Below are positions 1 through 64,000 of a DNA stretch of 64,000 nt, one piece after another. Under the pieces are notes generated by a model. That model did not search any database and was not told the origin of the DNA. It saw nothing but the letters and a program-made list of their open reading frames with translations. Both the position numbers and the translations under genes were made by a program. Numbering within the stretch: the stretch's first letter is position 1; each line of letters opens with the position of its first letter. Origin of the DNA: Cytophagales bacterium (lineage in GTDB: Bacteria; Bacteroidota; Bacteroidia; Cytophagales; 172606-1). Where the stretch lies: assembly GCA_030448185.1 (NCBI GenBank), contig JAUJNL010000019.1, forward strand, positions 18,369 through 82,368. Reading direction: 5' to 3'.

Positions 1-97
1 GTCCTTAAGAGAAATTAGTCGCAGGCTATATTATTGCGTATTTACTGCTGACTAACATCTGTGTTGCGAGCTACAATTAACTACAAAACCAACATCA

Positions 98-131
98 ACC
101 GCTTTAATTTAACATTAAAGCGGTCTTTTTT
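98..131 (+). terminator. Rho-independent terminator-like hairpin
   Basis: accgctttaat / attaaagcggt perfect 11-bp stem followed by ctttttt. Confidence 0.7.
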
Positions 132-339
132 ATTTTCTCTCCGCCCCAATTCGCCCCAATTCATTATACTCCAAGCCGAACATCGACTGAAAGGAGCAGG
201 GAAGTGTATCTCCTGAATCTGGTTTATTGTCCCAAAGGCGTATGGTAGTTACCAAGTAGCCTGCACACCAATGATTGATTCAGTCAGTATGGAAAGTACG
301 GCGCTACATATCTTTTAAGTATAATTATTTATTATAAAT

Positions 340-1005
340 TTGATAAACAAGCTTCTGCCCACGCTGGTGAATACGGAAAAGGCCCAAATCCAAATACTGC
401 CACTGCTACACAGTGTGTGTACACTGGACGACGAGAAAGCATTCGAAACGCTTTTCCGGTTGTTCTATAGCCGGCTTTTCCGGTTCGCCCAACAGTACGT
501 GCATTCCAGGGAACTGGCCGAAGAGGTGGTATCTGATGTGTTTGTAAAGCTATGGAATAACCGGAAGGAGATGCTCCGCATTGAAAAGCTGGAAACTTAT
601 CTCTTTACCGCGGTAAAAAACCAGTCGCTTAATTACTTTCATCAGGCATCCAGTCACGCTGGCTCTGCCTTACCCGATTCTTCTTCCGATCATCTGGTTT
701 ATACTTTTGATCCGGGCTGCGAACTCGAATGGAAAGAGTTACAGGCTGGTCTTGAAACCGCCATTGACAAGCTGCCTGTTCAGTGCCGGATGGTTTTTAA
801 GCTTATTAAGGAGGAAGGGCTTTCGTACAAGGAAACGGCAGAAATTCTGAATATATCTCCCCGCACCGTCGAAACCCAACTCGTCAGAGCCCTACGAAAA
901 ATAAGTGTTGCCCTGTCCCCGCACCGTACCGATAGCCTGCCTAGTGACCGGAAAATTTATTGCGTACTGGTGCCAATCGGGCCGTTATTAGCCATTTTTA
1001 AATAA
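340..1005 (+). CDS. ECF RNA polymerase sigma factor (FecI-like, sigma-70 family)
   Basis: Region 2 (FETLFRLFYSRLFRFAQQYVHSRELAEEVVSDVFVKLW) and region 4 (LSYKETAEILNISPRTVETQLVRAL) motifs; followed by FecR. Confidence 0.9.
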   Translation: MINKLLPTLVNTEKAQIQILPLLHSVCTLDDEKAFETLFRLFYSRLFRFAQQYVHSRELAEEVVSDVFVKLWNNRKEMLRIEKLETYLFTAVKNQSLNYFHQASSHAGSALPDSSSDHLVYTFDPGCELEWKELQAGLETAIDKLPVQCRMVFKLIKEEGLSYKETAEILNISPRTVETQLVRALRKISVALSPHRTDSLPSDRKIYCVLVPIGPLLAIFK

Positions 1006-1099
1006 TTTTTCTACTTTTTTTGATAACCCTTGTCCGTAATCTCCCAATAATAGCTGCTGTCTATATCCCTGTAAGGAACATGATACCCTTCTGATAGCT

Positions 1100-2155
1100 A
1101 TGGAACGTTTATGGGTACTGACGGCCCGATCGTTGGCCGGTGAAGCTACCCCGGCAGAAGCAGAAGAACTGAAGCATCTGCTGGAAAAGCACCCCGATGA
1201 TAAAGTGCGGTATGAGGCCTTGCAGGACTACTGGCATCATTCCTACAGGGCTGAAGAACCTGATGTTGACCAGGCCTATCTCAGCACCCTTTCAAAAATC
1301 CGGAGTCAGGCGGCGTTAGCGGAAATACCGATGCCAGCAGTCGCCAGAAAAGCTCCTCTTTTCGAGCCCATCCGGAATTTTGCTCCGGGTAGCAGCTATG
1401 CTGCTGATCGGAGTGGGCTTGGGCTATATAGGATTGCTGGCCAATGATGCAATCAGAAAAGGCTTTTTATCGGGCTGGGTCGAAAATCATACCCCGCAGG
1501 GCAAGCGTTCCCGGATGGTATTGGCCGATGGCAGTATTGTCCACCTGAATGCCGGCAGCACAATCAGATACCCGGCTTCGTTTGACCGGAAACGAGAAGT
1601 GTACCTGTCGGGAGAAGCTTTTTTTGAAGTAGTAAAAAACCCCAGTAGGCCCTTCCTGATTCACCTCGACAACGGGACGGTTAAAGTACTGGGCACCTCG
1701 TTCAATGTAAAGCCTTTGCCGGGGAAAAATTGATCGAAACTTCGGTCGTGACCGGAAAAGTAGCTTTTATCCCGGAAGCAAAAACCTTTTTCAGCGCACC
1801 TGCTGACACCCTGTTGCTGACGCCAAACTATAAAGCGGTTTTCCAGACGGCCAACGGAGACTTACGCAAGGAAAAAACCGACAGTCGGCTCGACAAGGCC
1901 TGGACGGAAGGCAAACTGGTATTCAGGAATATGCCCTTCGGCGAAATAGGAAAAATACTGGAAAGAACGTACGGGAAAAGCGTTGTTTTTGCGGACGAAA
2001 ACCTTAAAAACTGCCGCCTGACGGGAACCTTCCAAAATAATTCTCTGCAGGAAGTTATGTTTTTCCTGTCCAAGACCAAAGATTATACCTATACCATTCA
2101 CGGTGACCAGTTGCTTATCTCTGGCGCCGCCTGTAATGCCGCCCCGGGCAAATAG
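1100..2155 (+). CDS. FecR family anti-sigma factor, reading frame broken into three ORFs
   Basis: ORFs 1100-1447, 1380-1733, 1730-2155 together give N-terminal domain, FecR domain (GKRSRMVLADGSIVHLNAGSTIRYP) and C-terminal STN-like domain. Confidence 0.85.
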
Positions 2156-2228
2156 GGAGCGCAGCCTTACATAAGTTTCTCATTAAGGTGAATAGAAAGC
2201 ATTTACAATGTTTTAATCCTTATAAATT

Positions 2229-5200
2229 ATGAAAAAGAACAAGTACTGCTTTGGGGAAACTCCCGCTATATTCCGGAGTCAGCAGTGGGTTGTCAGCACA
2301 ATCCTGCTGTTTTGGCTGATGGTAGCTACGTGGCCCATGTACGGGCAATCTTATGGGCCGGTGCTGACCCTTCACAATAGAAATCAGCAGGGTAATCAGC
2401 TCAATGTAATTATTCGGAACCAGCCACTACAGGTTATTCTGGAAGAGTTGGAGAAAAAAGCAGGCGTAGTGTTTGTGTACACTAATGACGAGGTGAACAC
2501 CAGCCAGAAAGCCTCTCTGATTGTCAGAAATCAGACTCTGGAAAGGGTGCTGGAAGAGCTGCTGGCGCCGCTGGGCATCGGGTACGAACAGATTAGTAAT
2601 AAGGTGGTTCTGACCGCTAGAAAGAATGGTTCCGGACGGATAAAGCGCGATAAATCAGGTAATTATGCCCCTGCTGGAACTACCATCCAAACCTCACTGC
2701 CCGAAGCTCAGGCGCTTACCGTAACGGGCCGGATTACCTCCGAAACCGGGCAGGCAATGGTCGGAGTAAGCGTTTCCGAGAAAGGTACCACCAACGGAAC
2801 GGCTACTGATGCCCAAGGCGGATACAAACTCACCGTGGCGGACGAAAAATCGGTCATCGTGTTCAGTTTCATTGGTTATACGCCCGAAGAAGTGGTGGTG
2901 GGTAATCGTACCGTAGTGGATATAACCTTAGTGCCGGATATTAAATCGCTGAGTGAAGTAGTCGTAGTGGGCTACGGAACCGTTAGAAAGAGTGATTTGA
3001 CGGGTTCGGTGTCCTCCATCTCCGCCGAGCAGATCAAGAAAACGGTAAACACTTCCCTGGATCAGGCCCTGGCCGGCCGGGCCGCTGGCGTACAGGTAAC
3101 CCAAACCTCCGGACAACCCGGGGGAGCCGTTTCCATCCGCATCCGCGGGGGCAACTCCATTAATGGCGGCAATGAACCGCTTTACGTAATTGATGGCTTT
3201 CCGGTGTATAACAATAATAATGAAACCAGTGCTGGGGCAAACCGTGGCCCTAATCTTAACGCCCTGGCCAGCCTGAACCCCAATGATATCGAATCCATTG
3301 AGGTACTCAAAGATGCTTCGGCTACGGCTATTTACGGTACGCGGGGCGCCAACGGCGTAGTTATTATTACCACCAAACGGGGCAAAGCCGGGCAGAATAA
3401 CATTGATTTTGAATCCTATTATGGAGTACAGCAGCCGCAGGGGCTCATCCCCATGATGAATGCCCGGGAGTACGCCCAGATGGTCAACGAAGGACGGGCA
3501 AATGATGGACTGGCGCCCTATTATACCGACGAACAGGTAGCCGCTTTCGGGGAGGGCACCAACTGGCAGAAGGAGCTGTTTCGTAATGCGCCGATTCAGA
3601 ACTACCAGCTTACCTTTTCCGGCGGCGATGCCAAGACCCGTTACGCCATTTCTACGAGTTATTTTGATCAGCAGGGCATTATTATAAACTCTGACTTCAA
3701 ACGTCTCTCCACCCGAATCAACCTCGACCGTAACCTGTCGGACCGTTTCCGGATTGGCAACAGCCTCACCCTCAGCCGTACTAAAGCCAACCAGGTAGTG
3801 ACGGATACGGACGGGGGAGGCAACACCGGCGTAGTACTGGGCGCTTTGCTGATGCAACCCACCTTGCCGGTGTACAACGCCGATGGGACGTACCTGCTGA
3901 GAAGTGACCTGGGTGAATTTGGCAACCCCATTGCGTACGCCAACGAACTGACCAATGAAAGTACTACTTACCGCGGTCTGGGAAATGTATTTGCTGAGTA
4001 TGATCTTATCAAAGACCTCACGGCCCGCGTGAGTTTCGGCGCAGACGTGCTATTCAATAAGGAAAATCTATACATTCCCTCCAACATTTTTGCCGGCGTG
4101 GCTACCAACGGTCGGGGCAGCGTAGCTTCGGCGCTCAATACCGTATGGTTGAATGAAAACACGCTGAGTTATAAGCATTCCTTTAATGAGCGGCATTCTA
4201 TTAATGCCGTGGCCGGATTTACCGTCCAAAACTCCCGTTCGGAATCGGTGCGGGCCAACTCGCAGAACTTTCCCAACAACATTCTGGGCGCTGATGATTT
4301 GGCTTCCGGCGCAACGCCCACTTTTCCGGCTACCGGGGCCCGCACCTGGGGTTTGGTTTCGTACCTGGGGCGGGTAAATTATAACCTGGCGGATAAGTAC
4401 CTGATCACGTTTACGGGTCGGGCTGACGGCTCGTCTCGCTTCGGCTCCGGTAACAAATACGCCTTTTTCCCCTCAGGGGCCGTAGCCTGGCGGCTGATTA
4501 ATGAGTCTTTTATGCAAAGCCAGAAGCTGTTTCACGACCTGAAGATCCGGGCCAGCGTGGGTATTACCGGCAACCAGGAAATCGGGCAGTTTCAGTCGCT
4601 GGCTACGCTTGATCCGGTTACGTACATCATCGGAAACCAGGTAGTAATCGGGTATACCCCCGGGCGGTTTGCCAACCCCAATCTGCGCTGGGAAAAAACG
4701 GCGCAGGCTGACGCCGGTGTAGACGCCGGTTTCCTGAAAGGAAGGTTTAATCTGACGGTTGATGCGTATTATAAGCAGACCAACGACTTGCTGCTGGCCG
4801 TGACCGTACCGTATACGTCGGGTTTTGCTACTTCCCTGCAAAACATCGGCCGGTCCGAAAACAAAGGTTTGGAAATCGGGGTAAATTCGGTGAACCTGGA
4901 AGGACCGTTGAAATGGACTACCGATTTCAATATTGCTTTTAACCGGAATAAGATACTCGACCTGGGGCAGATCAATGAGTTCTTTGCGGGCGGCAATTCT
5001 GGCCACCTTAAAGTAGTCAATCCCACGCTGATCCGGGTGGGACAACCTACCGGGCAGTTTTACGGATACGTGTCAGACGGTATCTTCCGGGACCAGGAAG
5101 AAGTAAACACATCGGCTCAGAAAACCGCCAAACCCGGTGACCGCCGCTATAAAGACCTCAACGAAGATGGTCGAATCACGGCCGACGACCGTACCTATAT

Positions 5201-5703
5201 TGGCAGTGCCCAGCCCAAGTTCATCGGCGGCATCACCAATACCTTCACCTTCAAAGGATTTGAGCTAAGTGTGTTTTTCCAGTACTCCTACGGCAACAAA
5301 ATTTTCAATTACAACAAGATCGAACTGGAACTGCCCGCCGGAATTCAGAATGTAAAAAAGGACCTGGTAAACCGCTGGTCACCTGACAACCCGGATGGGA
5401 AGTACCCCCGTGCCACTACCAACCGGACCATCGAATTCTCGGACCAGTACATTGAGGATGGTTCTTTTCTGCGGGCCCGCAATGTGAGCCTTTCGTATCA
5501 GTTGCCCCAGGCATTGGTCCAAAAATGCGTTTGCGGTCAGCAAGGGTGTACGTAAGCGGCCAGAACCTGTTTACCATTACCAACTACAGCGGTTATGACC
5601 CCGAAGTAAGCCGGTACGGACAAACCAACCTCAACATTGGCCAGGACTACGGTGGTATCCCCTGTCCCGCACCTTGCTGCTAGGCCTGAACCTGGGATTT
5701 TAA
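2229..5703 (+). CDS. SusC/RagA-type TonB-linked outer membrane protein with STN domain; C-terminus frameshifted
   Basis: CarboxypepD_reg-like domain, plug (SDLTGSVSSISAEQIKK), beta-barrel; the sequence after 5520 continues in another frame to ...LLGLNLGF*. Confidence 0.95.
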
Positions 5704-5761
5704 ATCTAGCTTACTCCTTAATCTGATTCATTGGCAAAGACGCTTTCAAAAAGAAAATTAT

Positions 5762-7227
5762 ATGAAAAAAATTATGACTATTTCGCTTTGCTTGCTGCGC
5801 TTACCTCATGCAGCGACTACCTGGAAGAAGCTCCGGAAGATACACTGGTCACTACCCGCTTTTACAAAACGGAGAGTGATGCGCTTTCGGCAGTCAGCGC
5901 CGTGTATGCCCGCCTCAACAAAGGCATGTATAACCGTAATTTTTACCTGTACACCGACCTCCTGACCGACGACTGTACCGCCGCGTGGGTGTTAACAATC
6001 CATTCATCCGGGCCCTGGATAACTTTACCCATGCTCCCGTAAATGACCGCCTGGAAAATGGCTGGCAAGAACATTATGACGGGATCAACCGGGCTAACGC
6101 CGCCATTAAATACGTACCCGCCATTAGCATGAATCCGGAACTGCGTGACCGGCTGGTGGCCGAGGCAAAATTTATCCGGGCCTTGTTTTACTTTAATCTG
6201 GTCCGGTTGTTTGGTGCGGTACCTTTGGTGCTGGAGCCAACAGTTACTGCTGAGGGACTGGGAGTTACGCAGGCACCGGTTGAATCAGTGTATGAACAGA
6301 TTATGAAAGACCCGCAAGACGCGGAAAAGGTGTTACCGCTGACTCACGGTTCCCAGAATCTGGGGCCGGGCCACCAAAGGCCGCCGCCGCCCTGCTGGCT
6401 AAAGTTTACCTGACCCGCAAAGAGTGGAATTTGGCCGCGCAGCAATGCCTGAAAGTAATGGACAGCAAGGTCTATGATCTGTGGGATGACTACGCTAAAA
6501 TTTTTAATACAGCGACTGAAAACGAACGCGAAGCTATATTTTCAGTGCAGTTTATGAGTAACGTCCAGAATGGCAATAGCATGATGATCTTATCCATGCC
6601 GCGCAAATAAAGTTCCCGGCCTTACCGGAAACGAAGCGGATATTCCTACCAACGATCTGGTAAAAGCCTACGAAACGGGCGACCGGCGGAAGGAAGTAAC
6701 GATCCAAAACTCTCTGGAAGTAAGGGGAACGATTTATACGTTTACCAATTGCTTTTTTAAATACTATGATCCGCTACTTTACGCGCAGTAACGACTCGGG
6801 CGTGAATTATCCCATTCTGCGCTACGCGGATGTGCTGCTCATGTATGCCGAGGCTTTGAACGAACTAAACGGTCCTACTACGGAAGCTTATATGGCCATT
6901 AACCAGGTGCGTCAGCGGGCCCGGATGAATAACGTCAATGTGTTGACTGATCTAAAGGACTTAAGCCAGACCCAGTTCCGGGAAGCCGTTTTTAAGGAAC
7001 GCCGGTTGGAGTTTGCCTTTGAGGGTCAGCGCTGGTTTGATCTGGTTCGTTCGGGACAAATGGTACTGGTAATGCAGGCACATGGAAAAACCAGTGCCCA
7101 GAAATTTCATGAATTACTGCCCATTCCACAGCGGGAAATAGATGCCAATCCTGCTTTGCAACAAAACGACGGATATAAATACCAATTATTCGTCTCATAC
7201 TTGTACTCGTCATTTTGTAAGGAATAA
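5762..7227 (+). CDS. SusD/RagB family nutrient-binding lipoprotein, multiply frameshifted
   Basis: Lipobox-like CSDYLEEAPEDTLV, C-terminal ELLPIPQREIDANPALQQN; spread over ORFs 5731, 5985 and 6766. Confidence 0.9.
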
Positions 7228-7303
7228 TTAGTTTGTTTATCTTCCCTTTTTGCGCTGTGTTTCACCATTCTCCCAATTTATTTTACCAAAATTCTATTAT
7301 TCA

Positions 7304-8904
7304 ATGAGTTATTTTAAAAGAAGGAATTACTTTCTCTATAGCCTGGTGATCAGCTGGTTTGTGTTCGATGGTATCGGCGCAAACGAAAGCGCCGCTTCCG
7401 CCCTCCGCGATTCAGAAACTGCCTGGAGCCAAGCCCCGTAACGTGGTGTTTATCCTCACCGATGACCACCGCTACGATGCCTTGGGCTTTCTTAATAAAC
7501 AGTCTTTTATCAAAACGCCTAACCTGGACAAGTTGGCGAAGGGTGGAGCTTACCTGCCTAATGCCTTCGTGACGACGGCCCTTTGTTCGCCTTCGCGGGC
7601 TTCGATCTTAACGGGTCTTTATGCCCATAAGCACCGGGTGGTAGATAACAACAATCCCGTCTCGGAGGAGCTGGTCTTCTATCCGCAATATTTACAACAA
7701 GCCGGGTATGCTACCGGTTTCTTCGGCAAGTGGCACATGGGCGGGGAAGGCGACGACCCGCAGCGGGGCTTTGACTACTGGGTCAGTTTCAAGGGGCAGG
7801 GCAGCTATCTGCCGGAGAAAAACGGGCTGGACGTAAACGGCAAGCAGGTACCGCAAAAAGGTTACATTACCGATGAACTTACCGACTATGCCCCTGATTG
7901 GCTCAAAAGCCGCAAAGACGACAAACCCTTTATGCTCTATCTTTCCCATAAAGGCGTCCACGCCGACTTTGTACCCGCCCAAAGACACCAGGCCGCACCC
8001 AAAAATGAGAAATTCGTGCCGCCGGCTACGATGAATCCCGCTAATATTCAGGAAGCGCCCATGTGGGTACAGAACCAGCGTAACTCCTGGCACGGCGTGG
8101 AGTATCCGTACCACTCTGATTTAGACATTGAGGCCTATTACAAACGTTACGCCGAAACCCTGTTGGGGGTGGACGAATCCGTGGGCCGGGTGATGGACTA
8201 TCTGAGCGGGAAAGGCTTGCTGGAATCAACCCTGATTATTTACATGGGCGACAATGGGTTTCACTTCGGTGAGCAGGGCCTCATTGACAAACGTACCGCT
8301 TACGAAGCTTCCATGCGGGTACCCATGCTTGCCCACTGTCCGCAACTGATTAAACCCGGCACCACCGTAAATGAAGTCGTAGCTAATATTGACATTGCCC
8401 CTACCATCCTGGAAGCGGCCGGCCTCCAAACGCCTAAACACATGGACGGGAAGAGTTTTCTGCCCTTAACCCAGGGCAAGCAGATCGCCTGGCGGGACGG
8501 CTTGCTTATGAATACTACTGGGAGCGCAACTTCCCCAGACGCCTACCATTCACGCCCTTCGCGGAGACCGCTACAAGTACATTCACTACCAGGGCATCTG
8601 GGACACGGATGAACTCTACGACTTAGAGGCCGACCCCGGCGAAAGCAAGAACCCGGTCCGCAGCCCGGAGCACCAGCAGGTAGTCAAAGACATGAATAAG
8701 CAGCTTTTTGAAGTGCTGGGGCAAACGGACGGAATGTACATTCCCCTGAACCCCGACCGGGCGGCCAGCAGAATAAGCGGCACCCCGACCGCAGTAAAGC
8801 GGCCGAATTTCCCGGCTATATGCTGGGCGAAAAGGAGCCAAATGGCGAAGCTAAACCAGCGAAGGGCGCTTCCGGAGCGGCCCTCCGGCACCAAGAAACA
8901 GTAA
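7304..8904 (+). CDS. Sulfatase (arylsulfatase family), frameshifted near both ends
   Basis: VVFILTDDHRYDALGF, CSPSRASILTGLYAHKH sulfatase signature; C-terminus (DRYKYIHYQGIWDTDELYDLEADPGE) in another frame. Confidence 0.92.
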
Positions 8905-9046
8905 GTGCAGCGCCGGGGATTGATCCGTATTGCGTAAATTAATGGGGCATTCGGAATGCCTCGTTTGGCTATCTGCTGGAATGGGGCGGAAAGAAAATCC
9001 GGTCACTTCCGCCCCAGTAAGCGATTAGAAAAGATATTTGTACTAT

Positions 9047-9600
9047 ATGAAAAGAAGAAATGCTCTCAAATCTCTGGCCTTGACCCTCGGGGGCACCCTT
9101 ACCTTGCCGGCCTGGGCTACCGGCTGGACTCCGGGTGGCTTGCCTGCCCGGGAATTGCCCCTGACCGCGGGACAGCAAATGCTGCTGGCGGAAGTGGTAG
9201 AAGCCATCATTCCGGCTACTGATACTCCCGGCGCTAAAGAACTGGGTGTAGCTCAGTTTATCCGGGTTATGATAGCTGATTGTTACGATAGATCTGCCCG
9301 GGAAACCTTCCGGCAGGGGCTGGAGCAGTTCAACGAGCAAACCCGGCAGCAGACCGGCAAAGCATTTCTGGATTGCAATCTGGCCCAGCGAACGGCTGTG
9401 CTGCAAAACCTGGACGCGGCGCATACGAAGTGTTCCCGGCGGGAAAAATGATTTTTATCCTTTTCCTCAAAAGACTCACCGTTCAGGGGTACCTCCACTC
9501 GGAATACGTTATGACGAACCTGTTGAAATACGAGCTCATTCCCTCCCGGTTTGATGGGGCATTTCCGGTGAAATCCTTAAAAGAATCTACTCAGAAATAA
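9047..9600 (+). CDS. Gluconate 2-dehydrogenase subunit 3 family protein, Tat-like signal, frameshifted C-terminus
   Basis: MKRRNALKSLALTLGGTLTLPAWA; LLAEVVEAIIPATDTPGAKELGVAQFI; end overlaps the downstream GMC ATG (TAATG). Confidence 0.85.
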
Positions 9601-11312
9601 TGACTTATTTAAACCTAAAAAGCACCGCGGCACGCACGTACGATGCCATTGTCATCGGCTCGGGCATCAGCGGCGGCTGGGCCGCTAAAGAACTCACCGA
9701 AAAAGGCTTGCACACCCTGGTGCTGGAACGGGGCCGCAGTGTGCAACACGTCACCGACTACCCTACCACGATGATGAACCCGTGGGAATTTACCCACCGC
9801 GGGGAAGTACCACTAGAGATCACTAAGGCCAATCCGGTGGTAAGCCGCTGCTACGCATTCAGAGAAGACTCCCAGCACTTTTTCGTGAAGGACAATGAAC
9901 ATCCTTACGTGCAGGAGCAACCCTTCGACTGGATCAGAGGTTATCAGGTAGGCGGCAAATCGCTGCTGTGGGCCCGGCATACCCAGCGGTGGAGTGACTT
10001 TGATTTTGAAGGCCCGGTCCGCGACGGTTTTGCCGTGGACTGGCCTATCCGCTACCAGGACATTGCTCCCTGGTACAGCTACGTAGAGAAATTCGCCGGG
10101 ATTTCCGGCAACAAGGATGGTTTGGCCGAACTGCCCGACGGGGAGTTTTTAAAGCCTTTTCCCCTCACCAAGGTCGAGCAGTATTTCAAGGAGCAGGTAG
10201 CCCGGCAGTACCAGGACCGCCACGTAATCATTGCCCGCTGCGCCCATCTCTCCGACCCCCAGCCTGTGCACCTGGAACAAGGCCGGGCCCAGTGTCAGAA
10301 CCGGGTACTCTGTCAGCGGGGCTGTCCGTTTGGCGGCTACTTCAGCAGCAATGCCTCCACTTTGCCTTGGGCGGCTAAAACCGGCAAAATGACCTTGCGG
10401 CCCGACTCGGTAGTGCATTCGCTGATTTTTGACGAGCAGAAAAACAAAGTCACCGGCGTACGGGTGGTGGATGCCCATACCAAAGAAGTGACCGAGTTCT
10501 ATGCCCGCATTATCTTTGTGAATGCGGCCGCTTTGAATACCAACCTGATCTTGCTCAATTCCACTTCCCGCCGCTTCCCCAAAGGGCTGGGCAATGACAA
10601 TGGATTGCTGGGCCAGTACGTGGCTTTTCATAATTACCGGGCCAAAATCTCGGCCGACTACGAGGGCTTCCTGGAATACACCACTGATGGCCGCCGGCCT
10701 ACCAGCGGGTACATCCCCCGGTTCCGGAACGTATTCAAGCAGGAAACGGATTTTCTGCGGGGCTACGCCGCCGGATTAAGCGCCTTCCGAAGTTCGGTTA
10801 CCAACCAACAGGGCGTGGGGGCCGGTTTGAAGCAGCAGTTGCTCAACCCCACTTTGGGGCCCTGGCGGGTAAGCAGCCACATGATGGGCGAAACCATCCC
10901 GAAAGCGACCAATTATGTCAGTCTCGATGCTTCCACCAAAGACAATTGGGGCATGCCCCTGCTCAAAACCAGCATTGCCTATGACGATAATGATGAAAAG
11001 ATGATTGCGGACTATTTTACGCAGCTTTCCGATATGTTTACCAAAGCCGGTTTTACCAATATCCAAACCCGGGATACGAAGCAGGCTCCCGGGCTGGATA
11101 TTCACGAAATGGGCGGGGTACGCATGGGCAAAGCCCCCCAAACGTCCCTGCTCAACAAGTGGAATCAGTTGCACGCCTGCAAGAATGTGTTTGTCACTGA
11201 CGGGGCCTGTATGACTTCCACCGGTACGCAGAACCCGTCCCTGACCTACATGGCCCTGACGGCCCGGGCCGCCGACTTTGCCGTCAAGGAAATGAAAAAA
11301 GGAAACCTGTAG
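9600..11312 (+). CDS. GMC family oxidoreductase (FAD-dependent)
   Basis: YDAIVIGSGISGGWAAKELTEKGLHTLVLERG; C-terminal DIHEMGGVRMG...NVFVTDGACMTSTGTQNPSLTYMALTARAADF. Confidence 0.93.
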   Translation: MTYLNLKSTAARTYDAIVIGSGISGGWAAKELTEKGLHTLVLERGRSVQHVTDYPTTMMNPWEFTHRGEVPLEITKANPVVSRCYAFREDSQHFFVKDNEHPYVQEQPFDWIRGYQVGGKSLLWARHTQRWSDFDFEGPVRDGFAVDWPIRYQDIAPWYSYVEKFAGISGNKDGLAELPDGEFLKPFPLTKVEQYFKEQVARQYQDRHVIIARCAHLSDPQPVHLEQGRAQCQNRVLCQRGCPFGGYFSSNASTLPWAAKTGKMTLRPDSVVHSLIFDEQKNKVTGVRVVDAHTKEVTEFYARIIFVNAAALNTNLILLNSTSRRFPKGLGNDNGLLGQYVAFHNYRAKISADYEGFLEYTTDGRRPTSGYIPRFRNVFKQETDFLRGYAAGLSAFRSSVTNQQGVGAGLKQQLLNPTLGPWRVSSHMMGETIPKATNYVSLDASTKDNWGMPLLKTSIAYDDNDEKMIADYFTQLSDMFTKAGFTNIQTRDTKQAPGLDIHEMGGVRMGKAPQTSLLNKWNQLHACKNVFVTDGACMTSTGTQNPSLTYMALTARAADFAVKEMKKGNL

Positions 11313-11362
11313 GGGGAATCTTTTTATGTTCCTCCTCTTGTCTAACCTGAATTTGTAAACGA

Positions 11363-12865
11363 ATGACCCGTATCCTGTTCGCCTGTATTGTTTTACTTGC
11401 CTTGGCGGGCTTCCGGCTGTTGTCCGGAAAAAACCAATTGGCTTCTCAGGAAGTAGTCCAGTCCAAGCCAGGTTCCTACAACGTACTGTTCATCGCGGTA
11501 GACGACCTGCGGCCTGAATTGGGCTGCTACGGAGCCCGTCACATCAAATCTCCCAACATTGACCGCTTAGCGGCCGAAGGGATGGTGTTCCAAAGGGCTT
11601 ATTGCCAGCAAGCCGTTTGTTCGCCTTCCCGCACCAGCTTGCTCACCGGTCTGCGTCCCGATTCCACCCGGGTATACGATTTAGAAACCCATTTCCGGAA
11701 GACAATTCCCAATGTAGTTACCCTACCGCAACATTTTAAGGAGAACGGATACTACACGGCAGCAATGGGCAAGATCTACCACGGCAATCTCAATGATACC
11801 CTGTCGTGGAGTGAACCCTGGTGGCGGCCCCAATCAAAACGTAAAGCGCCCCGGGGCTATGTTTCCGCCGAAAATGTTACCCTCGATACGGCTAAAAATT
11901 CCCGGGGTTATGCCTTTGAATCGGCTGATGAACCCGATAGCATCTACCAGGACGGGATGACTGCCGACCGGGCCATCCAAACGCTGCGCAGAATTAAAGA
12001 CAAGCCCTTTTTCCTGGCCGTAGGTTTTTTAAAGCCGCATTTACCCTTTGTGGCCCCAAAGAAATACTGGGATCTCTATGACCCGGCTACGATAAAAGTA
12101 CCGCCGGTACAGGAACCGCAGGCAATCTCGCCGTATGCTTTAGCCCGTTTTGGCGAACTGAGGGCATATACGGGGATTCCTAAAAAAGGACTACTCACGG
12201 AGGCACAATCCCGGCAGTTGATCCACGGGTACTACGCCTGCGTAAGTTACATGGATGCTCAGGTAGGACGGGTGCTGGATGAATTAAAAAAGCAGGGACT
12301 GGATAAGAATACGATTGTGATTTTGTGGGGGGACCACGGCTGGAAACTGGGTGAATACGGAGAATGGTGTAAACACACCAATTTTGAAGTAGATGCTAAG
12401 GCCGCTTTACTAGTCAAAGCTCCACAAATGAAAGCCAAAGGCAAACCAACCAAAAATCTAGTTGAGTTTGTAGACATTTACCCGACCCTCTGCGAATTGG
12501 CTGGTCTGAAGAAACCATCTCACTTGCAGGGTATAAGCTTCGCGCCTTTGCTCGATAACCCCACGGCTAAAGGTAAAGCTGCCGTATATAGCCAGTATCC
12601 CCGCAAAATGGTAATGGGCTACACAGTGAAAACGGACCGTTACCGGCTGGTACGCTGGCAACTGAGAAGCAATCCCGATTCAGTTGCTGCCTACGATTTA
12701 TTCGACCACGTGAAAGATCCCGGTGAAATGCGGAACGTTGCTGCCGAACCCGCTTATCAGTCCGTACGCGAAGAACTAGACCAGCTTTTAGTCAAAAATA
12801 TCCGAACCTGGTCAAAGTCCGCCAGGTCCCTACCCAACGGCAAAAGCAAGTCGCCGGTAAAGTAA
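11363..12865 (+). CDS. Sulfatase (iduronate-2-sulfatase-like)
   Basis: NVLFIAVDDLRPELGCYGARHIKSPNIDRLA; CSPSRTSLLTGLRPDSTRVYD. Confidence 0.93.
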   Translation: MTRILFACIVLLALAGFRLLSGKNQLASQEVVQSKPGSYNVLFIAVDDLRPELGCYGARHIKSPNIDRLAAEGMVFQRAYCQQAVCSPSRTSLLTGLRPDSTRVYDLETHFRKTIPNVVTLPQHFKENGYYTAAMGKIYHGNLNDTLSWSEPWWRPQSKRKAPRGYVSAENVTLDTAKNSRGYAFESADEPDSIYQDGMTADRAIQTLRRIKDKPFFLAVGFLKPHLPFVAPKKYWDLYDPATIKVPPVQEPQAISPYALARFGELRAYTGIPKKGLLTEAQSRQLIHGYYACVSYMDAQVGRVLDELKKQGLDKNTIVILWGDHGWKLGEYGEWCKHTNFEVDAKAALLVKAPQMKAKGKPTKNLVEFVDIYPTLCELAGLKKPSHLQGISFAPLLDNPTAKGKAAVYSQYPRKMVMGYTVKTDRYRLVRWQLRSNPDSVAAYDLFDHVKDPGEMRNVAAEPAYQSVREELDQLLVKNIRTWSKSARSLPNGKSKSPVK

Positions 12866-12995
12866 GAAGCTGTTTTTAACAGGATAAAACTGTATAAAAT
12901 CGTTCCCTACCCCTTCTGCCATCAGCACGTAGCTTCCCCTAAGGGAAACTTTGGCTGAAAAATCCTTGTGAACCACTAAACTCCCATCCCTGCTG

Positions 12996-13208
12996 GTGAT
13001 GGCTAAAAATACCCCTAAAGGCTGGCAGATCAGTATCGCTAATCCCCGGAATGAACCTTTGACGGTACACGTGGAGGTAAATCAAAAGCTGGATTGCGAG
13101 GACTGTAAGCCGGTAGCCAAAAATACGACCCAATGCACCGTGCAGCTTCCATCCGGGCCTTTTGCCGGACAAACGGTTACCATAAATTTACGGAAAATGA
13201 AGGAATAA
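12996..13208 (+). CDS. Short hypothetical ORF, possible C-terminal remnant
   Basis: 70-aa ORF, no recognised domain. Confidence 0.3.
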   Translation: MMAKNTPKGWQISIANPRNEPLTVHVEVNQKLDCEDCKPVAKNTTQCTVQLPSGPFAGQTVTINLRKMKE

Positions 13209-13274
13209 ACGGGAAACAGGTTTCATGTGGGTGAAATCAACAAAGCGGCAAATAAACTAAAATAAGTATATTCA

Positions 13275-13712
13275 ATGATGCTGATGAAAAACACCCTTTA
13301 TCTGCTGGCCGGATTGCTGGCACTCAGCCTGTCGGTACAGGCGCAGACCAAAGAAGAAAAGGCAGTAGCTGCTGCCGTAGAAACAATGCGTAAGGCCATG
13401 ATTGATCCCCAAAAGGCGCAACTAGAGCGTCTCGCTGCCAATGAGCTCAGTTATGGTCACTCCAGCGGTAAGATCGAAGACAAAGCTGCCTTTGTGGAAG
13501 CATTGGTCAGTGGCAAGTCCGATTTTCAAACTATTGACCTAACCGAACAAACCATCAAAATTGCCGGTACTACGGCGCTGGTTCGCCATAAATTGTCGGC
13601 TACTACCCTGGATGGCGGCAAACCGGGCACGGTCAACCTGGGCATTTTGCTGGTCTGGCAACAACAACAGGGTCAGTGGAAACTACTGGCCCGGCAAGCC
13701 TATAAGCTATAG
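13275..13712 (+). CDS. Secreted nuclear transport factor 2 / DUF4440-like protein
   Basis: Signal peptide; AAAVETMRKAMIDPQKAQLERLAANELSYGHSSGKIEDKAAFVEAL; C-terminal GQWKLLARQAYKL. Confidence 0.75.
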   Translation: MMLMKNTLYLLAGLLALSLSVQAQTKEEKAVAAAVETMRKAMIDPQKAQLERLAANELSYGHSSGKIEDKAAFVEALVSGKSDFQTIDLTEQTIKIAGTTALVRHKLSATTLDGGKPGTVNLGILLVWQQQQGQWKLLARQAYKL

Positions 13713-13758
13713 AAGAAAAAAACTGATTCTTCACCTTGCCCCTTCCAACTGCTAGTAC

Positions 13759-13904
13759 TAGTACACCGCCAATTTAGTTTTTATAAAATCGTGCATCCGC
13801 ATTTGGAATGCGGATGCACAGAGAAGCGCATTTTAAATACGCCTTTCCGAAGTTCCGCATTGAAAATGCGGAACAACTCAAAAAATTAAATTGGCGGGGT
13901 ACTA
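13759..13904. repeat. MITE-like non-coding element: 18-bp terminal inverted repeats enclosing three hairpins
   Basis: tagtacaccgccaattta (13759-13776) vs reverse complement of taaattggcggggtacta (13887-13904), 17/18; internal stems 13791-13819, 13826-13842, 13852-13874. Confidence 0.8.
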
Positions 13905-14034
13905 ATGCAGCAAGAACGAGTTAAATGATAGATCTCGCAACTTTTAAGTTTTTGATATTCAATGAATTGGTGAAAAATAAAACTGTCAGATAACTCATAC
14001 TTAATGCACTAGTTATGGGAAGGGGTGTCCCTTT

Positions 14035-14211
14035 ATGCTTCGCTTGTTCCTCCTGTATACCTGTACAGCTCCCGAAAAGCAAACGGCTGATTCGGCCTTT
14101 TACCAGGACCGCATTGGCCTCAACTTTGTCCGTCTCGACGCAGGCGGTCCCGGAAATTATGATTTTACCCACAATAGCCCCTGGCTCGTAGAGCAGTACA
14201 GGGCAGCTTAA
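14035..14211 (+). pseudogene. Truncated N-terminal fragment of a lipoprotein-like protein
   Basis: MLRLFLLYTCTAPEKQTADSAFYQDRIGLNFVRLDAGGPGNYDFTHNSPWLVEQYRAA*; ends abruptly. Confidence 0.35.
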
Positions 14212-14224
14212 AAATGCTTTTCCC

Positions 14225-15418
14225 ATGCCCTACGGCCCAGCCCATCAGTTATCCCAGGCAGTACCGCATACGGCTTCCCTCAGGGTCAATTCTATTGATA
14301 TTCTGCGGGGGTTAGTCATGGTAGTAATGGCCCTCGACCACGTACGTGAGTTTTGGAGTGCTACGCCCTACCGGCCCGAAGACCTTAGCCAAACCTCAGT
14401 CTTCCTGTTTTTCACCCGCTGGGTAACTCACTTCTGTGCCCCTACTTTTGTGTTTCTATCCGGCATCAGCGTATTTTTATACGGGCAAAATAGAGGTTCC
14501 CGCCGGAAGCTGAGCACTTTTCTGCTTACCCGGGGTCTTTGGCTCATTCTGTTAGAAATTCTGGTGATTAACTTTTTCTGGCAGTTTGGTTACCAACTCA
14601 TCTTAATTCAAGTGATCTGGGTAATTGGCTGGTCCATGATCCTGCTGGCTGGACTTATCTGGTTGCCCCGCTGGGTATTAGCCCTTCTGGTCCTGGGAAT
14701 GATTGCCGGTCATAACCTGCTGCCCCCGATTCAACCGGTTACGGAGGCTAACGTAGGACTCGCCATCCTGCACAATACTCCCTTTTTTCTGCAAGCTGCG
14801 CCCCTACCGCCCATTTTGGTGGCTTACACGTTGGTGCCCTGGGTGGGGGTAATGGCTGCCGGCTACCTAATGGGTCCTTGGTTTACCTATCCTGTACCGG
14901 AACGGAAGCGTTTACTACAACTTGCTGGCGGGGGACTGCTGTTGATTTTCGTGGTGTTGCGGGCCCTGAACGGGTATGGTGATCCTGCTCAGTGGAGTAC
15001 GCAACCCCGAGGCGTTAGCTATACGGTTCTCTCGTTTCTTAACGTATCCAAATACCCGCCCTCATTGTTGTTCCTGTGCCTGACCCTGGGAGTAGCCCTG
15101 CTCCTGCTGGCTGCTTTTGAGGAAGCTGCCAATCGGGTGCTTGAGTGGCTGCGCACCTTCGGACGGGTGCCTTTCTTCTTCTATCTGCTGCACATTCCGC
15201 TCATCAGCGGAACTGCCTTACTGTGGACGTACTTTACCTTCGGAAAGGTTACAAATTTTTCGTTTAGCCCCGTCACGGACTGGCCAAGGGAGTACGAGCC
15301 CAATCTGTTACGAGCTTACCTGGTCTGGCTGTTAATCATACTTACCTTATACCTACCTTGCCGCTGGTACAGCCGGTTTAGAAAGGAGCACGACTACTGG
15401 TGGTTTTCGTACCTGTGA
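14225..15418 (+). CDS. DUF1624/heparan-alpha-glucosaminide N-acetyltransferase-like membrane protein
   Basis: RVNSIDILRGLVMVVMALDHVREFW plus multiple TM segments. Confidence 0.88.
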   Translation: MPYGPAHQLSQAVPHTASLRVNSIDILRGLVMVVMALDHVREFWSATPYRPEDLSQTSVFLFFTRWVTHFCAPTFVFLSGISVFLYGQNRGSRRKLSTFLLTRGLWLILLEILVINFFWQFGYQLILIQVIWVIGWSMILLAGLIWLPRWVLALLVLGMIAGHNLLPPIQPVTEANVGLAILHNTPFFLQAAPLPPILVAYTLVPWVGVMAAGYLMGPWFTYPVPERKRLLQLAGGGLLLIFVVLRALNGYGDPAQWSTQPRGVSYTVLSFLNVSKYPPSLLFLCLTLGVALLLLAAFEEAANRVLEWLRTFGRVPFFFYLLHIPLISGTALLWTYFTFGKVTNFSFSPVTDWPREYEPNLLRAYLVWLLIILTLYLPCRWYSRFRKEHDYWWFSYL

Positions 15419-15561
15419 TAGTTCTTTGAATTTTAACAGGATCAACAGAAGAAAGGAACCGGAACAATCACGATGATCAATAAGAACAGTCACAGAGTCT
15501 TCGTCCACGGAGACTGTCGGGTGGTTTTATATTGGACAACCCTTCCCGTAAAAGCAGGCTA

Positions 15562-16020
15562 CTAACTGCTGGAAGCATTGGTGGTAAACTGCTTAATTAA
15601 CTCATCGAGCAATTCCTGGCTGTAGCCGATACGGCGGGCATAGCGCTGACAAAGTGCATACTCCCGGTCATGAATCTGCCCGTCTTCTGCCATCATCAGC
15701 ACCAGCGTTTGCAGCTCCAGGGTCTTCTGCAGTCCTTCCTGGGGAATCACAAAAGTTAACTGATTCAGATTCTCAGCAATGCGAATGCCTTCTTCGGCAC
15801 TAATTCCTAACTTATTGCCAATAGTAAGCAAGAAATTGCTTTCCTTACCATCGAGTTTACCGTCAGCAGCGGCCAGCAGAATCAGATTCTGATAAAAAGC
15901 CAACTTCTTCTCCTGGGTATCCAGCACATGTTCAAGGGTTTGTCGCTCCTGCATATCTTTCCTGTTAATAATTAAAAAATACTCGATTGATAGTTTTTCT
16001 ACGTTTCCCGAAATAGTCAA
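15562..16020 (-). CDS. TerB-like (tellurite resistance TerB family) protein
   Basis: YQNLILLAAADGKLDGKESNFLLTIGNKLGIS repeated helical/EF-like pattern. Confidence 0.65.
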   Translation of the reverse strand: MTISGNVEKLSIEYFLIINRKDMQERQTLEHVLDTQEKKLAFYQNLILLAAADGKLDGKESNFLLTIGNKLGISAEEGIRIAENLNQLTFVIPQEGLQKTLELQTLVLMMAEDGQIHDREYALCQRYARRIGYSQELLDELIKQFTTNASSS

Positions 16021-16099
16021 CGGGCCCTAGAATAGAAAGTTGCCGGTGAGGACCGATCCGCGGGTGTTTTCCAATTAACCATAGAACCCCTTAAACCAA

Positions 16100-16131
16100 A
16101 AAAGCCCGATACGAATTCGTACCGGGCTTTT
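16100..16131. terminator. Terminator-like 32-bp near-perfect palindrome
   Basis: aaaagcccgatacgaa|ttcgtaccgggctttt, one mismatch, T-tract end. Confidence 0.7.
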
Positions 16132-16152
16132 GATCCTAACTGAATAGAGGAC

Positions 16153-19100
16153 TTACTCTTTCACAATCTTCACTACCTGCTGGGCACGATGCGTATATAC
16201 TTTGAGCAGGTAGAACCGGCTGGGCAAGCCCCCCAGATTCAATTGGATTGACTGCTCCCCGTTCAGCATCGTTTCCGTTTCGAAATAGGTTTTGCGGCCC
16301 ATTACATCGTACACTTTAACCGTAACCGGCCCGGTCAGGGATTTGCTAAACTGAAGCGTTAATTGGTCCCGAACGGGGTTTGGCGAAACTGATACCTGCC
16401 AGGGTTGTCCTTCCGGATTGACTCCTTTCTGGCTGCCGGCCGCTGCTACCCGGGCCGTGGAAGCACCAGGTTGTGTCGTAACCAGGCTGAAGTTCACCGC
16501 ATACGCAGTGCCTGCTTCCATTTTTCCTCCTTTTTTGAAATAAGGAGTAGCCTTTACCAAATACTTCCCGTCCACTGGCTTCCAACCTTTCCCGACAGCA
16601 CCTTCATCCCCGAAAAGCTCGTAAGGCTGCTGGGTATCAGCAGCGTAAATTTCCTTCTCATTCAAGCTGAATTCTACTTTCACCATTCGGCGGGGACTTG
16701 TTTCGGCTTGGATATTCAGGTTCGTTGCAGCCGTCACGCCAAGGGCCGACAGATTAATTACGTCACCCTCCCGGATTTCGGTCAATACTTTGTTCTTGGT
16801 CACGTCTACCAGGAACAATTTAGCCACGGCTGGTTCGTCTACTACTTCAAAGGTTATTTCCTTCATGGCACCCGCGGCACCCTTTCCTTCTGCTTCCGTA
16901 TAAGGGGTAGCTTGTAACCGGTATTTTCCAACTTTCAGGTCGAAAGGCAGGTATTCAGAGCCTTGGTTAGTATCCCCAAACAAAGCATAGGGCAGGAAAT
17001 TTTCCGTCCGGTTCGCTTCCGTCTCCGGACCCGTAAAGTTAAACTTCACGCTGCCTACCTGCTGAGGAGCCGTTTCAGCCCGTATATTCACCTGTTTGCC
17101 GGGTAAATTCCGGAGGTTAATCACGTCATCTTCCTTAATTTCCCGCAGATCGGCAGCCGTTCGGGCATCAACCAATACCAAGCGATTGATTTTGGCGGAG
17201 TTTACGACTGTAAAAGAAATGGTGAGTGGAATACCAGCTGTTCCTTTGTCTGAAGCTTCGCTGTAAGGAGTAGCCGTAAGCGTAAACTCGCCTGCTTCCG
17301 GCGTCCAGGCCTGGTAATCACTATCGTTATTACCGGCTAATGCGTAGTACGCGAAATTTTCGGTACTGAAAACTTCGCTGTTCAATTGGAATACCACGCT
17401 GCCCACGGTATCCGGGCTCACATTGGCCCGGATGTTTAGGCGGGTGGTAGCCAGTTGGGCAAAATCAATAAGGGCGCCATCCTTCAGCGTAGTAATATCC
17501 TCATCCGTGTCGGCATTCACCAGCGTATAGCTAATTATGCTTTGTGGCTTGCTCACCCCGAAAATAGATGTCGTTCCGCTTACTTCATTGGCAACTACCA
17601 GCAGCGGCTGCCCATTGGGACTTTCCTTGGCATTGATAAATACCAAACCTTCCGGGCCTAAATCACCGGCCGTTCCGGCTTTCGGATCTCCCGCAAAATT
17701 GCGGTTATTGAAGTACTGCACAAACTGGGATTGATCCGGATGGGTTACGTCATAGACCATGATTCCGCCAATGCGTTCCAGTCCCACAAAGGCGTAGGTA
17801 CGGCCGTTGAGGGTTCCCGTGACCACGCCCTCCGGCTCGGGACCTTTGTCATCGCTGCGGACATCGAAATTATTGGCGTCGTTATTGGAATTGAAAAACT
17901 TCGGAAAATCAATGGCGGTAATTTTCTCAAATTCGTCGCCGCTATCGTATACCCGGTTGCCGTAGGCATCCCAGATGGTAAATGACCGTGCACCATAAGC
18001 GACCAATTGGTCATAATCCCCATCTCCATCGGTGTCCGCATCTATTTTCGAAACTGTCAGGCGACCCAACTGCTCCGGATTCTTGAGGGATGCATCCGGG
18101 AAGGCGGTGGGGTCCAGGTTCAGGCTACCTACTCTGGCATCCTCATTACGGACGTCGCCTTCGTTGGCCGTTACGTAATAGGTCTTGCCGTTGGCCTGGA
18201 AAGTAGCTACGGCATCAGGCATATAAGCGCCTTTTACGGGCCAGTTCTGCAAATTAATGCCATTGTCGCGGTCACTGGCATCGAGGGTATTGCCCTTTGA
18301 GAAGGTAATAATGCCTAACCCTACCGTGGCTAAGTCCGGTCCGTTTACGCCGAAATCGTTGTCGTTAATTACCGCCAGGGAACCATCCGGCAGTAGGGTA
18401 AGTCCTTCTACCTTGTCGCCGGGCAGGTACCCAATGGAAGGCAGATTCAGCACTTTGGTTTTCTTCACCGGCTTGATGCCCAGGGCTGCCAGTTCGTCCA
18501 CCGTAGATTGCTCCAGGGTTTTTCCGGCCGGTAAGGCGGGGGCTCCTGCCGCTAAAAGATTCGTGGCTCCTTTCAGGTCAAACTGGAAAATGTATTTTTT
18601 GTTCTCGGGCTTGGCTTCATCGTCCCGTTCGACGGCGTAGAAGGTTTTGGTTTTGGCATCGTAAGTGGCATCTCCCATTTTGTCTACGTTGGTCAGGCGC
18701 AGATTAGGCTTTTCCAGCACGTAGAGGTATTCGGCTACCGGCGTGCCATTTTCCGGGTTAATGCCTACGATCCGGATGATATTGGAATTATCCGAGGCGG
18801 CCCGGTTCGGATTGGCCAGCGGCGTCTGGATAAAGGCGTACAAAATGTTTTGCTCGGCATCCAGCGCCATCGCTTCGAATCCCCGGTTGGAACGCCGTTT
18901 GGCGTATTCGGCGGGCAGCGTTTCCTCGCCGTACGTTCCGGCAGGCTGGGCCGGACTGGCTAACGCAGCGGTTCCTTTGGGCACAAACCGGTTCAGCAGC
19001 ACACCGTCTTTCCCGAAGTGGTAAATGGCTGGGCGGTACTCGTCCACCATCCAGTACGAACCATCCTTAGCTACGGCAACTCCTTCCAGATCAGCGCCAA

Positions 19101-19761
19101 AAGGGTCGTAGGGCAAAAGATTACCCGCTTCGTCAATCGGTTTTTCGTCCACGCCGGGAATATTCGGGAAACCAGTAATGGCCTTTAATTGGTCACCGTC
19201 TTTCCGCTTCAGCGGCGTTTTCTCCAGAATGGAAATGGCGCCGGTGTTTTTGTCGAGAGCAAAACGAATCACTTCGGCTACGTAATCCGGCTTCAGGAAC
19301 GGGCGGCCATTGGGTGATTCTTCGCCGTTGGGACCACGGTCGGGTACGGTCACAAAAATGTACTGGCCATTTTCCTCTTTCTCGAAGAACAACCCCGACA
19401 AACCGCCGAACAGAATGGGATCACCGTTCTGCTTCTGACCGATGGCCGGTTCATTGAAATTATACTGCTTCAGTTGGGCTGGCCCGCGACTGTAATCTTT
19501 GTAGCCCAGCGGAATAATATCCACGAAACTGGCCTTGGGAATCTCCAGCACGGCAAAGGCATTGGCCTCCTGCAAAGTCACAAACGCAGTTTTACTATCG
19601 GGAGACACGGCAATGTACTCCGGTTCAAAGTCTTCAGTTACCCGCTTGCCGGGGAATACCCGTACGCCTTTGGCCCGCAACTCTTCTTCTTTGCCAACGT
19701 AAGCGTTAAAGGTTATGGTCGACACTTCTACCAATCCAAAGCCGAAGGTTAAATCAATCAT
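16153..19761 (-). CDS. C-terminal part of secreted phosphatase fusion: choice-of-anchor-I propeller split by a phytase/esterase-like domain, three ~100-aa repeats, T9SS type A sorting domain
   Basis: GVRVFPGKRVTEDFEPEYIAVSPDSKTAFVTLQEANAFAVLEI; GGLSGLFFEKEENGQYIFVTVPDRGPNGE; NEGDVRNEDARVGSLNLDP; C-terminal VSVSPNPVRDQLTLQFSK. Confidence 0.88.
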   Translation of the reverse strand: MIDLTFGFGLVEVSTITFNAYVGKEEELRAKGVRVFPGKRVTEDFEPEYIAVSPDSKTAFVTLQEANAFAVLEIPKASFVDIIPLGYKDYSRGPAQLKQYNFNEPAIGQKQNGDPILFGGLSGLFFEKEENGQYIFVTVPDRGPNGEESPNGRPFLKPDYVAEVIRFALDKNTGAISILEKTPLKRKDGDQLKAITGFPNIPGVDEKPIDEAGNLLPYDPFGADLEGVAVAKDGSYWMVDEYRPAIYHFGKDGVLLNRFVPKGTAALASPAQPAGTYGEETLPAEYAKRRSNRGFEAMALDAEQNILYAFIQTPLANPNRAASDNSNIIRIVGINPENGTPVAEYLYVLEKPNLRLTNVDKMGDATYDAKTKTFYAVERDDEAKPENKKYIFQFDLKGATNLLAAGAPALPAGKTLEQSTVDELAALGIKPVKKTKVLNLPSIGYLPGDKVEGLTLLPDGSLAVINDNDFGVNGPDLATVGLGIITFSKGNTLDASDRDNGINLQNWPVKGAYMPDAVATFQANGKTYYVTANEGDVRNEDARVGSLNLDPTAFPDASLKNPEQLGRLTVSKIDADTDGDGDYDQLVAYGARSFTIWDAYGNRVYDSGDEFEKITAIDFPKFFNSNNDANNFDVRSDDKGPEPEGVVTGTLNGRTYAFVGLERIGGIMVYDVTHPDQSQFVQYFNNRNFAGDPKAGTAGDLGPEGLVFINAKESPNGQPLLVVANEVSGTTSIFGVSKPQSIISYTLVNADTDEDITTLKDGALIDFAQLATTRLNIRANVSPDTVGSVVFQLNSEVFSTENFAYYALAGNNDSDYQAWTPEAGEFTLTATPYSEASDKGTAGIPLTISFTVVNSAKINRLVLVDARTAADLREIKEDDVINLRNLPGKQVNIRAETAPQQVGSVKFNFTGPETEANRTENFLPYALFGDTNQGSEYLPFDLKVGKYRLQATPYTEAEGKGAAGAMKEITFEVVDEPAVAKLFLVDVTKNKVLTEIREGDVINLSALGVTAATNLNIQAETSPRRMVKVEFSLNEKEIYAADTQQPYELFGDEGAVGKGWKPVDGKYLVKATPYFKKGGKMEAGTAYAVNFSLVTTQPGASTARVAAAGSQKGVNPEGQPWQVSVSPNPVRDQLTLQFSKSLTGPVTVKVYDVMGRKTYFETETMLNGEQSIQLNLGGLPSRFYLLKVYTHRAQQVVKIVKE

Positions 19762-19779
19762 AGAAACCGAGACTTCCAG

Positions 19780-21936
19780 TTACAGTGACGGGCCGAGTTC
19801 GCCTTCGTTGGCCACCAGCACGTGCCGGCCATCGGGAGTGAAGGTGAGCATATCAGGCAGGGCGCCAACGGGCACGGTATGCAGCGGGGCCACGGTTCCA
19901 TTAGCCAGATCGGAAGGGAAAAAGGTTACTACTCCCGGTGCCTGATTGCCAGCGGCATCTTTCTTTTCAACCGCTACGGCGACTAGTCCGTTTTTCACGG
20001 CTACGCTGTTGGGCGTACCTCCAGTCAATGCTTTTATATCAATGGCAAACAATTTGGTGGGTTTGGCCGGGTTTTGAATGTCGAGCACATCCACGGAACC
20101 GTTGGCATTGACCACGAAAAGCCGCTTGGTTTTGGGATCGTAGGCCGGTATTTCGGCGGTGCCGCCATCAAATACGCCAGTGGCATACGTTCCCAGTAAT
20201 TGGATATCCAGTCCTTGGGCCGTGCCGGCCGTGGTTGGCCGACCGGGAGCCGGCGCCGGCGTTTGGGTTTTACCGGGGCTTTCGGCGCCCGCCTTCTGCA
20301 ACCGGTTCTGCCCATCGAGGGTATAGTAGCCGGCGTCAAATTTTTCCGGACTGTTGGGCTTCAGAATGGTTTCTACGAAATACCAATCGGCCTGGGCCTT
20401 TTCGGGGGTTAAGTCGAGAATAAAATACCCGTGGCGGTCCAGGTCCACGTACTTCATGTGTGGATTCGGATTTACCCCGGCAAAAGGGCCTGCCTGTTCC
20501 GGCAGGGGTTTATTGATTTGGAATTCAAAACCCGCGGCACCCTGGGCATCCAGGTTTTCGTCGAAATTAGCCGAAGAAATACTGGGCGTGGCAAACTCTA
20601 CGGCTACTGAGCCGGCACCCGTGGCTGGGTTGTAATTGGGACCACCCTGACTGAAAGCAGATGGACGGGCAGCTACGTCAAAAGCGAAGGAGGAATGGAA
20701 GTCACCCGTCAGAATTACCGTGTTATCAATTTTATTTTGGGTGATAAAATCAATCACTCTCTGGCGTTCGGCGGGATACCCGTCCCAGATGTCCAGGAAA
20801 ATACTCTCCAGTTGCTGCGGCGTGCCCAGTTGCGGAGACGAGGCCCAACCCACGTTGAATTCGCTGAAAATAATCTGATTGCCGATAATTTTCCACTTGG
20901 CTTTTGAACTTTTCAACTTTTCAAACAGCCACTCCCGCTGCGTCTGGCCGAGCAGCGTCCGATCGGGGGCATACAGGGCCGGATTGGTTACGTCGTTGAT
21001 CTGCGGATCTCGTCCCTCGATCCGGGTGTCAATCATAATCAAGTCTACCAAGTCGCCGTAAGGCATTACCCGGTAAATGGGCATGGCGCTGCGGATGGGC
21101 ATCCATTCTTCGTACACCTGCCGGGAAACGTTTTTGCGGACGTCCCAGGAACCTTCGGTTTCGGGCTGGTGGTTTTGGGCGCCGTCTTTGTTGGCATCAT
21201 TCGCCGATTCGTGGTCGTCCCATACGGTAATGAACGGATGCTGCTGGTGCGCCCGGCGCAGATCAGGGTCCAGGCGGTAGTGGGCGTAGCGCTGCCGGTA
21301 ATCCTGCAAAGTTACAATCTCGTTCTTGGGTTGCACGGACCTTTCACCCGTAGTAAGTAAGCTCTTAGCCCCGTATTGTCCTTCGGCTTGCTCATAGATG
21401 TAATCTCCCAGGTGCACCACGGCGTCCAGGTCACTGCGGTCGGCAATGCGGCCAAACGCACTGAAATAGCCCCCTTCGTAGTTATTACAAGAGACCACGG
21501 CAAACCGCAGATGGGAAACGTCGCCAGTAGGAGTCGTTTTGGTCCGTCCGACCAGTGAGTTTTTACCCAGGGCTGTAAATCCGTAGTAGTACGCGGTATT
21601 GGCATTAAGCCCGGTTACGTCCACTTTCACGGTATAATCACGGTCGGCGTTGGTCGTGACGATGCCCGTACGAACCACCTGGGTCAGGCTGGGGTCAGTA
21701 GCTACTTTCCAGGTTACGGCTACGGAACCTTGTGATTCAGGCGTAACCCGCGTCCAGATAATGACCCGGTCGGCCATGGGGTCGCCGGAAGCAACGCCGT
21801 GGTAAAAAGGTTTAAGCGACTCATCGTAATGCTGGGCATAACCAGGCACGGACAATGACATCCAGAACAGCAGGCATAGACCAACGAGTCCTTGCCGCCA
21901 ACCCAAAGTTGGGCAAGTGAGTAAAACTTTGAACAT
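19780..21936 (-). CDS. PhoD-type alkaline phosphatase plus start of choice-of-anchor-I propeller; same frame as 16153-19761, separated by TAA
   Basis: FYHGVASGDPMADRVIIWTRVTPE; LGDYIYEQAEGQYG; VWDDHESANDA; then LQLLGTYATGVFDGGTAEIPAYDPKTKRLFVVNANGSVDVLDI. Confidence 0.9.
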   Translation of the reverse strand: MFKVLLTCPTLGWRQGLVGLCLLFWMSLSVPGYAQHYDESLKPFYHGVASGDPMADRVIIWTRVTPESQGSVAVTWKVATDPSLTQVVRTGIVTTNADRDYTVKVDVTGLNANTAYYYGFTALGKNSLVGRTKTTPTGDVSHLRFAVVSCNNYEGGYFSAFGRIADRSDLDAVVHLGDYIYEQAEGQYGAKSLLTTGERSVQPKNEIVTLQDYRQRYAHYRLDPDLRRAHQQHPFITVWDDHESANDANKDGAQNHQPETEGSWDVRKNVSRQVYEEWMPIRSAMPIYRVMPYGDLVDLIMIDTRIEGRDPQINDVTNPALYAPDRTLLGQTQREWLFEKLKSSKAKWKIIGNQIIFSEFNVGWASSPQLGTPQQLESIFLDIWDGYPAERQRVIDFITQNKIDNTVILTGDFHSSFAFDVAARPSAFSQGGPNYNPATGAGSVAVEFATPSISSANFDENLDAQGAAGFEFQINKPLPEQAGPFAGVNPNPHMKYVDLDRHGYFILDLTPEKAQADWYFVETILKPNSPEKFDAGYYTLDGQNRLQKAGAESPGKTQTPAPAPGRPTTAGTAQGLDIQLLGTYATGVFDGGTAEIPAYDPKTKRLFVVNANGSVDVLDIQNPAKPTKLFAIDIKALTGGTPNSVAVKNGLVAVAVEKKDAAGNQAPGVVTFFPSDLANGTVAPLHTVPVGALPDMLTFTPDGRHVLVANEGELGPSL

Positions 21937-22180
21937 GAATGTTAGGTTAAAAGGTGGCTAGCAATAAAACATGCAAATGCATTCCCTTTCCGGGAAGCTA
22001 CCCGAGGAATGCAAGTGCCGTAAAATCACCCCGAAAATTGAGCAATTAGTTTTGCCAGTCCGTTACCAAAAAATTATAAAACTGTTAAGGTTGATCACCA
22101 TATAGTTTCGAAAAGTAGCCTTCTTATAGAATGGGGCTTGAAAAAAGTGGGAGGAGTTTTGCTTTTGCCAGCTGTTGAAT

Positions 22181-22864
22181 TTACACTTCAAGGTGTAACC
22201 TCTCCTTTAGCTCCGTTTGCCCCTTCGGCGTGATCCATATTTGCCGGGAGTTTTTTACCCTTCTGATCCAGTCTTCTTGTAACATCATCCGCAGAAGCGA
22301 TGCGCCCAGTGCCCCGGCTACATGATGTCTTCTTTCACTCCAGTCCAGACAGGGATGGGCAAAGGATCGTTTCTGGCATTTAATTTCTTCCACTCGGATA
22401 CCAAGGGATCTGAACCAGCCATAGCCGCAGGCACTTACTTCATACTTTTTTTCGACCGCACGGAGTATGCCTTGTCGGATCAATGCAGCCGTAATTTCTA
22501 CCCCGGCACGGCCGGCAAGGTGGTCGTAACACGTTCTGGCGTAGGTAACTCCGTTTGGAGTGGGTCGTTCTTTTCTTTGTTCGGAAGGTATTTGTACCAG
22601 GCTGGCCATGGATTCGACAACCTGGGCTACTTCCGCATTAGCCAATCTGAAATACCGGTGTTTACCCTGTTTTTCTACGGTTAGCAGATGAGCCTCCACT
22701 AATTTAGCCAAATGGTTACTGGCCGATTGGCAAGAAACATCCGCGCATAACGATAACTCAGTGGCGGTATAGGCCCTGCCGTCCAGCAAATTCCATAGCA
22801 TCACGGAGCGGACTTTATCTCCTAAAAGAGCGGCCATCTGGCTGAATTGATTTTCAAATTCCAT
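22181..22864 (-). CDS. ArsR-family winged-helix transcriptional regulator
   Basis: RSVMLWNLLDGRAYTATELSLCADVSCQSASNHLAKLVEAHLLTVEKQGKHRYFRLANAEVA. Confidence 0.88.
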   Translation of the reverse strand: MEFENQFSQMAALLGDKVRSVMLWNLLDGRAYTATELSLCADVSCQSASNHLAKLVEAHLLTVEKQGKHRYFRLANAEVAQVVESMASLVQIPSEQRKERPTPNGVTYARTCYDHLAGRAGVEITAALIRQGILRAVEKKYEVSACGYGWFRSLGIRVEEIKCQKRSFAHPCLDWSERRHHVAGALGASLLRMMLQEDWIRRVKNSRQIWITPKGQTELKERLHLEV

Positions 22865-22873
22865 CTGCTTTGG

Positions 22874-23269
22874 TTATTGATATAGGCCTTTGCTCCAGTT
22901 TTCGGAAACCACTTGCCCCTTTTCAAAATTATCTACTACCAGTATGAGCTGGTTGGAGTGATCACTGTAGATTACCTTAATATTCACTCCGGCCTGCTCC
23001 ATTAAACGGGCTATTTTCCCCAGCTGCCCGGGTTGATCTTGCTTGAGTCGCTGAACCAGAACCGGACTTTCGCCAATCACCTCAATTCCTTTGCTTTCCA
23101 GGGCATGTCGGGCAGCAACGGTATCTTCAAAGAGAAAATGGGCAATTCCTTCTGCATCTGCCACCCAAGCTCCACCGCCTTCGATACTTACGCCTGCGCT
23201 TGCCAAGGCTTCTCCCATCTCGGCTAGTGCGCCCGGACGGTTTTCCAATCGTAGGGCTAAATCTTTCAT
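22874..23269 (-). CDS. ACT-domain amino-acid-binding protein (tandem ACT)
   Basis: MKDLALRLENRPGALAEMGEALASAGVSIEGG; DQPGQLGKIARLMEQAGVNIKVIYSDHSNQLILVVDN. Confidence 0.8.
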   Translation of the reverse strand: MKDLALRLENRPGALAEMGEALASAGVSIEGGGAWVADAEGIAHFLFEDTVAARHALESKGIEVIGESPVLVQRLKQDQPGQLGKIARLMEQAGVNIKVIYSDHSNQLILVVDNFEKGQVVSENWSKGLYQ

Positions 23270-23281
23270 AAAAGCAAGGGG

Positions 23282-23743
23282 TTATGATCCAATGATATGG
23301 ATTACTGCTTTCACGGAGTTGGCCAGAAAGCACTTTTCGTGCGCAGATTGGTGCAGCGCAGCAATTTGCTCTCTGGTAGGAAGGTTGGCACCCGAAAACG
23401 TTACGTTGGGTCTCAGCGTCACGACTGTAATTGCCATTCTCCCGTTCTCATCTTTGCTCATCAGGCCTTCCGCCTGGTCCTCATACCTTTCTACCTGGTA
23501 GTGCTTACCAGCCGCAAGGGATAAGAAAAACAGCATGTGGCAACTGGCAAGCGATGCGACAAAAGCCTCCTCCGGGTCAACGGCTGATGCATCGGACAGC
23601 GGCACTGGAACCACTTGGGGCGAGGCGGAGGCCGGTAGTTCTACTCCCCCATCAAAGCTCCAGGTATGAGCTCTGCTATACTTGTTGTCGGTGAAAGGCT
23701 CTTCGGGTTTCTTCTTCCAGAATACCCGTGCGGTATAGTGCAT
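23282..23743 (-). CDS. OsmC family protein
   Basis: AVDPEEAFVASLASCHMLFFLSLAAGKHYQVERYEDQAEG. Confidence 0.88.
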   Translation of the reverse strand: MHYTARVFWKKKPEEPFTDNKYSRAHTWSFDGGVELPASASPQVVPVPLSDASAVDPEEAFVASLASCHMLFFLSLAAGKHYQVERYEDQAEGLMSKDENGRMAITVVTLRPNVTFSGANLPTREQIAALHQSAHEKCFLANSVKAVIHIIGS

Positions 23744-23792
23744 CTGCGGCTTTTATTTAGTCTGGTACAAAAGTATACGCTCCTCTTTTATG

Positions 23793-23816
23793 ATACTTCA
23801 TTTTAGAATGAAGTAT
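23793..23816. promoter_or_regulatory. Candidate ArsR-type operator palindrome
   Basis: atacttcatt-ttag-aatgaagtat, perfect 10-bp arms, ~50 bp upstream of the OsmC start. Confidence 0.5.
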
Positions 23817-23896
23817 GAAATACAGCGGCAAAATAATGCTTAGTTTCGCTATAGGTTAGCATTGCCCTCGGCACCAGAGAAGGCCAGTTAACCGGG

Positions 23897-24997
23897 TTGC
23901 ATCGATGCATGGACAAGGAACAAGTACATACGCCCCGTAAAATCATTCACATTGATATGGACGCTTTCTACGCTTCCGTTGAGCAGCGTGACTTTCCTTC
24001 CTTGCGAGGCAAACCTGTAGCGGTAGGGGGTAGCGGGCAGCGAGGGGTGGTGGCAGCGGCGAGTTACGAAGCCCGGGCCTTCGGGGTGCGTTCGGCCATG
24101 TCCTCTAAGATAGCCTATCAGAAATGTCCCGGGTTACTCTTCCAAAAACCCCGTTTTGAGGTGTATCGCGAAGTATCCAGACAAATACGGGAGGTGTTTT
24201 TCCAGTATACCGACCTGGTGGAACCCTTGTCATTGGACGAGGCGTACCTGGATGTAACCCATAATAAAGCAGGAATTCGGTCAGCCCGGCAAATAGCCCA
24301 GCAAATCAAGGAAGAAATTCTAGCCAGAACCCGCCTTACGGCTTCGGCTGGCGTCTCAATAAATAAATTTCTGGCCAAACTGGCTTCCGCCTACCAGAAA
24401 CCCAACGGACTTACTGTGGTTACGCCCGGGCAAGCGGAAGCCTTTGTTGCCGGCTTGCCCATTGAGAAGTTTTACGGGGTAGGCCCGGTAACGGCCCAGA
24501 AGATGCAAGCCTTGGGAATTAAACAGGGCCAGGATTTAAGGCAATGGTCGGAAGACGACTTGGTGGGGCAATTCGGAAAAGCCGGACGTTTTTTTTACGG
24601 CATTGCCCGGGGCATTGACTCCCGGCTCGTGGAGCCTAACCGGTTGCGTAAGTCGCTGGGGGCCGAAACTACTTTTCCCGAGGATTTGTGCGACATATCG
24701 CAGTTGCAGCAGGCCTTGTTTACCATTGCCGGGGAGGTATCGGGGAGTTTAGCCAAGTACGGCCTGCAGGGAAGAACCCTTACCCTGAAAGTAAAATACG
24801 CCGACTTTACCCAGATTACCCGCAGCCGCACCGTCACTTTCCCACTTAATACGGCCTCACAACTACTGCCCTTAACCGAACTCCTGCTCAAGGAAGTGGA
24901 CACGAGTAAAGCCATACGCTTACTGGGACTAACGGTTTCCGGCCTGGAAGCTACCACTCCCCTACTGGGTACCCAGCTCCCCTTGCCTTTTGAATAA
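23897..24997 (+). CDS. dinB: DNA polymerase IV
   Basis: IIHIDMDAFYASVEQRDFPSLRGKPVAVGG; EPLSLDEAYLDVT; ASAGVSINKFLAKLAS. Confidence 0.95.
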   Translation: MHRCMDKEQVHTPRKIIHIDMDAFYASVEQRDFPSLRGKPVAVGGSGQRGVVAAASYEARAFGVRSAMSSKIAYQKCPGLLFQKPRFEVYREVSRQIREVFFQYTDLVEPLSLDEAYLDVTHNKAGIRSARQIAQQIKEEILARTRLTASAGVSINKFLAKLASAYQKPNGLTVVTPGQAEAFVAGLPIEKFYGVGPVTAQKMQALGIKQGQDLRQWSEDDLVGQFGKAGRFFYGIARGIDSRLVEPNRLRKSLGAETTFPEDLCDISQLQQALFTIAGEVSGSLAKYGLQGRTLTLKVKYADFTQITRSRTVTFPLNTASQLLPLTELLLKEVDTSKAIRLLGLTVSGLEATTPLLGTQLPLPFE

Positions 24998-25177
24998 GGC
25001 TATGCGGAAGGATTTTCTGCCATCCATAGAACAACTTTCTCCTATCTTACCCTAAGCAAGTCTTTCTCTCACCATGCAAGGTTTATTAACTGAGGAATGG
25101 TTACCGGGTTCCGCAAAAACATGCGGGCAACGGAATCTTTCTCATTTCATTGCAACAGGTAATGAAACTTAATCTGA

Positions 25178-25339
25178 TTACTTTTCTTCAAGCGTCTCCC
25201 CTTCTTGGGCTAACCCTTCTTCATCCTCATCCCAAGACAGCTCTTCCTCAAAGTCTTCTTTGCCAAAACCATGAGAGGCACTGCCGGTTACAGTAATCTC
25301 TTCGGCGTCAATTTCCTTTTTTTCTTCTTTAGGCGACAT
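25178..25339 (-). CDS. Small highly acidic protein (53 aa), absent from the supplied ORF track
   Basis: MSPKEEKKEIDAEEITVTGSASHGFGKEDFEEELSWDEDEEGLAQEGETLEEK*, ATG to TAA. Confidence 0.45.
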   Translation of the reverse strand: MSPKEEKKEIDAEEITVTGSASHGFGKEDFEEELSWDEDEEGLAQEGETLEEK

Positions 25340-25572
25340 ACAATTGAGTGGTTTGATCCATCACTAGGGAAATAAATACCCAGTGGGTATTTGGGTATTA
25401 AAATTAAATAAGTTCTTTCCGGGCTTTGTAATGTCTCAACGGCTTGGGTTATGATTGTTTTCAATACGGTTTTTACCGCAAATGGGTTTACTGCTCTTTA
25501 TTCATACTCCAAATGCTCATTCCGGCTCAAAACAGAAGCTGAAAGGACAATTCCAACTTTTATTTATAAGAA

Positions 25573-26208
25573 TTGATGAAGATGAATAAAAATAAGCTGT
25601 TCCGCTGGTGGAGTGACTACTCGTCGCAAATGGGAAATTGGGGCGTGCATTTTATGGATGTAATCCGCTGGATGCTGGGTGAGCAGGCACCCGTAGCCAT
25701 CAGCGCCCACGGCGGCAGATTCGCCCTGGATCACGATGGCGATATTCCCGATACGGCGCAAGTTACGTACGAATTCGCCTCGGGCTGTATTGCTTCCTTC
25801 TGCATCTACGAAGCCAGCAGCGGTGCTTTATTCCCGGAAGGAGAAGTAGAACTGCGCGGAACCAAAGGAACCTTGTACGCCAGTGAAAGCAAGTATCAAA
25901 TCATTCCAACTACTAACGGACAGTTTCAGACGGGAGGCCCGAAGATGGAAAAAGAGGAGTTTAACCCGAAAAACCAACTGCTCAGCGATGGCAGCAGCGA
26001 CGACAGCACGGCCAGGCTGGTGCGCAACTTCCTGGATTGCGTAAAGTCGCACCAAACCCCACTTTGTTCACTGGAGGAAGGACACCGGTCTACCAGTTTT
26101 GCGCACCTGGCTAATATTGCCCTGGCTACCAAGGAATGCTTGCAATGGGACCCGGTAAGGGAACGCTTTACCAACAGCGAAGCCAATCAAAGATGGACGA
26201 TTGCATAA
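25573..26208 (+). pseudogene. Gfo/Idh/MocA oxidoreductase C-terminal domain lacking the NAD-binding N-terminus
   Basis: FRWWSDYSSQMGNWGVHFMDVIRWMLGEQAPVAISAHGGRFALDHDGDIPDTAQVTYEF. Confidence 0.75.
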
Positions 26209-26418
26209 TTGGGTCCGGTGCCTGGGCAAAGCCAACTACCGTTAGCGTAATGCACACGGTAATGCAGGCAATACCCATATCTCTTTTAGTAATCATACAT
26301 TGAATTTTTAGTTTAAAGAAAACCTACCAGACGGGTATTAACTTGCCCTGAAAACTGAGATTATGGGATACTTCTTTCAGGGCAAGTCACAAACAATCAA
26401 AAACGACAGTACATCGTT

Positions 26419-27759
26419 TTATACCGTGATGTCCCAACCTTTTTCGTATTCGCGGCGCCACAAGTCCATGGCTTCCTTATCGTTGAGAATATGTCCGTTC
26501 TTCTGATCACAGTTTAGTACCCTGCCGGTGCGTTGGGCAATATTACCTAACTGGCACAATAGTACGCTCTTATGACCGATTTCAATGTCGCCATTCGGGC
26601 GTTTGCCGTTTCGGACACAATCCAGAAAGTTGCTGATATGAAACGCATCTAACCGGTCTCCCGGGCCGGCAGGATCCAGGGTATTGGTTTTCACTTCATC
26701 TTTCACCTCTTTGATTACTTTGTTGCCAGGGTCATATACCGTGTAGCCATTATCACCGGTAGTAACGATGGTACCTTTGTCACCGTAGAAAATGGCGCCC
26801 CGGCCGCTGCCTTCAATGGGATAGTTATTACAACTGCGACCTTCCCATTGAATAGAGATCCGGTTGGGGAAGTCCATGATGATTACCTGGGTATCGGGTG
26901 TTTCCCAATCGTCCTGATAGGCATATCGTCCTCCGGAAGAAGAAACCCGCGTCGGATACTCTACTCCAAGGCCCCAGCGCATTACGTCAATTTCATGGGT
27001 TCCGTTATTCAAAGCTTCGCCGGTTCCCCAGTTCCAGAACCAATGCCAGTTGTAATGAATCAGATTATCCTTGTAAGGCCGGCGTGGCGCAGGTCCTTGC
27101 CACAGTTCATAATCCAGGTGTGCCGGTACGGCAACCAGTTTACCCACGCCAATCGGCTTGCGGTTATTGGTATACCAGCCTTTGGCAAAATAGGCCCGGC
27201 CAATAATGCCGCTCTGCAATTCCTGTACGCATTCCATAATCTTGGGCCAGGAGCGTCGCTGGTTTCCCATTTGTACCACCCGGTTGTATTTGCGGGCTGC
27301 TTCCACCAGCAATTCACCCTCATACGGATTGTGGCTGCAAGGTTTTTCTACGTACACGTGTTTACCCGCCTGACAGGCCATAATGGCACCCGGTGCGTGC
27401 CAATGGTCCGGGGTGGCCATGTATACGCCATCCAATGATTTATCCTCCAGCGCCTTGCGGAAATCTTTGGCTCCTTTCGGTTTAGTCTTGGCGACTTCCG
27501 TGATGCCTGCCATTGTTTTAGCCATGGCATTGGCGTCTACGTCGCATACGTAAGTAACCTCACAATTGGGTTGTTTGGCAAAATTTTTCGCCATCCCATT
27601 TCCGCGTCCATTTACCCCAATGGCGGCTATCCGGACTCTGTCGTTGGCCCCAATGATCCTGGCATAACTTTTTGCGGACATGCCAAAAGCCAATCCGGCT
27701 GATCCCAAACCGGCTTTTTTTATAAAATCCCGGCGGGAATTATCTTTTTCTGTTTGCAT
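26419..27759 (-). CDS. Gfo/Idh/MocA family oxidoreductase with Tat-like signal
   Basis: RRDFIKKAGLGSAGLAFGMSAKSYARIIGANDRVRIAAIGVNGRG; MATPDHWHAPGAIMACQAGKHVYVEKP. Confidence 0.93.
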   Translation of the reverse strand: MQTEKDNSRRDFIKKAGLGSAGLAFGMSAKSYARIIGANDRVRIAAIGVNGRGNGMAKNFAKQPNCEVTYVCDVDANAMAKTMAGITEVAKTKPKGAKDFRKALEDKSLDGVYMATPDHWHAPGAIMACQAGKHVYVEKPCSHNPYEGELLVEAARKYNRVVQMGNQRRSWPKIMECVQELQSGIIGRAYFAKGWYTNNRKPIGVGKLVAVPAHLDYELWQGPAPRRPYKDNLIHYNWHWFWNWGTGEALNNGTHEIDVMRWGLGVEYPTRVSSSGGRYAYQDDWETPDTQVIIMDFPNRISIQWEGRSCNNYPIEGSGRGAIFYGDKGTIVTTGDNGYTVYDPGNKVIKEVKDEVKTNTLDPAGPGDRLDAFHISNFLDCVRNGKRPNGDIEIGHKSVLLCQLGNIAQRTGRVLNCDQKNGHILNDKEAMDLWRREYEKGWDITV

Positions 27760-27830
27760 AGGATAGAGTGGATTTTTGTTTCATTCCTTAATTAAACGGT
27801 ATTTTTAATAAAAGTAAGGGGCAGCATACA

Positions 27831-28260
27831 TTAAGAATTCGGCAGGGTTCTGATTTTTATATTCCGGTAGTGAACCGTATCGCCGTGGCCCTGTAACAGA
27901 ATATGGCCTTGGGGCATTTCGCCAAACCTTTCAAATCCTTGTATTTACTGGCGGCCACCAGCTTCCGGAGCTCATTGCTACCCCTTTCGTACTCAAGCAC
28001 TTTGCTGCCATTCAACCAATGTTCTACGTGGGTGCCTCTTACCCTAATTTTTACTGCATTCCATTCTCCTATTCTCCTACGGGTTTTGCTTGTTTATTGT
28101 TGGCGGGGATCAGGTCGTACAAAGAAGCAAGAGTCCGGTTGCCATTGACGCCTAATTTTGCATCGGCATGGTTCGCATGATCGATGATCTGATATTCTAA
28201 CCCAAGATAATTACCAGTTTGGTTCGGAAAATTATTTAAGTAGTTCTTTACAATTACTTT
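27831..28260 (-). pseudogene. DUF1080 (3-keto-disaccharide hydrolase family) remnant, N-terminus missing
   Basis: Reverse-strand translation [60 protein letters not shown] / [29 protein letters not shown]; 8-bp tandem duplication at 28063-28078 breaks the frame. Confidence 0.75.
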
Positions 28261-28270
28261 AGACTATCCT

Positions 28271-28305
28271 CTTAAATGTCATTCCCTCCGGGAATGACAT
28301 TTAAG
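28271..28305. repeat. 35-bp perfect palindrome (16-bp stem, 3-nt loop)
   Basis: cttaaatgtcattccc-tcc-gggaatgacatttaag, abutting the IS5-like left end. Confidence 0.85.
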
Positions 28306-29353
28306 AAACTGTTTTAAAAGGGTAATGGCAGAGAAAAATAGGCTAGGGAGTAAAGTACTCAAAGAGGTTAAGTTTGTAGTGCCAACTAACAGATAAAACC
28401 CCAATGAGTACCCAACAAAAGAATGGAAAACGTCGCAAGTATCCAAACCTCTACGACAAAGATCGGCTACGTGATATGAGTGAGAACGGGTGGAAAAAGT
28501 TAAAGCCGTATTTACCGGGGGAAAAGTCGGATGCACAAAAAGGAGGCCGCACCCCGTATTGTTAAAAGAAGTACTTAACGGAATACTGTACGTAGTCAAG
28601 ACCGGTTGTTCCTGGAGAAGTCTGCCGCATGATTTACCCAACTGGTCTACGGTTTATGGCTATTTCAACCGATGGAGTAAAAAAGTGGGCTGTACCTGAT
28701 ACCTGTGGAACATGGGCTACCGGCAAGAAATTCACGCATTTTTAGTCCGGAAAGTGCGCAAAAAGATGCAAAGGAAGTCTACCCCAAGTGCGGGGAGTTT
28801 GGATTCACAAAGTGTGAAGACGACTGCTTGCGGGGGAAAGCACCGGGGATTTGATGCAGGCAAGCTGATTAAAGGCCGCAAACGTTTTATTCTTACCGAT
28901 AGTCAAGGATTACTCTTAGCCGTTTGGAATGGAGCGTAGATGCTCCAATGTGCGGCAAGTGTATCCGAAAAACAAGGCGCTAAACAGTTATTGCGTTATA
29001 TCAAACGAGTAGCTTGTTTACAAGGATTGTGTCAAGGAATCAAACTTGTTTGGGTAGATGGTGGCTACCGGGGAGCAGACTTACTGGAGTACGTCGAAAA
29101 ACTCTGGCAATGGACCTTAGAGGTGGTCTTAAGAACCGATGATAAGAAAGGTTTTAAACTCCTGCCCCGAAGGTGGGTCGTAGAGAGAACTGAACCTGCT
29201 ACGCGTGCAGCATCGGCTCCATGCTTGGTTGCTCAATGCCCGAAGATTAAACAAAGATTACGAAAAAAACAGAAAAAACAGCCAGTCCATGGTCTACCTG
29301 GCTATGATTTCTATTATGCTTAATCGCCTTTAATTACCCTTTAAAACCGTTTC
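28305..29353 (+). mobile_element. IS5-family (IS427-group-like) insertion sequence, degraded
   Basis: Terminal inverted repeats gaaactgttttaaaagggtaa / ttaccctttaaaaccgtttc; TAA direct repeat at 28302-28304 and 29354-29356. Confidence 0.85.
28404..29333 (+). pseudogene. IS5-family transposase, interrupted
   Basis: [109 protein letters not shown]. Confidence 0.88.
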
Positions 29354-29356
29354 TAA

Positions 29357-30951
29357 GCTGGACTTTTGCATTAAGCAGCCCAAACCAATGCTTGCTGGAA
29401 AAGCTGTAATTGTTGTCTAGGTATTTTTATTATATCACCTTCAAAATAGGATGTTGAAAAGTCTTTGTGTTCCATAAAGCTTGTTTAACTGAAGCAATGG
29501 CATCCGAAAAGGTTGGCCATTGCTTTTGGTACCAGGCTGAAGTTTTGGTAACCAGCTTTCCTTTCAAGTGCAGCGCCTGCGCCATAAGTGTTATCAGTGA
29601 AAACAGCCCCAGTAATATCGGAGTAGTACGGGCAATGGCTTTGGACCTGATACGTTGTTCATCTTCGGATACAGACCATTGTCTTTGGGTTTCTACGCCT
29701 AAATGGGCTCTTACTTCTTGAAAAGTAACTTCCATCGCCCAACGACGAGCAAAATAAGTAACGGACCCAAATAGTCTAAATGTCTAGCTCCATTTGCTCA
29801 GCAGTCAGTGCCATATCCGTTGAAAGTAAAGCACTTGTTTCCAGTTTGCCTTCCGGGTCTTTGAGCAGTACCCACCGAATTGCTACTGGTACTTTACCGG
29901 AATGATACCACAGGGCGGTCCCCGTGGCTACTTGCATGGTTTTCTCCTCATAGCCATACCAGTGCGAAAAGACCAAAGTTTGCCAGACAGTAGTCGTGTC
30001 TTGGGCTACTTGTTGTAAAGTAGGTAGTCATTTGCCTTTCATTCTAGGACGACCATTTTGTCCTTTTTTTCTTTCCGGTACCGGTTCATACCAAGCCGCC
30101 TCTAGCCGGAGACGAGTAATAAAGGTTACTTTGCCTTCCAGTGCCGAAAGTAAGTCAATCACCGAGTAACTACTATCGCCTACGGCAATGATTCTTCTAT
30201 CCGGCAACCATCGTTTTATTTGCAGAAGCATAGATCCTATACATTCTGTAAGTATGGCTAGAGTCTGGCCCAATCAGTTATTTTCTTATGGCTTTTCCCT
30301 GTTGCTTGTTATACCGTTCACTGGGAGCCAGTACCGAAAGAAAAGGTAAGGCCCAGATTCTATTGGCCCAACTCACTGGCACTAACAGCATAGACCTCTA
30401 CGACAAAGATCGGCTCTGCACTCATCCACCTTAAGCCACTGCTTTTGACAAAATGAGCCCCACTACTTCTCACACTATCTCGGTAAATACCCCTTTGCTT
30501 AATCATCTTGCCCCATCTTCTTTCGAATCTCATACGTTGTAGAACTTCGGCTTTAGGGTTTCATCGATTCCAATAATGATTTCTCCTACTGGTAGAAAGC
30601 AAGCCAACAAGAGCAACAGTAAAATACGGGCAGCAGCTAAAACCCGCCACTCCACCAAACTCAGTACCCGGTGATACTTATGAAATCTTTTCTCCTCACT
30701 TAGTCCCATAATCCGCAACACCGCGCTTACCGTTCGTTTGCCAGGAGCTAAAATTGCCCCGCTTAGCAGTACCTTTACATGGACAAATACCGACTTGGAA
30801 AATAACTCCTGAAACGGGAGTATTACTGCGAAGAACTCATCGGGATAAGATTGCATGGGAAAACTTGTTTGGCGATAAGTTTTCTACTGCATCCTTTTCC
30901 ATTGAGTTCTTTTTTTGTACTTTTTCCCCTCCCAAAATGCGAAAGTCCAGC
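29357..30951 (-). mobile_element. IS701/DDE_5-type insertion sequence, degraded
   Basis: Inverted repeats gctggacttttgcatt (29357-29372) and aatgcgaaagtccagc (30936-30951), 15/16. Confidence 0.8.
29430..30856 (-). pseudogene. IS701/DDE_5-type transposase, interrupted in many places
   Basis: Pieces ILAPGKRTVSAVLRIMGLSEEKRFHKYHRVLS, GEIIIGIDETL, ERRWGKMIKQRGIYRDSVRSS, RWLPDRRIIAVGDSSYSVIDLL, EVTFQEVRAHLGVETQRQWS, KAIARTTPILLGLFSLITL. Confidence 0.85.
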
Positions 30952-31169
30952 TAAAAGCGTCTCACAAAAGGGTGATTAAGTATAAACTTCTCGCTGGAAT
31001 AAAATCTTGCTGGAGTAGATTCCTGTTTACCGCTTAAGCTCCCTGCCTGATTGGGGAAAGGCACCTAACAAAATAAAATTAAAACAAGTAGTTCTTTAGA
31101 AGAATCTTGCCAGTAACCGGCAAAAACAATAGTTTACAAACCGATAGATGTATTCTCCTAACCACCCTT

Positions 31170-32083
31170 ACAATGGCTACTAAAAGCAGAGATTGATTAC
31201 TCTTACTCTACCATGGACCAGATCTGGCGGTTAAGCGTAGGAGAAATGGCCGATTTTACCGGTGCTAAATACGATGGGGATTTTCGCTTTCCTTAGAGGA
31301 GGCGCAGCGAAAAAAACACGAGTTTATTGCCACAAACCTCAATATTGGCTTTGGCAGCAAAGTCTTGGATATGGGTTGCGGCTGGGGACCTTTTCTCAAT
31401 TATCTGCGTGAGGTTGGCGCAAAAGGGATTGGCCTTACTTTGTCTCAGGGGCAGTATGCTGCCTGCCAACGCCAGGGTTTCGAAGTCTATATCCAGGACT
31501 GCCGTAGGGTGACTCCTGAGGATTATGGTACGTTTGATGCGGTAGCTTCGGTAGGGGCTTTCGAACATTTTTGTTCAGTAGAAGACTACAAAGCCGGCAG
31601 ACAAGACCAGGTGTATAGGCAGTTTTTTAAAACTGTCAGTGATTTGCTTCCCTGGGGAGGCAGGTGTTTTATCCAGACGATGGTATTTGACCAAGGCATG
31701 ATTGACCTGGATAAGTTTGATATTAATGCATCCAAAGACTCTGCTGAATATTTAATGGCCCTGGCGGCTAATGAGTTTCCTGGTTCGTGGCTGCCCTACG
31801 GCAAGGAGCAGATCATCAATAATGCCCGGCCCTACTTTAACCTGGTAACCCACCACAGTGGTAAGGCAGACTATATTGAAACCATTAAAGTATGGCGCCG
31901 GCGACTCAAACGCTTCGGCTGGCAAAAATACCTGGCTTACCTTCGCTGACTCCCCAGTTTGTAACCGATGTCCGGATGAGAAACCGCTTGAAAAACCTGC
32001 AGATTGCTCCCATTCGGGTAGCTTTCGAGAAAGAATCTGGGATCACTTCCGCCTGGTGTTTGAAAAGATTTGAAGCTGGCCGA
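31170..32083 (+). CDS. Cyclopropane-fatty-acyl-phospholipid synthase-like SAM methyltransferase, frameshifted
   Basis: VLDMGCGWGPFLNYLREVGAKGIGLTLSQGQYA; FDAVASVGAFEHF; N- and C-termini in other frames. Confidence 0.75.
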
Positions 32084-32274
32084 TGGGCTGGGCTTACCCC
32101 GTTAGAGTGGTTCTCCCGCAGCTTTGATACGGTTGGTGAAATCAGGAAAGGCCGAAATCGCCGTAGTTAGAGGCATCCTTCAAGGTGAATTTCCATACAG
32201 TAGCGGACTGGGAGGTGTTGACTACTTAAGCTTCCAGCAGTTGAGGCTCAGCGTAAATAAGTCAATTATGTCCC

Positions 32275-32935
32275 TTGAGTCCAGTACCAATTCCCGCTAT
32301 ACCCGCAGAGACAGTTCGCGTAGCCCGTGCTGCTTTTCCTCAGGGCAATATTTACATCCAGCTTAAAGACGAGTTGGGCAGTGTGTATGAGGTAGATTGG
32401 CAAAAACAGCAAGTCACTTGCCCGGAGGGAAGAATCAGTACCAGTTGGTCGGCCTACACTCACCCTAATGGCAAAGAGATGGTCAAAATTAAATTCGCTT
32501 GAGAAAGATTGTATCGCTGGACCCTCGACCAGGCCGGGCCTAGCCCATCCTGAGCTATCGGAGATCCAGTCTGGGGTCCGTAGAAGCTGGTCTAAATGTA
32601 CCACGGCGGCCCGACGAACCGTTACGTTCTCGTAAAGAAGAACCTCATCAAGCTTTGGCTGCTCGGGGAAGAGAAAACTGTAGAACCATACAAGACTTCA
32701 GTATGCCAGGCGAGCCGGCATGCGGACCAAAAGCTTCAGCTTGGATCCGCTCAGGCACTATTTCCCAAGGAGTACGGGCTTTTGGACTACGACGAGCTAG
32801 ATATATAGGAATGGCTAAAACGCATTTGTAACACGTCCTTACCGCTACCGCTATTAATTTCACTCGTATTAGTAACTGGCGCTGGGATCTTCCTTGGGAA
32901 AAGACCCGTACCTAGAGCCTTCCAGAAGCTGATGC
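32275..32935 (+). pseudogene. IS1182-family transposase remnant with internal deletion
   Basis: N-terminal VRVARAAFPQGNIYIQLKDELGSVYE joined to central VDWQKQQVTCPEGRISTSWSAYTHPNGKEMVKIKFA, then KCTTAARRTVTF, RRAGI..GTISQGVRAFGLRRARYIGMAKTHL*HVLTATAINFTRIS. Confidence 0.8.
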
Positions 32936-32939
32936 AACC

Positions 32940-33176
32940 CGTAGTAGCTGTTTCCTGATTTCGCCAACCGTATCAGGTTTGGTGCTGAACCAAGAAAAGC
33001 TGCCAGACTATTTTATCCGAATCAGCCGTTCCATTATTGTTAACCGAAAGTGCATCCGGGAGATACAGCGGTATATGGGCGGCCGGTACGCTTTTATTTT
33101 ACACGGAAAAGAGCCGGTGAAGCTGATTTCCGGTACAAGCTACGTAGATCAGGTCCGGGCACTATGGGACCTCTGA
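32940..33176 (+). pseudogene. LytTR DNA-binding domain fragment, 5' truncated next to the IS1182 remnant
   Basis: SGLVLNQEKLPDYFIRISRSIIVNRKCIREIQRYMGGRYAFILHGKEPVKLISGTSYVDQVRALWDL. Confidence 0.75.
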
Positions 33177-33281
33177 GGGCATCAGCCCGGCAAATGTTTA
33201 ATTTTTAATGGCCAATGCTAAAAAAAGCATCAGTATCTTTGGGAGCCATGATTAATTCGTGAAAGTTTAAACGCTACCCCG

Positions 33282-34304
33282 TTGCCTTTTTCCTACGCCG
33301 ATACACTGAATCTGATTTCTAAACTGACACCCAAGCGGGTAAGGAACGGGCTTCAGGTAGTTTCCAGCTATTATTTTTCCCGTTTGACGGGCCGGGCCAC
33401 ACACTGGGGACTGCCAACCAGTATCTCCTTTGAACCAACTACGTCCTGCAACCTCCGCTGCCCTGAATGTCCCAGTGGACTGCGTTCTTTTACCCGCCCT
33501 ACGGGTATGTTGTCAGCTGATTTGTTTAAGCAAACCATTGACGAACTCCACCAGTCATTGCTTTACCTTACCTTTTACTTTCAGGGGGAACCTTATCTGC
33601 ATCCTGCGTTTCTGGAGATGGTGCAGTATGCTGCGGCAAAAAAAATTTACACCTCCACCTCTACCAATGCGCATTATCTGACGGACGCCAATGCCCGCAA
33701 GACAGTAGAATCCGGACTGGACCGGCTTATTATTTCCATTGATGGCACTACTCAGGAGACGTACCAGCAATATCGCATTGGGGGAAAACTCGAAAAAGTG
33801 CTGGAAGGGGTTAAAAATGTCATCCGTTGGAAAAAGGAATTAAAGTCGCAGACCCCGCACGTGGTGTTTCAGTTTTTGGTCGTGAAGCCCAACGAACACC
33901 AGATTGGGGAGGTTTATCAATTAGCCAGGCAATTAGGCGTGGATGCCGTCGGATTAAAAACGGCGCAGATTTACGACTACCAAAATGGCTCTCCGCTGAT
34001 TCCCAGTCTTAACCAATATTCGAGGTACCGGCAGGAAGCTGATGGCCGGTATTCCATCAAGAATCAGCTGCTCAGCCATTGCTGGCGGATGTGGCATTCC
34101 TGCGTAATTACCTGGGATGGCCTGATCGTGCCCTGCTGCTTCGATAAAGATGCCCATTACCGGTTGGGCGACTTGAAAACGGCTTCCTTTGCAAGCCAAT
34201 GGGCAAGTGAGCCCTACCGCAACTTTCGTCAAACCATCCTCCGCTCCCGCAGTGAAATAGAGATGTGCCGCAACTGCACCGAGGGCACTAAGGTCTGGGC
34301 TTAA
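33282..34304 (+). CDS. Radical SAM/SPASM domain protein
   Basis: ISFEPTTSCNLRCPECPSG (CxxxCxxC-like), C-terminal CVITWDGLIVPCCFDKDAHYRLGDL...CRNCTEG. Confidence 0.88.
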   Translation: MPFSYADTLNLISKLTPKRVRNGLQVVSSYYFSRLTGRATHWGLPTSISFEPTTSCNLRCPECPSGLRSFTRPTGMLSADLFKQTIDELHQSLLYLTFYFQGEPYLHPAFLEMVQYAAAKKIYTSTSTNAHYLTDANARKTVESGLDRLIISIDGTTQETYQQYRIGGKLEKVLEGVKNVIRWKKELKSQTPHVVFQFLVVKPNEHQIGEVYQLARQLGVDAVGLKTAQIYDYQNGSPLIPSLNQYSRYRQEADGRYSIKNQLLSHCWRMWHSCVITWDGLIVPCCFDKDAHYRLGDLKTASFASQWASEPYRNFRQTILRSRSEIEMCRNCTEGTKVWA

Positions 34305-34513
34305 CTGCTCGTCTCTTAAAAATTAGGTTCTATCGAATGAAAACAAGTTTTCATCGAAGGACCAAGGTACGTTTTCAGTTGACAAGACTGGTTTTACCGG
34401 GTGAATCTCCCCCTTTCCGGGTGCTACCTTACGTTTTCTTACTTGTACGTTCCGTTCGCCTGGTTGGGTCGCTGGGGTATTTAGCAATAGGTAGCTCAAA
34501 CACCCGAAACGAT

Positions 34514-35968
34514 ATGAAAAAAATTTGTACTTCTACCCGCCCAACCACCAACCATAAGCCTTTTACCCGCCTGATGCACCTAGTGCTCTGTGGTAGTATT
34601 GCTTTCTCTCTTCACGCTCAAAAAGTTCCTTTTTCGGAAAAAGGGTTATATGGTATAAAAGACAATACGACTGGTACTACGGTTGCAATCCCTAAATATG
34701 ATATGGTGTATGACTTCCGGGAAGGACTGGCTAAGGTAGTCAAAGATGGCAGAGCCGGTTTTGTGGATACTACCGGAACAGAAGTAATACCAGTGGCTTA
34801 CGAATATGTATCCTCCTTCTCCGATGGGGCAGCCCGTTTTGAGTTAAACAACAAATGGGGTTTTATTAATATTAAGGGCAAGGTAGTGATCCCGGCCACC
34901 TATGATTTAGCGTCTTCTTTCTCCGAAGGCTTAGCTATGGTAGAGCGGAAAGGTAAAAAAGGCTTTATTGACAAGAAAGGGATGGTCGTTATTCCGTTGG
35001 CGTACGATGATATTACCTACTTCTCTGAAGACCTGGCTGGCGCCCGTCGAGGCAACAAATGGGGATATATCAGTAAGAATGGTACGGTAGCCATTCCGTT
35101 TAATTACGAAGAAGTAACCCCTTTCCTGGATGGCCAGGCACTGGTAAAAAAGGGGTATCACTGGGCGATTATTAATAAAAACGGCCTTCAAAACTCCACT
35201 CTGTATTACGAGAATATCTCCTCTTTCTCCGAAGGAATGGCAATGGCCGAAAATGACGAACACCGTTTCGGATACATAGACCATAGTGGCCAGGTAGTCA
35301 TTCCTTTCGAGTATGATCAGATCAACTCTTTTGAAAAGGGTTTGGCACTGGTAAAGAAAGATGATGCTTATTCGATCATTGATACGCTGGGCAATATCAC
35401 AGTTGCCCTTCCTTATGAAGAGGTTTCTAACTTTGCTGATGAGTTTGCCAAAGCCCGTAAAGGCGAAAAGTGGGGCTTTATCGATAAAAAGGGGACGATA
35501 GTAATTCCAATAGTGTATGATGAGGTAGGTCACTTCGCTGATGGTTGGGCTATTGTGACAAAAGGAGCCAAACAAGGCTTTATTGATCAAACGGGTAAGA
35601 TAGCTATTCCGGCAATGTACGACAAAGTATATCCTTTCGTAAATGGCTTGGCAATTGTGCGAAAAGGTGGTAAAACCGGCTTTATCAACCGTCAGAACCA
35701 GGTAGTGGTACCTATCAGCTTCGATGACGCATACGACTTTTCTGAAGGATTAGCCGGCGTGAAACAAGGCAACAAGTTCGGATTCGTGGATCATACCGGC
35801 AAAGTGGTGATTCCGGTAGAGTATGATGAAATCCACTATTTTGCCGATGGACTGGTGAAAGTAGGTAAAGACACTAAAATATTCTATATCAATAAGGAAA
35901 ACAAGTGCGTATCCTACAAGAACTTTGGGTGCAATTCAGATGGCATTGCCGATGCAGGGAATAAGTAG
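34514..35968 (+). CDS. WG-repeat containing secreted protein (about 11 repeats)
   Basis: Repeated KWGFIDKKGxxVIPxxYDEVxxFxxGLAxVxKxGK units. Confidence 0.9.
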   Translation: MKKICTSTRPTTNHKPFTRLMHLVLCGSIAFSLHAQKVPFSEKGLYGIKDNTTGTTVAIPKYDMVYDFREGLAKVVKDGRAGFVDTTGTEVIPVAYEYVSSFSDGAARFELNNKWGFINIKGKVVIPATYDLASSFSEGLAMVERKGKKGFIDKKGMVVIPLAYDDITYFSEDLAGARRGNKWGYISKNGTVAIPFNYEEVTPFLDGQALVKKGYHWAIINKNGLQNSTLYYENISSFSEGMAMAENDEHRFGYIDHSGQVVIPFEYDQINSFEKGLALVKKDDAYSIIDTLGNITVALPYEEVSNFADEFAKARKGEKWGFIDKKGTIVIPIVYDEVGHFADGWAIVTKGAKQGFIDQTGKIAIPAMYDKVYPFVNGLAIVRKGGKTGFINRQNQVVVPISFDDAYDFSEGLAGVKQGNKFGFVDHTGKVVIPVEYDEIHYFADGLVKVGKDTKIFYINKENKCVSYKNFGCNSDGIADAGNK

Positions 35969-36020
35969 CAAACCAACCACTTGCGCCAGAGCCGGAACAG
36001 TCAAAAGCTGCTTCCGGCTT

Positions 36021-36209
36021 TTACTTTGGGGTTGTAGCTATTTTTTTACGGGCTATCTCGGCCTCTATTTTGTTAAAGTCAATGCTGCTGCAAGCTCCGC
36101 AACCTTTGGCACAACCCGTGTTTTTGGGCTGAAAGGCGTTACGCACCTGAACCAATAGGTAAATCAGGGCAACCAGGAAAATCAAGCCAATGATCAGGTG
36201 TTCAAGCAT
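36021..36209 (-). CDS. FeoB-associated Cys-rich membrane protein
   Basis: Single TM then NTGCAKGCGACSSIDFNKIEAE. Confidence 0.7.
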   Translation of the reverse strand: MLEHLIIGLIFLVALIYLLVQVRNAFQPKNTGCAKGCGACSSIDFNKIEAEIARKKIATTPK

Positions 36210-36217
36210 AGGGTATT

Positions 36218-36353
36218 TTAATTAAACAAACTGATAATCAAGGCAACTACCCCCAGAATCAGGTATATAAGCACTTCCAGATATAAGGCTCCGCCGATAA
36301 ATCTGCCCGTAGCAGAAAGCCAGGAATTTGCTGATTGTTTGCGGTTATTCATA
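36218..36353 (-). CDS. Small single-TM hypothetical membrane protein
   Basis: MNNRKQSANSWLSATGRFIGGALYLEVLIYLILGVVALIISLFN. Confidence 0.45.
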
Positions 36354-36449
36354 GTATAAATACGTTCTATTTGCTTTAACGGAAAAAGCATCCATTTCAT
36401 TCGGCAAGTCCGATAATAATAGTATCGAAAAAACATCCCTGGCAGTTGT

Positions 36450-37258
36450 TTACTTCATCGGCTGCCAGTGCCGATTAATCACTTCCAGGATTCCCTGTTG
36501 AATAGGCTCTGCTGCCGATGCAATAATTTGTCCGCCGAATAAATAGGTATTTCCGCCCTTAAAATCGGTGACCATGCCGCCAGCCTCTTGCACCAGCAAC
36601 ACACCGGCTGACATATCCCAGGAGTTAAGATTGTATTCGTAAAAGGCCTCAAAACGGCCACAAGCTACGTAAGCCAGATCTATGGCTGCCGAACCGAGCC
36701 GACGCAGACCGTGAGAACGCAGCAGCAGCTCACGCAGAATGGCTAGATAAATGTCCATTTTTCCGGAGTCAGCATACGGAAATCCGGTTGCAATCAGGCT
36801 CTCCTCCAGCCGGATAGTTTTGGATACTTTGATCGGCTGCCCATTGCAATAGGCCCCGCCGTCCTTCCAGGCGTAAAAGCACTCATTCAGATTTAACTCC
36901 TGAATTACGCCAGCTAATACATATTCCTTATGAGCAAAACCAACGCTTATACATAAAATGGGTAATCCGTGAATAAAATTAGTCGTTCCATCAAAGAGGG
37001 TCGTAGTCCAGTTCAAGGTATCGGAACGGTCCGTAGTAGTTTGTTCTTCGGTGATAAACCCTGCTTCCGGTAAGATTTGCCGCAAACCTTGCACCAGTAA
37101 TTTTTCGGCTTCTTTGTCAGCATATGACACTAGGTTATTGGCGGCACCTTTGTATTCTACGTGGCTCAGATCAAAGGCAGCCGCTTCCGGTTTTGATAAT
37201 TGACCGCTTTTTTGGTCAGTTCAGTTACTTGCAGACAAATGGCTTGAAGGTTCACGGG
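36450..37258 (-). CDS. Inositol monophosphatase family protein, frameshifted N-terminus
   Basis: VSYADKEAEKLLVQGLRQILPEAGFITEEQ; WTTTLFDGTTNFIHGLPILCISVGF; NSWDMSAGVLLVQEAGG. Confidence 0.88.
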
Positions 37259-37489
37259 CAGGTTTGTTTTAATGACGAAATTTAGAAATGCGAATTTGAG
37301 AATTATCTACTTTATAAAAGAGTGTCAGACAATGGCAAATTTTGAATGCTAACTATTAAATTAAGTAGCCATAATTTATTGAGAGATAACTTGTTGGCTC
37401 TACCCATTAGGCATTAAGCCTTTAAAATTTATCATTTTTTAGAAGCAAGCGCCACTCTCCTGCTACGCCGCCTCATCACGGCTTTTACT

Positions 37490-39120
37490 AAGGTAAACAG
37501 CAACATTGCCAGGCCGGCCCCGGAAAACCAAAACGGCCAATTACATCTCCATACCGGACGTAGAAGGTAACCTCATCATTAGCGGCAAACTCGCCCGGAT
37601 GGCGGCCTGTTCCCAATATTTAGTTGCTGAATATCGCCCGCTGGTCCACAAAAGCCGAAATACCCGTATTGGCCGACCGGGCTATGCACCGTCTGGTTTC
37701 AATGGCCCGTAACGATCAAAGCCAGGTGTTGCCGGTGTCCCGGTGTATTGCCCCACCAGCCATCATTGGTAATAATCGTAATAAATTGAGCTCCGGCCCA
37801 CACAGTATTCAGTCATAAACTCGCCATAAATGGATTCGTAGCAAATAGCCGGTGCCAGACCAATATCCTGTTCGTGTTTGAAAACAGTTCGTTCTTTTTT
37901 GCCTGCCATAGCCTCCTGAAGTTCCTCCCAAATCAAAAATCAGTTGGGTGAGAAACCCAAAAACTTCCGGGTAAAGGCAGGATCTCCACGCCGGGCACCA
38001 GCTTGGATTTATGGTAGAATACCAGAGGCTGATCCGGACGGACAAATAAGGCTGTATTATATACGTCAAAGTAGCCGAGATCACTGCGAAAACGGGCCGT
38101 AACAGACCTCTTCTTTACTGTTGAAATGCCAGGCTGGTTACCCCCGTGACCAACGATACCTGGGGGTGTCGGCGGACAAATTCCTTTATCTGGTTAATGA
38201 CCCCTTCGTTTTCAATTTCTTCCTCCCAGAACGTACCATCAATGGCGGTTTCCGGCCAGATTACAAACCGGGTATTGGGTGTAATCTGCGCTTCTGACAA
38301 GCTGATGAACCGGCTTACCCTGATCCTCAAAGGGAATAAAATGAGCAGTTCCGGCAAACTTTTCGGTATATGGGTCAATATTAGGCTGCACCACGACAAA
38401 CTCAACAGCTTCTGCTTTCTTCAGCACACCGTGGGCATAATACAAGTAATAAGATAGTAGAATGGGCGTAATGGTTACCACAATCACGTAGAAATCAGCT
38501 CCGGCGGGCTGCTGGAGAATAGATACCCCGGTGACGGATGAGGGCAAAAAACGCAAACAGATTTGCCAGTAACACCCATAGGGTTCCCCCAGAACACCCG
38601 TGTACTCGTACCACTGCACCCAATGAAGGCGTAAACATGAACCCATTGCCTAAAGTCAGCCACGGCCAGGATAAATCCCAGTTCAGATGAATGTATTCAA
38701 AGGCGATCCAGTACAGCAGCAATGACAAGTACCCAATCCGGGGCGTGGTTACGCGTTTGGTGTAGTGAAACAGCATCAGTGGAATACACTGCAGAAAAGA
38801 ATTGGCAATAATGGCGAAAATACCCCCGGCTGCCGTGGCTGCTCCCGCTTCAATAGTATTAAGTGTCCACCAGGTGGTCAGCGTATTCCAGACAAATAGG
38901 CTCAGATAGGCGTATTTGAAGAATTTGCGTCCGGGGCAGGCAAAATCCGGAATAAAATACTGGCCTCCAGGCGGAGCAGAGGGACAAAAGCAAACAGCAG
39001 GGTAATGAAAGCGGTTTGATCAGCCAGCCCAACGATAACAGTACACCGGTCATGATGGCCAGCAACGGGTAATACCAGCGACTATTTCTGATGGCTACTA
39101 ACAACAACAATGGGGTTTAA
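37490..39120 (-). CDS. lnt: Apolipoprotein N-acyltransferase, multiply frameshifted
   Basis: YWIAFEYIHLNWDLSWPWLTLGNGF, TGVLGGTLWVLLANLFAF, VVQPNIDPYTEKF, TRFVIWPETAI, ICYESIYGE in consecutive frames. Confidence 0.85.
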
Positions 39121-39343
39121 AATAAACAATCGCTATACCTGTATTCTTTTTTCAGGTTGTCTGGCGCTTGTCTTCATATGATAATATAAAAACAGGGCTC
39201 TAGCGCCTAAGGCAAAGATCAAAGGGATGAGTTCCCCATCTATTTCCTGCGGTAACCACGGGAAGCTTTTCCAAGAGCCCGGCCAGAAGCATACCAGAAA
39301 GCCAGCCAGTATCCAGCGATGATTCCTTTGCTACGGGCCATAC

Positions 39344-40333
39344 CTAAAAGTAAGCAATGTCCCGGAAATGCCCATACCAGGTTCCAGTTGTTTTTTTTAG
39401 TGACTGAGTGGTCGGTACCAATCCCACAAAAACAACAGCAAAAGACCTAACACTGCGGTAAAGCCGAATAGGAAAGCATCCAGACCGGGAGTCTTTTTTC
39501 TCCTTTTCAGGTCGAAAAAAGTAATGACCAACACCACTAATAGCAGGAGTAATGAGAACTGGTCTGAGAACGGTTGACTGGACTGGAACAGGACTAGCCT
39601 CAAATAAAGTCATTGTTTGGCTTACCAGCTGCACTGGTTTGCCTGTTTGCAGCAGCGTGGCTGACTCGAATCCTCCCATCAGAAAGTCGGGCAGAAACAT
39701 AGCCTGATACGGCGTAGCTATCCGGTCGGACGGCATGCCCTGCCCGATATCCATGCCAAAATCGGCCCCAATACTTGTCAATAGGTATATATCGAGTAGT
39801 TGCCGGAAGGTATACGTTTTATCCAGCTTCAGATGAAACTGCAAGGAATCTCCGCAAGTTCGTTTAAGCGCATCGCGGATGCGGGTGGAGCAGTTATCGT
39901 AAAAAAAATCGTACCGGTAGTTGCGGTTTTCGGGTAGGGCATTCCATTCCAGAAAGGCAAACAGCCGCTGTTTTTGGACTACCGGCAAGGCAGAACCTGC
40001 TCGGTCAGGCTGCGGTTCTGCTGCTGTGCCTCCCAGTACATATGGGTGAATGGAGCCGTAGACAGCAGGTAGTCTAATTTGCCCCGCACAAACTTTACGT
40101 AAAACCCGGCTCCCCGAAGTCAAAAGTGCCGTAATTGTATACCTTGTCAGCCCATTCATAGGATCCATAACGCGGATAGCACTGTGGCCAAATGTCGAAT
40201 AGAGTTCCTCGCCGGGGGATAAGGTAAGCAGACTTACCTGAGCGGCTGGGGACAAGGTGGGTGCAACCGTCTGAGCGAACAGCCAGCCGGGATAGACTAT
40301 TAGCAGCAATAGAAGCTTAAGATTTCTTTTCAT
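39344..40333 (-). CDS. DUF4105 (Lnb N-terminal periplasmic domain) protein, internally frame-altered
   Basis: TLSPGEELYSTFGHSAIRVMDP; NYRYDFFYDNCSTRIRDALKRTCGDSLQF; ATG overlaps the rsmI stop. Confidence 0.82.
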   Translation of the reverse strand: MKRNLKLLLLLIVYPGWLFAQTVAPTLSPAAQVSLLTLSPGEELYSTFGHSAIRVMDPMNGLTRYTITALLTSGSRVLRKVCAGQIRLPAVYGSIHPYVLGGTAAEPQPDRAGSALPVVQKQRLFAFLEWNALPENRNYRYDFFYDNCSTRIRDALKRTCGDSLQFHLKLDKTYTFRQLLDIYLLTSIGADFGMDIGQGMPSDRIATPYQAMFLPDFLMGGFESATLLQTGKPVQLVSQTMTLFEASPVPVQSTVLRPVLITPAISGVGHYFFRPEKEKKDSRSGCFPIRLYRSVRSFAVVFVGLVPTTQSLKKTTGTWYGHFRDIAYF

Positions 40334-41009
40334 TTTTTTCCGTCCACTACAATCACAATTTCACCTTTGACCGTGTGTGCACCAAAATGGGCTATTATTT
40401 CCTGCAAAGAGCCGTTGACGGTCTCTTCGTACAGCTTCGTCAGTTCCCGGGATACGAAGCCAGCCGTTCCGGGCCGAAGACTTCGGCAAACTGGGTAAGC
40501 GTTTTAACCAGCCGGTACGGCGATTCGTAGAAAATCATGGTACGTTCTTCTTCCGTCAGGAATTGCAGGCGGGTCTGACGGCCTTTTTTCTGGGGCAAAA
40601 ATCCCTCAAATACAAAACGGTCACTGGGTAAGCCGGATTTTACCAAGGCAGGTACAAAAGCCGTAGGTCCAGGCAGGCATTCTACCGTTACCTCATTCTG
40701 CAAACACGCCCTTACCAGCAGGAAACCCGGATCAGAAATGGCCGGTGTACCCGCATCGGATACCAAGGCCATTTTCTCCCCTTTCCGCATCCGTTCGATC
40801 AGATGATTGACAGTTTGGTGTTCATTGAATGCGTGGTGACTTTGCAACGGCTTCTGGATTTGCAGGTGTTTGAGCAGCATACCTGTATTCCGGGTGTCTT
40901 CGGCCAGAATTACATCCACTTCCTTTAGTATCCGGAGGGCCCGCAGCGTAATGTCTTCCAGATTACCAATAGGCGTCGGGACAAGGTAAAGTGATGTCTC
41001 CTGGGGCAT
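40330..41009 (-). CDS. rsmI: 16S rRNA (cytidine-2'-O)-methyltransferase, C-terminal frameshift
   Basis: LYLVPTPIGNLEDITLRALRILKEVDVILAEDTRNTGMLLKHL; VSDAGTPAISDPGFLLVRAC. Confidence 0.93.
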
Positions 41010-41111
41010 AGGTTAATGCGATGATTAGAGAATGTACTTATGGGCGGATTATTGTTGAATTGTTTTTATCCTAAATGATTCTTTGCTAAGGCTTATCTGA
41101 GCTTTTTTCAG

Positions 41112-41160
41112 CCATTTAACCATTTAGCAATTCAACCATATAGCCATATAACAATTCAAC
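41112..41160. repeat. Short degenerate AACCATTTA-like tandem repeats in an intergenic region
   Basis: ccatttaaccatttagcaattcaaccatatagccatataacaattcaac. Confidence 0.4.
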
Positions 41161-41168
41161 AAAGTCAT

Positions 41169-41405
41169 TCATCCTTGGTAAAGCTTATCTATTTTCTCAG
41201 CCAGTTTACGATCGCGGTCAGTCACCGTATTACCGGCATCGTGCGTGTTGAGTTCAATGTCTACTCGGTTGTACACATTGTACCAGTTGGGGTGGTGGTT
41301 CATTTTTTCGGCTTCCAAAGCCACCTTGGTCATAAAGGCAAAAGCCTCCACGAAATTCTTAAACTGAAAGGATCTTTTCAGCTTATTATCTTCTTCTTTC
41401 CACAT
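41169..41405 (-). CDS. 4a-hydroxytetrahydrobiopterin (pterin carbinolamine) dehydratase
   Basis: [56 protein letters not shown]. Confidence 0.92.
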
Positions 41406-41549
41406 GGCTGTAAGTAGGTTTTAGTTGAATAGGCTGGTCAAAGTTGAACAAAACCAGAAACATAAAAAACTGGTTTTAGTGCAAAGTACTCCGAAAAGGG
41501 GGTAAAACTTCGGCAAATTCTGAAAATTTACGTATTACTCAATTGGATT

Positions 41550-42458
41550 ATGGATTTTGGTAAGTTAAAAGATATATCGAAGGTTGACTTCTCGCTGCCT
41601 CCCGATGCAGCGGGTACCGGGCAACTATTACGTCAATTCTCTAAAACGGATTCACTGAAAGTATACGTGGGCTGCCCGATCTGGACCCCCAAGGAATGGG
41701 TAGGAAAAATTTATCCGGCTACGGCTAAAGAGAAGGACTTTTTGTACCACTATACCAGGCAGTTTAACACCATTGAGCTGAACACTACGCATTACCGCAT
41801 TCCCGATCCGGAAACGATTATCCGCTGGAAAGCTGCTTCTGCTCAAGGCTTTACCTTCTGTCCCAAGTGGCCCCAGATTATCAGTCATGAGCTGGGGCTG
41901 GTGAATGCAGAGGGAATCAGCCGGGAGTTTCGTGAATCCATCCGGGGATTAGGTGAACATCTGGGTATTTCGTTTTTGCAATTACCGCCCCAATTTTCGC
42001 CCCGTCAGGCCCCGGTGCTGGCGGCTTTTCTGGAGAAACTTCCCGCGGACATCCCTTTAGCCGTCGAATTCCGGCACGAGGGCTGGTTTATTCCTTCCCG
42101 GGAAGCAGAAGATGTTTTTGCCTTACTTGAAGATTTAAAAATCAGCACTATTTTAACCGATGTAGCGGGCCGCCGCGACGCCCTGCATATGCGGTTGACT
42201 ACTCCGACTGCTTTAATCCGTTTTGTGGGCAATGGTCTGCATCCCAGCGATTACCGGCGGGTAGACGACTGGGTGCAACGCTTCGGAGAATGGTTTGAGC
42301 AAGGACTACAGACTTTATACTTCTTCGTACACGAACCAGACAACGTAACTTCACCGGAGCTGGCTCTTTACCTGATCCGGGAATTGAATAAGCGGTATAA
42401 ATTGAAATTGGCTGAACCACGAATTACGGTTCAGCCAATTCAGGGAAGTCTGTTTTAA
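41550..42458 (+). CDS. DUF72 (YecE-like) family protein
   Basis: LKVYVGCPIWTPKEWVGKIYP; YTRQFNTIELNTTHYRIPDPETIIRWKA; FVHEPDN. Confidence 0.92.
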   Translation: MDFGKLKDISKVDFSLPPDAAGTGQLLRQFSKTDSLKVYVGCPIWTPKEWVGKIYPATAKEKDFLYHYTRQFNTIELNTTHYRIPDPETIIRWKAASAQGFTFCPKWPQIISHELGLVNAEGISREFRESIRGLGEHLGISFLQLPPQFSPRQAPVLAAFLEKLPADIPLAVEFRHEGWFIPSREAEDVFALLEDLKISTILTDVAGRRDALHMRLTTPTALIRFVGNGLHPSDYRRVDDWVQRFGEWFEQGLQTLYFFVHEPDNVTSPELALYLIRELNKRYKLKLAEPRITVQPIQGSLF

Positions 42459-42523
42459 ATCTAAAATAACTGATTTTACTTTTTACAGTACAATCATATT
42501 TGATTGACTGTCTTCTTATACCA

Positions 42524-45500
42524 TTAATTCACTAGTACAATCCACGCTGAGCCATTCCATTGTTTGATTCTGCCAGTGGATGTGTCTAACCACAACATGC
42601 CTGTAAGGGGTGAAGTTGGAGCAGTAGTACTCACATTCATCTGTCCGCCCTGGCGGCTTCCATTCAGAGCGGCAGGAGCAGCTACTTCCTCAGTATAGGT
42701 AACCACGATTGAATATATACGATGCCTGATTTTAAAAACATCTGACAGATTTTCGTATGCATACCTTTGCATATCTACCATCAGCCTGTAGGTATAATTT
42801 TGATTATCAACCACCTGATTAACATTAGGGGGAACTGTTTGAGAACCATCACCAGGAGTACCTGAAGAACTCCAGCTGGCAATCGGCTGATTTATAGCTC
42901 CTCCAATGGGTTTGCGGTAGAGCCGTACATCGATGTTACCGTCTACCTCATCATCATAAAAATTTATTTTGATATTTTGAATAGTAGCCCCGTGCGGGAG
43001 ATGAACCGGAGCTGCTACCTTTGTATCGATGTCTTCATCGGATATGAATAAAAACCCAGCCTCGTAATCATAGTATTTGATTACATCGTATCTCTTCCCG
43101 GTACCTACGAAATCAGTAGGATCTATCGAATAAAATCTGGTGATGTGGGAGGAAGGTGCCGATGGAACGTTGGGAGCACTCCACTTACTACCATCCCAGG
43201 TAAGGACTTTTTCCGTTGTCGGCAGTTGTAATACTGCTAAGAGCCGCATCCAGAGCCTTACTTTGTAACTGATTAGCGTTCCAGATAGCTGTAGTGTTCT
43301 GAGCATTAAAAGTAGTGCCAGTTAATGAGAGCCCCGTGCCAGTTGTATAAGTAGTATTATTATCAGCAGCCGGAGCCCAGGTAGTTCCATCCCATTTTAA
43401 GGCTTGACCAGTAGTGGCACTCATCTGACTGATCTTTTCACCAGTAATGGCTCCGTTCCCAATCTTACCATTTGTAACCGCATTGGGGCTAGATCAACGG
43501 TAGCAACGGTAGCATCCTGAATTTGAGTACTAGTGACAGCACCAGGGTTAATTTTATTTGTAGTAATAGAGTTATTCAGAATCGTTAATACTCCAGCACT
43601 ATTCATAGTGGCATCACCACTCAATACCTGCTCCTGGGCTTGATTAGAGGCATTTCCTACTAATATTCGTCCAGTGGTCAGGGTGGATGAAGCAAAATTG
43701 CTTTTATTTTCCCATTGGGGTGTGCCAGAGGTATTGGTTGTCAACACCTTATTGGCATCGGTGCTCCCGGCTGAACTCATTTTACCAACGGTAATCGCCC
43801 CAGAGGCCAGCTCGTTGTTGCCAATGGCGCCTGCTTTGATCTGCAAGGCTGAAAATGTACCCGTTATGTCGCCGTCAGCTGTAGAGAGGTTAGTAATATC
43901 ATCACTGGCATTGGTATCTCCCGTATTCGTAATAGCACTACCACTGATACTGATGCCTGTACCTGCAGAATACATTGTATTATTGTCCGTATCAGCAACC
44001 CAAGAAGTGCCGTTCCATTTCAGCACTTTGTTATTGTCTGCCACTCCCAATATGGGGGTAGCTACCGGATTACCCTGAATTTTAGCAATAGCAGTAGTAT
44101 TCAAGCTCCCGGTAACATCCCCGCCTGCGGTAGCATCAAGCGTTGAACCAGATACACTAAGTCCGGAAGTTGCTCCTAATGCTATGGCTCCGGTTGCCCC
44201 GCCAACACTAGTTACCCCGGCGTTTGCAACCGGACTCAGGTCTACATCTTTGTTTACTCCGTTCTCCGTAATTCTTAGGGTATTCCCAATCAAAGCAGCA
44301 GAACTAATTAACTCGTTACTCGTACTTTCATCAGGGTGTGTAACTGTGTGTGACGAACCCGTCAACCCTAAAGCTGCTCCTGTCTAGGTCAGAGACTGGA
44401 TTTCATTAGTTGGGCTATTATCGGCATCAGCTGGCAGAACGGCTGGTCTCCACTGATTAGCTGCACTATTCCAAGTAAGTACCTGTCCGTCGGTAGCACC
44501 CATTTGCCCTATTTTTTCCCCGCTGACTGCTCCAGCCGCAATTACGGGATTAGGATAACTCCCGGTCAAGTCACCTCCTGCAGGACCAGTAGCTGGTCCA
44601 ATTAATGAGATCCCACTTCCCCAGTTACCTCCAGACTTAGGGCCATACAAAACGCTGGAAGAAGTATTCAGGTAGAAATCTCCGTCTGATCCTATAGAGG
44701 CAGCAGGCACTGTTGTACCACTTAGAATAGTCTTTCCATCCACCCCATTACTGCCAGCAGCACCCGCCACTCCTTGAGGTCCGGCAGGTCCCTGCGGACC
44801 AGTTGCGCCAGCAGGCCCTTGCGGTCCACTTGCACCGGCAGGTCCGATGGCTCCTACAGGTCCTTGTGGCCCTATTTCTCCTTGTGGTCCAACTGGTCCT
44901 TGAGCACCTGTATCACCTTTATCTCCTTTTACTCCTTGAATACCCGCAAGCCCTTGCGGCCCTATTTCTCCTTGTGGTCCGGTATCTCCCTTGTCCCCTT
45001 TTGCTCCTTGAGGACCAACGGGACCAACTTCACCTTGTGGTCCCTCGGGTCCCTGAGGACCAGCAGGTCCTGCTATTCCAGGATCCCCCTTATCTCCTTT
45101 TACTCCCTGCAGACCAGCAGGACCCTGTGGGCCTTGGATTCCCTCAGGTCCTACTTCCCCTTGCGGACCAACAGGGCCAGCAGGCCCTTGTGGACCCACT
45201 TCCCCTTGTGGTCCCTGCGGGCCAGCGGGGCCTTGAGGTCCGGTGTCTCCCTTGTCTCCTTGAGGTCCAACCGGTCCTGCTAAACCAGTATCACCTTTAT
45301 CTCCTTTTGATCCTTGGATACCTGCTACTCCCTGCGGACCGATAGGCCCTATTTCACCTTGTGGTCCTTGCGGACCAACTTCACCTTGGGGACCAGTTGC
45401 GCCAACAGGGCCAGCAGGCCCTTGTGGACCCATATCGCCTTTATCCCCTTTCAAACCCTGAGGGCCAGTTAACCCTTGAGGTCCAACTGGTCCTTGAGGA

Positions 45501-47302
45501 CCAACATCTCCTCTATCACCCTTGTCCCCTTTTGCTCCTTGAGGGCCTACCATCGATACACCGCTTCCCCAATTGCCAGCTGTTTTGGGTCCGAACAAAA
45601 CATTATTACTAACATTTATGTAAAAATCCCCATCAGCTCCTGCACTTCCAGTAGGGTTACCAGTTCCGTTTAAGATAGTGCGTCCATCAGCTCCTGCTGA
45701 ACCAGTCGCACCCGGGCTTCCAGGAATTCCTTGCGGTCCCTGGAGGCCAACCGGACCTTGCATTCCTTGTGAACCTGTTGGTCCTTGAGGACCAATTAAA
45801 GAAATACCACTTCCCCAACCACCTGATATCTTGGGTCCAAACAGCACACTGGTATTTGTATTAATATAAAAATCCCCATCATTACCGGTGGTACCAGGAT
45901 CAGTTGTCCCATTTAGAATTGTCCGTCCGCTTATACCCGCAAGCCCTTGCGGCCCTATTTCTCCTTGTGGTCCGGTATCTCCCTTGTCCCCTTTTACTCC
46001 TTGTGGCCCGGTTAACCCTTGTGGGCCTTGGATACCCTGAGGCCCAATATCTCCCTTATCTCCTTTTGGCCCTTGCGGTCCGACTTCTCCCTGAGAACCC
46101 GTATCTCCTTTTGCTCCCTGAGCTCCGGCAGGCCCTTGGGGGCCAGCTATTCCTTGTAATCCCTGATCGCCTTTGGCTCCCTGCGGCCCCATCAATTCAA
46201 TTCCTGTTCCCCAACCACTTGCGGATTTAGGTCCGAAAAGAGTAGCGGTACTTCTATTCAAATAGAAGTCGCCGGTAGTTCCCTCATCGGTTGGGTTCGC
46301 AATGCCACTTAAAATAGTCTTTCCATCTGCCCCATTACTACCAGCAGCGCCAGCCACTCCCTGAGGCCCGGCAGGTCCGATGGCTCCTGCGGGTCCTTGT
46401 GGCCCTATTTCTCCTTGTGGTCCAACTGGTCCTTGAGCACCTGTATCACCTTTATCTCCTTTTACTCCTTGAATACCCGCAAGCCCCTGCAGCCCTTGCG
46501 GTCCGGTTGCACCAGTCGGACCAACTGGACCAACTTCGCCTTTATCCCCTTTCAAACCCTGAGGGCCAGTTAACCCCTGCGGGCCTACTTCTCCTTGAGG
46601 GCCAACATCTCCTTTATCACCCTTGTCCCCTTTTGCACCAGTCGTACCAACTTCGCCTTGTGGCCCCTCGGGTCCCTGAGGACCAGCAGGTCCTGCTATT
46701 CCAGGATCCCCCTTATCTCCTTTTACTCCCTGCAGACCAGCAGGACCCTGTGGGCCTTGGATTCCCTCAGGTCCTACTTCCCCTTGCGGACCAACAGGGC
46801 CAGCAGGCCCTTGTGGACCCTTCAAACTCATCCTTAATTGATACAATTCACCGACCCGTTCATATACTTCTCCATTTGTTGTATTCAGATAAAAATCACC
46901 TTCCTTTCCAATTGAGTTGTCTGGAAGGCTGACTCCGGTTCGCCAAGTGGTTCCAGTGGCGGTAGTACCGTTTCCTCCCAACTCAATCCACTGGGTATCT
47001 TTCCAGTAATAGAACTTCTTTTCAGAAGCGTCAAAAACTAGTAAACCATTTTCTTTAGGGGAGAGGGAAGTAGTAAATGCAGGTGCCGTACGCTGAGCCG
47101 TAGTTAGACGGGGAACCAGCAATCCTTGATTGCCAGCAGGAGAAACCAGGTCTAACACAGCGTAACTATTGGGCTGGTTCGTTCCTATTCCAACCGAATT
47201 TTGCCCTTTCGCCTCTTCATACGTCCCGGATAATACCATTAAGCAAAGAATAGCAAAAAGGGTCTGAGAATAACTCAGTTTAACGGAGTAAAAATGATAC
47301 AT
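42524..47302 (-). CDS. Large secreted collagen-like (Gly-X-Y) / tail-fibre-like protein, interrupted by an in-frame TAG and two frameshifts
   Basis: Signal peptide; long GPQGxxG stretches interspersed with [31 protein letters not shown] modules; C-terminal [25 protein letters not shown]. Confidence 0.88.
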
Positions 47303-47868
47303 GCAGGTATATCTTCAGGTAGAAATGATAAAAACAACAAAGTGATTTTTGATTAGGTCGATTCAATCATCGAATAATTTTTATCTGTTTAAGGCAGTAA
47401 ACTTGCTTTACAGGCCTGCCTGATAAGCTGATAAAAACGCCCATTCATTTTTCACCTTGAGCGTATATTCAAGTATTTTTTTATTTGGTGACTATCTAGG
47501 TTATTCAGTTTTGATAGTGTGATGTAATAAGCTCCTTTATTTGGATTGGCCCCTACACCAAACCAGGCCTCCCTCAGGATATTGTACTCTCAATTTTTCC
47601 TTATTTGCTGCTTATCCACCCCGTTGTCTTATTTAAATTTGGCCTGCTTCACGTATTCCTTTATAATTTGAGGATGTCAGTAAAAATAGATGAATGCATC
47701 TGGCTGAATCTTCCTTTTTAGCCAGCTATCATACAATACCTTAAAACGCCAGCATCTTTATCTTTTCCCCGTTTGGGAGGCTTTAAACATCTACCCTCTT
47801 TCATGCGTTGGATGATAACACAAACTATGCACGGCGTGAGTCCTTTTATTAACTAACCTTCAACCACT

Positions 47869-49388
47869 ATGCAGTCGAATAAAACTTCCCTTTGGGTACA
47901 AACCGGACAATATCCATCATTTCCTACGTTGGATGCCGACCTTAATGCAGAAGTAGTTATCGTAGGGGGTGGCATTACAGGCCTTACAACCGCTTATCTT
48001 CTTTTAAAGAAAGGAATACCGGTAATTGTGCTGGAAGCCGAGAAAATCGGGCATGGTACTACCGGCTTCAGCACCGGCCATCTTACCGCCGGCATTGATG
48101 CTGACTACAGCTTCCTCCAATCGCGGTTTGGTCCCGAAACAGCCCGGCAGGTAGCTCAATCTATGATGGAAGCCATTAATTGTGTGGAACGGATCTGCCT
48201 GGACGAAAACCTGGATGCTGATTTTGCCCGGATACCTGCTTATCAATTTACGGAAGACCCAAAGCAAGTAAAAGAACTGGAGGATGAAATAAAAGCTGCG
48301 CAGGAAGCTGGTTTGTCCTGTGAAGCAATAGACGCCGTTCCTTTACCCTTTTCAGTAGTGAAAGCTTTTAGATTGGACAATCAGGCCGACTTTCATCCTT
48401 TGAAGTTTGTTCAAGGACTATCCCAATGCATCCGGTATATGGGTGGACTTATTTTTGAAAATACCCGGGTAACGGACGTGGACGACAGTGAACCTTGCGT
48501 GGTCAGTACGCACAACGGACCAAAAGTAAGAGCCCGGCAAGTCATACTGGCTACGCATACGCCGGTTCAGTTTAATATGGTGCAAACCGAATTGCTACCC
48601 TATCAGTCTTACGTAGTAGTAGCCCAACTGAATGGACAAGAAATAGCCAAAGGTTTATACTGGGATACACTTGAATTTTACCACTACATCCGCACCTACG
48701 AAGCGGATGGAAAAAAATACCTGGTTGTCGGTGGAGAAGACCACAAAACCGGGGACCGGGAAAGGGATATTAATGAGCATTTCGAACGGCTGGAGGACTA
48801 TATCCGCACCCATTTCGGAAATCTACCCATTACGCACCGCTGGTCGGCTGAATTTTCTATTCGGCTGATGGATTGCCTTTCATTGGCCGGAGTCCCTTTG
48901 GAAAAAATAAATTCATTGCTACGGGTTTTACCGGCGATGGGCTGGTATTTAGTGTCGCTTCGGCCCTGCTGCTTACTGATCTGCTTACCGGGGTGGATAA
49001 TCCATTGGCTAAAGTATACGATCCGGCCCGGTTCAATCTGGCTGCTTCCGCCACTGATCTGGTTGAGCAAAACCTTGACTTTGCGTACCGTTTCATCAAA
49101 GATCGCTTGGTGACTGATGCTAAAAGTGTAAGTGAAGTACCTAAAGGGGAAGGACGCATTATCCGGATGGGCTTGAAACAATCAGCCGTTTACCGGGACG
49201 AAAATGACCAGCTGCATTTTCTTTCCCCAATCTGCACGCATATGCATTGTATTGTGCAATGGAATAATGCGGAGAAATCATGGGATTGTCCCTGTCACGG
49301 CGGTAGATTTAAAGCTACTGGTGAGGTACTAACCGGTCCTCCGGTGGAAGCACTCCTGCGCCAGGAAGTGGAGATAAAAAATGAATAA
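47869..49388 (+). CDS. FAD-dependent oxidoreductase with C-terminal Rieske domain, one frameshift
   Basis: ADLNAEVVIVGGGITGLTTAYLLLKKGIPVIVLEA; Rieske motifs CTHMHC and CPCHGGRF in ORF 48873-49388. Confidence 0.92.
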
Positions 49389-49566
49389 CAAACGTCTAAA
49401 CCGCTGATGGAAATGATGAAGGGATTGTCGTGATAAAATAAGCTGAATCATGATTCGCAAGATTTGCCGGAAAAGTGCTTGAATTTATATATTCCTGTTT
49501 TTCTGTAAATTCTGATTCAGGAATGAATCATCTTCATCCTTTCATCATTTCCATCAACGGTTCGGA

Positions 49567-50240
49567 CTACTCTTCTCCTATTCTCTTTACCAGTTCTTTT
49601 TTGTCAAACAGCAGACTCCAGATGGCTATGGTCTGGTTTGGTTTAAGATTTACCAGGCTATCCAGGCTATATTTTGCTGATAGCGCTTCCCAGTCCTTCT
49701 GGCTAAGTTCCTTCCCGACGCTGCCGTGGCATTTCAGACACATCTGGTTAGAGAGACTGATTGGAGCCGTGTAGAGCATATAGGTATCGTTCTGCTGCAC
49801 ATTAGGATCAACCGGCTGGTTATTCTGGACGCTGTACTGGTACGCATCGAGCAACTCTTTTTCCTTATTATTAAGCTTTACTGATACTGGCTGTCCAATG
49901 AATCGTATCCGTTTTATCTCTACGGCGTATTCCTTTTCCAGCGAATCGGTAGCTGATAACTGGTTCAGCTGGCAAAACCGGGCTGCGTTGACCAATCCTT
50001 CCTGATCAATAGCAGCGGACAACTTACGGGAGATCGCATTCTGTAACGCAGTTGAAATCGTTTCGCCATTCTGAAAAGCTTTCTCTGCGATTTGTGAGGG
50101 CGTAATGTGTCACACCTCCCGGTTCCGGATTTCTTTAGCCAGTTCCGGGCTGGAAACTGTTTTTGTTCTTTCTCCGCAACCGGTTAGTATACCTAACGCA
50201 GTCAAAGCCAATAAAAAGAATAGGTTGAAGCATCATTTTC
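49567..50240 (-). CDS. DUF3365-family heme-binding (CxxCH) lipoprotein, in-frame TGA at 50110-50112
   Basis: LTGCGERTKTVSSPELAKEIRNREV*HITPSQIAEKAFQNGETISTALQNAISRKLSAAIDQEG; ISLSNQMCLKCHG. Confidence 0.78.
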
Positions 50241-50250
50241 TCGAAAAAAC

Positions 50251-50285
50251 AAAAGCCCCGGCAAGTTACTTCTGCCGGGGTTTTT
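50251..50285. terminator. Rho-independent terminator
   Basis: aaaagccccggca / tgccggggttttt. Confidence 0.75.
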
Positions 50286-50303
50286 ACAAAATCATGCTTC
50301 TAG

Positions 50304-52244
50304 TTAAACATCAATCTGCTGCAACTGGGGTTGCCACTCACCTACATTATCCAGAATCATCAGGTATTTTACTACCTGTCCATAGTGATCCAGTAAGGCA
50401 CTTGCCGAAGCTTTTTTACCGCGACGGGCTTTCCACTACGGGGTTTGATTGATGCCGCTGCGATCCAGACCTGTCCTGATTGAGCAGGTTTTTCATCTGG
50501 TCCATTTTTCCTTTGGCATCCACCAGCGACTCAAGCGACTTACCCAACATCTCCGATGTATCATAGCCTAATTGGGTAGCTGCCATCTGATTGGCGTAAA
50601 TAATTCTATGGTTACGGTCAAATTCCAAGATCAACTGCGTAGCATTAAAAAGCTGTTCACGGGCCTCCGTATCACGCTGAGCACGCTGCATCTCCTCCTG
50701 CGTAGCCTGCAGTTCTTCCATATTCTGACGCATTTCCTCTTCCTGGGCCCCGCATCTGCTCGGTTAGCATGGTAGATTCTTCCAGTAGCCGCCCGGTGCG
50801 TTCGTTTACCTTGGCCGATGAAACGGTAGAAGCAATACTTTCGGCAATTTTCTCCACAAATTCGACCTCGTGTGACTCAAATTCATTAAACGAAGCAACT
50901 TCTACTACTCCGTACGTCTGGTCATTAACCTTTAGCGGTACAATAAGTACACTGCGTGGATTAGACTCGCCAAGACCAGAGGTAATGGTAATATAATTAT
51001 CGGGAACCTCCGTCAGATAAATCCGCTCCCCTTCCTGCCAGGCTTGGCCGGTTAACCCTTCTCCCACGTATATTTTCTGCTCAGGTATTTCTTCTTATCC
51101 CAGGCATAACAAGCCTTCAGTTCCAGAAATGGCTCTCCCGCTTCACTGTTAATAATAAATATGCCTCCCTGATTGGATCGGGTATATTTGACCAGGTTAG
51201 AGATGATATCATCACACAGCTGATTAAAGTCGCTGCTGTTACGACGCAGAATCTCTCCAAACCGGGCTTGCCCTTCCGTAGCCCAGTTACGGCGCTTATC
51301 TTCGTCAGCTACGCGTTTGAGATTATCCCGCATTTCTAGTAAAGCATTTCCCAATACATCTTTATCACTCAAAGGCTGATGATCCGCTTCGTAATTGCCA
51401 TTACCAATATTAGCGGCAAAGGTAGAAGTAGAGCGTAATCCGGCAACCAATTTATCCACCGCCTGGGCCATTTCACCAATTTCATCTTTTGCTTTCGGCC
51501 AGTTTGCGATTTTCGGGTAGTTCACCCGTACTCAGTTGTTGAATTACGTCGCGAATATGATTGATGGGCTTGGTAATCGAACGGGTCAGCAGCAAGGCGG
51601 CAGTAATTCCGATCAATACCAGTACGACTCCGATAATGATGGTTACGTTCTGTACGCTGTTGCTTGATTTTAGTACTTCACTGTCGGCAGTCTTAGCTTC
51701 TGCCGTTTTCTGCACCAGCAATTCATTTACCTGGTCCATTATTTTGTTGGAAAGCGGCAATACTTCGCCTTCCAGACGAGTAGTATTTTCCATCTTAGTC
51801 AGACCGCTGTTTTCCTCGTAATCTTCAAAGCTGCTAGTTCGGTCATGATTACTTTTTCAATAGTAAGCAGACTATCGAAATTGTTCAGTGTAGAATCCAG
51901 CACCAGTTGCTGACGCATGCCCCACGTTTTCTTTAAGGTATTGAGTTTTTCCTTCGGGGCCGGGTATTCCACTTCGTGCAGTTTCTTGAGGGCTTCCTTA
52001 TCCTCAGCATTCGTTTGCAGGTAGATCCAGTTGGTCGTGTACATTTCTCGAATTAGTGGCTAGTAGCTTAAACTCATTGAGAATGTCGCGGGGAAGGACA
52101 CACAATTTCTCCGTTTTCCCGGATGATGGATGCACTCTTTTGCAGGAAATGAAAATAAACACGATGGTAAGTGCCGAATACGACAAGCGTGGAAAAGCCT
52201 CCACTAATCTTCTGACCAATACGGGAAGTGAAACTTCTTCATAG
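50304..52244 (-). CDS. HAMP-GAF-PAS sensory protein, broken into about six ORFs
   Basis: [28 protein letters not shown] (HAMP), [31 protein letters not shown] (GAF), [32 protein letters not shown] (PAS). Confidence 0.82.
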
Positions 52245-52544
52245 ATGCGACTTGAGTATCAAAAATCTCTCTCAGTTACGATTCACTCAGGGATTAAAGT
52301 AAAATTCACGGTAAATCTCCTGGCAATATCTGCATTATTCAATCAACCTGTTGAATAACTATTTTCGTACTTGAGAGAGGACACGTAAGTTCTGTTCCGT
52401 AATCAGGAAACTCAGGCAGTAATTACGGGAAGGTATTTGAAAATTTTTGGAGGGATATCAATTCTGGTCAGTACCCACTGCTTACCTTATTCACCAGCCG
52501 GTTTTCGTCTTGTCTTTGAGTGATGCTTTCAGACGATAAAAGCA

Positions 52545-52584
52545 ATAAAAAAGCAGGCGTTTGCCTCGCTGTTTGCTTTTTTAT
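52545..52584. terminator. Terminator-like hairpin
   Basis: ataaaaaagca...tgcttttttat stem. Confidence 0.55.
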
Positions 52585-52681
52585 GTAGCGCAAATACTAT
52601 TTTTTTCCGCCGCTCAACTGCTACCCAAAGCTAAATTATTTAGGTAAAACCGTTTGTTTTCTTACAACGGTCAAAACACTT

Positions 52682-54138
<1,457 letters not shown>

Positions 54139-54536
54139 TCACTATACGAATAGCGCCTTTTCGTTGCAAATATAAACCTAAACCTGTTGATCATCCCGGT
54201 ACTTGCTGAAATGGCACTGCCCGAATACCAAATAACACAGCCCTATTAAGATTGCATCTTATCCCCTACTTGTATTCAGGATAATTGGATGAATGACAGC
54301 GAGAATGTACAGCTTTTGGACAACCAGTCCAGACATTGTCCTTATACCTTTGCGCAAACCTTACGCTAATTTTCACTAAACTTGCCCTGAAAAATCCATT
54401 AGCGTCAGCTGATCCCTGCCTCAAAAAGGGCAAAAATTTTTCCGAGCTTAAAAAGATATAAAAGATATAATTATTAAAGAGTATATTAATTAGTCTCCCC
54501 GTCACTGTCAGACGGAAACAGAATCTAAACCAATCA

Positions 54537-57437
54537 ATGCAACCCATGAGAGTAGTATGGATAGGCTTGGGCGCCCTGGCACTGGGCATCTCAGCTTACA
54601 CACTTAAAAATGACCTGGTGTCAAGCACCGCCAATAAGTATTATTCGGAGGAAACCCAATTGTATCTTCCGGAAGACTTGGAAGCAACCGTCTGGGCCGA
54701 ATCACCCAACTTCTACAATCCGACCAATATGGACGTAGATGCCAAAGGAAGAATCTGGGTAACGGAAGCTGTTAATTACCGCTTGTATAACAATAAGCCC
54801 GAAAACCGGCTGACGCATCCGGAAGGTGACCGGGTCGTGATTCTGGAAGATAAAAATGGCGACGGCACAGCGGAGAGTTCAAAAGTCTTCGTGCAGGATA
54901 AGGACTTAGTAGCGCCGCTGGGCATTGCCGTGATCGGCAACAAAGTAATCGTATCGAGTGCTCCTTCCATCATTGTATACACCGACGAAAACGGCGACGA
55001 TAAGCCCGATAAGAAAGAAGTATTCCTGACCGGGTTCGGCGGCCTGGACCACGACCACAGTCTGCACGCCGTATTAGCCGGACCAGATGGCAAATGGTAC
55101 TTTAACGCCGGTAATGCCGGTCCGCACCTGGTGACCGACAAAGGAGGCTGGAATTTAAAATCGGGCAGTTTGTACAACGGCGGTTCTCCTTACAATAAAT
55201 CCAACAAGCCCGGCTACGTCAGTGATGATGGTAAAGTATGGGTGGGCGGCTTAGCCTTGCGGGTGAACCCGGACGGAAAAGGGCTTACCGTACTCGGGCA
55301 TAACTTCCGGAACTCCTATGAACTAACCGTAGACTCGTACGGCAACGTCTGGCAAAATGACAACGATGACGACGGAAACATGGGTTGCCGCGTAACCTGG
55401 GTAATGGAAGGAGCCAACCAGGGTTATTTCAGTACCGATGGTTCGCGTAAGTGGCAAGCCGACCGCCGGCCGGGACAACAGACTGTGACGTCTCACTGGC
55501 ATCAGGAAGATCCGGGAGTAATGCCCTTCGGCGATAATACCGGAGCCGGTGCGCCCACGGGTATTGTCCGGAACGAAAGTGACCTGCTGGGTGAAAAATA
55601 CCGGGGCTTGCTGCTAAGCTGCGAATCGGGCCGGAATGTCATATATGGGTATTTGCCCGAGGCAAACGGAGCTGGTTTCAATCTGAAAAGAACCAATTTT
55701 ATCACTTCCCTCCAGAATTTCGATGCCAATACGGCTACCACTAAAGCTACCGGCACGGATAAAACCAAGTGGTTCCGGCCCAGCGACGTTGCCATCGGCG
55801 CCGACGGAGCTATTTACGTAACCGACTGGTACGATGCTGTAGTGGGTGGTCACCGCATGAACGACAGTACCGGGCGGGGTCGTATCTACCGCATTGCACC
55901 CAAAGGCCGTAAGCTTAAAACCCCCAAGATTAATCTGAAAACGACCAAGGGACAGCTCGAAGCGTTGCTAAATCCGGCCATTAATGTGCGTCACGTAGCC
56001 TTTGTATTATTGCAGGAAAAAGGAGCCAAAGTGGTAAAGGACGTAAGCAAACTGCTGGCTTCCCCCAATCCGTTTCACCGGGCAAGAGCGGTGTGGCTAC
56101 TCTCTAAACTGGGCCCCGAAGGCGTGACCCAAGTGGAAGCCTTACTGAAAGATTCCAATCCTGATATCCGAATTACGGCTTTCCGGGCACTGCGGCAGGT
56201 GAAACCCGATATTTTACCCTATGCCAGCCAATTGAGCAAAGATCCTTCTCCGGCCGTGCGCCGGGAAGTGGCTGTTGCCTTACGGGATCTGCCCCTCGAA
56301 AAAGTAAAGGATGTGGCCGTAGCACTTGCCTCTCAGTATGACGGTCAGGACCGCTGGTACGTAGAAGCCGTAGGATTAGCCCTACTCAATAAAGAAGAAC
56401 AAGTGTATCCCGAACTTCAGGCCAAGCTTGGTGGCGAACCGGTCAGCTGGACACCTCAATTCGAGGGACTGGCCTGGCGACTACACCCCAAATCTGCCAT
56501 TGAAGCATTCAAACTACGGGCCGCTTCGCCTCAGCTTACCGAAGAACAACGGAAAAAAGCCATGGTCGCCCTGGCTTTTATCAAAGACCAGCAAGCCGAC
56601 GATGCTATGACTGAACTGTCGAAAAGCACTTTACCCGATGTGCAGGAGCAGGCTCTTTGGTGGTTGAGGTTCAGGAAGTCCAATGACTGGAGTAACTTCA
56701 ACATTGATCTACCCGCCTCAGCACTGGCCGCCAATCCGGAGACCCAAAAGAAAATGCTGGAACTTAAGGCGAAAGTAGCCGGCAGCGACGTACCCATGAA
56801 AGAGAAAATTGCCGCGGCCACGGAAATGGCCAAAGACCGGACCGGCGGAGAAATGCTGATTGGTATGGCTAATGAAAAAAAGTTGCCCAAAGAAGTAATC
56901 GAAGAAGTAAGCAAGGTGATTTTCACCAACCCCGATCAGTCGGTGCGGGTGCTGGCCAGCGACTATTTTAAACGTCCCGGTGGAGAGGCATCTTTGTCAA
57001 TCCCTAAAATTGCCAAACTATCCGGTGAGCCGCTACAAGGAAAAGTCGTTTTTCAGACTCGCTGCACCTCCTGCCACCGCATCGCCAAAGAAGGCAATGA
57101 TGTAGGCCCTGAACTCACTCTTATTCGGAAGAAGTTTGATAAATCGGGTTTGCTGGATGCCATTGTAAATCCCAGTGCCGGCATGGCTTTCGGCTACGAA
57201 TCCTGGCTGATTACAAAAAAGGACGGTACGACAGCTTCCGGGTTCTTGCAGGCCGACGGAGAAACGGTGGTATTAAAAGACCCAGGCGGTCAGCTTTACC
57301 ACCTAAAAGCCAACGAAATAGCTTCGCGTAAGCAATTTGCGACCAGCATTATGCCGGAGCCTACTGCTTTAGGCCTGAACGAACAGGATCTGGCAAACGT
57401 AGCCGAATACCTGCTGACGCTGAAAGCAGAGAAGTAA
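54537..57437 (+). CDS. PVC-type membrane-bound dehydrogenase / HEAT repeat / c-type heme (CTSCH) protein
   Basis: PTNMDVDAKGRIWVTEAVNYR; HEAT-like repeats; VVFQTRCTSCHRIAKEGNDVGPELT. Confidence 0.9.
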   Translation: MQPMRVVWIGLGALALGISAYTLKNDLVSSTANKYYSEETQLYLPEDLEATVWAESPNFYNPTNMDVDAKGRIWVTEAVNYRLYNNKPENRLTHPEGDRVVILEDKNGDGTAESSKVFVQDKDLVAPLGIAVIGNKVIVSSAPSIIVYTDENGDDKPDKKEVFLTGFGGLDHDHSLHAVLAGPDGKWYFNAGNAGPHLVTDKGGWNLKSGSLYNGGSPYNKSNKPGYVSDDGKVWVGGLALRVNPDGKGLTVLGHNFRNSYELTVDSYGNVWQNDNDDDGNMGCRVTWVMEGANQGYFSTDGSRKWQADRRPGQQTVTSHWHQEDPGVMPFGDNTGAGAPTGIVRNESDLLGEKYRGLLLSCESGRNVIYGYLPEANGAGFNLKRTNFITSLQNFDANTATTKATGTDKTKWFRPSDVAIGADGAIYVTDWYDAVVGGHRMNDSTGRGRIYRIAPKGRKLKTPKINLKTTKGQLEALLNPAINVRHVAFVLLQEKGAKVVKDVSKLLASPNPFHRARAVWLLSKLGPEGVTQVEALLKDSNPDIRITAFRALRQVKPDILPYASQLSKDPSPAVRREVAVALRDLPLEKVKDVAVALASQYDGQDRWYVEAVGLALLNKEEQVYPELQAKLGGEPVSWTPQFEGLAWRLHPKSAIEAFKLRAASPQLTEEQRKKAMVALAFIKDQQADDAMTELSKSTLPDVQEQALWWLRFRKSNDWSNFNIDLPASALAANPETQKKMLELKAKVAGSDVPMKEKIAAATEMAKDRTGGEMLIGMANEKKLPKEVIEEVSKVIFTNPDQSVRVLASDYFKRPGGEASLSIPKIAKLSGEPLQGKVVFQTRCTSCHRIAKEGNDVGPELTLIRKKFDKSGLLDAIVNPSAGMAFGYESWLITKKDGTTASGFLQADGETVVLKDPGGQLYHLKANEIASRKQFATSIMPEPTALGLNEQDLANVAEYLLTLKAEK

Positions 57438-57454
57438 ATGCGCTAATATGAACT

Positions 57455-57498
57455 AAAACAAAATGCGGAAGGCCTAAAAACCTTCCGCATTTTGTTTT
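57455..57498. terminator. Bidirectional terminator, 18-bp perfect stem
   Basis: aaaacaaaatgcggaagg ... ccttccgcattttgtttt between convergent genes. Confidence 0.85.
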
Positions 57499-57514
57499 AC
57501 AGACCTAAATCATT

Positions 57515-58051
57515 CTACATTGTCTCAATAATCAGATTATGGTTGGTATAAATGCAGATGTCAGCGGCAATGTGCAGGCTTTCGGCAACCATTTCCTCGG
57601 CTGTCAGGTGCGGAGCGTGTTTCTTGAGGGCCGTGGCGGCTGATTGGGCAAACATGCTGCCTGAACCAATAGAAGCAATACCAGTATCTGGCTCCAGCAC
57701 GTCACCGGTACCGGACAACACTAAAAGCTCATCTTTGGCTGCCGCAATCAGCATGGCTTCGAGGCGGCGCAGGTAGCGGTCCGTACGCCAGTCTTTAGCG
57801 AGCTCAATGGCGGCTCTTTTCATATTTCCGCCAAACGCCCCCAGTTTTTCCTCGAAGCGCTCCATTAACGAAAACGCATCGGCAGTAGAGCCGGCAAAGC
57901 CGATAATTACTTTTCCGTTGGATAGCTTCCGGATTTTGCGGACATTACTTTTAGCGACTGTATTGCCCATCGTGGCCTGGCCGTCGGCGCCAATGGCAAC
58001 TTGTCCATTGTGCAGAATGGCCAGCACGGTTGTTGAATGAATCTTTTCCAT
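57515..58051 (-). CDS. hslV: ATP-dependent protease proteolytic subunit HslV
   Basis: STTVLAILHNGQVAIGADGQATMGNTVAKSNVRKIRKL; GFAGSTADAFSLMERFEEKL. Confidence 0.95.
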   Translation of the reverse strand: MEKIHSTTVLAILHNGQVAIGADGQATMGNTVAKSNVRKIRKLSNGKVIIGFAGSTADAFSLMERFEEKLGAFGGNMKRAAIELAKDWRTDRYLRRLEAMLIAAAKDELLVLSGTGDVLEPDTGIASIGSGSMFAQSAATALKKHAPHLTAEEMVAESLHIAADICIYTNHNLIIETM

Positions 58052-58286
58052 AGTATATGAATAGTTGGCAGGAACTTAACCTCAAGGGTTAATGAGGCTG
58101 ATCTGCTAAATGATCAGAAATTGTTCCAATTGGTAAAATAGCAGTGAAACTAAAGCATCCGGTTAAAATGTCTGGTATTACCGCCATTATTACCGGAACC
58201 GGGCATCCAGAGACGCCATGACTTAGGTTCTCCACGTTCAACTACTGACTCTTGTAGTCATCCTAAGAAGCAAAGTCCTATTAATT

Positions 58287-58367
58287 GAAAATGCTAAATT
58301 TCAAATGCTAAGTGCTCTAATTAAGCATATAACATTTAAAATTTAGCATTCAGAACTTAGCATTTTC
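58287..58367. repeat. AT-rich imperfect inverted repeat built of aatgctaa(a/g)t units
   Basis: gaaaatgctaaatttcaaatgctaag ... atttagcattcagaacttagcattttc. Confidence 0.6.
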
Positions 58368-58369
58368 TA

Positions 58370-60151
58370 TCACACCAGCATCCGCATCGGGTCTTCCAGC
58401 AAGCTCTTCAGGGTTTGCAGGAAGGCAGCCGCAGTAGCTCCATCCACGACGCGATGGTCGCAGCTCAGCGTTACCTTCATAATGTTGCCGATCTTGATTT
58501 CGCCGTCCTTCACGATTGGCGTCTGTTTAATACCACCCACGGCCAGGATACAGGAATCCGGAGGATTGATGATGGCAGTAAATTCATCGATGCCAAACAT
58601 GCCCAGATTGGAAATGGTGAACGTATTACCCTCCATTTCTTTGGGCTGAAGTTTTTTATTCTTGGCCTTACCGCCCAGGTCTTTGGCTTCAGCGGAAATC
58701 TGAGAGAGTTGTTTGGTATCGGCAAACCGAATGACAGGCACTAAAAGCCCTTCCTCCACGGCTACGGCCATGCCAATGTGCACGTACTGGTTGTAGCGGA
58801 TTTTATCTCCCCGCCAGGATGAATTGATTTTCGGATGTTTCTGCAGCGCTACGGCTGATGCCTTAATCACCAGATCATTGAAGGAAATCTTTACGGGAGA
58901 ATACTCATTCATACCTTCGCGGGCCGTCATTGCCTTATCCATGTTGATTTCCATAGTCAGGTAGAAATGCGGAGCCCCAAACTTACTTTCGGCCAGACGA
59001 CGGGCAATGGTTTTGCGCATCTGCGATACAGGCACTTCCTCAAAGCGTTCCTCGCCGGCAGCAACCGGGAAGGCAACTGCCGGAGTTGCTTTTTCCGCAG
59101 GCTTAGCTTCGGGTTGAGCCTCTACTTTCGCCGGTTGTGGCTGGGCTTGCGGCACAAAGGATTCAATGTCACGCTTCACGATCCGGCCGCTTTCTCCCGA
59201 ACCCTTAATCTGCCGTACGTCGAAGCCTTTCTCTTCGGCCAAACGCTTAGCCAGCGGAGAAACCTTCAGCCGCTCATTGCTGTCATTGGCAGCAGGTGGT
59301 TCAACGGTGGCCGGAGTAGAAGCCTGGTTAGCGGCGCCATTAGTTCCCGGAGCAGTCATGCCCGGTGCCGTTATATTATTGGGTCCTACATTGGAGCCTT
59401 CTGCTTTAGGTCCGTAGGTAGCCGTTTCTTGCTTTATATTTTCGACTGCCTTATTCTGGTCCGTTACGGGTTCCGGGGCCGGCTGATCCAACACTGCCTG
59501 ATAATTAGCTCCTTTTTCACCAATAATAGCCAAGATCCCATCAATAATGACCGAATCGCCCTGCTTTACCCCCGCGTACAAGAGGGTACCGCTTTCGGGA
59601 GATTCAAAATCCATGGTTGCTTTGTCAGTCTCGATCTCGGCTAGTAAATCACCTGATTTAACGGAGTCGCCAACCTGCTTGTGCCAGGCTACTACCGTAC
59701 CTTCAGTCATGGTATCACTCATTTTGGGCATCCGTACCACGGTAGCATTCACATTAGCCGGAGGCGCGGCAGAAACGGCCGGGGCAGTTGCCGGAGCAGT
59801 AGTGCGTTGAGAGCCGTTGCCATTTCCTGTAGTTGGTGAATTTGTCTGCGCTGCGGGCTGAGGCGCAGCGGCTCCACCAGATTCGCCTTTGAGCAACGCT
59901 TCAATATTTTCACCTTGTTTGCCGATAATGGCCAGGATGCCATCAATGGCCACTGCCTCCTTCTCCTTAGGCCCCACGTACAAGAGGGTACCGCTCTCGG
60001 GAGATTCAAAATCCATGGTCGCTTTGTCAGTCTCGATCTCGGCCAGCAATTCGCCGGACTTTACACTATCTCCGACTTTCTTATGCCAGGCTGCAATGAC
60101 ACCCTCGGTCATGGTGTCACTCATTTTGGGCATTCTGATGATCTCAGCCAT
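58370..60151 (-). CDS. Pyruvate dehydrogenase complex dihydrolipoamide acetyltransferase (E2), two lipoyl domains
   Basis: Two copies of ELLAEIETDKATMDFESPESGTLLY; catalytic SCDHRVVDGATAAAFL. Confidence 0.95.
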   Translation of the reverse strand: MAEIIRMPKMSDTMTEGVIAAWHKKVGDSVKSGELLAEIETDKATMDFESPESGTLLYVGPKEKEAVAIDGILAIIGKQGENIEALLKGESGGAAAPQPAAQTNSPTTGNGNGSQRTTAPATAPAVSAAPPANVNATVVRMPKMSDTMTEGTVVAWHKQVGDSVKSGDLLAEIETDKATMDFESPESGTLLYAGVKQGDSVIIDGILAIIGEKGANYQAVLDQPAPEPVTDQNKAVENIKQETATYGPKAEGSNVGPNNITAPGMTAPGTNGAANQASTPATVEPPAANDSNERLKVSPLAKRLAEEKGFDVRQIKGSGESGRIVKRDIESFVPQAQPQPAKVEAQPEAKPAEKATPAVAFPVAAGEERFEEVPVSQMRKTIARRLAESKFGAPHFYLTMEINMDKAMTAREGMNEYSPVKISFNDLVIKASAVALQKHPKINSSWRGDKIRYNQYVHIGMAVAVEEGLLVPVIRFADTKQLSQISAEAKDLGGKAKNKKLQPKEMEGNTFTISNLGMFGIDEFTAIINPPDSCILAVGGIKQTPIVKDGEIKIGNIMKVTLSCDHRVVDGATAAAFLQTLKSLLEDPMRMLV

Positions 60152-60510
60152 TTTAGTAAGGACAATTGGTGGTTTGGGTCAAAATTAGGATAAAGCCAAG
60201 CGCCATTCAAGAAAACACGAGGCATTTTATGCAAGGGGCCTTTCAAGATACGAGGCTCTTGCTGAAAGTGGGCGTAAAAATACGGAAAGTGGAGGAAAGA
60301 AAAAGGCTACTTCTTGCTAAAGGAATGGTTTAATCAAGCCTGTTCGCAACAGGAAGGCGCTGAACTGAATTGGGTTAGTTCTTTTTTAGTTTATATTTCT
60401 TCGTCTCTATCTTTTTCAAATACGAACAGTTTACCGAAATTTCACCTTCTAATGCCCAAAAACCGATCAGCAAGGCCGCTTGTTTCGCTTAAATTATTAT
60501 ACTGAAACTT

Positions 60511-60753
60511 GTGGCGGAAGATGCCGGGGTGGTAACGGTGACTTTTAAGGACAATGGAGTAGGAATAGATGTAGAACGGTGCCGGGAAAATCTTTTCTAC
60601 CCCTATAAACACTTTCATACGCACGTACCCGGCAAAGGACTGGGACTATATATGGTCAAATCCCAGGTGGAAGCCATGAAAGAAAGTATTCACATTGAAA
60701 GTGCCCCTGAAATGGGAACTACCTTTATCATTACATTTAAGAAATCATTTTAA
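60511..60753 (+). pseudogene. Histidine kinase ATPase C-terminal fragment
   Basis: VTVTFKDNGVGIDVERC...KGLGLYMVKSQVEAMKESIHIESAPEMGTTFIITF, no DHp or upstream domain. Confidence 0.65.
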
Positions 60754-60870
60754 CGGTCAATGACTTCCTGGGCGCAGTGGCGGGGATAACATAATCAACC
60801 TGCACGACAATCCAACGGAGGCGTTTTTAGAAGAATTATTTGGTAATTGGCAATAAAATCAAGTGAAGCA

Positions 60871-61269
60871 ATGAAAGTACTAAGCTTTATCCCTATTTTA
60901 TTTTTGTTTACCCATTGCGACCAGCACGAAAGAGTTACCCGAACCTACGTATTAGAAAACGCAACCGGCTATGTCCTTAAGTTTGATTCTTATATTGACG
61001 GGAAGGTCCGTGAAAGTTATTCATTAGAAACCGGCGCAGTACGAGGATTTAAATACGAAGATAGTATCGGGAAAGCGGCTCAACCCTATAAAGTCCTCGA
61101 ATCTGATTCGATCATTGTCTTTTTTGATAACAAAAAGCGACAAGTGTATAACCAACTCGCCCCAACGGATAGAAACATCTTCGATGATGCGGCTTACAGA
61201 GTAGAAAGCAAGGAAGTGTACCGGTTTACTTTTACTGAGGAAGACTATCGGAATGCCAAGGACTTGTAA
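60871..61269 (+). CDS. Hypothetical lipoprotein
   Basis: MKVLSFIPILFLFTHCDQHE lipobox-like. Confidence 0.6.
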   Translation: MKVLSFIPILFLFTHCDQHERVTRTYVLENATGYVLKFDSYIDGKVRESYSLETGAVRGFKYEDSIGKAAQPYKVLESDSIIVFFDNKKRQVYNQLAPTDRNIFDDAAYRVESKEVYRFTFTEEDYRNAKDL

Positions 61270-61296
61270 GCAGCTCCCTAACGGGTGAAAACAGCT

Positions 61297-61791
61297 TCAG
61301 CGATTACGCTTCCGGTCGGCAGTGATTCCGCCGCTGGTCAGTACATTCAGCTGAATTACGTCGGCTTCAAAAACATTAGCTTCCCTTATTTCAATGAATA
61401 GTACGGCTACTCCGGGGCCTAAATCGCTGCCGGCTAGTAAGGGTATTTCCACAGCAAAAGATTTTTCAGGCCCCACCGGATGCAGGCCAATGGGCTCCGG
61501 CACTTGCAAGCCGGGCAAATTTTCGGCTAAGGAGGCTGTCACGTACAACCGCTGCGATTCAGCTTTGCTGCGGTTCGTAATTTTAAAACGGATGTAGGTT
61601 TGTTCAGCCGGTTCAATGGTATGGTTCCCATCGGCATCCTCAAATCTGACGTCTTCGTAACCCAGATATGTACGCGGCGTTTTGCCCGGTTTCACTTCCA
61701 GGTGGATAGGTTCACTCCGCTTTGACAGCGACTGGGCCAGGCTAAGCGAAGGCATCAGCAATAATCCGATTATAAACGATTTACCAAGCAT
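61297..61791 (-). CDS. Hypothetical secreted protein, Ig-like fold suspected
   Basis: Signal peptide; YEDVRFEDADGNHTIEPAEQTYIRFKITNRSKAESQRLYV. Confidence 0.55.
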   Translation of the reverse strand: MLGKSFIIGLLLMPSLSLAQSLSKRSEPIHLEVKPGKTPRTYLGYEDVRFEDADGNHTIEPAEQTYIRFKITNRSKAESQRLYVTASLAENLPGLQVPEPIGLHPVGPEKSFAVEIPLLAGSDLGPGVAVLFIEIREANVFEADVIQLNVLTSGGITADRKRNR

Positions 61792-61860
61792 AGCTGAGAT
61801 TTTATTTTTAAAGGAAGCTTCTTTAGGGGTAGCCGGACTAAAACCGGATAAGCAAAAAAT

Positions 61861-62490
61861 TTACTTCAAATAACGAGGTACTCTCCGTTTGATGACAAAC
61901 AGGCCACTTCTGGATTTGTACTTTGATTTATCTCCCCACCCACTTATTTCCAATTGATAATTATTTGCCTCCGGAATACTCTTTGGTACGGTCCACTTAT
62001 AGCTTCCGTTGTTAGCGGCTACGGCAATCGGTACGGGCTGATTTTCTTCCCGGAGCAAGGTCAGCAGGAGGTTTTCGTCGGGCAAACCTCCCTCCCACAC
62101 CAAAGTGTATGTGTGCCCACGCTGTAAATGGGTAAGACTCTGCGGGAATTTTATGGTAACCGGCGAAAACAGAATACGGACCCTCACTTCAAAGGCAATA
62201 TCTCCGGAGTACTGCTCTAATTCATCTTTCACCCCCCACTCTATTTTTTTCATTTTGCCTGCCAGCACATCGGCACCTACCGCACCTCTCACGTGCCGCA
62301 GCGGCTCCTGATATTGGTTGTGAGAGCCAAATACTTCTACAAAAAACACCTGTCCGGGCTGGGCACTCTCCAGATTATAGTAAATAGAAACAAAATCACC
62401 CGTAACCAAAGCCTGCACGTAAGACACTTCCTGGGTAAAGCCCTGTACAATGTATAAAAACAGGATGAAAACAAGATAGCAGGTTTTCAT
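61861..62490 (-). CDS. Hypothetical secreted protein
   Basis: MKTCYLVFILFLYIVQGFTQEVSYVQALVTGDFVSIYYNLESAQPGQVFFVEVFGS. Confidence 0.6.
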   Translation of the reverse strand: MKTCYLVFILFLYIVQGFTQEVSYVQALVTGDFVSIYYNLESAQPGQVFFVEVFGSHNQYQEPLRHVRGAVGADVLAGKMKKIEWGVKDELEQYSGDIAFEVRVRILFSPVTIKFPQSLTHLQRGHTYTLVWEGGLPDENLLLTLLREENQPVPIAVAANNGSYKWTVPKSIPEANNYQLEISGWGDKSKYKSRSGLFVIKRRVPRYLK

Positions 62491-62634
62491 TACGTATAGA
62501 ACGTCTAAAAGGAAGTGTCTTGCCAATATACGAATCAAAATTACAGCTGGATTTAACCCAGGAGCAAAATTCCCAATTAATTTACCATCCACATTTTCCT
62601 ATCTTTGTTTACACCTATTTTGAATTGTAAGCGC

Positions 62635-64000
62635 ATGAGCCTCGATTTTGCCCGCAACGAAGACCTCAATAAGCAACTACTGTATCAATTACAGCACCAT
62701 TTGAAAAAAGCACAATCAGGCGGCGGCGAAAAGCGCATTGCCGATCACCACGCCAAGGGAAAGCTTACGGCCCGAGAACGCATTGGTACCCTAATCGATA
62801 AAGACAGTTATTTTCTGGAGATCGGTGCATTTGCCGGCGAGGGTATGTATGAGGCAGAGGGCGGCTGTCCGTCGGGCGGGGTAGTGACCGGAATCGGATA
62901 TATACACGGCCGGCCCTGCGTACTGGTAGCCAATGATGCGACCGTAAAGGCGGGTGCCTGGTTTCCGATTACGGCGAAAAAAAACCTGCGGGCCCAGGAA
63001 ATTTCCATCGAAAACCGCCTGCCCATTATTTATCTGGTAGACAGCGCCGGCGTTTATCTCCCTTTGCAAGATGAAGTGTTTCCGGACAAGGAGCATTTTG
63101 GCCGCATCTTCCGTAATAATGCCGTGATGTCTTCCATGGGCATTATCCAGATTGCGGCTATCATGGGACCATGTGTAGCGGGTGGTGCGTATCTGCCTAT
63201 CATGTCGGATGAAGCCATGATCGTAGATAAAACGGGCTCTGTTTTTCTGGCCGGGTCTTACCTGGTTAAAGCGGCTATTGGGGAAGACGTGGATAATGAG
63301 ACCTTGGGCGGCGCTACTACCCACACGGAGATCTCCGGAGTAACGGACAACAAATACGCCAATGACCAGGAATGTCTGGAGGCTATTCGCCGGACGGTAG
63401 AAAAATTGGGTGATTTTCCGAAGGCTGGTTTCAACCGGACTGCACCACAACTACCCCGTGAAAAGCCCGAAGAAATTTATGGCATCCTTCCGGCCGACCG
63501 GTCGAAGCCTTATGATATGCTTGTGATTATCAAGCGATTGGCAGACAACTCCGAATTTGATGAATATAAGATGTCTTACGGCAAAAGCTTACTCTGCGGT
63601 TTGGCCCGGATTGATGGCTGGGCGGTAGGCATCGTTGCCAACCAGCGAAAGGTAATTAAGTCGGGCAAGGGAGAAATGCAGATGGGCGGAGTGATTTACT
63701 CCGATTCGGCCGACAAAGCGGCCCGCTTTATTATGAACTGCAATCAGAAGCACATTCCGCTGGTATTTCTGCAGGATGTGTCCGGGTTTATGGTGGGCAG
63801 TCGCGCCGAACACGGCGGCATCATTAAGGACGGCGCTAAAATGGTAAATGCCATGGCAAATTCAGTGGTGCCCAAGTTTACGGTGCTGATCGGCAACTCC
63901 TACGGCGCGGGTAATTATGCCATGTGCGGCAAAGCCTATGACCCCCGGCTAATCTACGCCTGGCCTACTGCCCAACTGGCCGTCATGAGCGGCGCTTCAG
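62635..64000 (+). CDS. Acyl-CoA carboxylase carboxyltransferase (beta) subunit, runs off the window end
   Basis: KGKLTARERIGTLIDKDSYFLEIGAFAGEGMYEAEGGCPSGGVVTGIGYIHGRPCVLVANDATVKAG; not in ORF track because it has no stop in the window. Confidence 0.92.
   Translation, partial: MSLDFARNEDLNKQLLYQLQHHLKKAQSGGGEKRIADHHAKGKLTARERIGTLIDKDSYFLEIGAFAGEGMYEAEGGCPSGGVVTGIGYIHGRPCVLVANDATVKAGAWFPITAKKNLRAQEISIENRLPIIYLVDSAGVYLPLQDEVFPDKEHFGRIFRNNAVMSSMGIIQIAAIMGPCVAGGAYLPIMSDEAMIVDKTGSVFLAGSYLVKAAIGEDVDNETLGGATTHTEISGVTDNKYANDQECLEAIRRTVEKLGDFPKAGFNRTAPQLPREKPEEIYGILPADRSKPYDMLVIIKRLADNSEFDEYKMSYGKSLLCGLARIDGWAVGIVANQRKVIKSGKGEMQMGGVIYSDSADKAARFIMNCNQKHIPLVFLQDVSGFMVGSRAEHGGIIKDGAKMVNAMANSVVPKFTVLIGNSYGAGNYAMCGKAYDPRLIYAWPTAQLAVMSGAS

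Follow-up and report, generated by a model that had tools for sequence, protein, structure and literature searches.

A gene for a predicted PhoD phosphatase fused to a nested double propeller in a Cytophagales bacterium

Introduction

In soils and waters, organic phosphate is a main source of phosphorus. The genes for PhoD, PhoX and phytase are commonly scored one by one in surveys. PhoD is a well-characterised phosphatase family. To our knowledge, phytase activity has not been established for the domains of family PF13449, and we know of no activity for the choice-of-anchor-I domain. The literature searched makes no mention of "choice-of-anchor I". Esterase-like phytases have been called "not well-characterized" (PMC11219571), and there are cyanobacterial Psip1 ORFs that carry an additional phytase-like domain (PMC11098088).

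Here we describe a gene region of a Cytophagales bacterium in which a PhoD phosphatase, a choice-of-anchor-I propeller, a phytase-like domain and a type IX secretion system (T9SS) sorting domain are joined. The region lies in a window of 64,000 nucleotides, the whole stretch of DNA that was analysed (GenBank assembly GCA_030448185.1, contig JAUJNL010000019.1), for which a preliminary description had been made from the sequence.

Results

Domain organization of the gene region

The features of the region are as follows.

16153..21936, minus strand: entire gene region; a single reading frame (1,928 codons) interrupted by one stop
21936..19780, minus strand: first ORF, 718 aa
19761..16153, minus strand: second ORF, 1,202 aa
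21835..21936, minus strand: probable Sec signal peptide read by eye, with hydrophobic LVGLCLLFWMSLSV followed by GYA (codons 1-34)
21535..21801, minus strand: PhoD_N, aa 46-134 (Pfam PF16655, 3.5e-31)
20383..21504, minus strand: PhoD phosphatase domain, aa 145-518 (Pfam PF09423, 1e-108)
19483..20172, minus strand: choice-of-anchor I, first part, aa 589-818 (PF22494 profile 10-236, with one TAA inside; NF038117)
19780..19782, minus strand: in-frame TAA, codon 719 (DNA ...ctg TAA ctg...)
19696..19797, minus strand: anomalous patch around the stop, codons 714-747, about 100 bp, from codon-position comparison with relatives
18352..19413, minus strand: Phytase-like domain inserted in a choice-of-anchor-I loop, aa 842-1195 (PF13449, 1.6e-48)
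17557..18318, minus strand: choice-of-anchor I, second part, aa 1207-1460 (PF22494 profile 228-488)
16471..17541, minus strand: three homologous repeats of about 115 aa (aa 1466-1580, 1581-1702 and 1703-1822)
16162..16386, minus strand: T9SS type A sorting domain, aa 1851-1925 (PF18962, 3.8e-10; TIGR04183)

In Pfam searches the domains follow one another across the stop in the order PhoD_N, PhoD, N-terminal half of choice-of-anchor I, Phytase-like, C-terminal half, repeats and T9SS tail. The preliminary description had placed PhoD, a split choice-of-anchor-I domain and a T9SS domain in the same minus-strand frame, with a phytase-like insert at 18.4-19.4 kb, and Pfam bears out both the order and the position of the insert (18352-19413, PF13449). 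Its three homologous repeats are also present, with a length of about 115 aa rather than about 100 aa. The single frame of 1,928 codons that it reported is, however, broken by the TAA at codon 719 into ORFs of 718 and 1,202 codons. The stop falls within the first part of choice-of-anchor I and separates PhoD from the phytase-like insert, the repeats and the T9SS tail.

The PhoD assignment rests on several observations. PhoD_N scores 108 bits (cut-off 30) and PhoD 363.9 bits (cut-off 27) with the curated Pfam models, and the domain aligns to the solved PhoD structures 2yeq and 9uya. All of the PhoD motifs are present: SCNN (149-152), GDYIYE (177-182), WDDHE (239-243) and TGDFHS (410-415). Against the NCBIfam equivalog AlkPhosPhoDBac the PhoD half reaches 322 of 1000 bits, which is below the cut-off. 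The predicted PhoD activity is well supported by homology.

When the TAA is read as X, choice-of-anchor I is full-length in two pieces and scores 382 bits with Pfam (cut-off 32) and 545.6 bits with NCBIfam (cut-off 300). The Phytase-like match covers profile positions 2-284 of 284 at 166.5 bits, above the curated cut-off, and both models of the T9SS tail, PF18962 and TIGR04183, are above theirs. The three repeats have no match in Pfam. Related copies (LNIRA..SP..VGSV.F.L, 16471-17541 in the window) recur in many further proteins of the order, frequently as tandem arrays (for example in G035 and G076). No RNA elements were found at the locus.

Orthologues and the PhoD fusion

Intact orthologues are found in three relatives. 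Two are from the same genus: that of G002 has 1,933 codons and 70% identity, and that of G001 has 1,544 codons and the same layout without the phytase-like insert. The third, of 1,820 codons and 73% identity, comes from a MAG of another family of the order (G023), where it sits on a 14.6 kb contig whose binning is not certain. In G074 the components are encoded apart: the PhoD gene and the nested propeller gene (L007), with 60% and 63% identity, lie on different contigs. The preliminary description had named separate genes in relatives as evidence against a fused protein; the close relatives carry fused, intact orthologues, but the components are separate in G074.

The PhoD fusion was found only in the window gene, G002, G023 and G001, which means this genus plus a single MAG from elsewhere in the Cytophagales, and no further case was confirmed among the 396 genomes of the phylum searched. 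Candidate PhoD/choice-of-anchor-I fusions in G402, G688 and G710, from a further Bacteroidota family and suggested by match coordinates, were rejected, as their ORFs have unrelated N termini. The PhoD fusion is the rare and unusual part of the architecture.

Two other genes of the window have homologues beside these orthologues. A distant homologue (29%) of the TonB-dependent receptor gene at 2229-5552 lies directly downstream of the G002 orthologue (L063:10627-13647), and a 70% identical homologue of the radical SAM/SPASM gene at 33282-34301 lies about 1 kb downstream of the G023 orthologue (L064:8812-9822). The identities to G023 of 70% for the radical SAM/SPASM gene and 73% for the main gene suggest either that genes were transferred across families or that the contig is mis-binned.

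Nesting of the phytase-like domain

The insertion point within choice-of-anchor I lies between IPLGYKD and NTLDASDRD. In G001 (L155, the 1,544-codon ORF) the host domain is continuous without the insert: IPLGTKDYRAEDDSLGLPGGSTLDASDRD. An AlphaFold model of the nested region of the intact G002 orthologue has a pLDDT of 92.8 and a pTM of 0.92, and the insert predicted alone has a pLDDT of 94.4. The Pfam coordinates, the confident model of the intact orthologue and the insert-less gene from the same genus show that the nesting is real. The preliminary proposal of nested domains stands, and the sequential arrangement that would have spoken against it was not borne out.

In a single tree of the host propeller made by a quick method, the nested state needs eight changes, compared with a mean of 28 for shuffled states. 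In this tree the insert-less G001 adjoins the nested G002 (support 97) inside a clade (support 99) whose other genes are nested. Because G001 is placed beside a nested gene within a nested clade, its lack of the insert is read as a secondary loss.

Distribution and partner domains of the nested module

Of 391 genomes searched within the order, six, including that of the window, contain a continuous nested match; one more match was cut by a contig end. A scan of 84,980 species genomes, followed by HMM parsing of the loci, gave 62 distinct nested sequences, window included, at the same junction. They come from six phyla: Cyanobacteriota, Bacteroidota, Pseudomonadota, Chloroflexota, Planctomycetota and, through one MAG so labelled, Verrucomicrobiota. 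Cultured organisms with a nested gene include Flexithrix dorotheae DSM 6795 (L066) and Agaribacillus aureus BMA12 (L067). With few exceptions, the two halves of choice-of-anchor I are separated by 8-16 residues where the protein is plain and by about 400-445 where it is nested. The architecture had been presented as unusual; this holds for the rare PhoD fusion but not for the nested propeller, which is widespread in bacteria.

In some Nostocales and one Pseudanabaena, choice-of-anchor I and the Phytase-like domain are sequential and not nested (L126, L133, L134, L135, L139, L142). A choice-of-anchor-I protein of Synechococcus elongatus was rejected as a nested precedent, since that genome contains no Phytase-like domain.

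The partners of the module were tabulated in 24 nested proteins, picked mostly by length and including several near relatives; with families overlapping within proteins, 5_nucleotid_C is present in 14, Exo_endo_phos in 12, RTX repeats in 12, a T9SS tail in 4, PhoD in 2 and Metallophos in 1. This recurrent association of nested modules with phosphoesterases favours a role in phosphorus acquisition and makes the PhoD example less novel. An extreme multi-phosphoesterase protein is a cyanobacterial one of 3,095 codons (L093:262-9546), in which Exo_endo_phos and a beta-propeller phytase are joined to two SurE matches, RTX repeats and the nested propeller. Two Phytase-like matches are found in it, one of them nested.

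Properties of the propellers

An alignment of the insert over 54 sequences has 49 invariant columns, many of them acidic or charged, and the motifs DRGPNG, GADLEG, DEYRP, NRGFE, DKxGDA, ERD, PEGL and NDNDF are conserved across six phyla. In a fold search with the insert, no solved phytase or PhoX was among the best 50 matches listed (TM-score ≤0.43 by query length). The closest listed folds are generic propellers, some of them calcium-binding, such as SMP30 and a Deinococcus protein. A search with the whole nested model matched two-propeller proteins of all kinds and was set aside as uninformative.

Two phosphoesterase activities had been predicted for the protein at the outset. That of PhoD is well supported, but the phytase-like one was over-read, given the poor characterization of the family (PMC11219571) and the lack of a phytase or PhoX among the listed folds.

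It is conceivable, if somewhat doubtful, that the propellers are non-enzymatic and the nested module is a scaffold that binds ligands or minerals, with PhoD as the sole catalytic part. Such a scaffold would agree with the generic and calcium-binding propellers closest to the insert, with a choice-of-anchor-I domain without characterised activity, and with the persistence of the protein without its insert in G001. Across six phyla, however, the acidic and charged motifs are strictly conserved, which seems to exceed the needs of a passive scaffold, and the recurrent fusion to phosphoesterases also argues against it.

The in-frame stop codon

The window gene is the sole interrupted copy, and the frame is open in G002, G023 and G001. 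The changes are concentrated around the stop. Within codons 714-747, 15 of the 48 first and second positions that are conserved in G002 and G023 have changed (31%), compared with 181 of 2,473 (7%) elsewhere, and 6 of the 11 G>T changes of the whole gene fall in this patch. In a 55-sequence alignment the window gene departs from near-invariant columns at 8 positions, and codons 719, 720 and 722 account for three of these. A frameshift in the patch was rejected, as the codon alignment to the relatives needs no indel there.

Differences to G023 at the three codon positions are 0.191/0.135/0.519 before the stop and 0.188/0.123/0.529 after it. Because these values are nearly equal and dominated by third positions, purifying selection appears to be the same on both sides. 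With the gene intact in three relatives and both halves equally conserved, the TAA most probably reflects either a local error in the consensus or a lesion that arose very recently, and not old decay.

We consider it unlikely that the TAA is genuine and the gene a pseudogene or split gene. The PhoD half would then lose its T9SS tail and stay periplasmic, and the second half would be unsecreted. In favour of this reading, the DNA shows the stop clearly, the patch is single-copy, with no second copy found in the genome (an assembly of 207 contigs, 75% complete), and three near-invariant residues are lost within four codons, as decay would do. The damage is, however, limited to about 100 bp; the 1,202 codons past the stop are still open and under the same constraint as the preceding ones; and outside codons 719-722 departures from near-invariant columns number 5, against 7 and 8 in the intact orthologues.

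Read-through of the TAA by recoding or suppression, giving a short and a long product, would fit the frame maintained across the stop but is very improbable, as the stop at codon 719 is absent from every orthologue, the flanking patch is itself abnormal, and other long genes of the genome are open (for example SprA, 2,394 codons).

Discussion

Taken as a whole, the locus is best explained as encoding a phosphorus-scavenging fusion secreted by Sec and T9SS, with the stop as an error or a very recent lesion, an account we hold to be reasonably probable. The protein would be exported by the Sec and type IX systems and is probably surface-attached, its C-terminal tail serving as the T9SS signal. 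Of the T9SS machinery, SprA is present in the genome (SprA_N, 512.7 bits). Outside the cell, the N-terminal PhoD domain would hydrolyse phosphate esters. The most likely role of the two-propeller module is to bind a second class of organic phosphate and to hydrolyse or present it, and the conserved acidic centre of the module may hold metal ions. The three C-terminal repeats may be spacer or adhesion domains. Against this account, no gene that points to phosphate metabolism was found among the neighbouring window genes scanned (TonB receptor, sulfatases, OsmC, ACT, acyltransferase, TerB). Phosphorus scavenging is our best guess for the role.

More tentatively, the nested double propeller may be a cross-phylum chassis for phosphorus scavenging, in which a metal-dependent hydrolase propeller sits inside another propeller and is repeatedly paired with unrelated phosphoesterases. 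One secreted polypeptide could then act on several classes of organic phosphate, and the PhoD version would be a rare form of this design.

Secreted proteins with chained phosphoesterases and nested propellers could be miscounted in surveys or named after a single domain. The G002 orthologue, with the insert, and that of G001, without it, make a natural pair for testing the role of the phytase-like domain.

Among known systems, Psip1-type ORFs resemble the window protein in combining a propeller-type phosphatase with a phytase-like domain (PMC11098088). Psip1 is, however, described there as a separate family, and that text does not mention choice-of-anchor I and is silent on nesting of the phytase-like domain. 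Nested choice-of-anchor-I/Phytase-like proteins from several groups, cyanobacteria, proteobacteria and Bacteroidota among them (for example those of Moorena, Okeania and Symploca, L069-L075, and Dokdonella, L079), share the same two propellers and the same insertion point at about 45-60% identity over the module. Unlike the window protein, they lack PhoD, and their partners are 5'-nucleotidase, Exo_endo_phos, SurE, RTX repeats, fasciclin, or none. The G074 pair has the components of the window protein, but as two genes on different contigs. With the PhoD alkaline phosphatases (PF09423/PF16655; 2yeq, 9uya) the window protein shares the full domain and the conserved motifs. Whereas PhoD normally stands alone, in this protein it is followed by a propeller module and a T9SS tail in one fusion.
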